52,699 nt of DNA from an uncultured bacterium (GTDB taxonomy: Bacteria > Bacteroidota > Bacteroidia > Bacteroidales > CAIWKO01), in assembly GCA_903862465.1 (NCBI GenBank), contig CAIOYH010000209.1:1-52699 (forward strand), written 5' to 3'. The position numbers and the translations under genes were made by a program. Numbering within the stretch: position 1 is the stretch's first letter; the number at the start of each line of letters is the position of its first letter. Below the pieces are notes generated by a model. The model was given only the letters and a program-made list of their open reading frames with translations. It made no database searches and was not told where the DNA came from. Shown here in pieces: positions 1-52,699 of the stretch.

Positions 1-137
1 ATAGGTTTTTTTTAAGGAAGATAGATGAAGAAGAAAAAGCTCGCTCGGGAAGGGTGGGCTTTTTTTTTGGAGGGGGGGGATGGAACGCGCCTGCCAATTC
101 AGTCAGTCAGGGATGAGGGGAATTTTTTAAGAACAGA

Positions 138-168
138 AATCTGCCAGATTTTGGAAATCTTGCAGATT
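138..168. repeat. Hairpin, 14-bp arms with one mismatch
   Basis: AATCTGCCAGATTT (138-151) and AAATCTTGCAGATT (155-168) are inverted copies with one mismatch around a 3-base loop. It lies downstream of the nuclease gene that ends at 319 on the minus strand. It could be a REP-like element or help end that transcript, but there is no clear T-run. Confidence 0.55.
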
Positions 169-194
169 AGGCGGCAAAAGGGCGTTTGCAATAT

Positions 195-216
195 CCCGAC
201 ATTTCATGTACGGGAC
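195..216. repeat. Palindromic dispersed repeat, copy 1
   Basis: The core CCCGACAT-TTC-ATGTaCGGG is an imperfect palindrome. An identical 22-bp copy in the same orientation lies at 7508-7529, and both copies sit near a GCCCCTAC word. The two bracket the defence operon as direct repeats. Confidence 0.7.
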
Positions 217-318
217 GGGCTGCCCCTACAATGGGTGGAACTGGAAATTAGGCAGAGCCTAAAAGGATAGGGGCGACAGAGGTGGAAGGGCTGCCGAACA
301 GATGAAATATCAATCCAA

Positions 319-2754
319 CTAATGCTTTATTTTGTTTTTAATCTTAATCAAAAGGGTTTTCAATGATACTCTTTCATTTTCATATTTATAATACAAATCA
401 GGAAATTTATCGGAAGAGAATACATCTAATTGGTGAATAATAAATTTTATTAAAGATTGATCATTTGTATTTTCTACCCAGTTTATTGTAAAATCTATTT
501 TTTCATGCTTTAGTTCTAGATATAACCTAGCTGCATCAGGATTTGTCAAATAAAAACATGCTTTATCGGCAACGGGGTTTTCAATATATCTTGACAATCC
601 TTCCATAGTAGAAAACCTATACTTTAGTGGTGTTAATTTGTCAGGAGTTCGTAATTCTTTTTCTTTCTTGATATGAAAAGCAATATACTTGTTTGTTCTA
701 TGCGGCCAAGACGTACCCATTTGTTGAAGTTCTTTTTCAGAGAGAATTTCCCAATTTGTTATGCTATAAAGTACTGCTTCTTTTGTACCTGCTTTGCATA
801 TTAATATGTTTTTTGACAAGTAAATCTTTGAGTTAAGATATTTAACAAATGGTACGTGAAAAATATTTTTAGAAGAAATAAAATCTAGGCGTTCATTTTG
901 ATATTCTTTTTGAACGCCAGCGATAGTAACCCATTCTAGCCAACTATTTCGCTGCCTTTGATACTCGGAGTTGTCCATTTCAATAAATTGTTCAAAATGT
1001 TCTTCAGGGAGAGTTTTATTTATTAACTTATTTAGCAAAGCTATTACCAAACCAGATTTGCTTGGAAGAAATGGTAAAGCTCCAATATTAACTTGATCAA
1101 TGCTTTTGTAAAAAGTATTTGATAAAAATTCCTTTTCAGATTTCGGATAGGGATATAATATAATACCACCTAAATTTTTAATGGCACTCCTATAAGACGA
1201 TTCAGCAGGAACAGTATGCAAAATAGCATCTCGATAACGATGAAGTTGGCCAATTGCATCTTGAGGCACATTGTACTTTTGACTTTCAATTGTATCAGAA
1301 TATTCGTTTTTTTCTTCAAATCTGTATTTTGCATCGAAAACATACCAAAAAGGTTTCAAATAGCCATTTTTAGTAAACTTTATTGCAATATCTGGGATTT
1401 GTCTATAGGTAAATATTTTCTTTTCATCTCTAACAAATTCTTTATTGAAATAAATACTTAACTGCTCCCCAATTTCTTCATTTGAAAAACGAATTTCAGA
1501 TGGATTTCCTTTCTGAAGTTCAACTTTAATTCTAGATGATTTTATTTTTACAACATCATTGTAAGTAATTTTCAAATTCATTTCCTCTCTAGCAATATTA
1601 ACAATAGCCAAAAAGCACCAATACTCATATAATGTTGAAATATCCTTTTGTTCGATTTTGAAAATTTCATTATCAGCCAATTCAAGACCTCTAGTTAGTA
1701 AAAGGTAAATATGCATAAAGTCTCTATAACCAGCACCCCTAGTTAATGAAGTGGAAAATTGATTTCGCTTTTCAAATTCCCCTACTTCGTTAAATGGAGG
1801 CTCATGCATTACGGTCTGTAAGCTGCTTTGATAAAGTTTGATTCTTTCAATAAGCGGCGAAAAATCAGATTTTTTTGAAATTAACTCGATCCTTTTTCTA
1901 TATTGCCTAAGTTGCTCAATTATTTTTTTAACTGCCCAAACAATAAATCTATTTTCATATGTATCGTAGGTCACATATTTTTTACTTGATAATGCGTGAG
2001 AATAAAATTTATCATGAGTTATTTTTATTCCAATTCCATTACAATTTGAATATCGTGAATTTTTTTTAAACCAATCAATATTTTTTCGTGTATTGTCTTT
2101 GATTTTTTCAACATATTGAACCTTCTCATACGTCCGAATCTCGTGTTTGGGTTGTCTTTTTATAACGCCAAGATTAATAATTATTTGATTGAATAATGAA
2201 TCTATGATACTCCACCATTCATTTTCAGTTGAAACTCCTGATAATCTTGCCTTGCTCCTTCGAAACGTATCTTTTAAGGTATCAAAAGCCAAATTTTGAA
2301 TGATGGAAGTAATTTCTGTCATCATGGATTTATAATCTGATTTATAATCCATTTTTTGTGGAAACACCTCTGTACAAAGCTCAAATATTAATTTATTTGA
2401 AAAATCTCTTATCTCTATAGTAGTCTCTCCTACTTGGTTTTCAAAGGAAAATTGACCCGTTAATAAATGATAGTTACTTCGTTCTTTTGATTTTTTTAAA
2501 GTGCGGTTATTAATTCTAATTTCAAATGGAGGATGGAATCCAATTACATTTTCAATTATATAAGAATATTGAACTGTTTGCCATTCATAAAAATGAAATG
2601 GGATATTATTAGATTGTGGACTATCTAACCCATTAGTACTAAATTTGATTTTTTCAATATCAGGGGCTTGATAAAAACTTCTATTTGAATCAGCAATATC
2701 CAATTCAAGGGAACCCCAACCATCCTTTTCATATTTATATGATGTAAAACTCAC
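319..2754 (-). CDS. DUF2357 / PD-(D/E)XK nuclease, McrC-like effector
   Basis: About 811 residues and the last gene of the defence operon. The N-terminal part resembles DUF2357 proteins (F-P-x-K-x-D-Y-K-x-D-Y around residues 135-145). A nuclease core of the PD-(D/E)XK type follows, with PDIAI near residue 450 and FDAKYRF near 473, which would supply the D...DxK metal-binding residues. In the family such proteins are the nuclease partner of an McrB-type GTPase in modification-dependent restriction. No ATG is available at the start. A GTG at 2754 overlaps the upstream stop as GTGA, and a TTG lies at 2760. I prefer GTG because the 4-base overlap suggests translational coupling. Substrate specificity cannot be read from this protein; it is more likely set by the upstream EVE domain. 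Confidence 0.8.
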   Translation of the reverse strand: MSFTSYKYEKDGWGSLELDIADSNRSFYQAPDIEKIKFSTNGLDSPQSNNIPFHFYEWQTVQYSYIIENVIGFHPPFEIRINNRTLKKSKERSNYHLLTGQFSFENQVGETTIEIRDFSNKLIFELCTEVFPQKMDYKSDYKSMMTEITSIIQNLAFDTLKDTFRRSKARLSGVSTENEWWSIIDSLFNQIIINLGVIKRQPKHEIRTYEKVQYVEKIKDNTRKNIDWFKKNSRYSNCNGIGIKITHDKFYSHALSSKKYVTYDTYENRFIVWAVKKIIEQLRQYRKRIELISKKSDFSPLIERIKLYQSSLQTVMHEPPFNEVGEFEKRNQFSTSLTRGAGYRDFMHIYLLLTRGLELADNEIFKIEQKDISTLYEYWCFLAIVNIAREEMNLKITYNDVVKIKSSRIKVELQKGNPSEIRFSNEEIGEQLSIYFNKEFVRDEKKIFTYRQIPDIAIKFTKNGYLKPFWYVFDAKYRFEEKNEYSDTIESQKYNVPQDAIGQLHRYRDAILHTVPAESSYRSAIKNLGGIILYPYPKSEKEFLSNTFYKSIDQVNIGALPFLPSKSGLVIALLNKLINKTLPEEHFEQFIEMDNSEYQRQRNSWLEWVTIAGVQKEYQNERLDFISSKNIFHVPFVKYLNSKIYLSKNILICKAGTKEAVLYSITNWEILSEKELQQMGTSWPHRTNKYIAFHIKKEKELRTPDKLTPLKYRFSTMEGLSRYIENPVADKACFYLTNPDAARLYLELKHEKIDFTINWVENTNDQSLIKFIIHQLDVFSSDKFPDLYYKYENERVSLKTLLIKIKNKIKH

Positions 2755-4298
2755 AACCAAAAAGATGTAAAACGGTCGTCATCAAATCTCTTTAACATAA
2801 AAAGAATTTTCTTGGAAGCCTTTTGATATTTTAATGAATTGATTGGAAATTGGTTTTCAATTTCAGAAAATTCAATATCTGTCCTTACTTTTTCTTTCTC
2901 ACCCTTCTCAATTAAGTACAAAAGTTTTATCAGAACCTTTTGTATTCTTTCTGAACTACCATGAATACGTGGTAATATTTTTTGTACAATTTGAAAGTCT
3001 AATGCATCTTTTTCACTAATTAATCCAAAATTATTATTGATAATAAGGTAAAATGCTATTTCATCTCTAACGCGATAAGCAAAATGCAAATCGGCTTCTT
3101 GGAGAATGATATTTATGTCAATTAGCATGCCCATTTCAGATGTAATTTTATCTCTATCATGTCGTGAAATTTCTGAAGATGTCAAATAAATTGTTTCAAA
3201 AAGTGAATTAGTAATATCGACTAATTTATTTACTTTGAAATCTGTTGTTTCAATCCAATTTAAATCTACTTCGTTCATTTCAATAGAATTGGCTCTGTCC
3301 AAAACTTTTCTTGAAAATGAATGAGTAGTTTCATCCATATTTACAGTTCCTATAAGATAAAGGTTTTCAGGTAGTCTTATATCATTAAAATCTTTTGAAT
3401 TAGTTGCACCGACCAACAATTCTTGACGCAATATTTTATCCGTAACAATCTCATTATTTTCATTTCGTGTTCGTGTTTCAATAACACTTAAATAGTCACT
3501 AAAGTAATGTTCTACCCTTGCTAGATTCATCTCATCCAAAATAAAGAAATAAGGTTTTTCGGGGTTTTTATTTGCTACCTTTATTAAAAGGGTTAAATCC
3601 TTTGGAGAAAATATATTATTTAAAGAAGTATACCCTAATAATTCGCTTCCATCAGTCCAATCAGGTCTTACAGGGACTTGTTTAATTTGTTCTTCCATAT
3701 TAAAACCAATCGCTTCTGCAAACTTTCTTGGTAGTTGAGTTTTTCCTGTACCAGAAATACCCGCAAGAATTACAAATGGTTTTGCTCTCAGTGCTAAATA
3801 AAAATTAGCTACTTCTTCATAACTATATCGAAACCCTAAAGATGTAATATAACCGTAAACATGGTCAATTAACTCTTTTGGCGTTAATTCTTTAATTACA
3901 GGTTTGTTTTTTTTCATAGTAAAAAAACTATTAAAATATTGCTTTAATTCACTTCCTTTTCCTTGAAATATATCCAAATCTTTTTTTCCTTGGATAGCAA
4001 GACCAAAATTGGGAGCATAGATTCTTTGAAGTTCTTTTGTTATATCAGTTTTTTCACATAACTCCCAATCGATTTTAAATGCCGACTTATATTTTTCTGC
4101 ATCAGCCCATGGTTTTTCAAAGGTTACTTCTTTTAAAACACCTCTACCTCCTAGTTTATAAATCTTATTCTCTCTAATAATGAGGTAAACTAAATCCCCA
4201 ATATTATAACCACCTGTTGGAAAACCCGCAACATTATGCTTTATACACAAATTGTAATTTTCGATATTTTGAGAGCAATTTAAAAAAAATGTTGCCAT
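2751..4298 (-). CDS. EVE-domain McrB-like AAA+ GTPase
   Basis: A 515-residue protein. Residues about 1-110 look like an EVE/PUA-like domain (GDLVYLIIREN, then a K-L-G-G-R-G-V turn), a fold known to read modified bases. The AAA+ part has a Walker A motif GISGTGKT near residue 180, a Walker B motif FFILDEMN near 251, and GTVNMDETT near 316, the N-x-D signature of McrB-type GTPases. The expected role is to recognise modified foreign DNA and move along it with GTP hydrolysis, activating the nuclease encoded next. It starts 1 base after the MazG-like gene ends and overlaps the nuclease gene by 4 bases. The EVE call is by eye; the GTPase call is firm. Confidence 0.85.
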   Translation of the reverse strand: MATFFLNCSQNIENYNLCIKHNVAGFPTGGYNIGDLVYLIIRENKIYKLGGRGVLKEVTFEKPWADAEKYKSAFKIDWELCEKTDITKELQRIYAPNFGLAIQGKKDLDIFQGKGSELKQYFNSFFTMKKNKPVIKELTPKELIDHVYGYITSLGFRYSYEEVANFYLALRAKPFVILAGISGTGKTQLPRKFAEAIGFNMEEQIKQVPVRPDWTDGSELLGYTSLNNIFSPKDLTLLIKVANKNPEKPYFFILDEMNLARVEHYFSDYLSVIETRTRNENNEIVTDKILRQELLVGATNSKDFNDIRLPENLYLIGTVNMDETTHSFSRKVLDRANSIEMNEVDLNWIETTDFKVNKLVDITNSLFETIYLTSSEISRHDRDKITSEMGMLIDINIILQEADLHFAYRVRDEIAFYLIINNNFGLISEKDALDFQIVQKILPRIHGSSERIQKVLIKLLYLIEKGEKEKVRTDIEFSEIENQFPINSLKYQKASKKILFMLKRFDDDRFTSFWL

Positions 4299-4299
4299 A

Positions 4300-4629
4300 T
4301 TATAATTGATTATATTTACAAGCTATCCCTTTTGCTTTATCAATTGGATATTTTTCTTGGTTCTTTATAATTTTATCCAAAACAATTTCTTCAACGTTCA
4401 AATGATACTTTTCAGCCATCAAAAATGCGAAAGCAAAGACATCAGCTAATTCTTCTTTTACTTTATCTAAATCAGCATCCTCAGCATTTTTCCAAAGGAA
4501 CAATTCTAATAATTCATTTGGATCAATGCTCAATGCAATTGCTAAATCTTTATGATTATGAAATTGCTCCCAATCGCGTTCATTTCTAAACTCAATTAAT
4601 CTATCAATAATAAGTTTTATTTCACTCAT
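4300..4629 (-). CDS. MazG-like nucleotide pyrophosphohydrolase
   Basis: A 109-residue all-helical protein of the MazG/RS21-C6 (dCTPase-like) group. Visible motifs are FHNHKDLAIALS, then ELLELFLWK, then EELADVFAF, which supply the Mg-binding acidic residues expected to hydrolyse dNTPs to dNMP and pyrophosphate. The usual E in the first motif (S-I-E-x-x-E) is replaced by D in SIDPNELLE. Its start overlaps the upstream gene by 8 bases and it ends 1 base before the McrB-like gene. Placement inside a restriction operon suggests a nucleotide-pool or modified-nucleotide role, which is inference. A housekeeping role is less likely given the coupling. Confidence 0.85.
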   Translation of the reverse strand: MSEIKLIIDRLIEFRNERDWEQFHNHKDLAIALSIDPNELLELFLWKNAEDADLDKVKEELADVFAFAFLMAEKYHLNVEEIVLDKIIKNQEKYPIDKAKGIACKYNQL

Positions 4630-4975
4630 TTCTCAAACATGAATTTTTCCAAAATTCTTTGTGATCAGGATAGTCTTCATTACAAATTATAAGATGTAAT
4701 GCATCTACTCGATATGATGATAAACCAATTTTTATTGGATGGTAAACGTAACAGCCTCCAGAAAACGAATCTGGATTCAAATAATCCCAAAAAAGTCTTT
4801 CCCCTGTTAGTGGTAAGGCGACATCACTATATCCTGCTTCATCAAGAAATTTTCTAACTGCAGCCAAAAGTTCATCATCAGTGCCTCCATAAAAATCAAC
4901 TTGATATATCCATCCATCACTGCGACCATTTTTGTACATACCTCCTTCGGGAGGAAAATTATGTCTAATCATCAT
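4622..4975 (-). CDS. Unknown 117-residue protein of the defence operon
   Basis: I do not recognise this family. It begins with two consecutive ATG codons at 4975 and 4972, directly after the stop of the TPR gene with no gap, and its 3' end overlaps the MazG-like gene by 8 bases. The protein is soluble, acidic and rich in aromatic residues (GWIYQVDFYGG, LFWDYLNPDSF), with no signal peptide or membrane segment. It looks like one small alpha/beta domain. It could be an immunity, adaptor or cofactor protein, but the sequence alone does not decide. Confidence 0.7.
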   Translation of the reverse strand: MMIRHNFPPEGGMYKNGRSDGWIYQVDFYGGTDDELLAAVRKFLDEAGYSDVALPLTGERLFWDYLNPDSFSGGCYVYHPIKIGLSSYRVDALHLIICNEDYPDHKEFWKNSCLRNE

Positions 4976-6944
4976 TTATTTTTTTAATGTTAAAGCTATT
5001 TCATATTCATGGTTGTAAGGTAATTGAATGTCTGCAAGCATCTCTGGTATGGCAAGAACAAAGCTTACATAATAATAAGCAAGGATATGATATCCTGAAA
5101 ATACTTTTTCAGGTATTAAATTCAATTTATAATCTTTTTTATCAGGTCTGTAGCCTTGGGTGCCTTGCATGGCTATTTCAATCGCAATTCTTTTTATTTC
5201 TTCTAAAGGCATGCCGTCAAAATATTGCAAAGCATCCACCATAAACATTACTACCGCCATATTGGTTGAAATCTGCTCTTGAGATTTTTGAAACTTTTGC
5301 ATTTCTCTCTCTTTTATTGGATCTTTTTCGTCAATCCCTAATGGGTCTTTTTCAAAGTTCTCAATGAATGTTTCGAAATTATCTCGCTTCCGATATGCAT
5401 TTTCGCTTTCCATTTCGAAAAGCTTGTTAAGCTTTAAATCCTCTGCCCAATGAACCACCAATTCATATTCCTCGCCAGGCTCTCTATCTTCTTTATACTG
5501 TAAATATTCATCATAAAAAGTTTGCGCTTGTTTCAATTCAAAAGGCATTGCATTAAAATCTTTAATGAAATTAATGCCAAATAATTCTTTGAATTGCAAA
5601 GCATTTACAATGTTATAGATTTTGCTCTTGGAGAGAATATCCGGCGGGGAAAGTTCAACAGCTTTTTTATCGGTTACTGCCGTTAATCCTTCTTTATTCA
5701 AATTATATAATGAAATCAATTGATAAGCCCTTAGTTCAGGGAATTCATTGTAAAGAAAATCTTCAATAAACAGGTCAATAGGTGTATTAAAAATCTGTCG
5801 ATTCATTCCTTCAAAAATTCCTGTACAATAGTCTGCAATAGCTCTGTCGGATATTCCCAATTTGCTAAATTTCTTTATTGTTGTTTCAAGTCCTTTAATG
5901 AAATTTGTTTTATGATCGTTGTTTGAAATAAATAGTTGGTTTACATCTTGTTTTCTTGCCTCTATAACAAAATCCAAATGGACCAATTCATGCATTATCA
6001 AATGCTGATAGGCTGGGTACTTAGCATTATATCTTATTGTATGATTTTGTCTTTTATAATTCTCAGCAAACTCAAACTTAGCAGCAGTTGGAATAGTTGA
6101 ATCTTCGATAATATCTATTTTCTTTCCACCATCAATTTGCAGTTTATTTAAATAATCTAAAAATACCTTTCTTCCTTTATTTTCCTCAATAATTCTTCTT
6201 GCAATTTCAGAGGCTTGTTTGAGTGAATTTTGAAATAAGATATCCTTTGTATTACTACACTTTAAAGCTTGTATGGAACTATATAATGCAGATTGCAAAT
6301 CATTCTCCATTTCGGCTATCATTGCCAAGGCAAAATGCGTATTAGGGTATTTATTATTTATTTTTATTGCTTCCCAAAAATACTTTTTAGCTTCTTCGAT
6401 TTTTTCTTGTTGGAGAAGATTTGCCCCAATATTATTTATAGCGATATTGTCGTTTGGATTGGCAACAAGCGCCTGATCGTAATACTTCAAAGCTACGGTA
6501 ATATTATTTTTGAACTTAGCAAAAATATTACCCATCATAACTAAAGCATATCCATTTTTAGGATCCCATCGCAGTGCATCAATCAAACAATTGATGGCTT
6601 CGTCCTGATCTCCTTCATCGGAAAGAATTTGTCCCATTATTCGATGATATTCCGAATTGGTAGGGTTTTGCTTGATAAGTCCGTTGAGAATTGGTTTTGC
6701 ATCAGCATATTTTCCCTTTTCACAAAGAGCTACCGTTTTTCGATAATCGGCTTCTTGAGAAAGTATGGCAGGAGTGTTTATTTCGATTGTTACCCAATCA
6801 TTTGAAATACTAACTTTTGGCTTGAAAGGTCCATAGGTGTAGTAACTTTCTAATACGCTTATAATTAGGTCATTACCACCCCCCCCCCGCAAATTCAGGG
6901 AAAATGGTGAATAAGAAGTCGTCTATTTTATGTATAATCTTCAT
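4976..6944 (-). CDS. TPR protein with HExxH metallopeptidase motif, frameshifted at a poly-G tract
   Basis: About 655 residues when restored. TPR units (G-x-I-x-x-x-x-G-D-x-x-x-A, P-N-x-x-x-x-x) run over roughly the first 230 residues. A likely zinc-protease motif HELVHLDF lies near residue 300, followed by a long helical C-terminus with no family I know. The only good start is the ATG at 6944, 16 bases after the XRE gene, reading MKIIHKIDDFLFTIFPEF. That frame meets ten consecutive G (minus strand, 6888-6879) and stops at once as TGG-TAA. With nine G it runs straight into the long frame. The alternative TTG at 6892 has no visible ribosome site. An XRE regulator followed by an HExxH protein recalls XRE/ImmA-type pairs. 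Confidence 0.75.
6879..6888 (-). repeat. G10 homopolymer in the TPR-protease gene
   Basis: Ten G on the coding strand near codon 19. Nine (or twelve) keep the ATG at 6944 in frame with the 638-residue body; ten give a stop two codons later. It is either a phase-variable contingency tract or a homopolymer length error. Confidence 0.8.
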
Positions 6945-6960
6945 TTACTAGTTGTTTGTT

Positions 6961-7182
6961 TTATACCTCTTTGATAAGTGTTTCAATTTCGACTTGCAAA
7001 GCTTTAGCAATTTTTTCTATGCTAATAAGCGTAATATTTTTTTCTGCACGCTCAATCATGCCGATATACGTGCGATGTACTCCGGCTCTGTCGGCAAGTT
7101 CTTCTTGAGATATATCTAATTGATTTCTAAATTTACGGACGTTATTCCCGAAAATTATTAATATTTTTTTATCTTCCATCAT
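6961..7182 (-). CDS. XRE-family regulator, controller-protein-like
   Basis: A 73-residue protein that is almost entirely a helix-turn-helix domain: RKFRNQLDISQEELADRAG, then HRTYIGMIERAEKN, then IEKIAKALQVEIETLI. Size and motif match the small C-protein-like repressors of restriction-modification loci. Start codons lie at 7182 and 7179. It heads the operon and probably controls itself, because inverted operator copies lie just before its start codon and upstream of its promoter. Confidence 0.9.
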   Translation of the reverse strand: MMEDKKILIIFGNNVRKFRNQLDISQEELADRAGVHRTYIGMIERAEKNITLISIEKIAKALQVEIETLIKEV

Positions 7183-7183
7183 T

Positions 7184-7195
7184 GCTAACTATAGT
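7184..7195. promoter_or_regulatory. Putative operator, proximal copy
   Basis: GCTAACTATAGT is an exact inverted copy of 7235-7246. Each contains the perfect palindrome ACTATAGT. This copy is 2 bases from the XRE start codon, over the ribosome-binding region, so binding there would block expression. Confidence 0.65.
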
Positions 7196-7200
7196 GGGCA

Positions 7201-7231
7201 CAAAATTAGTTCTAGTATGTCTTTCTCGCAA
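7201..7231 (-). promoter_or_regulatory. Promoter of the defence operon
   Basis: On the minus strand TAATTTTG (7208-7201) matches the Bacteroidota -7 consensus TAnnTTTG exactly, with TTG (7231-7229) 20 bases upstream as the -33 element. It lies between the two operator copies. Confidence 0.65.
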
Positions 7232-7234
7232 CAT

Positions 7235-7246
7235 ACTATAGTTAGC
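7235..7246. promoter_or_regulatory. Putative operator, distal copy
   Basis: ACTATAGTTAGC is the exact reverse complement of 7184-7195 and lies just upstream of the -33 element. Paired sites around a promoter suit cooperative binding by an XRE dimer. Confidence 0.6.
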
Positions 7247-7588
7247 ATTTAATAACATCCGTTATTGAGGAATTTGCTGATATTGTTTTATAGAAAAGAA
7301 GAGGAATTGCTAGGCGATGTGAAGTGACTGAAAAGAAGGCTGTTTGCCCCCGCGCAAGGGATTGGAACGGAAATCCCACAGCGCCGTTATTCAGGCGCGA
7401 GGAATTGGAGAGAAAAGCCCGACCCCCGTTTTTCAGGGGGATGCGCCCAAAGAAAGAACCAAGATCCAAATTCCAAGCTCCAAATACCAAGGATTGCCCC
7501 TACGAACCCCGACATTTCATGTACGGGACAGGTTACGAATGGACAAATTACGAATTACGAAAATATTACGGATTTACGAATTTGCGAA
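7247..7588. other. Gene-free stretch made of dispersed repeat words
   Basis: No credible gene. It contains GC-rich inverted pieces (7340-7445), a run of AATTCCAAGCTCCAAATACC-type words (7465-7493), the second copy of the palindromic 22-bp repeat (7508-7529), and ACGAATTACGAA-type runs (7534-7596). Open frames at 7242-7490, 7324-7617 and 7344-7652 are repeat-derived. Confidence 0.6.
7508..7529. repeat. Palindromic dispersed repeat, copy 2
   Basis: Identical over 22 bases and in the same orientation as 195-216, so the pair directly flanks the defence operon. Confidence 0.7.
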
Positions 7589-8833
7589 TTACGAATGGGG
7601 AGGGTTTGTCTCAATAGCTTCGATGCGTTGCAGAAGCGTTGGATGGGAATAGCTCACGCGGACGGTGAAAGGATGGGGTTGGAGGTTGCTGAGGTTGAGC
7701 ACGGAGAGTTTGATTAAGCCGCTTTTGAGGGCTTCGCCTTGTTGGTGATGGGCGGCAAAGCTGTCGGCGGCATATTCGTTGCGGCGGGAGACATAGCTGC
7801 CCGCGATGCCCACTATCATGCTGATGGGGCTATAGAGCATGCTGAAGGCGATGATGCCGATATGAAAACTCGGGAGGGTTGCGCCCAAGGCAGCCGATAT
7901 GTCGGGCATGCCGATGCACAAGGACATGATGTAGAGTATGAATCCGCTGCTGAGGATGGAGGTGAGCATGCCATAGATGATGTGTTTCTTTTTGTAGTGC
8001 CCGATTTCGTGCGCCAAGACGGCTACAATTTCTTGGGTGGAGAGTTTGCTGATGAGGGTGTCGTAGAGCACGATGCGTTTCTTAGGACCGAAGCCTGTGA
8101 AATAGGCATTGGCTTTGAGGGAACGTTTGGAGCCATCAATGACAAAAACGTTTTTGAGTTTGAAACCTGTTAGGGAGGCAAAGGCTTGTATGGCATCGCG
8201 CAGTTCGCCGGCTTCTAAGGGTTTCTGCTTGTTGAATAAGGGGACGATTAAATTGGAATAGAACAAGGACATGAAGAGCGAGAAACCTGTGAGCGAGCCC
8301 CAAGCGACTATCCAAAACCAAGAGCCTGTGGCACCATAAATCCATACGACGAACGCCAAGATGCCGCCACCCAAGACGCCTGCCAAAAGCCATGATTTGA
8401 TTTTGTCGAGGATATAGGTGCGGGGCGTGGTGGTGTTCATGCCGAATTTTTGTTCTATGACAAAGGTGTGGTAGATGCTGAAGGGCATAGCGAGCAGGTC
8501 GGAAGCCAAACCCAAGATGGCGAAAAAGAGCAATGCCATCCAGATGGGCTGTTGGGAGTAGGTCCTGACGAATTCGTCGAGCCAAGCAAAGCCACCCAAC
8601 AGCAACATCAAGAGCATGGAAAGGAAGGACAAAGCGCCTGTCCATAAAGAGAAACGGGTGTTGGTTTTCTCGTAGTCTTGCGCTGTGCGATATTTCTCGG
8701 TATCGTAGATGCCCAGGAGGGCTTGGGGCAGTTGATTGCTCCAACGGGTGCTGTCTAGATAGTCGAGCAACAAACCAAAGAGGTAGTTGAACGTTAGAAT
8801 ACCAAGAATGAGGATGAATAAGAGGTGACTCAT
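7589..8833 (-). CDS. M48 family zinc metallopeptidase (Ste24/CAAX-protease-like)
   Basis: A 414-residue integral membrane protease. Several hydrophobic segments cover the first half and a further pair lies near residues 290-340. The zinc motif is HEIGHYKKKH near residue 272, and the downstream glutamate ligand is in RRNEYAADSFAA near 357. Length and layout match Ste24-type M48 peptidases, which cleave near membranes. In bacteria the role is usually membrane-protein quality control. It stands alone, 15 bases downstream of the SRPBCC gene on the same strand, so the two may share a transcript. Confidence 0.92.
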   Translation of the reverse strand: MSHLLFILILGILTFNYLFGLLLDYLDSTRWSNQLPQALLGIYDTEKYRTAQDYEKTNTRFSLWTGALSFLSMLLMLLLGGFAWLDEFVRTYSQQPIWMALLFFAILGLASDLLAMPFSIYHTFVIEQKFGMNTTTPRTYILDKIKSWLLAGVLGGGILAFVVWIYGATGSWFWIVAWGSLTGFSLFMSLFYSNLIVPLFNKQKPLEAGELRDAIQAFASLTGFKLKNVFVIDGSKRSLKANAYFTGFGPKKRIVLYDTLISKLSTQEIVAVLAHEIGHYKKKHIIYGMLTSILSSGFILYIMSLCIGMPDISAALGATLPSFHIGIIAFSMLYSPISMIVGIAGSYVSRRNEYAADSFAAHHQQGEALKSGLIKLSVLNLSNLQPHPFTVRVSYSHPTLLQRIEAIETNPPHS

Positions 8834-8848
8834 GAGTAGAAGATGCTG

Positions 8849-9244
8849 CTATTTATTAAAGTACAGTTTCATGGGTTTGAAGTAATATTCTTGCCAACCT
8901 TCGGTGTAGGCAAGCAACATACCTTTGGGTAGATTCCAATGGAGTATGGTTATTTTGCAGCCCTGTTTCACGTTTTCGAACACCACTTCCAACAAAGAGT
9001 CGTCGGCATCTTCGGGAAAATCGGTGGCGCGCCAAGATTGCAGGATACGGGTATCGGCTTCCAATTCGAGGATTTCTCCTGAGATGTAGCCGTCCCATGC
9101 CATGAAGGGTGCACCGAGTTGGTGTTGGAATTGGGCTGTGGAACCTGTGAAAGCACTGTGTTCTTTGCTGTCGAGCCAAGCATTGTAGAGGGTATGAGCG
9201 TCGCAATGCATCACTTCGCTCACGTCTATTTTTTCTGATTTCAT
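8849..9244 (-). CDS. SRPBCC (AHSA1-like) domain protein
   Basis: About 131 residues from the ATG at 9244. The open frame extends 9 codons further upstream, but MKSEKIDVSEVMHCDAHTLY is the natural family start. The helix-grip pattern is visible: an A-x-x-L-Y-N-A-W-L-D-S opening, W-D-G-Y-I-S-G-E, then Y-T-E-G-W-Q-E-Y-Y-F-K-P near the end, which is typical of AHSA1/START-like ligand-binding proteins. The ligand is unknown. It probably shares a transcript with the M48 gene downstream. Confidence 0.85.
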   Translation of the reverse strand: MKSEKIDVSEVMHCDAHTLYNAWLDSKEHSAFTGSTAQFQHQLGAPFMAWDGYISGEILELEADTRILQSWRATDFPEDADDSLLEVVFENVKQGCKITILHWNLPKGMLLAYTEGWQEYYFKPMKLYFNK

Positions 9245-9340
9245 GATATAGTTTTTTAGAATGAAGTGCAAAGTTACATGTTTATTTGATGAGAATAAAC
9301 ATTTTTATCGGAAAAGATTTTGGTAGGTTTGTTTTCTCTC

Positions 9341-10105
9341 TTATATATAGCCCATAAAGGCATACATAAGATAGCCCAAGACTTCATGTATGTAGTTTTC
9401 CCAACGGGTGATAGCAGCTGTTTCGGGGATAAGATAGTATCCAATATCGGTACGGCGTTTGCCTGCGATTTGTCCCACGGAATACATAGTGACGCATTGT
9501 CCTTCGTTGTTGAAACAAGCCGTTGCGCGTTTCATGTGGAGAGCAGAGGTGATGAGTAATATGTGTGCCTGTTGACAAGTTTTGTTGATTATATGGACAC
9601 AATTCACGGCATTTTCGTGTGTATTGTGAGAGGTGGAATCAATGATGATGTCGGATTCGGGAAGCCCTATGTCTAACCAATAGCGTTTGATAAGCTTAGC
9701 TTCGATGACATCATTAAAGACCAAACTGCCGGGACCACCCGAGACAATGACCTTCTTCACCACGCCTTGTTGGTAAAGTAGAATTGCTTGCAGGATGCGG
9801 TCTGTGTTGTCGCGAAAAATGAGTCGGTCGTTGTTGTTGTCAATATCTACCATGCCGCCGCCCAAGACAATGCCTGCATCGTAGTGCTGCCCTTTGTCTA
9901 AAGTAATCATAGGTTCTTCCCATGAGCGAATCAATTCGTCAATGAAAGCAGCATTGGTGAAGAACATAAAAAAGACAAAGGCAGTGATAAAGTACCTACG
10001 CGAGAGTTTGCCGCTCCTCGCCACTATACCGCATAGAAATAGGACGCAAATCAAAGTGAGCGGACTGAGTAGGAATGCTGTTATTTTCGAAATAATAAAA
10101 AACAT
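9341..10105 (-). CDS. YdcF/SanA family (DUF218) membrane protein
   Basis: A 254-residue protein with two hydrophobic segments in the first 60 residues and a DUF218 domain after them. Motifs are DAGIVLGGG near residue 78, KKVIVSGGPG near 115 and DSTSHNTHENA near 158, as in the YdcF/ElyC/SanA group. Members act at the cell envelope; ElyC and SanA are linked to envelope integrity. The exact reaction is unknown. It stands alone between the SRPBCC gene and the large TPR gene. Confidence 0.88.
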   Translation of the reverse strand: MFFIISKITAFLLSPLTLICVLFLCGIVARSGKLSRRYFITAFVFFMFFTNAAFIDELIRSWEEPMITLDKGQHYDAGIVLGGGMVDIDNNNDRLIFRDNTDRILQAILLYQQGVVKKVIVSGGPGSLVFNDVIEAKLIKRYWLDIGLPESDIIIDSTSHNTHENAVNCVHIINKTCQQAHILLITSALHMKRATACFNNEGQCVTMYSVGQIAGKRRTDIGYYLIPETAAITRWENYIHEVLGYLMYAFMGYI

Positions 10106-10228
10106 GGTGCAAAATAAAGGAATTTTCTGATATAAATTGCTATTTAATTTGAGAAAAATACGCTTGTGGTTAACAAATAATTGTAAGATGCAAATTGTGA
10201 GATAATTAACTTATGAGAAAATCTGATT

Positions 10229-12910
10229 TTATTTTAAGGATTTATAGCTTCGGCAATATGCAGTTTTGAAATAGTTGAACCATTTATCGTTTGCAGTGTA
10301 GGCTGTCACGGTAATCAAGGGGTTCATGGCAGGGTTTATAGCATAGTCTTTCATTGCCATCTTGGTGCCCAATTGTTGTTGTATGCCTTTGGTGTTAGCC
10401 ATAGGATATTGTAGCTTTTGTAAGGTTTTTAAACAAAGTAAAGCTTCGTCGGGGTGGTTTTTGGCAATGAAGAGTTCGTTGGCAGCTACCACAAAGTCGA
10501 TGTTGGTGGAGATACTGACAATGTCAATGAGCAGATGATGGATTAAGCCGTAGTTTTTTATGGTATTACTGACGTAAAAGTTTTCTGCTTCAAAATAATG
10601 CACGAAGTATTCCGCGAGGTTTTGCTGCGCCAATGCGAATTCAGCTTTTTGCAACAAGGACTGATACTCTGCTGCGGGTTGTATCATCTTTTTGTCGTTG
10701 ATGGTGTTCGAAGCATGCATGTTGCACTCAGGGAAACGCTCTGAAATCTTTACAGCTGCGGTGAATAGTTCCGATGCTCTGAGGTAATTTTGCTTGTTTG
10801 CCGATATAGTGCCTTGGTTGGATGCACTGTCGAAGCTAATGCGGGCGTTGGTACATTCTGTTTTGAAAATTAGGCGATTCAGGCGGTCGAAGCGATTGTT
10901 TATGATGCTGTCCGAAGCAAGTTGATGATGGGATTGTGTGTTTTTGATGTAGGGCACCATCGCTTTTGCGGAGTCTATCCTATTTGTGATTAATAGGCTT
11001 TTGGCGTAGTCCATCTGTTTCAGAATTACGGGCAAGGCGGTGGCTCGTATCAGCGAATCGAGTAGGGGGGAGGTCTTGAAAGTGTAGGTCTGCTCTAGCT
11101 TCTTTGCATTATCGAAATAGCTGAGTGCCGTTACATAGTTCTGTAGATATACATTGAAAACGCCTTTGGTGATGGCACTTGTGTATTGCATTCCTTTTAT
11201 CTTCGAGAGCAAAGAATCGGCGGTGGAGGAAAGCTTCACAATGTCGGCATTTTGCTTTTGATAGGCTTTGGCTTCGGTCAGCAGTGCTTCGGCTTGGTCG
11301 GCATCGTTAGATTTCAATGCTTTGGCGCTACGCTTTAGCTTGGTACGGTAGGTGCCGTTCTTTGCTTTTGCCATACTCTTCTTAAATTTATCTGACAAAG
11401 GCAATGCATTCAAGGTGCTCACATTTTGTGCCTTCTCGAGCAATGCTAAGGCTTTCTCAAATTGCTGTTTTGAGTTGTTGGTGTCGGCTTTGACAACGTA
11501 GGCTGTAACAAGCTTCTCGAATTTTAGCAGTGCTCCGGCATCGCTGATGATTTCGTTGCTGTTGGTTTTCTGATAGTTTTGCGCAGCGGTGATATAGATT
11601 TCCGCCAACTCGAGTTTGCCGTTGTCGAGCGCCTTTTGCGATACACTGAGATAGGATTGATAAATCCCGAACTTGGCTGATGCCAAGCCTTTCTTGTGTG
11701 TTTCGTTGCAGGTGTAAGCAGGTAAGTCTGTGCAGAACTTGGTGCATTGCTCAAAGAGTTCCACCGCTTCGTTGAACTTCTCTGTCCTTACATATTCATT
11801 GCCCACGGCTATCATCTTGGTGTAAACTGTGTCGGCATAGAGCATCACCTGCTTCTGCACCGCAGGCTCTGGATTCAACTTTTGGAGGATGTAAGCGATT
11901 TTGTTGGATGCGTCTATCAAACTATCACGGCGGAACTGTATCTTGGCAAGCTCTAATTGTGATGGCGCATATCGGGGATTGAACAGTATAGACTTTTTGA
12001 AATAAGCTTCGCCTTTAATGGTTTCTTTGCGCTGAATTTCCAACATACCTTTATCATAATAGATTCTGTCGAGGGTGGAGAGTTTCTCATTCATCTGATT
12101 GCGCATCAGGAGCAGCGTGTCGGAGAAGTTGTTGTACTTCTCTATGAATTGAATCGGGTCGTGGGAGCCTAACTGCAGCTTACCTGCGAAATCCAAATTG
12201 TACAACTCCTCGGAGGCTTTCTCTAAGTCTTTCAAACGTATATCATAGACAATAATCATGTCGGTGTTGCTGAAATCTATGGACTTCACTTGGTTCATAT
12301 ACTGCTGTATCCATGTCTCCGACAGGAAATAGTCGTCAATGAGCTTGAGTCGTTTGGAGAAACGGGAGATTGCCAAACTATCGTAGTTAAATTGCAAGTC
12401 TAAGAGTTCAATGCGGAACTTCTTCGCCTGCGATGTGTCGGTAAAGCTGAAGTCTGCCAACTTATTATAGCCCTTCTGCACAGACAATTTCAAGAGCGAT
12501 TGAACCGAAATCGGGTTTGCCTGACTCCCAAACACCTTAAAGGTGAAAGAGCAGTTGGACGGAATCAACATATCTGCAATAGAGAAGCTTTTATAGTTGA
12601 CATCGCCGGTGTTGGTTACGTCTGTCAGTTCGAAGCTTGCGGCGAAGTTGCCTTGCTGCGTTTCAACAATGCGACAAATTTGTGTTCCCGTGAAGATAAA
12701 CTTGGTAAACTCTGCTTTTTTCTGATTGCTGAGGGCAATTTCGTCAATAAAGTAATTTGTGATGCGGGAATTTGCGTCCGAATTTTCATTTCTGACAATC
12801 GGAATCGCGATAGCATGATTATCCTGATAAACAGTATTGTCCTGACTATGAGCTATGCTCATGCAGAAAATCCCTAAGACGAAACACAGTAGTTGCTTGA
12901 AAGGCATCAT
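10229..12910 (-). CDS. Large secreted TPR-like repeat protein
   Basis: About 893 residues. The open frame begins with a TTG at 12928, but ATG codons at 12910 and 12907 give a proper signal peptide (MMPFKQLLCFVLGIFCMS...AHSQ), so I use 12910. After the signal the protein is a long run of alpha-helical hairpins resembling degenerate TPRs, for example K-G-E-A-Y-F-K-K-S-I-L-F-N-P-R-Y-A-P near residue 310 and repeated F-x-x-A-x-x-x-x-x-x-A blocks from 390 to 850. It is probably periplasmic or outer-membrane associated and may act as a scaffold. I recognise no catalytic motif. It is transcribed away from argS. Confidence 0.75.
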   Translation of the reverse strand: MMPFKQLLCFVLGIFCMSIAHSQDNTVYQDNHAIAIPIVRNENSDANSRITNYFIDEIALSNQKKAEFTKFIFTGTQICRIVETQQGNFAASFELTDVTNTGDVNYKSFSIADMLIPSNCSFTFKVFGSQANPISVQSLLKLSVQKGYNKLADFSFTDTSQAKKFRIELLDLQFNYDSLAISRFSKRLKLIDDYFLSETWIQQYMNQVKSIDFSNTDMIIVYDIRLKDLEKASEELYNLDFAGKLQLGSHDPIQFIEKYNNFSDTLLLMRNQMNEKLSTLDRIYYDKGMLEIQRKETIKGEAYFKKSILFNPRYAPSQLELAKIQFRRDSLIDASNKIAYILQKLNPEPAVQKQVMLYADTVYTKMIAVGNEYVRTEKFNEAVELFEQCTKFCTDLPAYTCNETHKKGLASAKFGIYQSYLSVSQKALDNGKLELAEIYITAAQNYQKTNSNEIISDAGALLKFEKLVTAYVVKADTNNSKQQFEKALALLEKAQNVSTLNALPLSDKFKKSMAKAKNGTYRTKLKRSAKALKSNDADQAEALLTEAKAYQKQNADIVKLSSTADSLLSKIKGMQYTSAITKGVFNVYLQNYVTALSYFDNAKKLEQTYTFKTSPLLDSLIRATALPVILKQMDYAKSLLITNRIDSAKAMVPYIKNTQSHHQLASDSIINNRFDRLNRLIFKTECTNARISFDSASNQGTISANKQNYLRASELFTAAVKISERFPECNMHASNTINDKKMIQPAAEYQSLLQKAEFALAQQNLAEYFVHYFEAENFYVSNTIKNYGLIHHLLIDIVSISTNIDFVVAANELFIAKNHPDEALLCLKTLQKLQYPMANTKGIQQQLGTKMAMKDYAINPAMNPLITVTAYTANDKWFNYFKTAYCRSYKSLK

Positions 12911-13102
12911 GAAAATATTAATCAACAAAGTTTGTCATAATAGTTGTACAAACGAAATCTTGCTAAAAATAATATCAACAATCCAATGTTAATTCAATTT
13001 ATCATTAAAAATAAGAATAAGAATCTCCGCTTAAATCATCATTCGCACACCTCAATTCTTAATTCATACATCTAAAATCTCAATTAAATTCAAAGGATTC
13101 TG

Positions 13103-13110
13103 TATCTTTG
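13103..13110 (+). promoter_or_regulatory. -7 element of the argS promoter
   Basis: TATCTTTG matches TAnnTTTG, 13 bases before the argS ATG, which implies a very short leader. I see no convincing -33 TTG. Confidence 0.45.
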
Positions 13111-13123
13111 CAGAAAAAAAAAG

Positions 13124-14911
13124 ATGTGGCAAAGTTTGATAGATGCGTGCGTTGATGCGTGTCAGGTGTTATATAATCAAGAGATAAAGGCGGATATCGT
13201 TCATATTCAGAAGACCAATGCGCAGTTTCGGCAAGAAGCCGATTTGACGGTGATGGTGTTCCCCTTGGTGAAGTTCTCGAGGAAAGCTCCCGAGCAAACC
13301 GCTCAGGATATAGGGAATTATCTGAAAAACACGGTGGACTATGTGGAAGATTTCACGGTAGTAAAAGGTTTTTTGAATTTGAAGATAGCGAATAGCTTTT
13401 GGATTTCGTTTCTGCAACATCATTTCAGCGATACGCGATTCTGCATTCAAGAAGCGGATAATTCACTTGCGCCCATCATCGTGGAATATTCATCTCCCAA
13501 CACTAATAAACCCTTGCATTTGGGACATATCCGCAATAATCTCTTGGGCGATTCCATTTCGCGCATCTTGAAAGCCAATGGCAAAAATGTGCTTCAGGTG
13601 AACTTGGTGAACGACCGCGGCATTCATATCTGCAAGAGCATGTTAGCTTGGCAGAAATGGGGCAATGGCGAAACCCCTGAGTCGTCGGGGCTGAAAGGCG
13701 ATAAGTTGGTGGGCAAATATTACGTTTTGTTTGATACGCACTACAAGCAACAAATTGCAGAATTGATTGGGAAGGGGATAGGCGAGGAAGACGCAGCGAA
13801 ACAAGCCCCGCTGATACAGGAAGCGCAGACGATGTTGGAACGTTGGGAGGCAGGCGACGCTGAGGTTAGGGAACTTTGGAAACGGATGAACTCTTGGGTG
13901 TATGCAGGTTTCGATGTCAGTTATGCGAGCATGGGCATTTCGTTCGATAAGATGTATTATGAATCGCTGACCTATCTTTTGGGGAAGGATCTAGTGCACA
14001 AAGGGCTTACGGATGACATTTTTTATCATAATGACGACGGGGCTGTATGGGTAGATTTGACGGATGAAGGCTTGGGCGAGAAGTTATTGCTGAGAGCCAA
14101 CGGCACTTCAGTGTATATGACACAAGATTTGGGTACGGCTTGTACGCGCTATGACGAGTTTCATCCCGAAAGGATGATTTACGTGGTGGGCAACGAGCAG
14201 AACTACCATTTCGACGTATTGAAAAAGGTGTTGAAGAAGATGCACTACGCTTGGGCGGATGCTATTCGCCATTTCTCGTATGGGATGGTGGAGCTCCCCG
14301 AAGGGAAGATGAAATCGCGGGAAGGCACCGTGGTGGACGCCGATGATTTGATAGCCGAAGTGATAGAAACCGCCCGACAGACCACTATGGAACTCGGAAA
14401 GCTCGACAATTTCGATTCGGAGGAAGCGCTGAATCTCTTCCGTATCCTAGGACTCGGCGGCTTGAAGTATTTCATCCTGAAGGTGGATCCTTTGAAGAAC
14501 ATGATGTTCAATCCGAAGGAATCTATTGATTTCACAGGCAACACAGGTCCTTTTATTCAATATACGTATGCGCGCATACAATCCTTATTGCGCAAATCCG
14601 ACACGGAAATCGGAGCGTTGAACGTATCTTCATCCATAAACATAAATGAAGAAGAGCGCGAACTCCTGCATCTGTGCAGCGATTTCGATCGCATTTTGCA
14701 TTTGGCGGCAGAGGAGCTGAGTCCGGCACACATCGCCAATTACACCTTCGAATTGGCGAAGCAATACAATCAATTCTATCAGCGTATCACCGTGTTGAAA
14801 GAAGAGAATCAGGAGCTTCGTGAGTTTCGGCTTGCCCTGTCGCATTTCACCGCCATCATCATCAAAAATGGAATGAGCCTGCTTGGCATCGAAGTACCGC
14901 AACGGATGTAA
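13124..14911 (+). CDS. argS: Arginyl-tRNA synthetase
   Basis: A 595-residue class I synthetase that charges tRNA-Arg with arginine using ATP. The N-terminal Add1 domain covers about residues 1-105. The HIGH motif appears as KPLHLGHIRNN near residue 131 and the KMSKS equivalent as GKMKSREGTVVD near 394. The C-terminal DALR anticodon-binding domain starts near 470 (YTYARIQSLLRK) and ends with GMSLLGIEVPQRM. Length and motif spacing match the bacterial enzyme. The start is the ATG at 13124. Confidence 0.97.
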   Translation: MWQSLIDACVDACQVLYNQEIKADIVHIQKTNAQFRQEADLTVMVFPLVKFSRKAPEQTAQDIGNYLKNTVDYVEDFTVVKGFLNLKIANSFWISFLQHHFSDTRFCIQEADNSLAPIIVEYSSPNTNKPLHLGHIRNNLLGDSISRILKANGKNVLQVNLVNDRGIHICKSMLAWQKWGNGETPESSGLKGDKLVGKYYVLFDTHYKQQIAELIGKGIGEEDAAKQAPLIQEAQTMLERWEAGDAEVRELWKRMNSWVYAGFDVSYASMGISFDKMYYESLTYLLGKDLVHKGLTDDIFYHNDDGAVWVDLTDEGLGEKLLLRANGTSVYMTQDLGTACTRYDEFHPERMIYVVGNEQNYHFDVLKKVLKKMHYAWADAIRHFSYGMVELPEGKMKSREGTVVDADDLIAEVIETARQTTMELGKLDNFDSEEALNLFRILGLGGLKYFILKVDPLKNMMFNPKESIDFTGNTGPFIQYTYARIQSLLRKSDTEIGALNVSSSININEEERELLHLCSDFDRILHLAAEELSPAHIANYTFELAKQYNQFYQRITVLKEENQELREFRLALSHFTAIIIKNGMSLLGIEVPQRM

Positions 14912-15058
14912 TGACTCGATATCCCGCCAAGGAAAGAAAAAAATCGTTACGTATCGTGAGTAGTATCTGTGATACGTTAAAATAGCATAATATTCTAAGC
15001 AATACGCAATATCTATAATGTGTGTGCGTTTTTCAATCCTAATCAATATATTATAAAA

Positions 15059-16009
15059 ATGAAAAAGTTAATTTTATTACTAGTCATCCTCGTCGGCTTC
15101 GGCTTGAACGGCATGAGCCAGAATGACACTGTAAGCACAAAATCATCCTGTTGCCATAAAGGATCCTCCTGTTGCAAAAAGGCTTGCTGCATGAAAATCT
15201 CCGGCATATCCGTTGATATGGGCTCGTTTAATTATCGAACCATTCATAAAGAAGACAAAGACTTCGATCCTATGAAGGACAACAATGGCAGTTTCAATAT
15301 GGGACACGGCAATTCGATGATGTATGGCAACAACGGCAACTCTAATTCCCGCAAAGAGTTGACATTCGAAATCGGCTTCAATCCTTATTCAAAGAAATTG
15401 GGTGAATATAACAAAAGACAAGAATTCGCCATCGGTTTCTTCTACTCAGGTTCGGATTTGGCGAATGAGAATACCGAAAAATTCAGTTCGACGGTAGGCG
15501 ACACCTTCTCCTTCCATCAGGTGTTGTATCAAACCGATACGATGGTTCGCTCGCGCAGCGAATATCGCGAATCTGCTAATGTATTGGGTGTAAGCGCTAA
15601 GTATTTATTCAAGACTGACCCTGAGAAACGTTTCTCGCTCTTCACCGGCGTAGGTTTGAAGTTAGCTTGCACCATCACATCACGTGTTTACAAGTATGCT
15701 TCAGAAGATATGGCTGTGGCTATCAACTATTACAACACCAAACCTAACTTCAGTTTGTTCGATGATGCTACCCACATTGCAGGAGGCGAAACTTGGTATA
15801 GAGGGAAATCTGATGCAACGCTGTTCACCAGTGTGTTTGCTCCCTTTGGCGTTAATATGCGTTTGTGTAAGAAGAAAGAAATTTGGAATCAGATGAACAT
15901 CTTTATGCAAGGCGTTGTTGGTCTCGAATTAGAGTCGCAAATAAAAGGCTCTACGCATCTGAATCCTTTCATGGGTTGCAGTATGGGCTTCAAATTTGAC
16001 TTCCAATAA
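15059..16009 (+). CDS. Secreted protein with a Cys-rich N-terminus, probable beta-barrel
   Basis: A 316-residue protein from the ATG at 15059; the frame is open upstream, but this ATG begins a clear signal peptide (MKKLILLLVILVGFGLNGMS). Directly after it lies a dense cysteine cluster with three CC pairs in SSCCHKGSSCCKKACCMK. The rest alternates polar and aromatic residues, and the last strand is MGCSMGFKFDFQ, ending in F-x-F-Q like an outer-membrane barrel. The cluster could bind metal or be lipid- or disulfide-linked, but I cannot tell which. It follows argS by 147 bases and ends before a strong terminator. Confidence 0.7.
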   Translation: MKKLILLLVILVGFGLNGMSQNDTVSTKSSCCHKGSSCCKKACCMKISGISVDMGSFNYRTIHKEDKDFDPMKDNNGSFNMGHGNSMMYGNNGNSNSRKELTFEIGFNPYSKKLGEYNKRQEFAIGFFYSGSDLANENTEKFSSTVGDTFSFHQVLYQTDTMVRSRSEYRESANVLGVSAKYLFKTDPEKRFSLFTGVGLKLACTITSRVYKYASEDMAVAINYYNTKPNFSLFDDATHIAGGETWYRGKSDATLFTSVFAPFGVNMRLCKKKEIWNQMNIFMQGVVGLELESQIKGSTHLNPFMGCSMGFKFDFQ

Positions 16010-16054
16010 AATCTTACAGCGTCCTTTTTTCAATCAATTATTAAGTAATAAAAC

Positions 16055-16087
16055 AAAAGGCTTACCTGAGTTAGGTAAGCCTTTTTT
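16055..16087. terminator. Bidirectional Rho-independent terminator
   Basis: The arms AAAAGGCTTACCT and AGGTAAGCCTTTT flank a 5-base loop and are followed by a T-run. It lies between convergent genes ending at 16009 (+) and 16137 (-), with an A-run on the other side, so it can serve both. Confidence 0.9.
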
Positions 16088-16136
16088 ATGTGCGAAATCG
16101 TTACGGATATTGCGCACTCAAAGTGTAAATCCATCG

Positions 16137-16349
16137 TTAGTTAAGCGTACATGTGCCGCCTCCATATTGTGTAGCGAGATTGTCGCAACTTGTTTGGGCG
16201 GATTTTTCTGTCACTTTTTCAAAAGAAGTCACTAGGGGAGTGGGGGACGTTGGATAGGTGCACGTGCAAGTGTAATCTTTTTTGCACGATGAGAACGAGC
16301 ATACTGCTATAAAAGCAATGATAATACATAATCCTGTTGTTTTTTTCAT
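16137..16349 (-). CDS. Small lipoprotein
   Basis: A 70-residue protein with a lipoprotein signal peptide whose lipobox is FSSC followed by KKD, the usual Bacteroidota form. The mature part of about 48 residues has four further cysteines, two of them in YTCTCTY. The function is unknown. It lies downstream of the array-associated gene at 16481 on the same strand, with a hairpin between them. Confidence 0.7.
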   Translation of the reverse strand: MKKTTGLCIIIAFIAVCSFSSCKKDYTCTCTYPTSPTPLVTSFEKVTEKSAQTSCDNLATQYGGGTCTLN

Positions 16350-16440
16350 AGTTTACTGTTTAAGTTTTTCCGCATCACTTGGCAGTTCGGCAACGCCCCG
16401 TTTATTTGAGTGGGATCTGGACTCCACTGTATCTTGAAAG

Positions 16441-16470
16441 CGAGAACTTTGCCTTGCGACAAAGCTCTCG
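16441..16470. terminator. Hairpin downstream of the array-A gene
   Basis: GCGAGAACTTTG and CAAAGCTCTCG form an 11-bp stem with one mismatch around an 8-base loop, about 10 bases after the gene ending at 16481. The T-run is weak, so it may be an attenuator or processing signal and not a full terminator. Confidence 0.4.
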
Positions 16471-16480
16471 TTTGTTGAAG

Positions 16481-17215
16481 CTAGTTCACCATCAAAACAT
16501 GCCTTTCGCTCCATTCTCCTGCCCGTTCGGGATGTTGAATATCTATCCAACGACCCCAAAGATACAAGTCAAACCCTGCTACTATGGGGTTAACTTGAAC
16601 GGAGAAAAGAGCGGCAGTGCTAATTTCTTTTGTTGTACCATCTTCAGGTCCCATGCATTTTGCTTTCACCAAATTCACCAATTCCGGTGGAATTGCGAAT
16701 TTGCCTTGCACGACTGCAAAGCGCAATTCCAAAGCATTAGCCGTGTCGGGAATATTATGCTTTTTGGTGTCAGTTTTCGTACGAGCACCACCTTTAAACA
16801 GTCCGTTTGGACGATTTTCGAGGTCAATAACGCATTCGTCCTTGATGGGAGCCTTAGGAACTGTCGGCTCGTGAGGCAGCCCCGTTTTGCGATTCAGTTT
16901 TTTGCGATCGGCGTCTGTCCACTTGCTCGCGGGGATGTCATTATAGATAGCTCTAAGCTTGGTTACCAATGCATTTGAAGCCGTTTTCAATTGGGTGCAC
17001 AATAGCGAAGGCTTCCTGCCGGGCGTATTATCATATTCATTTTTTATATAACAATAGCTGCCGGGCGTTTCCAAATCGCCGTAAAGCTCTTCAAGTTCCT
17101 CAATAGTCCCCGACAAGATGCCAAGGCGCGTTGCATTTAAAACAAGCCAAGCCACAGCCATCAAAAAATAAGCAGCTTTGCCTTGAGTGTCTTTTGGAAA
17201 GGTATCATCAGTCAT
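16481..17215 (-). CDS. Array-associated protein A: helical N-terminus plus FnIII-like C-terminus
   Basis: A 244-residue protein of unknown function without a signal peptide. Residues about 10-110 are helical. A short linker with a W-T-D-A-D-R-K-K-L pattern and a proline-rich TGLPHEPTVPKAP segment follows, then a beta-rich part that ends LYLWGRWIDIQHPERAGEW with a last strand HVLMVN. From memory, Bacteroidota contain many small proteins with this order, the tail resembling a fibronectin-III edge. No search was done. It shares the W-then-final-strand ending and general layout with the proteins at 30770 and 51092, but the sequence similarity is weak. A 21-bp tandem array begins about 130 bases upstream of its start. 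Confidence 0.65.
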   Translation of the reverse strand: MTDDTFPKDTQGKAAYFLMAVAWLVLNATRLGILSGTIEELEELYGDLETPGSYCYIKNEYDNTPGRKPSLLCTQLKTASNALVTKLRAIYNDIPASKWTDADRKKLNRKTGLPHEPTVPKAPIKDECVIDLENRPNGLFKGGARTKTDTKKHNIPDTANALELRFAVVQGKFAIPPELVNLVKAKCMGPEDGTTKEISTAALFSVQVNPIVAGFDLYLWGRWIDIQHPERAGEWSERHVLMVN

Positions 17216-17344
17216 AGTTTTAAGTATTTAAAAGTCAAGAAATTTTATGAATTAATGACAGTAGGAATAGACTGTCGGCTATTTCCCGTTATTAAATAGT
17301 TGAAAAATGTTGGACTGCGAATAAAAATCCTAAATTGCTTTTTG

Positions 17345-17660
17345 AGTATGATAAACTCTCTAAAGGAGAAAGTGAATTTTAGTAAGATGGGAGAAAGAGA
17401 ATTGGTAAAGATACTAAATATGCGTATCAACAGCATCCACGCTATGATGAAGCGGATTAACTCCCTTATGAAGCGAGTCAACGCTAAGGTGGTGCGAGTT
17501 AACGCTCTTGTGACTAGAGTAAACTCTCTCTTGATGAGCGTGAACTTTCTTTTGAATAGGGTAAACTCTCGTGTGGCGAGAGTGAACTCTCTTCTGATTA
17601 GAGTAAACTCTAATTGTAATAGCGTAAACTTTATTTTAGTAGAAGATAATTTAAAAATGA
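17345..17660. repeat. Tandem array A, exact 21-bp period
   Basis: An AAC-type anchor recurs at 17354, 17375 and so on to 17648 in exact 21-base steps, 15 positions with no indel. The best units carry the near-palindrome AGAGTAAACTCT (17516-17527; 17579-17590 with one change; 17599-17612 extended). The units nearest the gene (17354-17440) have decayed but keep the phase. There are no spacers, so it is not a CRISPR. Confidence 0.9.
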
Positions 17661-17672
17661 TATAAACCCATA

Positions 17673-17927
17673 TCATGCAGCTATATACCAACCAGCTCCA
17701 TTTGGGTCCCGCATAGGTGCTGTTGCGAATATTTTCATGTCTTGACCACGAGGCATACGACTTCTTGTTCCCCTTTTGAAGGAAGATGCTACGAAACCAA
17801 ATATACCAATTGCCAGATAACATACATGAATTTTGAGACCAGACTGCAACATTACGAAATATTTCAATACGCGCAGCAAAAATTGAAAAATATTTTTTTC
17901 GCTTTCGCGGAAGTTGACGCCATCCAA
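17673..17927 (-). CDS. Doubtful small open frame between array A and the Gre-like gene
   Basis: An 84-residue frame with one possible membrane segment (IHVCYLAIGIFGFVASSF) and a basic stretch after it. I recognise no family and see no good ribosome site. It is listed only because the region is otherwise empty, and it may be a decayed gene or chance. Confidence 0.2.
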   Translation of the reverse strand: MDGVNFRESEKNIFQFLLRVLKYFVMLQSGLKIHVCYLAIGIFGFVASSFKRGTRSRMPRGQDMKIFATAPMRDPNGAGWYIAA

Positions 17928-18118
17928 CTGAAAAACATTGGGTTACAATCGTAATCTTTTTTGAGACATTCCTACTTATTTTTTTGGAAGATACAAAGTT
18001 GTTTGAAGCTGAAAAGCTGAAGGACATTTCATCTTTGAAGAAAGATTTATTGCAAGAAAATAAAACAAATTTGATGCTCGTATTTATATATTTTATACTT
18101 TCGTAAAAAAATCCAATC

Positions 18119-18580
18119 ATGACACAAGAAGAAAGCATCCAACTAAAGATAAAAATCATTGAAGCCTGCAAACAACATCAGTTCATCACCATCGCCAACC
18201 TTAAGCGCGAAATGGACGAGCATCAGCAAATGGCAAACGACTACGGACCACCCAAAGACCGCTACGACGCCTTTCGCTCCCAGATGCTGCGCCGCCGCGA
18301 CATCTTCGCCGAACAAATGCAAAAAGCCAACGAAGAACTCATCGTCTTGGACAAAATAAACCCCAAAGAAATCATCACAAAAGTAGAACTCGGAGCCATA
18401 GTGCGCACCGACAAACAGACACTTTTCATCGCTACAAGCCTAGGCAAAATCACTGTGGACAACGAAGATTTTTTCTGCATATCGCCCGCCGTGCCCATCT
18501 ACAAAGCCATGCAGGGCTTAAAAATCGGCGACACTGCCGTGTTCAATAATAATAAAATGCTGATAAAGGATATTTTTTAG
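18119..18580 (+). CDS. GreA/GreB-like transcription factor
   Basis: A 153-residue protein. Residues about 10-80 form a helical hairpin like the Gre coiled coil, and residues 85-153 (VELGAIVRTDKQTLFIATSLG...LKIGDTAVFNN) match the C-terminal FKBP-like domain that docks on RNA polymerase. Gre factors enter the secondary channel and stimulate transcript cleavage. The hairpin tip lacks an obvious D-E acidic pair, so it may compete with or modulate Gre factors instead of cleaving. It stands alone, followed by the convergent tRNA-Ser. Confidence 0.75.
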   Translation: MTQEESIQLKIKIIEACKQHQFITIANLKREMDEHQQMANDYGPPKDRYDAFRSQMLRRRDIFAEQMQKANEELIVLDKINPKEIITKVELGAIVRTDKQTLFIATSLGKITVDNEDFFCISPAVPIYKAMQGLKIGDTAVFNNNKMLIKDIF

Positions 18581-18608
18581 GGAAATCACGCGAGGGCGCG
18601 GTAAAGAG

Positions 18609-18697
18609 CGGAGAGAGGGGGATTCGAACCCCCGGTCCGCCTTACGACGGACAACGGTTTTCGAGACCGCCGCATTCAACCGCTCTGCCATCTCTCC
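18609..18697 (-). tRNA. tRNA-Ser(CGA)
   Basis: A class II tRNA with a long variable arm. The acceptor stem GGAGAGA/TCTCTCC is perfect, the anticodon loop is CTCGAAA (anticodon CGA), and the T-arm contains GGTTCGAATCC. The 3' CCA is not encoded. Confidence 0.95.
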
Positions 18698-18709
18698 TGT
18701 TTCAGTTTG

Positions 18710-18717
18710 CAAAACTA
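18710..18717 (-). promoter_or_regulatory. -7 element of the tRNA-Ser(CGA) promoter
   Basis: Minus-strand TAGTTTTG fits TAnnTTTG, 12 bases before the tRNA 5' end. Confidence 0.45.
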
Positions 18718-18750
18718 CTACTTATCTGCCATATAATCGCTATTAAAATA

Positions 18751-18781
18751 AAAAAAACTGCACCGAAGTGCAGTTTTTTTT
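18751..18781. terminator. Rho-independent terminator
   Basis: AAAAAAACTGCAC, loop CGAA, then GTGCAGTTTTTTT is a perfect stem. It lies between the TonB receptor gene (minus strand, ending at 18794) and the tRNA. The A/T runs on both sides let it act in either direction. Confidence 0.85.
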
Positions 18782-18793
18782 GTCGTACGACTA

Positions 18794-21238
18794 TTATTTT
18801 ATCTTAAAACGTATGCCTCCGTAAATCGTTCTGCCCGCCGTCGGACCCCATGTCATCGAGGTGTCGAAGTGCGTATGATACGGTAAAAATGGCTCCGTGA
18901 TGGGGTCTTGTTGCCTAAAGTTCAAGAGGTTTTCCACGCCGAGATATAGGTCTATTTCATGCTTAAAATGTTTTGTAATTTGCGCATTCAATATGGTATA
19001 GATAGGGGAGTAGGCATAATCGCGTCTCACGATGCCGGGCATCTTACTTTGGTCGGCAATGCGGGCAGGTCCGTTGACTTGCGCCGTGAAATCGAATTTC
19101 CATTTATCAAATCTCGTGGCATAACTCAGCGTCAACAAGCCTTTATATTTCGAAGTGAGGGCGCGTTCCTGCAATTTGCCTTCCGTGGTCTGCTTGGCAT
19201 CATTAATTCTGAAAGCCGCCAACACCGTGAAGCGTTTCACGGGTTCGAAGGTCAACTGTATCTGATAGCTATTTGAAAATGATTTGCCCGTACTGTCTTT
19301 CAAGTTATACACATCAGCAATGGCGGGGTCTCTATCCAAATCCACCACCACTTGATTGAAGAAATCCGTGCGATACAAATCCAAATCAATTTCCGCTTTG
19401 CGGTTAAACATCTTGAACTCCTTCACCAAATTCACCCCATAATTGGCTGCCTTTTCCTGCGCCAAAGGTGCTTCAATTTTAATGATTTTCTGACTTGCTA
19501 GGATTGACATGTTTTCAGAGATGATATTCGCAGAGCGATATCCGAGTCCGGCTGAGGCGCGTAAGGTCAGGTTTTTTGCAATCTGCAATTTGACATTGGT
19601 GCGCGGTGTAACAAACATGCCGTAGCGAGTGCTATAATCGGCTCTCACACCCAAAATGAAGGAGAATATATCCGTATTGGTATAAGTATATTCAAAGAAA
19701 GCGCCGCCCACAGCTTCCGAGCGATTGAAGTTATACACCACAGGGTTCAGGTTGGTTTCAGGCGAGAGCGTCACCACGTCGTGCATGGAAACGATGCTAC
19801 CGGGAGCCAAGGTTTGGTAGATATATGTGAACTGTGTCTGCTTATAGTTTTCAATATAATCATCATACAAGAAACTCGCACCCAAAGAAAACTTATGATC
19901 AGTAGTGCCTATTATAGATTGATAAATCAAATTGCCATACACACTCTTTTCGATACCCACATAATTGTTTACCCCGAAATAGCCCTTTTGGTCGTGATAA
20001 ATCCCCGAAAGAATCAGCCCGACGCTCTTATAAGGCTTGCCTTTAAACATAAAACCGTTCTTCCAGAAAGCTTCAGCGCGGCTAGTCGTCATGCCGAAAC
20101 CGTAAGGTAAACTCATGTTATTGATTTTCGCAGTGTCGAGCACGAAGCTCTTTTTGTCGTAATCGGTGGTGCCGCCCGTGCGATTTTCATACATATATTT
20201 AATACCGAAACGCGACACGAACTTATTGGGATTGATATAGTCCCAACGATTGAACACATTGATAGTATAGAGCTTCGGAATATCCATAAACTTATCCGCT
20301 TTCTTCCAATGTATTTGGTTGCCCGAAGCATCGGTGAGCAAGCTCATGTTATCGGTGTTCACCGCATTGATGGTGGTGGAATCTATCTTATTTATCTCAC
20401 GATTAAACCAATCGCCATGTACCATAATCATCGTACTCAACTTCTCGGTGAGATTGAAGGCAGCATTCACATTGGCTTCCAAGCGTGTTTTTTCATTTCC
20501 GTAGATATTCACAAAAAGCTTCTCAGAGTTGGCAGGCTTTTTATACTCTATATTTATTTGTCCTGTGGTTGACTCGTAACCATTGATAACCGATGATGTC
20601 CCTTTCGAGATTTGTATGCTTTGCATCCACGAGCCCGGGATGTAGTTCAGTCCGTAAGAAGACGCCAAACCGCGTATCAAAGGAATATTTTCGGTTTGTA
20701 TCTGACTATAGATACCCGATAAGCCTAGCAATTGTATCTGTTTTGCACCCGTGATAGCATCACTATACGACACGTCCACTGAAGCATTCGTCTCGAAACT
20801 CTCCGACAGATTGCAGCAAGCTGCCTTATACAATTCTGTGGTTGTAACGATTTGCGTCTTCCGCGGATCCAAATGCGACATGAAGCTGCCATCCATTTTT
20901 TCGTTAATCTCCACTTGCGCTAGCTGCACATTGCTGCGCGTCATCACATGTGTGATTTTGCTTTCGTCTGCAGCGATAGTCAGGGTATCTGTTTTGCAGC
21001 CAAGCATACTAAAAATTAAACGTAAGTCGCTTACGCCTTGCAATGATAATTTAAACTTCCCGTCTGCATCAGTCGAAGTGGCATTGGAGGTGCCATACCA
21101 ATATACCGTCACGCCCGGAACAGGATTTTTTTCATTTTTCTCGTTCATATCATATACCGTACCCGATATATTTTGGGCGAAAGCTGCCACCGTATTCATC
21201 ATTAGGAATAGTGCAGCGATTATAATTTTGTTTTTCAT
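18794..21238 (-). CDS. TonB-dependent receptor, probable metal type
   Basis: An 814-residue outer-membrane receptor. It has a signal peptide (about 1-22), a carboxypeptidase-regulatory-like beta domain (about 24-110, ISGTVYDMNEK...GVTVYW), a plug domain (about 125-230, IQLLGLSGIYSQIQTENIPLIRG in two parts) and a 22-strand barrel ending in TIYGGIRFKIK. An ACCN motif with two cysteines lies at the plug start near residue 140. The upstream gene encodes a Cys-rich HYC_CC_PP-type protein, a known neighbour of heavy-metal TonB receptors, so copper or a similar metal is the likely substrate. That is inference from context. Confidence 0.9.
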   Translation of the reverse strand: MKNKIIIAALFLMMNTVAAFAQNISGTVYDMNEKNEKNPVPGVTVYWYGTSNATSTDADGKFKLSLQGVSDLRLIFSMLGCKTDTLTIAADESKITHVMTRSNVQLAQVEINEKMDGSFMSHLDPRKTQIVTTTELYKAACCNLSESFETNASVDVSYSDAITGAKQIQLLGLSGIYSQIQTENIPLIRGLASSYGLNYIPGSWMQSIQISKGTSSVINGYESTTGQINIEYKKPANSEKLFVNIYGNEKTRLEANVNAAFNLTEKLSTMIMVHGDWFNREINKIDSTTINAVNTDNMSLLTDASGNQIHWKKADKFMDIPKLYTINVFNRWDYINPNKFVSRFGIKYMYENRTGGTTDYDKKSFVLDTAKINNMSLPYGFGMTTSRAEAFWKNGFMFKGKPYKSVGLILSGIYHDQKGYFGVNNYVGIEKSVYGNLIYQSIIGTTDHKFSLGASFLYDDYIENYKQTQFTYIYQTLAPGSIVSMHDVVTLSPETNLNPVVYNFNRSEAVGGAFFEYTYTNTDIFSFILGVRADYSTRYGMFVTPRTNVKLQIAKNLTLRASAGLGYRSANIISENMSILASQKIIKIEAPLAQEKAANYGVNLVKEFKMFNRKAEIDLDLYRTDFFNQVVVDLDRDPAIADVYNLKDSTGKSFSNSYQIQLTFEPVKRFTVLAAFRINDAKQTTEGKLQERALTSKYKGLLTLSYATRFDKWKFDFTAQVNGPARIADQSKMPGIVRRDYAYSPIYTILNAQITKHFKHEIDLYLGVENLLNFRQQDPITEPFLPYHTHFDTSMTWGPTAGRTIYGGIRFKIK

Positions 21239-21355
21239 GGTGTTTGCCTTTTTTAATTTTATTGAAACTAAATTAATTACATAAGGGTTTAATCATGCTT
21301 ATATACATCATGATATAGTAAACTCTCAAACCATCTGAAAGCTAAATAGCTTTAT

Positions 21356-21802
21356 TTAGGAAGGCAAATCCGTCTTGATATTCTTAATAAAATGTAGCAG
21401 TTTGATGCCGAAAAGCTGTAAGGGAGGCGGGCGATATTCCGACAATGCCGAAATGTATTGTACTTCCACCACTGAATAGTTAAACAATGCGAATGAAGGG
21501 ATATTCAGCACAAGCTTTATCAGATTGTTGTTCGAAAATTGATAATTAAATATGGTAGCTATCTTAGCAAATTTGTTCTCATTCTTGCAGCAGGGCACCT
21601 TGCCAACGGCACATACGCCATTTGAGTTGCTCGCAGCAGACATTTCACAACATGAAGTTGTACTGCCAAAGATTTCAGGGAAAAAGGCAACTTTCGTAGT
21701 GCCCGCCATGCGGCAGGAGTGCATTTGCATAGAAATACCGCTTGTGCTAATTGCAAAAGCAATTAAACAAATGATGGCTACCGATTTCTTTACAAAGTGC
21801 AT
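21356..21802 (-). CDS. HYC_CC_PP-type small secreted protein
   Basis: A 148-residue protein with a signal peptide (MHFVKKSVAIICLIAFAIST). It carries the spaced motif that names the family: a His-Ser-Cys near residue 29 (MQMHSCRMAG), a CCEMS pair, then PCCKN, and YRPPP near residue 125. The cysteines and histidine suggest metal binding in the periplasm. It ends 117 bases before the TonB receptor start on the same strand, so the two probably form a metal-uptake unit. Confidence 0.8.
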   Translation of the reverse strand: MHFVKKSVAIICLIAFAISTSGISMQMHSCRMAGTTKVAFFPEIFGSTTSCCEMSAASNSNGVCAVGKVPCCKNENKFAKIATIFNYQFSNNNLIKLVLNIPSFALFNYSVVEVQYISALSEYRPPPLQLFGIKLLHFIKNIKTDLPS

Positions 21803-21905
21803 TTTTTTCTATTTAGGTACAAAGGTACTTATTTGTTTTGATATGGAAGAAATAATTTTTCTTAATTAATCATAAACGCTAATTTCGGAGAATATTTCAG
21901 ATAAG

Positions 21906-21978
21906 AGTGGTAAATGGGGTTCGAACTCACGACCCTCAGCTTGGGAAGCTGATGCTCTGCCAACTGAGCTACAACCGC
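21906..21978 (-). tRNA. tRNA-Gly(CCC), imperfect stems
   Basis: The D-arm (GCTCAGTTGGCAGAGC) and anticodon arm CAGC-TTCCCAA-GCTG are sound, giving anticodon CCC. The acceptor GCGGTTG faces TTACCAC with two mismatches (C-A and T-T) and one wobble, and the T-stem GTGAG/CCCAT has one A-C mismatch. It may be functional but degenerate, or on the way to a pseudogene. It lies 12 bases downstream of the gene ending at 21991, so it could be cut from that transcript. Confidence 0.75.
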
Positions 21979-21990
21979 ACTACCATAAAA

Positions 21991-23100
21991 CTATAAGTCA
22001 TACAGATACTTGTTCTTCATCTGTATGAATTCGTCCTGAGATATTACTTGTTTTTGATATAATTTCTCAAGCTTTTCTAGTTTAATTATTTTTAGTTCTA
22101 TTTCATCCACCTTTTTGTAGAATGCATCGGCGAATTCTGCTTTACCGCGATAGTCATTTAAAATTTCTTTCGCTTCTTCGGTTTTGATTTTAAACTGAAA
22201 TATTTCATCTGCTTGCTTGGCGAGCTGCTCATTCAAGGATGCGTTGGTGCTTTCCAATTCATTTATGCGTGATTCCAAATTGCTTTTTTCTTGCATAAAG
22301 TTATCATCTGAAATGACAACTTTCGGAGCATCTTCAACATTTTTTTTATAGGTATTGAATTCAGCTTCGATGGTTTCAAGGTTTCTTACTTTGTTTTCTA
22401 ATGCTATTTTGCTTGAAATTAGAGTGCTTTCCGAACTTTTGAGTTGTTTGATTTGTTCGTCAAAGCTTTGTTGTTGTTCGGCTAGGCGCGTGTTGAATCC
22501 GTTCACTTGGTTTTGTAATTCTAAGGTTCTTCTTTCGGCGATGGCTTTGTCGTTTATGGCTTTATTCAACAAAGTGTTTTTATCATCCAAATTGCCTTCT
22601 GCAGTTGCCAAGGCAGCACTTAATCTCGATTCTATTTCGGCAACTTCTGCTGTTTTGGCTTTGAGTTTCTTGCGTATTTTTCCTTTGCCTGTGAGTCCCA
22701 CTATCATCAATGTTGTCACTATGAGTAGTAACACCCCTGCACCAATGGCACCATAAAATACAAATGTATTCAGAAATGTATCCAACATCGTCTTTTCTGT
22801 GGTGATTTGGTCGAGTTGACTTTGTGATATCGCAACGGTATCCTTTAAGTTCTTTACTTGCGTTAGTTTTGCCTCAAGTTGGTCAATCAAAATATCATCT
22901 TTCTCGATGATGCTGTTTGCTTGCTCAAGAAGTGATTGTAGCTTTGCAGCATTCATGGGCTCCCCGGAGGTTCTAGCTAGTGTATATTGCCCGTTTAGGG
23001 AATCTCTTTGCATTATCAATGTGCTGTCCATGGCTTGTTGAGCAAAGGATAGCAAGCTTATTAGCGAAAGCGAAACAATTAATGTAAATACCTTTTTCAT
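21991..23100 (-). CDS. Secreted or membrane coiled-coil protein
   Basis: A 369-residue protein. It has a signal peptide (MKKVFTLIVSLSLISLLSFA), a short extracytoplasmic helical part, a membrane segment near residues 113-135 (FYGAIGAGVLLLIVTTLMIVG), then a long coiled coil (about 140-330, many heptads with E, K and Q). The C-terminal helix LEKLYQKQVISQDEFIQMK resembles a SHOCT module. The topology is probably one pass with the coiled coil in the cytoplasm. No enzyme motif is present. A structural or stress role is possible but not shown. Confidence 0.7.
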   Translation of the reverse strand: MKKVFTLIVSLSLISLLSFAQQAMDSTLIMQRDSLNGQYTLARTSGEPMNAAKLQSLLEQANSIIEKDDILIDQLEAKLTQVKNLKDTVAISQSQLDQITTEKTMLDTFLNTFVFYGAIGAGVLLLIVTTLMIVGLTGKGKIRKKLKAKTAEVAEIESRLSAALATAEGNLDDKNTLLNKAINDKAIAERRTLELQNQVNGFNTRLAEQQQSFDEQIKQLKSSESTLISSKIALENKVRNLETIEAEFNTYKKNVEDAPKVVISDDNFMQEKSNLESRINELESTNASLNEQLAKQADEIFQFKIKTEEAKEILNDYRGKAEFADAFYKKVDEIELKIIKLEKLEKLYQKQVISQDEFIQMKNKYLYDL

Positions 23101-23362
23101 GATTCTAATTTTTTTTCAAAAATATAAAAAATCACAACACAATTCACATTCTGTGAAAAATATTTTTCTTTTCCTTTGTTTAAGTTGCTCATTTTATGTG
23201 TATAATACTATTTAGTCTTTTTCTCAAAATCGGTCAATCAGTCATTTGTATCGGTGAAATACCATCTTTTTCTGTTCTATTCGTTTGTAAATGTTTTTTT
23301 CTAATTCACCGTCGCGATTTGGCAATACATATATTTGATTTTTTTTAGAAGGACATTGATAT

Positions 23363-23492
23363 TACTTTTGTATCATTAAATTGACAATGAGTAATTCATT
23401 GGTTCTTGTATTGGCTACTGTGAAGTCCCCGATGCAGATTAATTTGGTTGGTGTTAAAAGGCAGGGTTTATGTGTTCCCTGCCTTTTTTTTT
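23363..23492 (+). ncRNA. Candidate small RNA with its own promoter and terminator
   Basis: TACTTTTG (23363-23370) fits the -7 consensus. About 90 bases on is a strong terminator hairpin at 23456-23492 (GGCAGGG, 10-base loop, CCCTGCC, then nine T). The transcript would be about 115 bases, from near 23377. A short frame from the ATG at 23386 runs through the terminator, so a peptide is less likely than an RNA. The -33 element is not well placed. Confidence 0.4.
23456..23492 (+). terminator. Rho-independent terminator of the candidate small RNA
   Basis: A perfect GGCAGGG/CCCTGCC stem flanked by A- and T-runs. It is not adjacent to the 3' end of any plus-strand gene in view. Confidence 0.85.
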
Positions 23493-23569
23493 CGTACAAA
23501 TTATCAAAATAAATACGTCTTAATTTGTTCATTAACATTATTTATGATAGGAAGTCAGAAAATGTTGAT

Positions 23570-23577
23570 TATCTTTG
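23570..23577 (+). promoter_or_regulatory. -7 element upstream of the radical SAM gene
   Basis: TATCTTTG, about 100 bases before the ATG at 23678. The leader contains a small hairpin TTCGG-TTAT-CCGAA at 23641-23654. I recognise no riboswitch. The rest of 23101-23677 is AT-rich with no gene. Confidence 0.45.
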
Positions 23578-23677
23578 CACATTCTAGTTGGTGAAATTTG
23601 TATTTTTCGTCGTTGAGATTTGATTTATAAGTTCGCCTAATTCGGTTATCCGAAGTTATAAATTTAATTAATTGTTG

Positions 23678-25084
23678 ATGAAAATTTTACTTGTTGCTCC
23701 TTGTCCGCCCCGCGAACAACGTCCTAAATCCATGGACATTCCCCAATTAACTTTATCGCTTATTGCGGGTATGACACCCGAAGAACACGAAGTGGAAATC
23801 TGCGAAGAAGTCTATGGTGATGTTATTAATTTGGAAGGCGATTATGATGTGATTGGCATTTCCATTATGACACAAACTTGTCTGCGCGGTTACGAAATTG
23901 CCAATGAATTTAAGAAACGCGACAAAATTGTTGTTTTCGGTGGCATACATGCCACTTGTCGTCCTCAGGAAGCTTTGCTTTATGGCGATGCTGTTGTTAT
24001 AGGCGAGGCTGAAGGCGGATTGTGGGAAAGCGTTTTGACAGATATTAAGAATAATAAACTTCGCGAATTCTATAAGTTGGATGCTCTGCCTGATTTGCAA
24101 AATCAAACCAAGCCACGTAAAGAACTTATTCGTTGTCATTCGGGTAAATTTGCTATTGCGCCAATCGAAACAACCCGTGGATGTCCTTACAATTGCGATT
24201 TCTGCACTGTTTCACGTTTCTTCGGAACAAAACAACGTCATAAAAAAATTCACGACATCATAGAGGAAGCGGAATCGTGTCCACAGAAATATTTGTTCTT
24301 TTTGGATGATAATATCACCGGTGATAAGAAATTTGCTAAAGAACTTTTCCGTGAATTGATTCCATTAAAAAAAACATGGGTAGGGCAGGCGTCCATCAAT
24401 TTGTCGAACGATGCCGAAACTATGCGTTTGGCTAAGAAATCCGGTTGTGGTGCTTTGTTGGTTGGTTTTGAATCTATGACTGAGGGTGGTTTGAATCATT
24501 ATCGAAAATCGTTGAAGACTATTGATGAAAATGTGGCTGCCGTGAAACGTCTGCGTGATAATGGTATCCTGACGATGGCTTCCTTGATTTTTGGTTTGGA
24601 TAGTGATGATGAGGATACGTTCAAATATGGACATGAATTTTTGACACGTTCAAAGGCTGCCTTCTTTCAATCCTGCGTTGCTACGCCTTATCCGGGAACG
24701 CCTGTGTTCGACAAACTATTGTCGGAAGGCAGAATCCTCACTGACGATTGGAGCAAGTTTGATACGACCAAAGTGAACATACAACCGCTGAATTTTAGTC
24801 CCGAACGTTTGTTGGAAGGCTGCAACGATATTCAAGATTCAATTTATAGCAACAGCTCTATCATGAAAAGGGCATTCCCCAATATGAAAATAGGCTTCAG
24901 TGCTTCGCTGCTGTATTTAACATTGAACAAAGGCTATCAAACTCGTTTAAAAGCTAAGAAGATGTTTGGCGTGAATCGTAATGAAGAAGGCGTGCCTGTT
25001 GATTTCGATACCACCAAATATGTTATGCCTTATAAGAAACGAGTGGCTAAACCTGTAATGGAAAAAGAATTTGTGTGTGTTTAA
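23678..25084 (+). CDS. B12-binding-domain radical SAM protein
   Basis: A 468-residue protein from the ATG at 23678; TTG codons just upstream are in frame but less likely. Residues about 1-140 form a cobalamin-binding-like fold (MKILLVAPCPP, DVIGISIMTQT, VVFGGIHAT). The radical SAM cluster motif is CPYNCDFC near residue 168, with the GFES strand near 260 and a TIM-barrel continuation (LIFGLDSDDEDTF). It belongs to the cobalamin-dependent class, which often performs methylations on unreactive carbons. The substrate is unknown. It is a single gene with its own promoter. Confidence 0.88.
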   Translation: MKILLVAPCPPREQRPKSMDIPQLTLSLIAGMTPEEHEVEICEEVYGDVINLEGDYDVIGISIMTQTCLRGYEIANEFKKRDKIVVFGGIHATCRPQEALLYGDAVVIGEAEGGLWESVLTDIKNNKLREFYKLDALPDLQNQTKPRKELIRCHSGKFAIAPIETTRGCPYNCDFCTVSRFFGTKQRHKKIHDIIEEAESCPQKYLFFLDDNITGDKKFAKELFRELIPLKKTWVGQASINLSNDAETMRLAKKSGCGALLVGFESMTEGGLNHYRKSLKTIDENVAAVKRLRDNGILTMASLIFGLDSDDEDTFKYGHEFLTRSKAAFFQSCVATPYPGTPVFDKLLSEGRILTDDWSKFDTTKVNIQPLNFSPERLLEGCNDIQDSIYSNSSIMKRAFPNMKIGFSASLLYLTLNKGYQTRLKAKKMFGVNRNEEGVPVDFDTTKYVMPYKKRVAKPVMEKEFVCV

Positions 25085-25120
25085 GGGATTTTTCTTTTTG
25101 ATTTGAACAAAGATATAAAC

Positions 25121-25987
25121 CTAAGCTTTTTGCATGCTTAAAAACCTATCCTTTCCGTTTATATCTTTCATAATGCAAATTTCGGAAAAATTATTTTTCT
25201 GACCAAGAGAAAATAAATCATTGCCGAAATTTTCATTTATTTCGAAATACAATTTACAGGCAATCCCATTGTATCTCGCGAAGTGCATAATGGCTTCATA
25301 AAACAGCAACGGGTTTTCATCAGTGACGAAAAGGGCAGTGGAAGGCTCATAATTCAATACGTTGGGCTGCATAAATTGTTTCTCCGATTCCATTACGTAA
25401 GGCGGATTGCTCACAATCAAATTAAAATCGCCCAACCAAAGCCATTGCGACTCATCCAATATATCACATTGTTCCAATAAGACGGGTGCGCCCAATTTTT
25501 TTGAATTACGGTCTGCCAACAACAATGCATCTACGGAAATGTCGATAGCATCAACTAGCGCATAAGGCATATGTTTCTTTAAAGCTATAGCAATACATCC
25601 GCTTCCCGTTCCAATATCCAAAATACGCAATCCCGAACGGTGTTGATTTTGATTGATAATCATCGCCACCAATTCTTCGGTCTCGGGGCGCGGAATCAAT
25701 ACATGCTCATTCACCTTGAATTCTAAATCATAAAAAATAGTTTTACCTATTATATATTGTATCGGGCGATGTTTCTCTAATTCTTTCACGGCATCATACA
25801 CCAACAACAACTCCGATTCGTTTATCGTGCTGCGCATATTTGCCAACACTTGCGCCTTGCTCATAGCGCAGTACGCTTCGAACAACATAAACGTAAACGA
25901 TTGTATCTCCTCAGCGGGATACAAACCCTCCAATCGCTTCTTTATATACTCCCTGATATCTGATGTTTTGTTTGAGGAAATCTTCAT
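25121..25987 (-). CDS. prmC: Release factor glutamine methyltransferase
   Basis: A 288-residue SAM-dependent methyltransferase that methylates the Gln of the GGQ motif in peptide chain release factors. It has the PrmC N-terminal helical domain, SAM motif I LDIGTGSGCIAIAL near residue 121, and the catalytic NPPYV near 193. The N-P-P-Y motif, the length and the RPETEELV segment before motif I all match HemK/PrmC. It starts at an ATG at 25987 and stands between the radical SAM gene (convergent) and the RlmI-like gene upstream. Confidence 0.93.
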   Translation of the reverse strand: MKISSNKTSDIREYIKKRLEGLYPAEEIQSFTFMLFEAYCAMSKAQVLANMRSTINESELLLVYDAVKELEKHRPIQYIIGKTIFYDLEFKVNEHVLIPRPETEELVAMIINQNQHRSGLRILDIGTGSGCIAIALKKHMPYALVDAIDISVDALLLADRNSKKLGAPVLLEQCDILDESQWLWLGDFNLIVSNPPYVMESEKQFMQPNVLNYEPSTALFVTDENPLLFYEAIMHFARYNGIACKLYFEINENFGNDLFSLGQKNNFSEICIMKDINGKDRFLSMQKA

Positions 25988-26077
25988 TTGTGATTTTAGA
26001 TTTTAGATTTTAGAATTTTGAATTTTGTTTTTGGTATTTGGTATTTGGATCTTGGTATTTGGATCTTAAAGCTTTGT
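25988..26077. repeat. Intergenic repeat words GATTTTAGA / TTTGGTATTTGGATC
   Basis: Short tandem ATTTTAG units followed by GGTATTTGG and GGATCTTGG words. They are the reverse complement of the CCAAATACCAAG-type words at 7465-7493 and 29888-29925, one dispersed family. Confidence 0.6.
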
Positions 26078-27265
26078 CTATTCCACAAACAACACCAAGC
26101 CCTTCAAATATTCCCCCTCAGGATGAAAAGCACTGACAGGATGATCGGCAGGTTGGGACAGTTGGGCAATGATACGCACATTGCGTTCGCTTTGAATGGC
26201 TGCGGCTATCACTGTGGAACGAAATAGACTGCTTTCCACCACCTGCGAACACGAAAAGGTGAAGATGAATCCCGATTTGTTTATCTTTCGAATCGCCATT
26301 TCGTTCAGGCGTTTGTAGCCTTGCATGGCTTTGTGTTTTGTTTTTATATGTTTGGCATACGCGGGCGGATCTAAAATAATCACATCGTAGGTTTCTTCCG
26401 TATGTTTCATAAACTCCACCACATCCGACTTAAAAGATTCGTGGTTTTTGTCGGCGTAGCCATTTATCGCTATGTTTTGTTCGGTCAACGCTATCGCCTT
26501 GGCAGAGGAATCCACCGAATGAACCAAACTTGCTCCTGCTTTCAAAGCATAGACGGAGAATCCCCCTGTGTAAGAAAACGTATTCAACACTTTCTTCTCA
26601 TGGCAATATTGCATCAGGAGTTTCCGATTTTCGCGTTGGTCAATAAAGAAGCCTGTCTTTTGTCCCTGTTCCCAATCCACATAAAACTTGCAGGAGTTTT
26701 CGCTCACCAAATTCTCCGACGTGCCCCCATACAGATATTCATCTTGAACCAAATCGCCAAACTTGGTTGGCAAGGTTTCTTTGCTCTTGATGAACACGGA
26801 TTGCAACTTGTAGCCATAAAGCTCTTTGAGGGCTGCCGTAATGTTATCGCGCAGCAAATACATCCCATACGAATGACATTGAATGACGGCAGTGCCATTA
26901 TAAAAATCAATGATTAAGCCCGGCATTTCATCTCCTTCGCCAAACACCAAACGATATACATTGGTGTTCGGACTCGAACACAAGCCTAAGGCTTCGCGAA
27001 ACTGCAATGCCCGTTCCAACTTCTGTTTCCAAAAATCCGTATCGGGAATCACCTGCTCGAACGAAAAGATGCGCACCGCAATTGAGCCATCATTATAATG
27101 TCCCATGCCGAGAAACTCATTGCGACTCGAGAAAATCTCCACGATGCTTCCTTCTTCGGGATGTCCTTCAATTTGTTGAATGGCGCCCGAAAACAACCAT
27201 TGATGACGTCTTCGTAAGGCTTCGTCTTTGCCGTGTTTCAGTGTGATTTTTGGATATTCTTTCAT
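26078..27265 (-). CDS. RlmI-like 23S rRNA cytosine methyltransferase
   Basis: A 395-residue class I methyltransferase with an N-terminal PUA domain (about 1-80, KHGKDEALRRRHQWLFSGAI), a middle domain, and a Rossmann fold with SAM motif VLNTFSYTGGFSVYAL near residue 215 and catalytic DPPAYAK near 299. E. coli RlmI makes m5C in 23S rRNA; the same target is assumed. The start ATG overlaps the stop of the glycosylase gene as ATGA, indicating coupling. Confidence 0.9.
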   Translation of the reverse strand: MKEYPKITLKHGKDEALRRRHQWLFSGAIQQIEGHPEEGSIVEIFSSRNEFLGMGHYNDGSIAVRIFSFEQVIPDTDFWKQKLERALQFREALGLCSSPNTNVYRLVFGEGDEMPGLIIDFYNGTAVIQCHSYGMYLLRDNITAALKELYGYKLQSVFIKSKETLPTKFGDLVQDEYLYGGTSENLVSENSCKFYVDWEQGQKTGFFIDQRENRKLLMQYCHEKKVLNTFSYTGGFSVYALKAGASLVHSVDSSAKAIALTEQNIAINGYADKNHESFKSDVVEFMKHTEETYDVIILDPPAYAKHIKTKHKAMQGYKRLNEMAIRKINKSGFIFTFSCSQVVESSLFRSTVIAAAIQSERNVRIIAQLSQPADHPVSAFHPEGEYLKGLVLFVE

Positions 27266-27867
27266 GTTTGTTTTTGTTTGTTAAATATAAAACGATAGGG
27301 TAGTAGTGCATCTTCGGCAGCATAAGCCACTCCGATGCGGGTGGTGATAGTAATTTCTTCTTTGTTGGGCACTATGCCTTTATCTTCGAGCCAAATTTCC
27401 TTGCCCATCAAACTCAAGCCCGAATGAGAATAATGTATGCCCAAAGCCTTCGCCACTTTGCCCGGTCCTATGCCGAAATCTTTCGTGAGCTGCTGCTTCG
27501 ATGTTCTTTGGAGCATTAGTTCGATGCCTTCCATAGGTTCGATGGCGCGTATCAAAACCGCATGTGGCACATCTTTCTGATGCGTCACCACATTAAACAA
27601 CGAGTGCATGCCATAACACAGATACACATACGCCGTGCCACCTTCAGCATACATCACCTCGGTGCGTTGCGTGCGACGATTGTTGTAGGCATGAGAGGCT
27701 TTGTCCACCACGCCTGCATAAGCTTCCGTTTCCGTAATCATACCGCCCGTAAGCATCCCGGCGAAATATGTAAACACATATTTGCCCAACAATTCTTTCG
27801 CAATTTGAACCACATCGGCACGCTGATAAAAGGCTTTTTCGATTTTTGTCAAAACTTTTTTATGCAA
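27262..27867 (-). CDS. 3-methyladenine DNA glycosylase (AAG/MPG family)
   Basis: A 201-residue protein matching the Aag/Mpg family, which excises alkylated bases such as 3-methyladenine. Motifs are VAKELLGK-like (IAKELLGKYVF), ITETEAYAGVVDKASHAYNNRRTQR (read in two parts), AYVYLCYGMH, VLIRAIEP and IGPGKVAKALGI. No ATG is available: the frame opens with a TTG at 27867, and another TTG lies at 27852. A minus-strand TATTTTTG (27872-27865) overlaps the first, which favours 27852 or a leaderless start. It overlaps the RlmI-like gene by 4 bases. Confidence 0.9.
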   Translation of the reverse strand: MHKKVLTKIEKAFYQRADVVQIAKELLGKYVFTYFAGMLTGGMITETEAYAGVVDKASHAYNNRRTQRTEVMYAEGGTAYVYLCYGMHSLFNVVTHQKDVPHAVLIRAIEPMEGIELMLQRTSKQQLTKDFGIGPGKVAKALGIHYSHSGLSLMGKEIWLEDKGIVPNKEEITITTRIGVAYAAEDALLPYRFIFNKQKQT

Positions 27868-27897
27868 AAATAATAAATTGATTTAGTGTAATTTTAT

Positions 27898-27905
27898 TAT
27901 TTTTG
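27898..27905 (+). promoter_or_regulatory. -7 element of the GT-C glycosyltransferase promoter
   Basis: TATTTTTG matches TAnnTTTG, 32 bases before the ATG at 27938. A divergent minus-strand copy lies at 27872-27865 for the glycosylase gene. Confidence 0.5.
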
Positions 27906-27937
27906 CATTATTCACTCTTTTTATAAAAAACAGCATC

Positions 27938-29869
27938 ATGGATAAAAGAAATATTAAAAAGCAAGCGCCTGTTAAATCGACAGTTGCATCGAAACAAACG
28001 CATGCAAACGCCGCTATGTTAAAAACAGAAAATAAAAACTCTATGCCTGTCATTTTGTTTTTCGTCATGTTGGCGATTTCCTATTTTGTGTTCATCAACA
28101 ATTTTTATAACATCAAAGAACTGACCAACCCCTATATACAATCTCGTGCGCAAGGCATTATCAGCTTACAGCTTTTGATTTATACGGTGATTTACGGATT
28201 GTTTGGCTATTTTGCCTTTCGATTTATCAGCGGAAAATCGGACACAAAACTAACCACCATACTCACCATTGTGGGTTTTGCCGCCATTTTGATTTTGCAT
28301 TATATCGCTTTCAACAAAGCTTTTGAAGATGTGGACGACAACGCCTCCTACATGATAGCCGCCAAATCTTTGGTGGACAAACATGCGCCCTATTATCTCT
28401 ACATGCCCATAATGAAACCCGACACCGAAGGCGCCATCGGTTTGCCGCTCATGTTGATTCCGTTTTATGTGATATGGGGCATGAATTATGTGCCTATGGA
28501 AATCATGATTTATTTCACTTTAGTGGGCGCCGTTATTATGAGTTTCTTGGTGTTTCGCAAAATGGAAGGCAGTATTTTTGCCGTCATCATCACGCTTTTG
28601 TTTGCCACGCATCCTTATATTGTTTCGTTTTCGAGCATCATCATGACCGAAATACCCTTTATCTTTTGGTCGCTGTTGGCGATATTCCTGTGTTTGAAGT
28701 TTGAAGAAACGCCCAAGGTGAATTATGTCCTGTTGGTGGCTGCCGTTTTAGCTATCATCATGACCTATCTCACCCGTGCCATCGGAGCCGGTTTTGTGGC
28801 AGCGGTGATACTGTATTTTCTCATCAAATCCAATTTCTGGAAAGATATAAAAACAAAGAAGATGGCAGCTTTGAAAGATATCGCCGTCCTGAAGTTCCTG
28901 CTTATTTCGGGCTTGTTGATAGGGGGCATGTTGATTTATCAGCTATGGGCACGCTCCTTGGGCGGCAGTTCGCAAGCCGATGCTTTAGCAAAGATGAGTC
29001 TCTCTACTCAGTTTAGCAAGAATATGGGTTTGGTGTGGGATGTCTTCTCTCAAAACATCTTCTGCGGCAAACTAGCGCGCTACGGTGCCGACAGCAAACA
29101 GGTGTATCTCGAACCCGTGAGCATCCTATGGGTCATCATCTTTTTCATCACCATGGCGGGCATGGTCATCAGCATCTTCAAAAAACAATTGGTAGGTTTC
29201 TATTTCATCTTGGTGATGTTGGTGCTGTTGATAGGCAACTCTGCCCCGCAACAACTGACCGTTTCGCGCTATTTAATTGTGTTCACGCCTTTCATGATTT
29301 ATTTCTTATATTTAGGTGTGATGGGCTTGATAGCCTTGGTGGATAAGAAAAAACAAATTGCCAAAGCGTTGGGCATCGTGGTGCTGTGTTTCTTGTTGGG
29401 CAATTCCTTTGTGGGCGATGCGTTCGATGTGCAGCGTTCCACGCAGGAAACCTTGTATGCGCCGCCCTACAAAGCATTTTTGGATTGCGCCGTGTGGGCT
29501 AAAACCAACCTGCCCAAAGATGCCATCGTAGCTAGCCGCAAAGAACGGATTTTCTATATCTTTAGCGATGGAATGCGCGGCTACAAACATGTGCCTTCCA
29601 ACGAAATAAGCCGTTTGCAGGAAAAAATGGAGAAAGCTACCTCTGCCGAAGAACAAAACAAATTGATGACCGATTGGGAACAAAGCAAACTCGACCAAAT
29701 TCAACAAAACAACACGGCTTATATCATTGTTGACACCTTTTCGGCAACCCAACAACTCATGGGTCCCATCCTCGAAAAGAACCCCGACAAATTCAAACTG
29801 ATAAAGACCATAGGCGACGAACAAACAGGTCCTTGCTACGTGTTTCAGGTGGTGAAATGGTGGAAGTAG
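27938..29869 (+). CDS. GT-C fold membrane glycosyltransferase (family 39-like)
   Basis: A 643-residue integral membrane protein with about 12 hydrophobic segments between residues 30 and 500 and a soluble C-terminal domain of about 145 residues. The first loop after the second segment carries DVDDNASYMIAAKSL near residue 131, the acidic motif of GT-C enzymes that use lipid-linked sugars. A charged, Lys-rich N-terminus precedes the first membrane helix. It probably transfers a sugar from a polyprenyl carrier outside the membrane; the acceptor is unknown. A G-run follows the stop at 29872-29879. Confidence 0.75.
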   Translation: MDKRNIKKQAPVKSTVASKQTHANAAMLKTENKNSMPVILFFVMLAISYFVFINNFYNIKELTNPYIQSRAQGIISLQLLIYTVIYGLFGYFAFRFISGKSDTKLTTILTIVGFAAILILHYIAFNKAFEDVDDNASYMIAAKSLVDKHAPYYLYMPIMKPDTEGAIGLPLMLIPFYVIWGMNYVPMEIMIYFTLVGAVIMSFLVFRKMEGSIFAVIITLLFATHPYIVSFSSIIMTEIPFIFWSLLAIFLCLKFEETPKVNYVLLVAAVLAIIMTYLTRAIGAGFVAAVILYFLIKSNFWKDIKTKKMAALKDIAVLKFLLISGLLIGGMLIYQLWARSLGGSSQADALAKMSLSTQFSKNMGLVWDVFSQNIFCGKLARYGADSKQVYLEPVSILWVIIFFITMAGMVISIFKKQLVGFYFILVMLVLLIGNSAPQQLTVSRYLIVFTPFMIYFLYLGVMGLIALVDKKKQIAKALGIVVLCFLLGNSFVGDAFDVQRSTQETLYAPPYKAFLDCAVWAKTNLPKDAIVASRKERIFYIFSDGMRGYKHVPSNEISRLQEKMEKATSAEEQNKLMTDWEQSKLDQIQQNNTAYIIVDTFSATQQLMGPILEKNPDKFKLIKTIGDEQTGPCYVFQVVKWWK

Positions 29870-30074
29870 GCGGGGGGGGAGACCTTAAGACCCAAGCTCC
29901 AAATTCCAAATACCAAATACCAAGGGGCGGCGGGTTAATTTTCTATCTTTGGGAAGCAGTCGTGTAGTTTTTTCTTCTTTTTTTTTCTTGGAGCTTGGAA
30001 TTTGGAGCTTGGGATTTGGAATTTCGACACCTCTGTGTATCTCTGTAGCTCGGTGTATCTCTGTGTAACTTAAA

Positions 30075-30128
30075 AACCACGGAGACACTAAGAGCACTAA
30101 GGTACACTAAGAAATTCCCACAATAGAG
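30075..30128. repeat. CACTAAG dispersed repeat, copy 1
   Basis: A 54-bp element with ACTAAGAGCACTAAG and CACTAAGAAAT words. It matches 50909-50962 at 45 of 54 positions. Confidence 0.75.
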
Positions 30129-30198
30129 TAATTGTTATAATATTCTGATTAATAATATATTAATACAAACATAACTGTTTAAAAGTCATCCGAAATCA

Positions 30199-30440
30199 AT
30201 TCTTCCTCGAAATAAATTATTTTTCCTCCGAAATAAATTAATTTCTCTCCAATATTAATTTATTCCTCTCCGAAATAAATTAATTTCCCCCCAATATTAA
30301 TTAATTCCTCCCCGAAATAAATTAATTTCTCCCCAATATTAATTAATTCCTCCCCGAAATAAATTAATTTTTCTTCGAAATAAATTAATTTTTCTCCGAA
30401 ATAAATAAATTCCTCCCCGAAATTAGTTTATTATTCGCCG
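30199..30440. repeat. Tandem array B, exact 21-bp period
   Basis: The C-to-G/A junction of each unit falls at 30209, 30230, 30251 and so on to 30440, twelve positions in exact 21-base steps. The core is CCGAAATAAATTAA preceded by a pyrimidine run TTCCTCC. Between 30230 and 30356 units alternate with a CCAATATTAATTAA variant, so the local super-period is 42. AAATTAATTT at unit joints is a perfect palindrome. A partial off-phase unit lies at 30188-30199. Confidence 0.92.
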
Positions 30441-30724
30441 TTATATATTTTGAAATCAGGACATACTTTCGGCGTGTTTTATTTAACAATATAAGGAGAT
30501 TCAAAATTCAAATAATATATACCAAAATGCGACTATTTTTAGATGCAATAATTCAAAATATTACTATTTTAGTATAGGATAATTCTTTTTTTAATTATTT
30601 TTATCAGTCATTTATAAAAAATAATCAACTTGTAAACCACTCTTTATCTATACTATATAATTTATTTATCACCATTGTTAATAACTTTTATCGTACAAAT
30701 GTTATATAGTTTAAATTTTAGTAT

Positions 30725-30732
30725 TACTTTTG
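30725..30732 (+). promoter_or_regulatory. -7 element of the array-B gene
   Basis: TACTTTTG followed by TAAAATAAAT, 38 bases before the ATG at 30770. The TTTGTAAAA word is shared with the promoter of the paralogue at 51706. Confidence 0.5.
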
Positions 30733-30769
30733 TAAAATAAATTTAGTAATAACCATTAATTGTATAGAT

Positions 30770-31387
30770 ATGAAATTTAATGTAAGATTAGGATTTGGTG
30801 TCATCAATAATGAAAATGCTGTTATAATTGGCAATCGCTATGCCGCAGGGATTGACGATAACGCATATTTTCCGGGTGTTGACATCCAAGCGCAGGGAGT
30901 AAAGGTTGGAGTAAGCTCCGGCAAGCTTCTAACGGCATTAGAAAAGCCAAAATCACCCACCAGAACCAGTGATATTGCTGCAGCCCGAGTTGTTTGGGAA
31001 ACAGATGTGACTGCTTTGACAGGCATGGTTGAATTGGTTGTTTTGAACACAATAGCTTCTGACGAAGCGAAAATAGCCATGATTCAAAGTGCTAACATGG
31101 AAGTTGCAGGACATGGCAGTGGAAAAAAGCATGTTTTTTCTGCTAACAGAGGTGAAAATTCGGGTGAAGTTGTTTTTGATGCCGAAGGTGACGAAGCTGT
31201 TGCTCATCTTTACACTTGGTCGGCAGATTTGGACAACTTTACCAACAAAGCCGACCCATGGACAAGCTCGGGTGCCAAAACAACCGCAACAGGCGTGCCC
31301 AAAGCAAGACTTGCCTTTTTTCATAAAGGAATCTACACCAAAAAAAGAGTGGATTGGCAAGGACCTATCTTTTTAACGGTGTTGTAA
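30770..31387 (+). CDS. Array-associated protein B
   Basis: A 205-residue protein of unknown function, with no signal peptide or membrane segment. It begins MKFNVRLGF. A helical middle (about 75-110) includes SDEAKIAMIQSANMEV, and a beta-rich C-terminal half follows (EGDEAVAHLYTWSADLDNF, RLAFFHKGIY, DWQGPIFLTVL at the end). It is a clear paralogue of the protein at 51092-51706: shared blocks include A-x-x-I-A-x-I-x-S-A-x-M, DAVAH, NFTN, AFFH and GPIFLT. The C-terminus resembles a fibronectin-III domain. A 21-bp array lies about 330 bases upstream and a terminator just downstream, so it is a single-gene unit. Confidence 0.8.
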   Translation: MKFNVRLGFGVINNENAVIIGNRYAAGIDDNAYFPGVDIQAQGVKVGVSSGKLLTALEKPKSPTRTSDIAAARVVWETDVTALTGMVELVVLNTIASDEAKIAMIQSANMEVAGHGSGKKHVFSANRGENSGEVVFDAEGDEAVAHLYTWSADLDNFTNKADPWTSSGAKTTATGVPKARLAFFHKGIYTKKRVDWQGPIFLTVL

Positions 31388-31407
31388 AAAAATACAGAGA
31401 TGTCTTT

Positions 31408-31450
31408 AAAACAGGAATGCAGCGATTAGGGTGTGTTCCTGTTTTTTTTT
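31408..31450 (+). terminator. Rho-independent terminator of the array-B gene
   Basis: AAAACAGGAA and TTCCTGTTTT arms around an 18-base loop, then a T-run, 20 bases after the stop. Confidence 0.8.
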
Positions 31451-31480
31451 GTAATTAATGTTGGGGAGGGGATAATTGTT

Positions 31481-31488
31481 TATCTTTG
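31481..31488 (+). promoter_or_regulatory. -7 element before the small membrane protein gene
   Basis: TATCTTTG with TTG at 31461-31463, 17 bases upstream. The leader to 31601 is about 105 bases and holds a short decayed-looking frame but no clear gene. Confidence 0.45.
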
Positions 31489-31600
31489 TAAAAAAAATGA
31501 TGGAAACAAGCTGAAGCGGCAATTAGCTACGAAAATATTAGACTGATCGCAGCCAAGGCTAAATGAGAAACACAATTATTATTGATATTCTTAATAAAAT

Positions 31601-31954
31601 ATGATTATACTAGATTATTTATTTTATCGCTTGTATGCTTTTTGTCTTAAAATAAAAATCACGTCTCCTGCCTTTTCGGCAATAATATTTTTTGCAGCTT
31701 TAATAGCCTTAAACGTTGAAGGAATAAAACTTTTAATATACCCTACAGCATCAGAAAATTATAATGTTATTCGTTATTATTATTTTTTTATAATAGCTGT
31801 GCTTTATTTTATTTATATTTTTAAGGATAGATATGTAAAGATTTCTGAAAAATACAAAAATGAAAGCAGTTTGCAAAAGAAACTAGGTTACTCAATTATT
31901 ATTATTTATTTTTTACTTTCTCAAGTATTACTTTTTTTTACCCGTTATTCTTAG
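31601..31954 (+). CDS. Small hypothetical membrane protein
   Basis: A 117-residue protein with three hydrophobic segments: about residues 22-45 (FSAIIFFAALIALNVEG), 60-78 (YYYFFIIAVLYFIYIF) and 93-112 (YSIIIIYFLLSQVLLFF). I recognise no family. The start ATG at 31601 follows an AT-rich leader. The next gene begins 27 bases later on the same strand, so the two are probably co-transcribed. Confidence 0.55.
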   Translation: MIILDYLFYRLYAFCLKIKITSPAFSAIIFFAALIALNVEGIKLLIYPTASENYNVIRYYYFFIIAVLYFIYIFKDRYVKISEKYKNESSLQKKLGYSIIIIYFLLSQVLLFFTRYS

Positions 31955-31981
31955 ATTCCTATGCAACTTTAACTTTTGAAA

Positions 31982-32578
31982 ATGATGAAAAGTAAAATAT
32001 TATTTATCTGTTTATTTGTGTTTTGCATCTTAATTTCAGCCATACCAAGCGTTGCACAAAAAAGTCATAACAATGATTGTATTATAGTAAAAATAAAGCC
32101 ATCAAAAAAGGTTTTCTTTAAAAATGATTATGCTTTTTTCGTATTGCGATTTCGAAATATTTCCGATTCGATTATTAATATACCATGGAAGCCTGAAATT
32201 GATTCTACTGAAATTTCATGTGATGAAAAACAAACTCATTACTCTATTGACATTTTAGTAAATTTGCTTAAAATGGATTCAAATAATATCTATCAACCTT
32301 ATTATTGGAGCATTGATATTGATTATTTAGGACCAATAAGTATTAATATAGATTCGGATAGTGTTATTATTCCACAAAAGACGGTTGAGGACGCTAAGAT
32401 GCCAAAAAATATTTCATTAAATAAAAATGAAACAGTTAATTTAGTTATCAATCTTTTTCCTTATTTGATAGATATGGAATCAGGAGCTTACAAAGGACGA
32501 GTATGTTTTATTGCAAGTAAATATAATAATTGCAAAGATATATATTCAAATTGGGTAAAATTCAAGATAATGAACTAA
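31982..32578 (+). CDS. Secreted hypothetical protein
   Basis: About 198 residues. The frame opens with a TTG at 31976, but the ATGs at 31982 and 31985 are the natural starts of the signal peptide (MMKSKILFICLFVFCILIS...VAQ). The mature part is probably one beta-sandwich: VKIKPSKKVFFKNDYAFFVLRFRNISD resembles an Ig-like strand pattern (read here in two pieces around K-N-D), and later strands include KGRVCFIASKY. I recognise no family. It follows a small membrane protein gene and is followed by a short terminator. Confidence 0.6.
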   Translation: MMKSKILFICLFVFCILISAIPSVAQKSHNNDCIIVKIKPSKKVFFKNDYAFFVLRFRNISDSIINIPWKPEIDSTEISCDEKQTHYSIDILVNLLKMDSNNIYQPYYWSIDIDYLGPISINIDSDSVIIPQKTVEDAKMPKNISLNKNETVNLVINLFPYLIDMESGAYKGRVCFIASKYNNCKDIYSNWVKFKIMN

Positions 32579-32630
32579 TAAAAAGTTATTCCTGTTCAGC
32601 GGTAAGCTCTGCCTCCTTCGTCAATATCAA

Positions 32631-32647
32631 AAAAGGCTCTGCCTTTT
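32631..32647 (+). terminator. Short terminator-like hairpin
   Basis: AAAAGGC-TCT-GCCTTTT, 53 bases after the secreted protein gene. Confidence 0.55.
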
Positions 32648-32680
32648 AATAAGATATTCTACACAGCACTATTAAAAAAA

Positions 32681-32806
32681 CCTTAGTAGAAATGGATGAC
32701 ATAAGCCCACAACAACCTTATTAGCTTATTGATTTTATTGAAAAATGTTGAGAATAAAATAAGGTTATAAGGTTGGTTTTTTTTGTAGTTAGCTCTTCTA
32801 CTAAGG
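32681..32806. mobile_element. MITE-like element of 126 bp
   Basis: Perfect 11-bp terminal inverted repeats CCTTAGTAGAA / TTCTACTAAGG, flanked by identical 8-bp direct repeats TAAAAAAA (32673-32680 and 32807-32814). Inside is a second nested inverted pair CAACCTTAT / ATAAGGTTG. No coding capacity. The flanks are A-rich, so the direct repeat may be partly chance. Confidence 0.6.
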
Positions 32807-32891
32807 TAAAAAAAACAGGAAATAAGGTTCTTTTTGCGTTGATTGAATAAAACCACAAACCTAAAATCTCAAATCTCAAATCAAAAATCCT

Positions 32892-33611
32892 CTACTTCGC
32901 CCGAAACAACCCATACTTCACTATACAAACCAAAGCCCGCACCCCATCTTTCCAACCTATCTTCTTGCCTTCGTCCACCCCGCGTGCAAAGTAGGAGATA
33001 CTCACTTCATAGATTTTTATCTTCGGCACACGCGCTACTTTTATGGTTACTTCGGGCTCAAAACCAAAACGTTTCTCCGTCAGGTGTATATTTTTGATGA
33101 TATCTGCTTTGAACAATTTGTAGCAGGTTTCCATATCGGTCAGCGTGAGATTGATAAACAAATTGGTACACCATGTCAGCACCTTATTAGCTCTTAGGTT
33201 GCGTTTCTTCAACACGCGATGCACGCTGCCGCCCGCAAAGCGCGAACCAAACACCACATCGGCAAAACCTTCCACCATAGGTTTCAACAAAATGTTGAAC
33301 TCCGTCGGGTCACATTCCAAATCCGCATCTTGTATGATGATATAATCGCCTGTTGCTTTCTCTATGCCTTTGTGAATGGCGGCGCCTTTGCCTTGGTTCA
33401 CTTCTTGTTTCACATACTGTATGTTGGCTTCGGGATGCGCCTTCAGGTAAGAGAGTATTTGTTGTTCGGTGGAGTCTTTCGAGCAATCGTTCACCACGAT
33501 AAGTTCCTTCTCAATCCCTCCAATCAGATTCACACTTAAAACTTTATCCAACACATTGCAAATTGTTTTTTCCTCATTATAAGCAGGAATTAAAACCGAC
33601 AGCTTCTTCAT
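32892..33611 (-). CDS. Glycosyltransferase family 2, dolichol-phosphate-mannose-synthase-like
   Basis: A 239-residue soluble GT-A enzyme. The opening [15 protein letters not shown], then [13 protein letters not shown], then the metal-binding [14 protein letters not shown] (DAD near residue 96) are as in DPM1/Ppm1-like enzymes that load a sugar on polyprenyl phosphate. The catalytic region continues with VFGSRFAGG. It has no membrane anchor. It starts 6 bases after the GT2 gene upstream, so the two form one unit. It might supply the lipid-linked sugar for a GT-C enzyme like that at 27938, which is inference. Confidence 0.88.
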
Positions 33612-33617
33612 GAAATG

Positions 33618-34631
33618 CTAATTTATTTTGTTTTTTAAATCTGTAAACTTTTTCTTTTTCCGTAGATAATAATCCGTAACGATATTGCCTTGATACACAT
33701 GACTGACATCATGCTGTTGCAACATCTTACGTTTTCTTTTGATGGCATGATGATGTCGGTAAAAGGAAAAATGTGCCCGCGTAACCGCCACAAAATCGCT
33801 GAAACCTCCTTCAAATAGAAACTTCACCGCCGCAACACCATCCAACAACAAGCGAGTAGCAAAAACGCGAACCACTCTTTCTTTTGGAAGATTCTTATAC
33901 AACAGCGTGAAGTTGTTCCTGAAATTCAGATAGGTCTTCCGCGCAGAACTCTTCGGTAAAGTGCCCCCGCCAATATGATACACCACCGCATCGGGGCAAT
34001 ACATAATCTTATAGCCCGAGTTCTTCAGTCGCCAACAGTAATCAATTTCTTCCATGTGCGCAAAGAAATCCTCGTCCAAACCTCCAAATTGATGATACAA
34101 CTCAGCCCGAACAAACATGCAAGCACCCGTAGCCCAAAAGATTTCTGCCACATCATCATATTGCCCATGGTCTTCTTCCAAAGACATAAACAAACGCCCT
34201 CGGCAAAACGGATAACCATATTTGTCAATAAAGCCTCCTGCTGCACCTGCATATTCAAACTTCTCTTTTTCGTAAAACGAACGTATCTTCGGTTGACAGG
34301 CTGCAATCGTCGCATCGCTATCCATCAAACGAATCACAGGCTCTATCCAATGATCCGTCACTTCAATATCCGAATTCAATAATACATAATATTCGGCATC
34401 CACCTGCTTCAGCGCATCATTATATCCTTTAGCGAAGCCGCCATTGCTCTCATTTTGAATGATACGAACCTCAGGGAAATGTGTTTGCAGAAACTCAACC
34501 GAGTCATCAGCGGATGCATTATCGGCAACAATAATATCAGCAACATCTTTGCTGTGGCGTATCACCACAGGCAAAAACTGCTTCAGGAATTCTTTACCAT
34601 TCCAATTTAATATAACGATTGCGACTTTCAA
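33618..34631 (-). CDS. Glycosyltransferase family 2, rhamnosyltransferase-like
   Basis: A 337-residue GT-A glycosyltransferase: VAIVILNWNGKEFL at the start, DIIVADNASADDS near residue 32, EYYVLLNSDIEV near 80 (the DxD equivalent) and EEIDYCWRLKNSGY near 190. The pattern fits the large family of cell-surface glycan transferases that move deoxysugars. No membrane segment is clear. It lies 93 bases downstream of the GWxTD gene and 6 bases upstream of the second GT2 gene. Confidence 0.88.
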   Translation of the reverse strand: MKVAIVILNWNGKEFLKQFLPVVIRHSKDVADIIVADNASADDSVEFLQTHFPEVRIIQNESNGGFAKGYNDALKQVDAEYYVLLNSDIEVTDHWIEPVIRLMDSDATIAACQPKIRSFYEKEKFEYAGAAGGFIDKYGYPFCRGRLFMSLEEDHGQYDDVAEIFWATGACMFVRAELYHQFGGLDEDFFAHMEEIDYCWRLKNSGYKIMYCPDAVVYHIGGGTLPKSSARKTYLNFRNNFTLLYKNLPKERVVRVFATRLLLDGVAAVKFLFEGGFSDFVAVTRAHFSFYRHHHAIKRKRKMLQQHDVSHVYQGNIVTDYYLRKKKKFTDLKNKIN

Positions 34632-34724
34632 GTGGGCAAATTTATACTATTTTTCGGAAAGTAAGAAGGTTTTTGACGAAAACTATCAAATTATTTTTCT
34701 TTTAAAAGATGAAAGAATCACTAT

Positions 34725-36194
34725 TTACTTAGGATTTTTGAAGAGTTCGTCACTCTTTCTGCCAAAATGTTCTCTGACGCCATCATTGTCTATATCATTG
34801 GTAACATTGTTTCGTCCATAGATTTTTTGCTGCCATTTGTAGTCGTTCACTTCGCCTATGGCATCTGAATGTATCAGTGTGAAATCGTTGGAGGCTAAAT
34901 CCATATCGCAGAACACAAATTTCTTGTTCTTTTGATTTTTGCAAGTGTAATAATGCCATATTTCGTAAGGAAAGGCACTCGGCTCGAAATATTGTTTTGC
35001 AATCGAGTTGGGTTCGCCATATTCCAAATACACGCGTCCACGGTCTGTTTCATATCCTTTCTTGATGCTAGTGCTAAATTCACCGTTCACCTTTTTTACT
35101 TCTATCAAATATGTTGCCCAAGCGCCACCGGGGTTTTCTGCATTACGCGTTTGCCAAAACGACAAGAAATACTTCTGCATGGAACTCAATTCCTTTCTAT
35201 TGACTTGATTCTTGGCAAAGATGCGTTCGTTTTCGCTCGAAATAGGGTAGAGGCAACGGATATATTCTGCCAAAGTATCTTTGTTGGCGTACATCTCCAC
35301 AAAAGAATGTTCGGTCACCACATTTTCGATAGTAGTCATCGGCGCCTGAACTTTGCTATTGTCGCGTTCAAAATAAAACTTCTGAACCGACACTTGTTTG
35401 TTCATCTTGTCGCGCACCTCAATCACCAAATTATAATTTCCCGTAGGCAATGCCGACAAATCAAACTCATTGAAAACAACATTCACAGGCTTGGCAGTCT
35501 CTTTCTTCACTTTTACAAAGGGATCAACCAACTTTCCGTTTTCAAATATTTCAATATAAGAACTCAATAAGTACTTTTCTTCAACCCCAAACGCCTTGTC
35601 CGCATTGTAAACTTCAGCATAATAAGTCATTTTGTTCACCTTGTCGGGATAATAATACAAGATGTAAGGCACCAAATCATAACCGCTTTTGGATAGTATG
35701 TTTACCGTTTCTGTTTTCTTAAACGATTCTACCACTTCGATGCCTGAGATGCCAATTTTTGCGACAGGATACGAAATGTCAATGGTTTCATTGCCTTTGA
35801 ACGGAATGGAGGTGGAGTTTTTGTCGGCAATAATGATTTCAACATCATACGTGCCATTCGGTAAGATGAAACGCTGTTGGTCAATAAAATTAAAGTTCAC
35901 CGCGTTGGTGTCTTCCACTTCGGGACTCAACAAATTGTATTTCTTGAAATCTTTAATCACCGAATCCTGACGGAAGATAAGCGTAACTTCGATGGTTGAC
36001 TGAAACTTATCACTAGTGTTTTTCATGAAGTGAACACTTCTGCCCACAACAGTCAGATAAGTTTCGATGTAGGGACCATCCGTAGGGGAATAAAAGGTAG
36101 CATACGACATAAATGCTTGCATCCGCTTTGCATAAGAGCTAAAGCTGATTGTTGAAAGAAGCATGAGGCTGATAATGAATACATTTTTTTTCAT
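34725..36194 (-). CDS. GWxTD domain-containing secreted protein
   Basis: A 489-residue protein with a signal peptide (MKKNVFIISLMLLSTISFSSYA). Several beta-rich segments cover residues 25-330. The GWxTD domain follows at about 340-480: the signature appears as KKGYETDRGRVYLEYGEPN near residue 400, with Y replacing the usual W, followed by YEIWHYY. These domains are found in Bacteroidota envelope proteins of unknown function. It is first of a possible three-gene unit with the two GT2 genes. Confidence 0.85.
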   Translation of the reverse strand: MKKNVFIISLMLLSTISFSSYAKRMQAFMSYATFYSPTDGPYIETYLTVVGRSVHFMKNTSDKFQSTIEVTLIFRQDSVIKDFKKYNLLSPEVEDTNAVNFNFIDQQRFILPNGTYDVEIIIADKNSTSIPFKGNETIDISYPVAKIGISGIEVVESFKKTETVNILSKSGYDLVPYILYYYPDKVNKMTYYAEVYNADKAFGVEEKYLLSSYIEIFENGKLVDPFVKVKKETAKPVNVVFNEFDLSALPTGNYNLVIEVRDKMNKQVSVQKFYFERDNSKVQAPMTTIENVVTEHSFVEMYANKDTLAEYIRCLYPISSENERIFAKNQVNRKELSSMQKYFLSFWQTRNAENPGGAWATYLIEVKKVNGEFSTSIKKGYETDRGRVYLEYGEPNSIAKQYFEPSAFPYEIWHYYTCKNQKNKKFVFCDMDLASNDFTLIHSDAIGEVNDYKWQQKIYGRNNVTNDIDNDGVREHFGRKSDELFKNPK

Positions 36195-36315
36195 GGCAAT
36201 AGATTTTAAAGAATATACAAAGATAGTAGTATTTTTTTATTTTCCGTAAATAATTTATGATGAATCAGTTTACGGCAGCATTTGGCAAGTTAACGGTAAG
36301 AAAATGAAAAAAATA

Positions 36316-36345
36316 TTTGCAGAATAAAAAAAAATAGTACTTTTG
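36316..36345 (+). promoter_or_regulatory. Promoter of tRNA-Ser(TGA)
   Basis: TTTG (36316-36319), 18 bases, then TACTTTTG (36338-36345), a good -33/-7 pair ending 5 bases before the tRNA. Confidence 0.65.
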
Positions 36346-36349
36346 CAGC

Positions 36350-36434
36350 GGAGAGATGGCAGAGCGGTCGATTGCGGCGGTCTTGAAAACCGTTGAGGGT
36401 AACACCTCCGGGGGTTCGAATCCCCCTTTCTCCG
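36350..36434 (+). tRNA. tRNA-Ser(TGA)
   Basis: A class II tRNA. The acceptor GGAGAGA pairs with TTTCTCC (one wobble), the anticodon loop is CTTGAAA (anticodon TGA), the variable arm is long, and the T-arm contains GGTTCGAATCC. Integrase remnants follow it. Confidence 0.95.
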
Positions 36435-36548
36435 CTGATTATCAATGCAAAATAAAGCAAACCACTGTAAACACATGATTTATAGTGGTTTTTTTTATTC
36501 CTAAAATGCAGATAAAAGCAAAATAATGCACATTTACGGTGCCCAATT

Positions 36549-36583
36549 CGGTGGACTAAAATTATAACTACACAAGTCCACCG
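36549..36583. repeat. Inverted repeat near the integrase remnant
   Basis: CGGTGGACT (36549-36557) and AGTCCACCG (36575-36583) are perfect 9-bp arms. Placement between a tRNA and an integrase start suits a recombinase-binding site, which is inference. Confidence 0.5.
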
Positions 36584-36644
36584 ATTATGTAAATTATGTA
36601 CTGTTTTGCAGTGTTTTGCGTGCCCTTGTTTTGTTTAAGTTGAG

Positions 36645-36652
36645 TACCTTTG
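36645..36652 (+). promoter_or_regulatory. -7 element of the remnant integrase gene
   Basis: TACCTTTG, 28 bases before the ATG at 36681. Confidence 0.45.
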
Positions 36653-36680
36653 CGACTATTATAAACTTAAATTATTTAAA

Positions 36681-36822
36681 CATGAAACATACAACATTCA
36701 GTGTTCTGTTATTTATTAAACGGACGAAAACATTAAGAAATTACCCACAACCATCTTCAAACATTTTTCACCCCATCCCTCCCCAACAAACAAAACTTTC
36801 CTACCTTTGCGCCTCATATTAG
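36681..36822 (+). pseudogene. Truncated N-terminus of a tyrosine recombinase/integrase
   Basis: The first 18-20 codons read MKHTTFSVLLFIKRTKTLRN. From memory this is the opening of Bacteroidota tyrosine recombinases (arm-DNA-binding domain, usually followed by N-G-E-A-P-I-Y-x-R-I-T). After that the frame runs into the leader of the next gene and stops after 46 codons. No catalytic domain follows. With tRNA-Ser just upstream, this looks like the end of a tRNA-integrated element after deletion. Confidence 0.55.
36802..36809 (+). promoter_or_regulatory. -7 element of the GH38 promoter
   Basis: TACCTTTG, 51 bases before the ATG at 36860. It lies inside the remnant integrase frame, which supports that frame being dead. 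Confidence 0.45.
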
Positions 36823-36859
36823 CTTATATAAATCAATTACGTGTTCTAACACCTATTTT

Positions 36860-39800
36860 ATGACGTTTCGTTTATCATCTTTCGTGCTCGCTGTGTGCTT
36901 TTTTGTGGTTAGTTCTGCATTTTGCCAAATTAATATACCCCTGTTGGGAAGCCATAAAATTATTGGTGGATATACACGGGAGACTGAAGGAGAAATTATT
37001 TCGTACTTTTCGTCGTGCCCCAATTTTGCAACAGATGCGTTGCTCACCCGCTGCAATGATGGCAAGAAGAATATAAGTTGGCAAACAGAGGGGGTATCAG
37101 AACAAACCGACCATGGGTTCTACTACTTTTATTGGTTATCGGGTCATTCGAGTGGCACAAGTGGAGCCGACAGAGCTTTCGATGTTATGATTAATGGCGA
37201 AAAATACCTTACGTTTACCACTCCTGCCAAAAAGTCGCCACCCTTTACATGGAAATTTACCGGAAAAGATTCTGTTGCCGTGGTGTTCGAAGCTACAAAT
37301 AAAGATATCCATAATGATGTGTTTGGCAATATGTATCTGCGTGTTCCTGAAAAGTTAATCACCAAAGGCAAACCCCTTAACCTAAGCATCACCGGGCATG
37401 CCGAAAAAAGCAACGATTGGTTTATGGTGTTCCGCTATGCGTTCACCGAAAAAGCACGGTGCATCCCCGCCCCCTTGTTGATTAACACAGAAAAGGGGAT
37501 TAAACAAATTCTCCAAGTTTACCTAGACCATATTGACCCGAATACGAAAGAAATTAATATCAACGTGAATGCTATCGTCCAAAAGGCGCCAATTCAAACG
37601 GGGTTTAACTATATTGAAATCCCCATCGACACCGTATCCAAACCAACCCAACTCACCATAAGCCTGCAAAGCGGAGAAGCAATATTCAAACAAATTAAAC
37701 TGATGCAGCAGCCTGTTCATTACAGAGAAGTGGATATCATTCATCATAGTCATAATGATATAGGATATTCCCACGTACAGGAGCAAGTGATGAGTATTCA
37801 GCAACAAAACATTCTAGATGCCCTCGAACAGATAGACAAAACTGCTTCATACCCTCAAGCAAGCCGATTTAAATGGAATATTGAATGCCTTTGGCCTCTT
37901 GAATATTTTATGAAACATGCCGTCGAAAAAGACAAAAAGCGCTTCACAGAAGCAGTCCTAAACAAAGATATAGCCCTTTCAGGCTTTTATGTAGGTGTGA
38001 TGATGGGCCTTTGTTCTGCTAAAGAACTCGAATGGATTATGGAATATGCCAACAATTTGAAAAAGACCTACCCTTTCCCAATACAAACTGCTATGCTTTC
38101 TGATATTCCGGGCATGAGCTGGAGCATCACCGATGCGATGGTAAAAAGCAATCTCCACTATTTATCCAACGGTCCCAACTATTCTGAAACCCTTCCCGAC
38201 AGAGGCGATAGAATTGGAGCCACCATTCGCGAATTAGGCGACAAACCCTTCTACTGGAAAACCACCGACAACAAAAACAAAATCCTCGTGTGGACTGTAG
38301 GTCGGGGCTACAACCTCTTCCACCAAATACCTGCTGAAAATATAGCAGACAAAATCAAGGAGAAATTAGTTGCTTACCTGATGGAGTTAGACACCACCCA
38401 TTACCCCTATGATATGGTGCAATTGCGCTATACCATCAAATCCGATAATGGTCCAGTGGATAAGAATCTAAGCGATTTTGTGCAGAATTGGAACGCCACC
38501 TATTACTCCCCTAAGCTTGTTATTTCAGGCGTTGACGACATGATGCAACGGTTTGAAAAGAAATATGGTGGTGTGCTCCCCACCTATTTCGGTGATTTCA
38601 CTCCCTATTGGGAGGATGGGGCTTATTCCACTGCTGCCGAAGAGGCTGAAACGCGCATGCTGAGCAACCACATCAGCCAGTTAGAGCAGCTAGCCGAAAT
38701 CAATAAAGATAAGTCCGTCAATCCTCAATGGTTCTACGAAGCTCACAAAAACATCATCATGTTTAACGAACACACCTGGGGCGCCTGGAACAGCATTTCT
38801 TCCCCCGACGATGATTTCACCGTTAGTCAGTGGGCTTATAAAAAAGCCTTCATTGATTCTGCTAAAATGTATTTGGCAAAAATTGAATCTGTTTTGCTTC
38901 CAACAAACTTGAATAAAGATGAACTTGTGGTTTATAATAGCTTGGCTTACGTTCGTACTGTTTATGTGGAAACAAGCCTCCCCATAAATCAAAAAGGGAA
39001 TATATTGATTGATGAAAAAGGACAGAGGTTCTTCTTTCAAAAGCTTAACAACGGAAACATCTGTTTTATTGCAAAAGATATCCCTGCACAAGGTGCTAAA
39101 ACCTATCGTCTGGCAATATCAGATTCCATCCCAAATTATAAAGAGCCCTTAAACACCTTAATTGCTGACCCTATCACTGGCGCACTCAGCACCTATCTTT
39201 ATGATGGCAAACAATGTGTTGACACAACTAAGTTCTCAGGCTTAAATCAGGCTATTTATATCAAAGGATTATATCCCACAGTTCAAAGCCACTCTCACGC
39301 AAATAAAATCTCTTTACTAGAAGATGGACCCATAAAAAAGACCCTACGAATTGATTGCAGCCTCGATGGAACAAACAATCTTTCCTATTATTACACCGTG
39401 TTTTGCGATTTGACCTATGTGCAATTAACCACCCTGATAGATAAAAAACCCATACGCGACAAAGAGTCCCTGCATATTGCCTTTCCTTTTAACATGAATT
39501 ATCCTGTGAATCGCATAGGCATTTCCGACACCTTTTATATCCTAGGCAAAGGTCAGATACCCGGCGCTAACCATGATTTCTATTCCGTGCAACGATGGAT
39601 TGATGTCAGCAATTCCGATTACGGCATTACCTTAAGCTCACCTCAAGCTGCCTTATTTGAAATCGGCAGCCTAACCGATGAGCGACCTTTAAACAATTCC
39701 GTTAAAGCATGGAAACCGCAAGCCACTCCCTCCGCCACACTATTTTTATACGCATTAAACAATTATTGGAACACAAACTTTAAAGCAGACCAAAGCGGAG

Positions 39801-39907
39801 AGATTCGCTTCGATTGCTATCTGCAGTTTCATCATCAATTTGATATCAACAATGCAAAACACTTTGGTGAAGAAATGACCAACCCACCCATTGTTTGGTG
39901 GCGATAG
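36860..39907 (+). CDS. Glycoside hydrolase family 38-like alpha-mannosidase
   Basis: A 1015-residue secreted protein with a signal peptide (FRLSSFVLAVCFFVVSSAFC). An N-terminal beta region precedes the GH38 catalytic part, which opens with HHSHNDIGYSHV near residue 294 (compare H-x-H-N-D-P-G-W), giving the zinc-binding His and Asp. The probable nucleophile Asp is in MLSDIPGMSW near residue 414. A long beta-rich C-terminus follows. GH38 enzymes remove alpha-mannose from N-glycans. The I and Y in place of the usual P and W are unusual, so specificity may differ. It heads the glycan cluster and is transcribed toward the GH3 gene, ending 6 bases from it. Confidence 0.85.
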   Translation: MTFRLSSFVLAVCFFVVSSAFCQINIPLLGSHKIIGGYTRETEGEIISYFSSCPNFATDALLTRCNDGKKNISWQTEGVSEQTDHGFYYFYWLSGHSSGTSGADRAFDVMINGEKYLTFTTPAKKSPPFTWKFTGKDSVAVVFEATNKDIHNDVFGNMYLRVPEKLITKGKPLNLSITGHAEKSNDWFMVFRYAFTEKARCIPAPLLINTEKGIKQILQVYLDHIDPNTKEININVNAIVQKAPIQTGFNYIEIPIDTVSKPTQLTISLQSGEAIFKQIKLMQQPVHYREVDIIHHSHNDIGYSHVQEQVMSIQQQNILDALEQIDKTASYPQASRFKWNIECLWPLEYFMKHAVEKDKKRFTEAVLNKDIALSGFYVGVMMGLCSAKELEWIMEYANNLKKTYPFPIQTAMLSDIPGMSWSITDAMVKSNLHYLSNGPNYSETLPDRGDRIGATIRELGDKPFYWKTTDNKNKILVWTVGRGYNLFHQIPAENIADKIKEKLVAYLMELDTTHYPYDMVQLRYTIKSDNGPVDKNLSDFVQNWNATYYSPKLVISGVDDMMQRFEKKYGGVLPTYFGDFTPYWEDGAYSTAAEEAETRMLSNHISQLEQLAEINKDKSVNPQWFYEAHKNIIMFNEHTWGAWNSISSPDDDFTVSQWAYKKAFIDSAKMYLAKIESVLLPTNLNKDELVVYNSLAYVRTVYVETSLPINQKGNILIDEKGQRFFFQKLNNGNICFIAKDIPAQGAKTYRLAISDSIPNYKEPLNTLIADPITGALSTYLYDGKQCVDTTKFSGLNQAIYIKGLYPTVQSHSHANKISLLEDGPIKKTLRIDCSLDGTNNLSYYYTVFCDLTYVQLTTLIDKKPIRDKESLHIAFPFNMNYPVNRIGISDTFYILGKGQIPGANHDFYSVQRWIDVSNSDYGITLSSPQAALFEIGSLTDERPLNNSVKAWKPQATPSATLFLYALNNYWNTNFKADQSGEIRFDCYLQFHHQFDINNAKHFGEEMTNPPIVWWR

Positions 39908-39913
39908 CACTAT

Positions 39914-42577
39914 TTATTCCACCACCCGTATCATCTCCCGCAACCGAATATCTTTACACGAAGCCCCAATCATGATCCGGAAATCCCCCGCCTCAACAAG
40001 CTTTTTCATATCTATGTTCAACATAGAAAGCATTTCAGGCGTAATCATAAAACTCATTTCGCGGCTTTCCCCTGCTTTCAAATGTATTCTTTGAAACCCC
40101 TTTAACTCCGTGATTGGTCGCGCCACTGATGCCAGTTCATCATGAATATATAATTGAACCACTTCATCGCCTTCCGTTTTTCCGATGTTGGTTACCGTAC
40201 ATTTTACCAATGTAGAATCCCCCGCTGCGAAACGCTTCTTTTCGATTTCCAATCCCGAATACGCAAAGCTCGTATAACTCAAACCATAACCAAATGGAAA
40301 CAACGGCTGCCCCGTCATATCATCATAATCGTCGCCCCGCCCCGTAGGTTTATGATTGTACACCAACGGCAATTGTCCTTCCGACACAGGAAACGTAATT
40401 GGCAACCGCCCAGCCGGATTATAATCCCCAAACAAAACTTTCGCCACAGCATCCCCACCTTCCTCTCCGGGATACCACACATCCAACACAGCAGGAATTT
40501 TCGCCAACCAATTGTTCATCGTTATCGCGCTGCCTCCAACTAACACCACTACAACAGGCTTGCCACTCAGCGCTATCCTACTGATAAGCTCCTCCTGCCG
40601 CCCGGGCAACACCAACATAGCTCTATCGCGAAACTCACCTTCTTCAATGCCTGCTACCACTATGGTCACGTCGCTACTCTTAGCAATCGCAACAGCTTTC
40701 TCAATTTCAACCTCCTCACTATCTTCTATCCCATAATTCCAAACCAGATTAAACCGTGCATTCCCCGTAGGCTCATAATATTCTACCCGAAGGCTGTATT
40801 CCTTATCCTTTTCAAAAGTATAATCCCTCACTATCGTCTGTTTCCCCACCTTTTTCCAATCATCTATCAGCAAACTATCGTTCACGTAAAGCCTATAGCC
40901 ATCATTCCCATCTATCCCAATCTTAAACCTCCCCGATTCCGGAACTTTCAGTTTTCCCGTCCATCTAACCGAATAGAAATCATACGTCAGTTTATCGGGG
41001 TCAGGCGAATACAGCGTCCATTGAAACTGCAATTGCGCATCAATACGCGTCAAGGCAGCTTTCCCACATAAAGTGATGTTATTGAAGTATTCACCAAACA
41101 TTCCCACTTGCGTTTTACCATCCACATTACACGACAAAAAATCTGAAGCCACCGTTTGATATGCCCTCGTCACCCTTGCACATCCTTTCGCATACCCCAC
41201 CTCCACCTCTTTCCCCGCTCTATTTTTAATCCCATCCAGAATGTTCACAGGGCTATTTCCATTTCCACTATATCCTCCCAAACGTCCTTCCACCGCATCC
41301 GCCCCAACCACAGCAATACTCCTAATATCCCCAGAAAGCGGCAAAGTCTTGTTCTCATTCTTCAGCAATACTATAGATTCTAGCGCAGCCTGCTTCGCAA
41401 TCCTTCTATGCGCATCATTTCCACTCCATTTCGCGGCTGCTGCCACATCAACATACGGATGCTCAAACAGCCCAAGCCTAAATTTTATCCGCAACACCCT
41501 CGCCACAGCACTGTCTATAGTGCTCTGATTTATACTTCCATCCTTAAACGGTGGCATAAAAAGTTTTTCATGCTCTATAGAAGTCTGAAAAATCACATCC
41601 AATCCATTATTTATTGATTTTGCAGCCGACTCAGGATAATCCTTCGCCGTAAAATGCAACACATTAGCGCCTCCTGTCGCTCCCGCATCCGAAATCACAA
41701 ACCCTTTAAATCCCCATTCCTTTTTCAACAATTGATTCAACAACCAGTCGTTAGCACTGCAGGGACTCCCGTCCAACGAATTATACGCCGTCATCACCGA
41801 CCTTGCCCCGCCCCGCTTAAAACAAGCCTCGAATGGCGGCAGATAAACCTCCCGCAACAAACGCTCGTTCCAGCAGATAGGATAACTATCGCGCCCCCCA
41901 TCGCCCTCATTTGCCACGAAATGTTTCGGCGTCGCAACGATGCCATTCCGCTCAAATTCACTCACAAACGCCACAGCCATCTCCGCCACCAGAAAAGGAT
42001 CCTCGCCGTACGTCTCCTCAGTCCTTCCCCAGCGAACATCCGTAGCAACATTAACCACCGGCGACAGAACCATCCTTATGCCCCGCGTTTTGCACTCCAC
42101 AGCAATCGCGCCCGACACATTATGCATCAGCCCAATATCCCATGTAGCCGCCAGCCCAATTGACTGTGGAAACGCCGTCGCCCCGCTTCTCACCAGCCCA
42201 TGCAGCGCCTCATCAAACGGAATCACAGGTATTCCAAGCCTGCTTTCGTTGCGAAAAAAACGTTGCATTTCGTTCACTTTTTCAGCAGTTTTTACGGCTG
42301 AATTCCTAGCACTCATCTTCAATATTTGATGAGCCGCATCATCATCCTTATCCGTTTCTGTAATCTCGAAACCAAACAAACCACTTCTATAAACCGTCGT
42401 ATCCTTCCCCATATCTCCCGGAATCATAAACAATTGCCGAAACTTCTCCTCAGCCGTCATCACCCCCAACAAACTCCTCACCCTAGCCTCCACCGAAGCC
42501 AGCGAATCTTTATATATCTGGGCTTTAATCTGAAAACCAAACAGTACGAAAAGCACTATGGGAACTATTTTTTTCAT
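39914..42577 (-). CDS. Glycoside hydrolase family 3 with inserted PA14 domain
   Basis: An 887-residue secreted beta-glycosidase with a signal peptide (MKKIVPIVLFVLFGFQIKA). The N-terminal TIM-barrel part has ATPKHFVANEGDGGRDS near residue 215 and the nucleophile Asp in GFVISDAG near residue 295. The second domain is interrupted by a PA14 module at about residues 490-625 (FGEYFNN..., GRFKIGIDGNDGYRLYVND), as in Bacteroidota GH3 enzymes. The C-terminal FnIII-like domain includes VTNIGKTEGDEVVQLYIHD. It likely cleaves beta-glucosides or beta-xylosides. It is the last gene on the minus strand of the glycan cluster. Confidence 0.93.
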   Translation of the reverse strand: MKKIVPIVLFVLFGFQIKAQIYKDSLASVEARVRSLLGVMTAEEKFRQLFMIPGDMGKDTTVYRSGLFGFEITETDKDDDAAHQILKMSARNSAVKTAEKVNEMQRFFRNESRLGIPVIPFDEALHGLVRSGATAFPQSIGLAATWDIGLMHNVSGAIAVECKTRGIRMVLSPVVNVATDVRWGRTEETYGEDPFLVAEMAVAFVSEFERNGIVATPKHFVANEGDGGRDSYPICWNERLLREVYLPPFEACFKRGGARSVMTAYNSLDGSPCSANDWLLNQLLKKEWGFKGFVISDAGATGGANVLHFTAKDYPESAAKSINNGLDVIFQTSIEHEKLFMPPFKDGSINQSTIDSAVARVLRIKFRLGLFEHPYVDVAAAAKWSGNDAHRRIAKQAALESIVLLKNENKTLPLSGDIRSIAVVGADAVEGRLGGYSGNGNSPVNILDGIKNRAGKEVEVGYAKGCARVTRAYQTVASDFLSCNVDGKTQVGMFGEYFNNITLCGKAALTRIDAQLQFQWTLYSPDPDKLTYDFYSVRWTGKLKVPESGRFKIGIDGNDGYRLYVNDSLLIDDWKKVGKQTIVRDYTFEKDKEYSLRVEYYEPTGNARFNLVWNYGIEDSEEVEIEKAVAIAKSSDVTIVVAGIEEGEFRDRAMLVLPGRQEELISRIALSGKPVVVVLVGGSAITMNNWLAKIPAVLDVWYPGEEGGDAVAKVLFGDYNPAGRLPITFPVSEGQLPLVYNHKPTGRGDDYDDMTGQPLFPFGYGLSYTSFAYSGLEIEKKRFAAGDSTLVKCTVTNIGKTEGDEVVQLYIHDELASVARPITELKGFQRIHLKAGESREMSFMITPEMLSMLNIDMKKLVEAGDFRIMIGASCKDIRLREMIRVVE

Positions 42578-42655
42578 GGTTAGGTTCTTTTTGAGAGGAT
42601 TTCAGATGATGAAGATACGGAAAAAGCGGAATCAGGAATGGCCATGACTGTCGAG

Positions 42656-44125
42656 CTATAGTTCAAACTTAACTACGGAGGCATAATCCGAAGGAGGATG
42701 GTTGCGCAGAGCAGTCGGGATGATGATCTCAGTATTGCCGTTGGTGCTTTTCCAGGTGAGGGTCTTATTGCTACCTAGCAAAGTGGCTTTGCTGCCTTGA
42801 GGCGGCGTCCAGTTGTTGATCTTAATGAGGGCAGGCAGGGTCTTTTCGTTTTCGGCTACCAGATAAATGACAAATACTGCCTTCTCAACGGTGGTGAAAA
42901 CCACATTGCCCGACTGATAAGGCGCCACAGGTTTGCTGCCGTAAATGGCAACATTGTTCACGCCCATCCACTTCCCTATCTCTTCCAAACGCTGATAAGC
43001 TACGGGATCGAAATCGCCATCAGGGCCGGGACCAATATTCAGTAGCAGATTACCTCCGCGCGAAACTATGGTGCACAAGGTATGTATCAGTTCACGGGCC
43101 GGTTTGTATGTGTCGTTCGGAACATAACTCCAACTAGTAGCCATGGTCATACAGGTTTCCCAGGGATAGGACAAAGGCTTTTCGGGTATCTGTTGTTCGG
43201 GGGTGAGGTAGTTTTGATTGGGACCTTCTACAGCACGGTCCACCACTAGCAGACCAGGCTGTTTCAGCCTTGCTTTAGCGACAATAGTATCCATGTCGAT
43301 ATCCTGGTTTTGCGGATTGCGTGCCCAACGCGATCCCTCATAGGTTTCTAGCAGATAATTTTTCACCTCTTCGTCTGTGGTTTTTCTCACCCAGCCGCCA
43401 TCGAGCCATAGGATGTCGATTTTGCCATAATCAGTCATCAGTTCGTCGATCTGATGGTGGGTAAACTCAGTAAATTTTTTCCATTCCTCAGGATGCTTGG
43501 CTATGGAATAGTTGCAATTGCGGTCGACAGCCGGAAATTTCTTCCACCAATAATATTCGGTATGCCAATCGGGTTTGGAGAAATAAGCACCTGTCCAGAA
43601 ATTTTCTTTTCTAAAGGCCGCAAAGATCTCTTTGGCAATATTGCTTCGGGGGTTTGCCGAAAAGGGTGTTTTGGGGTCGGTAATTTTATAATCGGTATAT
43701 TTCGAGTCGAACATACAAAAACCATCATGATGCTTGGTGGTAAATATCACATACTTCATGCCCGCATTTTTTGCGGCAGCGGCCCATTTCTCCGGATTGA
43801 ATTTAACCGGGTTGAAGGTTTGCTGTAAGGTTTCGTATTCTTTTACATAGTCGTTATAGTTTTCGCTTTTCCCTTTTTTTCTGCCTCCTGTTGCCCAACT
43901 CAGGTCTTCGGGGCATATACTCCAACTTTCTACTATACCCCATTCCGAATAAGTTCCCCAATGCATCAGCAGCCCGAATTTCAAATCCTGCCATTGACTC
44001 AGTTTCCTAATCACCAACGAATCTTGCGGTGGAAAGTATTTCTGTTCTTCGTGCTGAGCTTTCAGGTTGATGCTGAGCATCATCAAGAAAACCAGCGTAC
44101 ACAATGTTAGTAAAGTCTTTTTCAT
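42656..44125 (-). CDS. Alpha-L-fucosidase, GH29 (first copy)
   Basis: A 489-residue secreted enzyme with a signal peptide (MKKTLLTLCTLVFLMMLSINLKA). GH29 signatures are LKFGLLMHWGTYSEWG near residue 49, YVIFTTKHHDGFCMFDS near 125, and the nucleophile Asp in IDILWLDGGW near residue 241. A small C-terminal beta domain ends at VVKFEL. It removes alpha-linked fucose. It begins 3 bases after the DUF4838 gene and is clearly co-transcribed with it. A second, divergent GH29 gene lies at 46483. Confidence 0.93.
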   Translation of the reverse strand: MKKTLLTLCTLVFLMMLSINLKAQHEEQKYFPPQDSLVIRKLSQWQDLKFGLLMHWGTYSEWGIVESWSICPEDLSWATGGRKKGKSENYNDYVKEYETLQQTFNPVKFNPEKWAAAAKNAGMKYVIFTTKHHDGFCMFDSKYTDYKITDPKTPFSANPRSNIAKEIFAAFRKENFWTGAYFSKPDWHTEYYWWKKFPAVDRNCNYSIAKHPEEWKKFTEFTHHQIDELMTDYGKIDILWLDGGWVRKTTDEEVKNYLLETYEGSRWARNPQNQDIDMDTIVAKARLKQPGLLVVDRAVEGPNQNYLTPEQQIPEKPLSYPWETCMTMATSWSYVPNDTYKPARELIHTLCTIVSRGGNLLLNIGPGPDGDFDPVAYQRLEEIGKWMGVNNVAIYGSKPVAPYQSGNVVFTTVEKAVFVIYLVAENEKTLPALIKINNWTPPQGSKATLLGSNKTLTWKSTNGNTEIIIPTALRNHPPSDYASVVKFEL

Positions 44126-44128
44126 GGT

Positions 44129-46399
44129 TTAGTTTATTTCAATTTCGTCTAAAAATATCCAGGAATCGCCATCAATCACCCCTGTCCATTTTGGCATTTT
44201 GCCCTGATTCTTACAAATTACTCTGATGTATTTCGCCTGAACGCCCTTCCCGCTATTTATTATAACCGAAAAGGGCACCACTTGCTTTTCGAGTTTCTCA
44301 CCGGCTTTGGGATTTTTATAACTACCACAATTGATAAACGTTTTCCCATCGGTGGAACAACTGATACAAATTTCAGAAGGAGCCAATATCCACGATTGTG
44401 AATTATCCAGACAATTCAGTTTGAATTCTTTCACCAATTGCGTTTCCTTGAGTTCCAGCGTAGCTTCCATATCCTTTCCCCACCATCCCAACCATAGGGC
44501 GAAATAATTGTTGGTGCCGAACACCCCGTCAATTAGTGTGTTGGTACCCTCGGCAGGATAGGAAGGCGAACTAGGTTCTTTATAAGTAATGCTTTTTACC
44601 TTTGTATAACTTGATGAAACGCCCTTGTTGAAATAGCTCTGCATGTTCTTTTCATAAACATCGGGAGGGATTCCTGCTTCGTGAAAGATGGGTGGTCCAT
44701 ATTGCTTAGCATGAGCAATCAGGTCGTTTAATATGGTTTGTGCCTGTTTCTTTACCTGAAAATTACCATCTGTTTTTTGTTCAAATATCCAATTGGGCGT
44801 ATGCGGCATCATCTGGCAAACCTCAAGCCATGCATAACGAACTCCCTGCAGTGCATTTTCTACTCTGATTGTTTTAATTGTATCGTTTTCGACTGCCTTC
44901 AATGCTTTATCGAACAACGAAAAATACGTTGAAAGTAATTGTGGCGACAGATAACCATCTTTATGCGTGGATGCAGGCTCGTAAAGCGTTAGTTGTTTCT
45001 GAGATTTCTGTAATTCAGATGTCATCAATTCGATATAGCTTTTGATAAAAGGAGCGGCTGCACCATAATATCCTTGCAGAAAATCATTCATCATACTATC
45101 GGTATTTAAATTGACGTTCCACATCAGCTTTGCGAGCAAATAGCCCCTTAAATCGGTGAAGTCGGTATTTTCTGCAGTAAATCCCTGCTCGAACATCATG
45201 GTAGCATGGTTCTTTTTAAAGAACTTAAGGTTTGGCTGCAATACATTGAAGTTGGGAAAAGGGAGCAATGAATTAGAAAAATTCACCACATAATCCCAAA
45301 CCAGAATGTTATCCGTGATTTTCGACCAACCTTTGATGTCGCTTGCAAAACCACCTGCTGACGTATCGGCTTCAATAGATTTGCTCCGGTCGCACTCTAT
45401 GGTACAAAGCATAATATTGACATTGGAAGCGGGTTTGCTTATTTGTGGTGGTTTGCGGCTGTATTGATATGCGAGTGTTGATATAATTTTATCGGGAAAA
45501 GCTGCTGCTACCTTATTCACAAAACGTATGATGCTGCCCGATGGAGAACCTTCTACGCTGTCAATAGCGCGGCATTTATCACATTCGCAATAGCCGTAAT
45601 TATCCATCTGACTCACCGACCAGTATTTCGCATTGGGATTGTCTGCCATGAGTTTGCTTAAGGTATTCATCACAATTCTAAGCACATCAGGATTGCTGAG
45701 ACACAATTGCGCCTGATTTCTGACGCCGGAACGCAATGCATAATATTCAGGATGCGCAGTAAAATAATCCGATGGAGGCACCAAGGTATGAAGGGTATGC
45801 ACCCACAATCCCCAGTCTTTAGAAATATCCCAGCCTTTAGAATTATCGTCGTGCAGGGTGTTGCTTAGCTTTTGCCAGTTGTTGAAAGGCTTATAGAACC
45901 CATTGTTATTATAAGAAACCCTGAAATCGAAAGAAGGGTTTTCAGTTATATTAATCTGCGGGATTTCCAGCCGCTGATGTTTGGGAATGATCAGCAGGTT
46001 TTTGCTATAGCAGCGACAATCTAGATAGTTTTCTAAAAAGGTATAGACCGCAAATTCCAACCCCGCATAGGTTAGGGCATAAAAGCAAACATCAGTTGCT
46101 GTTGTATTAATAATAAATCCGTCGCCTGCAATTTTACTAAAGACAGGTTTATTGTCCAACTCAAACCGGAAGTTATGTTGCGCAATATTTTTGCCATCTG
46201 AAAAAGCAAGTTTTACATCGGTAGATGCAGCAAAATACATGGCAAAAATTAATGATACGTCTTTCGATGCATCATCTGTTCCGGTGATTATCTGAAAACT
46301 GCTTACTCCATTTTCAGCTAGCACCAATTTTTGTGCATCAGCAACATTCATAAATAACATCACCGCTATAACAACCAAAAAAAACTTTCCAATATTCAT
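44129..46399 (-). CDS. DUF4838 protein with C-terminal F5/8-type C domain
   Basis: A 756-residue secreted protein with a signal peptide (FFLVVIAVMLFMNVADA). An N-terminal alpha/beta domain resembles that of GH20/GH67-type enzymes. The DUF4838 core follows at about 165-480 (NPSFDFRVSYNNNGFY, WVHTLHTLVPPSDYF, NYGYCECDKCRAID, with the C-x-C-x-x-C typical of the family). The C-terminal domain at about 600-756 looks like a discoidin/F5-8C carbohydrate-binding module (STDGKTFINCGSYKNP, AKYIRVICKNQGKMP). Its activity is not established but probably glycosidic. It is coupled to GH29. Confidence 0.85.
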   Translation of the reverse strand: MNIGKFFLVVIAVMLFMNVADAQKLVLAENGVSSFQIITGTDDASKDVSLIFAMYFAASTDVKLAFSDGKNIAQHNFRFELDNKPVFSKIAGDGFIINTTATDVCFYALTYAGLEFAVYTFLENYLDCRCYSKNLLIIPKHQRLEIPQINITENPSFDFRVSYNNNGFYKPFNNWQKLSNTLHDDNSKGWDISKDWGLWVHTLHTLVPPSDYFTAHPEYYALRSGVRNQAQLCLSNPDVLRIVMNTLSKLMADNPNAKYWSVSQMDNYGYCECDKCRAIDSVEGSPSGSIIRFVNKVAAAFPDKIISTLAYQYSRKPPQISKPASNVNIMLCTIECDRSKSIEADTSAGGFASDIKGWSKITDNILVWDYVVNFSNSLLPFPNFNVLQPNLKFFKKNHATMMFEQGFTAENTDFTDLRGYLLAKLMWNVNLNTDSMMNDFLQGYYGAAAPFIKSYIELMTSELQKSQKQLTLYEPASTHKDGYLSPQLLSTYFSLFDKALKAVENDTIKTIRVENALQGVRYAWLEVCQMMPHTPNWIFEQKTDGNFQVKKQAQTILNDLIAHAKQYGPPIFHEAGIPPDVYEKNMQSYFNKGVSSSYTKVKSITYKEPSSPSYPAEGTNTLIDGVFGTNNYFALWLGWWGKDMEATLELKETQLVKEFKLNCLDNSQSWILAPSEICISCSTDGKTFINCGSYKNPKAGEKLEKQVVPFSVIINSGKGVQAKYIRVICKNQGKMPKWTGVIDGDSWIFLDEIEIN

Positions 46400-46431
46400 T
46401 TCAATTTACCTTTTTCCTTGTACCTTTTACA

Positions 46432-46473
46432 ATTTACCATTTACCATTTACCATTTACCATTTACCATTTACC
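46432..46473. repeat. 7-bp tandem repeat (ATTTACC) x6
   Basis: Six exact copies between the second GH29 gene and the DUF4838 gene, with related TTTACCTTT words around them. It could be a variable-number spacer in a promoter or leader. Confidence 0.9.
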
Positions 46474-46482
46474 TTTTATCTT

Positions 46483-47811
46483 TCATAGTCCCCCCTTACC
46501 AACATACAAACTCAGCGGGCTTTTCAATTCAACTTTCAATACAGTCATATATTTGTCGTTCACTTTTTCTGGAACATGAATATACACCAATCCGGGCACT
46601 TTACTCCACGAAATTTTCCCAACAAGTTTCCAGTCCAAGACCGTATTGCTTCCCACCACACTTACGCTTTTAATTTCAGAATTCAAGCCTTTGATGGTGA
46701 TATCGCCATTGGCATGCCCGGGAATAAAAAGGTAAAGCGTGGTTGAATCCTTCGACAGCGAAGAAGGTCCATAAAAATGTCCTAGCGACATACCACCAAT
46801 AGTTCCGAAAATGGCTTCACTATGTTTATTGGTCCATGTCCCGAGTTCTTGCAAAATATTCTCCTGTGCTGCCGGAATCGTGCCGTCCTCCTTTGGTCCT
46901 ATATCCAACAACAAATTCCCTCCCAAACTGATAGCATCAGCAAAAATGGATATGATTTCGTAAGGAGTTTTAAAGTTCGTATCTTCATCCGCTGCATAGC
47001 CCCACGAATCATTGGTGGTCATACACAGTTCCCAATACGGCAAGGCAGGGCGTGTGACGGGGAAATTTTGTTCGGGCGTATCATAATCTCCATAGCCTTG
47101 CAAACGCCCGTTGATGATGGTATTCGGATTTGATTTCAGAATGAGAGAGCGGATATAATCTGCACGCCATTCGCCTGCACTGTGTTCCCAATCGCCATCA
47201 AACCACATCAGGTCGGGATTATACAGACTCAACAACTCCTTAATCTGCCCATGACAAAACTTCAGGAATCTGCCCCAACGGACGGGATCTTCAGCAGCAT
47301 CGTAGCGTGATGAGTCTTTCAGAAAACCGGGATAATCAGCATAACTCCAATCAATGAGGGAATAATAGAGTCCTACTTTGATGTTGCGGTCGCGCAAAGC
47401 TTTCACGAAAGGGGAGAGCACATCGCGTTTGGCGGGTGCTAGTTTTGGAATGCTCAAATCGTTCATTTTGGTGTCCCACAGCGCCACCCCGTCGTGATGT
47501 TTGGATGTGATGACCGCATAGCGTGCACCACTTGATTTTATCAGCGAAGCCCAATAGTCGGGCTTGTAGTTTTTGGCGGTGAAGCCCTTGATTTGCTTCA
47601 TGTAGTCCGCATGAGAAATATGCTTATTGTGAAAAGCCCAAGATTCGGAAGTGGGGTTCACGGCATAAATTCCCCAATGGATAAAAATGCCCAACTTGGC
47701 ATCTGAAAACCATTGCATTTTGCGAACATCGGAAGTTGTGTTGTTTTGCGAGAAGGTACTTTTTTGTAGAAATACAGAACAAATCAGAAGGAGTAAGATA
47801 CTTTTTTTCAT
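46483..47811 (-). CDS. Alpha-L-fucosidase, GH29 (second copy)
   Basis: About 442 residues from the ATG at 47811, which begins the signal peptide (MKKSILLLLICSVFLQKSTF); the open frame extends 9 codons upstream. GH29 motifs are AKLGIFIHWGIYAVN near residue 39, YAVITSKHHDGVALWDT near 97, and the nucleophile Asp in NPDLMWFDGDW near residue 204. It is probably a different GH29 subfamily from the first copy, given the different loops. The pair may split alpha-1,2, 1,3 or 1,4 linkages, which cannot be told here. It lies 84 bases upstream of the DUF4838 gene on the same strand. Confidence 0.93.
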   Translation of the reverse strand: MKKSILLLLICSVFLQKSTFSQNNTTSDVRKMQWFSDAKLGIFIHWGIYAVNPTSESWAFHNKHISHADYMKQIKGFTAKNYKPDYWASLIKSSGARYAVITSKHHDGVALWDTKMNDLSIPKLAPAKRDVLSPFVKALRDRNIKVGLYYSLIDWSYADYPGFLKDSSRYDAAEDPVRWGRFLKFCHGQIKELLSLYNPDLMWFDGDWEHSAGEWRADYIRSLILKSNPNTIINGRLQGYGDYDTPEQNFPVTRPALPYWELCMTTNDSWGYAADEDTNFKTPYEIISIFADAISLGGNLLLDIGPKEDGTIPAAQENILQELGTWTNKHSEAIFGTIGGMSLGHFYGPSSLSKDSTTLYLFIPGHANGDITIKGLNSEIKSVSVVGSNTVLDWKLVGKISWSKVPGLVYIHVPEKVNDKYMTVLKVELKSPLSLYVGKGGL

Positions 47812-48171
47812 GAAACTATAAGATTTAGGATGAAGCAATCAAGGATAAGAACACTATGTTGTAGCGAAAGCGAACAATAGGCATGCCCTCAGCAAAAGTC
47901 GAATCAAGCCTTCGACTCCAATTGCTGCCTACGAACCACACTGAACGAACTGATTTTACCATCGAGTTATTTGGACAAAATATTTTGTGCAAATTTATAC
48001 ATTTATAAATAATATCTTCTCTTCTTTTTGATTATTCTTTGTTTAAAACAAAGATTCTGTCCAAAAGCAAATTTTGTTGTCGTACTTACAGCGATTTATT
48101 TGTTTATAAGTTGGAATATAAAAAAGTAATATGGCAAAAGTTTTTAATATTGATTCAGTAAATGTAACCTA
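47812..48171. other. Gene-free stretch upstream of the second GH29 gene
   Basis: It holds a minus-strand -7 element TAAATTTG (47997-47990) and a perfect 14-bp palindrome ACAAAATATTTTGT (47975-47988) just downstream of it, a possible operator for the glycan operon. No gene is seen. Confidence 0.45.
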
Positions 48172-49932
48172 TTATCTACAAACCGTCATCTTCCCCACAC
48201 TTATCCTTTTCCCTGCTGCTTGTAGCGAATACACATAAATACCGTTTGATAATCCTGCATCAGTAACGATGAAACGGTTTATTCCTGACTGGATTTCAAT
48301 CGGAATATGTTTTACCTTTCTGCCCATAATATCGGTGATGCAGAGAGCAGCATCTTTCAACAGGGTATTATCAGAAGCTTCAACCACAATTTCTGTTTGC
48401 CCTGCAAAAGGATTCGGAGTATTCTGATGCATCACAATACCCCAATTCATGATGGCGTTACTCTCAATGCCGAGGGGTTGAAAGGTGTATTCTTCACTAA
48501 ACAAACTCTCCACAGTGTTTTGTACATTGGCAACACTCAAGAAGGTAGTATTGGTCATACTAAGACCGCTTACAAAGAATTTATTCGTATTTGTAAAAGT
48601 AAGAACCGTATCAAAATTCAAACTTCCCGTATGACGAGTCCGAATGCCAATTCTGTAGTGTCTGTAAACACTGTCGGCGTTTTTCATTTCGATGTGTACC
48701 GTATCGCCCGAGAAACTAAATAGGGGAGTAGGAGCGGGAGGAGCAATGGCTAGCCATCCCAAATTAACACCATTCATAATGATGTTTCTTCTCAAATAAT
48801 TTGGATTCACAAATAAGCTGTCAATAATTCCATCAGGGGGCGACGACACATCCATTCCTAAGATATCGTCACTCGTGTGTTGTCGGTCGGGAGGGGTGCC
48901 GCTGCCATTTCCATGTTCATTCTTCGATGTAAATCTGATGGCAGTATAGCCTTTTTGACGAAAAGGAATATGGTCGCCACTGCGCCCCACGCGGTCTTCA
49001 TACATGATAATATCCACAGTCATGGGCGTAGCAAGCAGTGGGTTGATGCGTTCCACTTGATGAAGCTGTATATAACGTGCCAATTGTTTATGCGGCGATT
49101 TCCAAGCGCTGTCATTGCTTTGCGAATAAGAAAAGATGCGCACATGGGTGCTATCTATCGCATCCAAACCCGGGCAGGAAGGAGCAGAAGACGTTTGCCC
49201 GCAAATAACCCCGCCTATCACATCATTATTAAACACCGAACGTATTTTAATATTCTTGCTATACAAATAGCTCGACAAAGCCGTAGCGCCATACAAACCT
49301 TGGTCTTCGCCCGTAACCGACGCAAACATTATCGTATGATTGAAACTATAGCGACTCATAATCCTTGCAAGTTCCATCACCAAGACTGTGCCCGAACCAT
49401 TGTCTTCCATGCCCGGAGAATAGCAAGCCGTGTCGCATACTCCTTGGCAACGCGTATCGTAATGTCCCTCCACCACCAATATCTCTTTATTACTCGTGTC
49501 GAGTCCGGGCAAAAGCGCCAACACATTGCGGTGGTGGGTTTGTCCACACACGCTCACATCAAAATCCAAATACGAAGTCACCAATCGGTTCTCGCAGTCG
49601 GTGCTAAATTCGTTATACTTGCCATAAATCCATCGTCTCACAGCACCAATGCCATGCGTTTGCGAAACAGTATCTGAACCTGTATTGCGATTATGATAGC
49701 TATCTATCTTAACCAAATAGCTCCACAAACTATCTTTCGAAACGCGGTTCACGATTCCTTTTAGCATAGAATCAGGATGATTGATGATGGTAGTAGGCGT
49801 ATAAGTGGCAGGGTTATAGTTGCCCTGTAGGATGTTCAGCGCTGCGGAATTGCTCAAAGTGATATTGGTTTGAGCAAGGCATATCATCTGAAATGCCAAC
49901 AATAATAAGGTAAAGGATAACAGTTTTTTCAT
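48172..49932 (-). CDS. M28 family zinc peptidase with T9SS type A sorting domain
   Basis: A 586-residue exported peptidase with a signal peptide (MKKLLSFTLLLLAFQMICLA). The catalytic M28 domain has EGHYDTRC near residue 156 (zinc His and Asp), PGMEDNGSGT near 175 (bridging Asp) and VTGEDQGLYG near 215 (catalytic Glu pair). The last about 80 residues form a T9SS type A signal (TPNPFAGQTEI, ITDIMGRKVK, SNGIYVYSL, GKMTV), so it is exported through the type IX system and probably surface-attached. It could release peptides from glycoproteins worked on by the neighbouring glycosidases, which is inference. Confidence 0.93.
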   Translation of the reverse strand: MKKLLSFTLLLLAFQMICLAQTNITLSNSAALNILQGNYNPATYTPTTIINHPDSMLKGIVNRVSKDSLWSYLVKIDSYHNRNTGSDTVSQTHGIGAVRRWIYGKYNEFSTDCENRLVTSYLDFDVSVCGQTHHRNVLALLPGLDTSNKEILVVEGHYDTRCQGVCDTACYSPGMEDNGSGTVLVMELARIMSRYSFNHTIMFASVTGEDQGLYGATALSSYLYSKNIKIRSVFNNDVIGGVICGQTSSAPSCPGLDAIDSTHVRIFSYSQSNDSAWKSPHKQLARYIQLHQVERINPLLATPMTVDIIMYEDRVGRSGDHIPFRQKGYTAIRFTSKNEHGNGSGTPPDRQHTSDDILGMDVSSPPDGIIDSLFVNPNYLRRNIIMNGVNLGWLAIAPPAPTPLFSFSGDTVHIEMKNADSVYRHYRIGIRTRHTGSLNFDTVLTFTNTNKFFVSGLSMTNTTFLSVANVQNTVESLFSEEYTFQPLGIESNAIMNWGIVMHQNTPNPFAGQTEIVVEASDNTLLKDAALCITDIMGRKVKHIPIEIQSGINRFIVTDAGLSNGIYVYSLQAAGKRISVGKMTVCR

Positions 49933-50051
49933 TAGGCAGCGTTTATTAAGGTGTTGATGAATTAACTTCGCAATAAATATTTCACTGCAAAGGTAATTAT
50001 TTTTGATTATCCCATCTTACAAACTATCTTCCTAAAATAAAATCCCCCTCC

Positions 50052-50789
50052 TTATTTCGCCCACAAATCATATCCATACCACGTTCCCTCGCCATAGTTG
50101 CCATCATCCGACACAAACACAAGCCCATGAGCACACGACAACGAAAACCCATACGAACCATCCGAAATCTCTACAGATTTAACCTTTTTGCCTTCTAAAT
50201 CATATACATAAATGGTTTTGATGGCAGAATCCCAGGTGTAAAGATATTTCCCATCGGTTGCCACACAGTCGCTACCCGTCAATACGTCTGTGCCGCATTC
50301 CAATTCATAAAAAACATCCACAGGTGTGCCATCGGGCCATGAAGAAACATTCACATCCCCATACATATTATCGTAAACTAATGTTCCGTCAGGGCTCATG
50401 GCTATGCATGCTTGTTCGCCCTCATACAGTTCGGCATAAATCAACTCAACAGTGCCGGTTTTCAAATCCTTAATTTTGTAGATATTTCTATCGTAAGTAT
50501 TCACATAAAAGTTTTTATCGGTTTCGTTATACATAAGCGAACGTGAATCCAAGATGAGTGGATAGCTTTCTATAAACTTGCCGCGAAACGAATATTTATG
50601 AATACTGCCGCTATCGGCAATGCCGCCATTGATGCAATAATAATACGACCCGTCGGAAGTAATATGCATATTATGCGTCTTGGGGAGGTCATGAAAGCTG
50701 AAAACAGGTTTTAAAACTTGCGCTTGAGCTGCAAACGAAAGTACAACAAATGCGATCACAAATAAAGTGTTCGAGATACATTTTTTCAT
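50052..50789 (-). CDS. Secreted beta-propeller-like protein
   Basis: About 245 residues from the ATG at 50789, which begins the signal peptide (MKKCISNTLFVIAFVVLSFAA); the longer frame starts 18 codons upstream without a signal. The mature part repeats blade-like strands: DGSYYYCINGG, DKNFYVNTYDRNIYKIKD, DGTLVYDNMYGD, DGKYLYTWDSAIKTIYVYD. It resembles a short YncE/NHL-like propeller. The ligand or partner is unknown. It is a single gene. Confidence 0.65.
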   Translation of the reverse strand: MKKCISNTLFVIAFVVLSFAAQAQVLKPVFSFHDLPKTHNMHITSDGSYYYCINGGIADSGSIHKYSFRGKFIESYPLILDSRSLMYNETDKNFYVNTYDRNIYKIKDLKTGTVELIYAELYEGEQACIAMSPDGTLVYDNMYGDVNVSSWPDGTPVDVFYELECGTDVLTGSDCVATDGKYLYTWDSAIKTIYVYDLEGKKVKSVEISDGSYGFSLSCAHGLVFVSDDGNYGEGTWYGYDLWAK

Positions 50790-50908
50790 GGTAATAGATT
50801 TTAAGTTAATACATAAAAGAACAATTCGATTATGATGATGCAAAGGTAAGGATAAAAACTTTGTTTTGGATGATGATATTTATGCGGATGCATGAATTTA
50901 GGAATGTG

Positions 50909-50962
50909 AACCACTAAGGCACTAAGAGCACTAAGTTACACTAAGAAATCCTAGCAATAGAA
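50909..50962. repeat. CACTAAG dispersed repeat, copy 2
   Basis: It matches 30075-30128 at 45 of 54 positions, in the same strand orientation. It lies downstream of the array-C gene, whereas copy 1 lies upstream of array B. Confidence 0.75.
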
Positions 50963-50992
50963 AAATAAAACAATCCAACAATAGAGCAAAAA

Positions 50993-51020
50993 AAAAGCTT
51001 GCCCTTTCGAGCAAGCTTTT
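50993..51020 (-). terminator. Rho-independent terminator of the array-C gene
   Basis: AAAAGCTTGC and GCAAGCTTTT arms around an 8-base loop with A/T runs, about 70 bases after the stop at 51092. Confidence 0.85.
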
Positions 51021-51091
51021 CTTCATCACAAATTAGAAATCAAAAAAACTATAGTTATGCCTGACTAAAGTTCAAAATAAAATATTCCTGA

Positions 51092-51706
51092 TTAGGTAAT
51101 AGTCAAGAATATAGGTCCCTCCCAACCGGTTACTTCGTTGGCTCTTATGGGACGATGAAAGAAAGCATACTCAACCTTTTCCAGATTGGGGATTTCAATA
51201 TTAGCATGAGTGTCGCCATCAGGATAAATTCTATTGGTGAAATTCACCAAATCCTTAGTGCAATACCACATGTGAGCCACGGCATCGCCTCTGGCGGTGA
51301 GGAAAGCACTTTGAGGTTGCAGCCCTTTTTTCACTTTAAATGATTGCGGACCTCTTTTCACTTGTTTCTTTTCGTCCATGCCCGCACTGTGAATGATGGC
51401 AATGCTTTCTTCTGCACTCAAACCGGGTACATTGGCAGCATTTTCTACAAAATTACCCAAGGCAGTCAAATCACCCATCACCACCTTACGCCATACTTTG
51501 ATGTTGGGTTGTTTGTTTTCCGAAATTGGCGCATTGATAGCTGCGACTAGCTTTACTATATTGGTTTTTGTCAATGCAACTCGAGCTACCGTGTCTTCGG
51601 CTTCAAAATTTGCATTGTCAGTCATACTAGTTGTGTAATGAATGCCATCTTCCGCCAAATCTGAGTTGTTTTTCGAGTCTAATTCTAATTTTACTTGGAA
51701 TGCCAT
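51092..51706 (-). CDS. Array-associated protein C
   Basis: A 204-residue protein of unknown function, paralogue of the protein at 30770. I start it at the ATG at 51706 (MAFQVKLEL, matching MKFNVRLGF). The longer frame to 51742 begins upstream of the likely -7 element and would not be in the transcript. Shared blocks: ESIAIIHSAGM, GDAVAHMWY, LVNFTN, YAFFHRP, GWEGPIFLTI. The N-terminal and middle parts are helical, and the C-terminal half is beta-rich, FnIII-like. There is no signal peptide. A 21-bp array lies about 260 bases upstream of the start, and a strong terminator ends the unit. Confidence 0.8.
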   Translation of the reverse strand: MAFQVKLELDSKNNSDLAEDGIHYTTSMTDNANFEAEDTVARVALTKTNIVKLVAAINAPISENKQPNIKVWRKVVMGDLTALGNFVENAANVPGLSAEESIAIIHSAGMDEKKQVKRGPQSFKVKKGLQPQSAFLTARGDAVAHMWYCTKDLVNFTNRIYPDGDTHANIEIPNLEKVEYAFFHRPIRANEVTGWEGPIFLTIT

Positions 51707-51729
51707 AATTGTAGGTTTTAAAATTTTTA

Positions 51730-51737
51730 CAAATGTA
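51730..51737 (-). promoter_or_regulatory. -7 element of the array-C gene
   Basis: Minus-strand TACATTTG followed by TAAAAATTTT, 23 bases before the ATG at 51706. The same TTTGTAAAA word follows the -7 of the paralogue at 30770. Confidence 0.55.
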
Positions 51738-51960
51738 ATCATTATTTTGAAAATACACTATGCCAAATGAAGATTAACCTAACTTTAACCTTTGTAGTCT
51801 GTCGAAACATCAAAATATTGATTCAAAAATTCGTTTAAATAATTATGTATATTGCTATTTATTAAGTATATAAAACTTGATTATCCTTAAATATAAAAAC
51901 AAATACAACCAAAAAGATTAATTTTAGAATTTCAAGGAAAATATTTATAATGCAAAAAAG

Positions 51961-51968
51961 TACATTTG
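51961..51968 (+). promoter_or_regulatory. -7-like element abutting array C
   Basis: TACATTTG on the plus strand ends at the first base of array C, so a transcript from it would run through the array, away from the array-C gene. No clear -33 element. Confidence 0.3.
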
Positions 51969-52254
51969 TCTGATAAAGGATACCATAAGTCAGATAAAAG
52001 ATACCATTAGTCTGCCAAAGGATACCATTAGTCTGATAAAGGATACCATATATCTGATAAAGGATACCAGATGTCTGATAAAGGATACCATAAGTCTTAT
52101 AAAGGATACAATATGTCTGATAAAGGATACCATAAGTCTGATAAAGGATACCATAAGTCTGATAAAGGATATCAATTGTCTGATAAAGGATATCAGATGT
52201 CTGATAAAGGATACCATTTATCTGATAAAGGATATCAGATGTCTGACAAAAGCT
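51968..52254. repeat. Tandem array C, exact 21-bp period
   Basis: Thirteen full units and one decayed unit begin at 51968, 51989, 52010 and so on to 52241, all in exact 21-base steps. The core is GATAAAGGATACC. The next two to four bases vary (CATAA, CATTA, CAGAT, CAATT). Some joints form perfect dyads such as TATCAGA-TG-TCTGATA. There are no spacers. Confidence 0.95.
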
Positions 52255-52468
52255 CTCCCTTTTTATTTATAAGCTTATTTACTGTTACTTACAAAGGCTC
52301 ATTTTTTCTGTTTTCGCCCCCGCTCTCCCTAATCCATCTCCAAATGATGCTATGCGCTGTCTTCTTTTTGTTTTTGTTCGGCAGATTTCACCACATTCGG
52401 ATTTTGTTTTCTGGTCTTGAAGGTACGTTATATTTGTAAATGAAAATTCATAAAAAAATATAAAAAGT

Positions 52469-52498
52469 TTTGTATTTGAGAAAAAAGTTGTAACTTTG
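52469..52498 (+). promoter_or_regulatory. Promoter of the gene at the window end
   Basis: TTTG (52469-52472), 18 bases, then TAACTTTG (52491-52498). Confidence 0.55.
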
Positions 52499-52574
52499 TT
52501 GGTGTGGAAAAAATGGTTAGCTTTATAACTAAGAACCATAAGTTCAAAAATTATCATTTTTAAATATAGTATTT

Positions 52575-52699
52575 ATGAAAGAAATTTTACCCTATTACGA
52601 AGTATTATTTGACGATTTAAAAAATCATTTTATAGGATATTTTCTGATTTCAAGAGATTTTAAACTTTTTATGACTGAAAGTGGTGTTTATCAGAAGTG
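52575..52699 (+). CDS. Partial gene at the window edge
   Basis: 41 codons from the ATG at 52575, open to the end of the window (MKEILPYYEVLFDDLKN...). It has its own promoter about 80 bases upstream. Too short to assign a family. Confidence 0.5.
   Translation, partial: MKEILPYYEVLFDDLKNHFIGYFLISRDFKLFMTESGVYQK

Follow-up and report, generated by a model that had tools for sequence, protein, structure and literature searches.

We describe a poly-G tract near the 5' end of a TPR-HExxH gene that is very probably a translational contingency locus, an on/off switch operated by slipped-strand mispairing. It lies in a 52,699-nucleotide stretch of DNA (the window) from an uncultured bacterium of the Bacteroidales. 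Of the 65 distinct homologues with a readable start, the window included, 27 have a run of 7-13 G at this same codon, in lengths that leave 15 of these copies in frame and 12 out of frame. At contingency loci, replication slippage alters the repeat length by one. As assembled, the window copy appears to be in the OFF state, with the count of ten G coming from one assembly. The relevant features of the window are the following.

319 to 2760, minus strand: McrC-like nuclease with DUF2357 (4e-45) and PDDEXK_7 (2e-34)
2751 to 4298, minus strand: McrB-like AAA motor (AAA_5, 5e-6; NCBIfam McrB, 5e-9, below the curated cut-off)
4300 to 4629, minus strand: MazG-like nucleotide pyrophosphohydrolase (PF12643), a frequent partner of the TPR gene
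4622 to 4975, minus strand: 117-aa protein with no family, beginning directly after the stop of the TPR gene
4976 to 6944, minus strand: putative phase-variable gene with TPR repeats (model residues 40-236) and a C-terminal domain with an invariant HELVH and E377
6873 to 6944, minus strand: 5' end of the TPR-HExxH gene with its ATG, the MKIIHKIDDFLFTIFPEF leader (conserved in alignment A1), the G tract and the stop in the present frame (23-aa product)
6879 to 6888, minus strand: G10 tract, predicted OFF length (in frame at nine G), with 7-13 G at the same position in 26 other homologues
6961 to 7182, minus strand: XRE/C-protein-like regulator (HTH_3), 16 bases upstream of the TPR-HExxH gene
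7183 to 7195 and 7235 to 7247: perfect 13-nt inverted repeat (TGCTAACTATAGT / ACTATAGTTAGCA) adjoining the XRE start

The ATG of the TPR-HExxH gene (6944-6942, minus strand) is found 16 bases downstream of the XRE stop at 6961, where the sequence-only reading had put it. That reading had also described 19 codons, ten G and then TGG TAA. The ten G and the stop are there, but the tract (6888-6879) is preceded by 18 complete codons plus GC (56 nt), the 19th codon, GCG, already using the first G. Past the leader the frame continues as GCG GGG GGG GGG TGG TAA and gives a 23-aa peptide. The 638-aa ORF at 4976-6892 is offset from this frame by a single base, and with one G fewer the nine-G form fuses the ATG leader exactly to the 638-codon frame, as had been claimed. 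The predicted product of 655 aa is close in size to intact homologues of 657-658 aa. We rejected a TTG at 6892 as the start, which would lose the MxIIHKIDDFLFxxFP leader upstream of it, a segment with many columns more than 90% conserved in the homologue alignment. The earlier reading had the gene either off as given or dependent on this TTG, which it called unsupported.

The length of the tract is, on its own, unusual against chance but only suggestive: shuffling the window gives an expectation of 0.12 for a G9 word, and two matches were reached in 3 of 100 shuffles. It is the position of the tract and its conservation across homologues that place it far beyond chance. Eight further G/C runs of nine or more can be found in the same genome (loci L007-L017), mostly intergenic or at ORF edges, with two or three within ORFs.

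For the survey of homologues we searched 84,980 bacterial and archaeal genomes, which resulted in 49 loci, and later searches enlarged this set. The search seeds were placed in the gene body, so that homologues were not selected for the presence of a tract. The 5' end was readable in 64 copies of the first set, of which 25 have at least eight G at the site; the addition of L103 brought the number of distinct homologues to 65, with L104 left out of the count as an apparent duplicate of L063. The tract site directly follows the leader MxIIHKIDDFLFTIFPEL, and the lengths seen among homologues are 7, 8, 9, 10, 11 and 13. The longest tract (L024, 5994-6010) has one interruption (GGGAGGGGGGGGGGGGG) and is in frame. 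A comparison of homologues had been proposed as a check, with the lack of a tract as the refuting outcome, and it found the tract in 26 others from different genera and assemblies. The deep branches of the TPR-HExxH family are without it. In the same-genus genomes searched, the TPR-HExxH gene is absent. Among viral contigs, a single-protein search gave no match and a profile search gave one tract-less relative, at a contig end. We also observed a TPR-HExxH homologue with 44% identity in a record named Microcystis phage Mwe-JY31 (PP438423.1; L096, 8935-11292), followed by a 109-aa gene in a pair resembling the bacterial one; either a phage carries the defence module or the contig has been misassigned.

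The lengths of the tract vary by numbers that are not multiples of three. Nine of the 12 out-of-frame copies are at +1 (mostly G10) and three at -1 (G8), and reading in such copies ends within a few codons, very often at a TAA, TAG or TGA touching the tract. Copies with no tract behave differently: 37 of 38 are in frame and the sole exception is a degenerate plasmid copy (Fisher P = 9e-5 for 26 tract against 38 tract-less copies in the first 64). Seen from the other side, the tract is present in 12 of the 13 homologues with an out-of-frame 5' end. This distribution bears on two other explanations. The first is recoding, in which slippage of RNA polymerase or the ribosome would yield protein from an out-of-frame tract, making it an expression device and not a genetic switch. 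Polymerases and ribosomes alike tend to slip on long homopolymers, and a conserved tract flanked by both frames would suit such a device. Recoding nevertheless predicts a fixed phase, whereas in-frame, +1 and -1 copies are all found; it is unneeded in the majority of tract copies (15 of 27), and neither the length range of 7 to 13 nor a second subgroup with its tract at a different codon fits it well. We therefore consider recoding improbable. The second is an error of sequencing or assembly, by which the window would truly have nine G and an intact gene. The earlier reading had held this to be as likely as switching. Homopolymers are indeed prone to miscounting, and the exact count of ten in the window assembly could be affected. 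But out-of-frame tracts were found in twelve assemblies, including that of the isolate Pedobacter puniceum (L034), and several of the out-of-frame contigs are named NODE or k141, pointing to short-read assemblers. Moreover, an error in one assembly cannot produce a conserved tract of G7-G13 at one codon. For the window tract an error thus seems unlikely, with quite a small chance of being the whole explanation, and of the earlier judgement it is the plausibility of switching that stands, given the ON and OFF lengths at the same codon in the 26 other homologues.

At the loop where the tract lies, tract-less relatives have unrelated residues such as KKGDEQ, REGSND and TNSDDN, so that the protein does not need the tract glycines; for this reason we rejected a protein-level requirement for GGG. 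In the rest of these genes GGG makes up 14% of glycine codons (77/555), and the 476,590 bases of these loci contain just four other G/C runs of at least eight. The tract is retained for the DNA and not for the protein. Two of the four off-site runs belong to the same gene at a second site, nucleotide 117; the small subgroup concerned (L047, G8 at 470-477; L067, G9 at 6057-6065) has no tract at the first site. That one gene should have two alternative tract sites is hard to explain without selection for slippage. In L067 there is an additional in-frame stop further down the TPR-HExxH gene.

The bodies of the out-of-frame genes are relevant to a third explanation, namely that the frameshift is the one-way inactivation of a decaying gene. 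The frame in the window is broken, and some tract-less relatives have decayed (L095, a Marivirga plasmid, and L090). The window body is, however, open across 638 codons, and we found no body stops in the out-of-frame copies examined. Pairs of ON and OFF copies have a dN/dS of 0.06-0.20 where dS can be estimated, so the OFF alleles are otherwise intact and under purifying selection. Decay would also not account for the tract being there in nearly all copies broken at the 5' end. We regard a pseudogene as very improbable. On a maximum-likelihood tree built without the first residues of the protein, the tract was gained or lost at least 8 times and the ON/OFF state switched at least 10 times, counts that are approximate as many inner branches are weakly supported. 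The nearest pair in opposite phase (L024 ON, L027 OFF) shares 87% DNA identity, and tract and tract-less copies come equally near (L026 and L035, 87%). Together these changes and pairs suggest that switching is fast relative to the divergence of species.

The protein that would be switched combines TPR repeats at residues 40-236 with a helical C-terminal domain (pLDDT 88.7 for the model of the whole protein, 88.8 for the C-terminal domain alone). The residues H301, E302 and H305 of the HELVH motif (P0001 numbering) and the downstream acidic residue E377 do not vary among 33 homologues, the most distant of them at 40% identity, and E377 may be the third ligand. P0001 matches only TPR families in Pfam and has no methyltransferase domain; the M78 family, which would indicate an XRE-ImmA/IrrE pair, has no Pfam match to the peptidase domain. 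No family covering the C-terminal domain was found in PADLOC, Pfam or NCBIfam, and a sequence search of solved structures gave no credible match. Foldseek with the whole model returned TPR proteins only, and with the C-terminal domain nothing significant, an absence which does not show a new fold. Among the weak structural matches of this domain are some zincins, such as MATCAP, minigluzincins and oligoendopeptidase F (Z 2.6-4.0). Our best guess is that the HExxH domain is a putative metallopeptidase. Judging from the architecture, the TPR-HExxH protein would most likely be a shared sensor or activator of the operon.

In the window the gene order is XRE regulator, TPR-HExxH protein, 117-aa protein, MazG-like protein, McrB-like AAA motor and DUF2357-PDDEXK nuclease, the last two adjoining each other. 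From the TPR gene onward the operon is tightly packed, with overlaps or gaps of about one base. None of the six genes at 319-7182 encodes a methyltransferase; the contig starts 318 bases past the last gene. Its family content suggests that the operon serves in phage defence. The inverted repeat at 7183-7247 is probably an autoregulatory operator, and a similar repeat is found ahead of the XRE gene in L025. The MazG-like protein of L045, at 202 aa, is extended at its N-terminus by roughly the size of the window's 117-aa protein.

In other genomes a MazG-like gene usually comes next after the TPR gene, and the modules beyond it differ. Schlafen-group-3 helicases form the largest cluster, and McrB/McrC-like pairs are found as well, the McrB-like part in seven loci outside the window. 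Type I restriction-modification (R-M) genes follow in L025 and L060, an HKD-Snf2 helicase in L049, a DISARM/IIG-like methyltransferase in L057, BrxC of BREX in L036, and a methylase with a ResIII helicase in L042. The window has an XRE-like gene upstream of the TPR gene, and so do a minority of the other loci. In L023 (8236-10446) and related loci, the Schlafen-group-3 helicase immediately after the TPR-MazG pair has a C-terminal S24 (LexA-like) peptidase domain. A tract was seen in at least the McrBC, Schlafen-helicase and Type I R-M types of locus, which indicates that it travels with the TPR gene and not with one defence system. This leads us to propose, tentatively, that the TPR-HExxH gene, in most cases together with the MazG-like gene, might be a portable, phase-variable head module gating a downstream nuclease or helicase (McrBC, Schlafen helicase or Type I R-M).

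Under the proposed mechanism, slipped-strand mispairing at replication would add or drop one G. From the sequence, in-frame lengths are predicted to give the full TPR-HExxH protein of 655-660 aa and other lengths a stop soon after the tract. With translation ending 1.9 kb short of the next start, and the operon being tightly packed, the OFF state would be expected to lower the expression of the downstream MazG-like and McrB/McrC genes as well, via lost coupling and polarity. The TPRs of the full protein would provide the platform for binding, and its HExxH domain would act as a metallopeptidase. In a population, some cells would then have the defence operon armed and others disarmed, and such a mixture could balance the risk of phage attack against what self-damage or a block on DNA uptake would cost.

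In function, the closest known case is pglX of the Pgl system (BREX type 2) in Streptomyces coelicolor, likewise a phage-defence gene with G-tract length switching. There the length variation switches phage resistance (PMC4365076, citing Sumby and Smith 2003), with reported rates of 10^-2 to 10^-3 from Pgl+ to Pgl- and 10^-3 to 10^-4 in reverse (PMC4365076). Pgl is one system of an actinobacterium with a methyltransferase-type pglX; the tract described here is not within a PglX methyltransferase gene but in a TPR-HExxH gene common to several unrelated Bacteroidota defence operons. In phase-variable Type I and III R-M systems and phasevarions, slippage in simple repeats toggles an R-M component (PMC12707154). 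What is switched is typically a methyltransferase or specificity gene, whereas the window operon has no methyltransferase among its six genes at 319-7182 and would switch an accessory head gene. With McrBC and LlaJI-type systems (PMC11090510, PMC1459862) the operon shares the McrB-like AAA motor and the DUF2357-PDDEXK McrC-like nuclease downstream. The main text of the McrBC census mentions TPR once, MazG is absent from it and phase variation is not described (PMC11090510); we did not find a tract-switched TPR-HExxH head gene in that text. In the open-access literature we found phase variation by simple sequence repeats for other systems, and no such case for the TPR-HExxH family or for a poly-G tract in McrBC.

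The known cases of phase-variable phage defence are a few systems centred on methyltransferases. Our results add a gene family with a conserved slippery tract, present in many genera and ahead of several unrelated defence systems. Surveys of single genomes may score such systems as intact or broken from what is a coin-toss tract length. A direct test is possible in Pedobacter puniceum, a sequenced isolate whose assembly has the gene out of frame. The findings suggest that immune bet-hedging is a built-in property of a shared accessory module, as opposed to a peculiarity of individual R-M systems. If the TPR-HExxH gene is indeed a portable head module, one tract would set the on/off ratio of a population for unrelated immune systems across the Bacteroidota.
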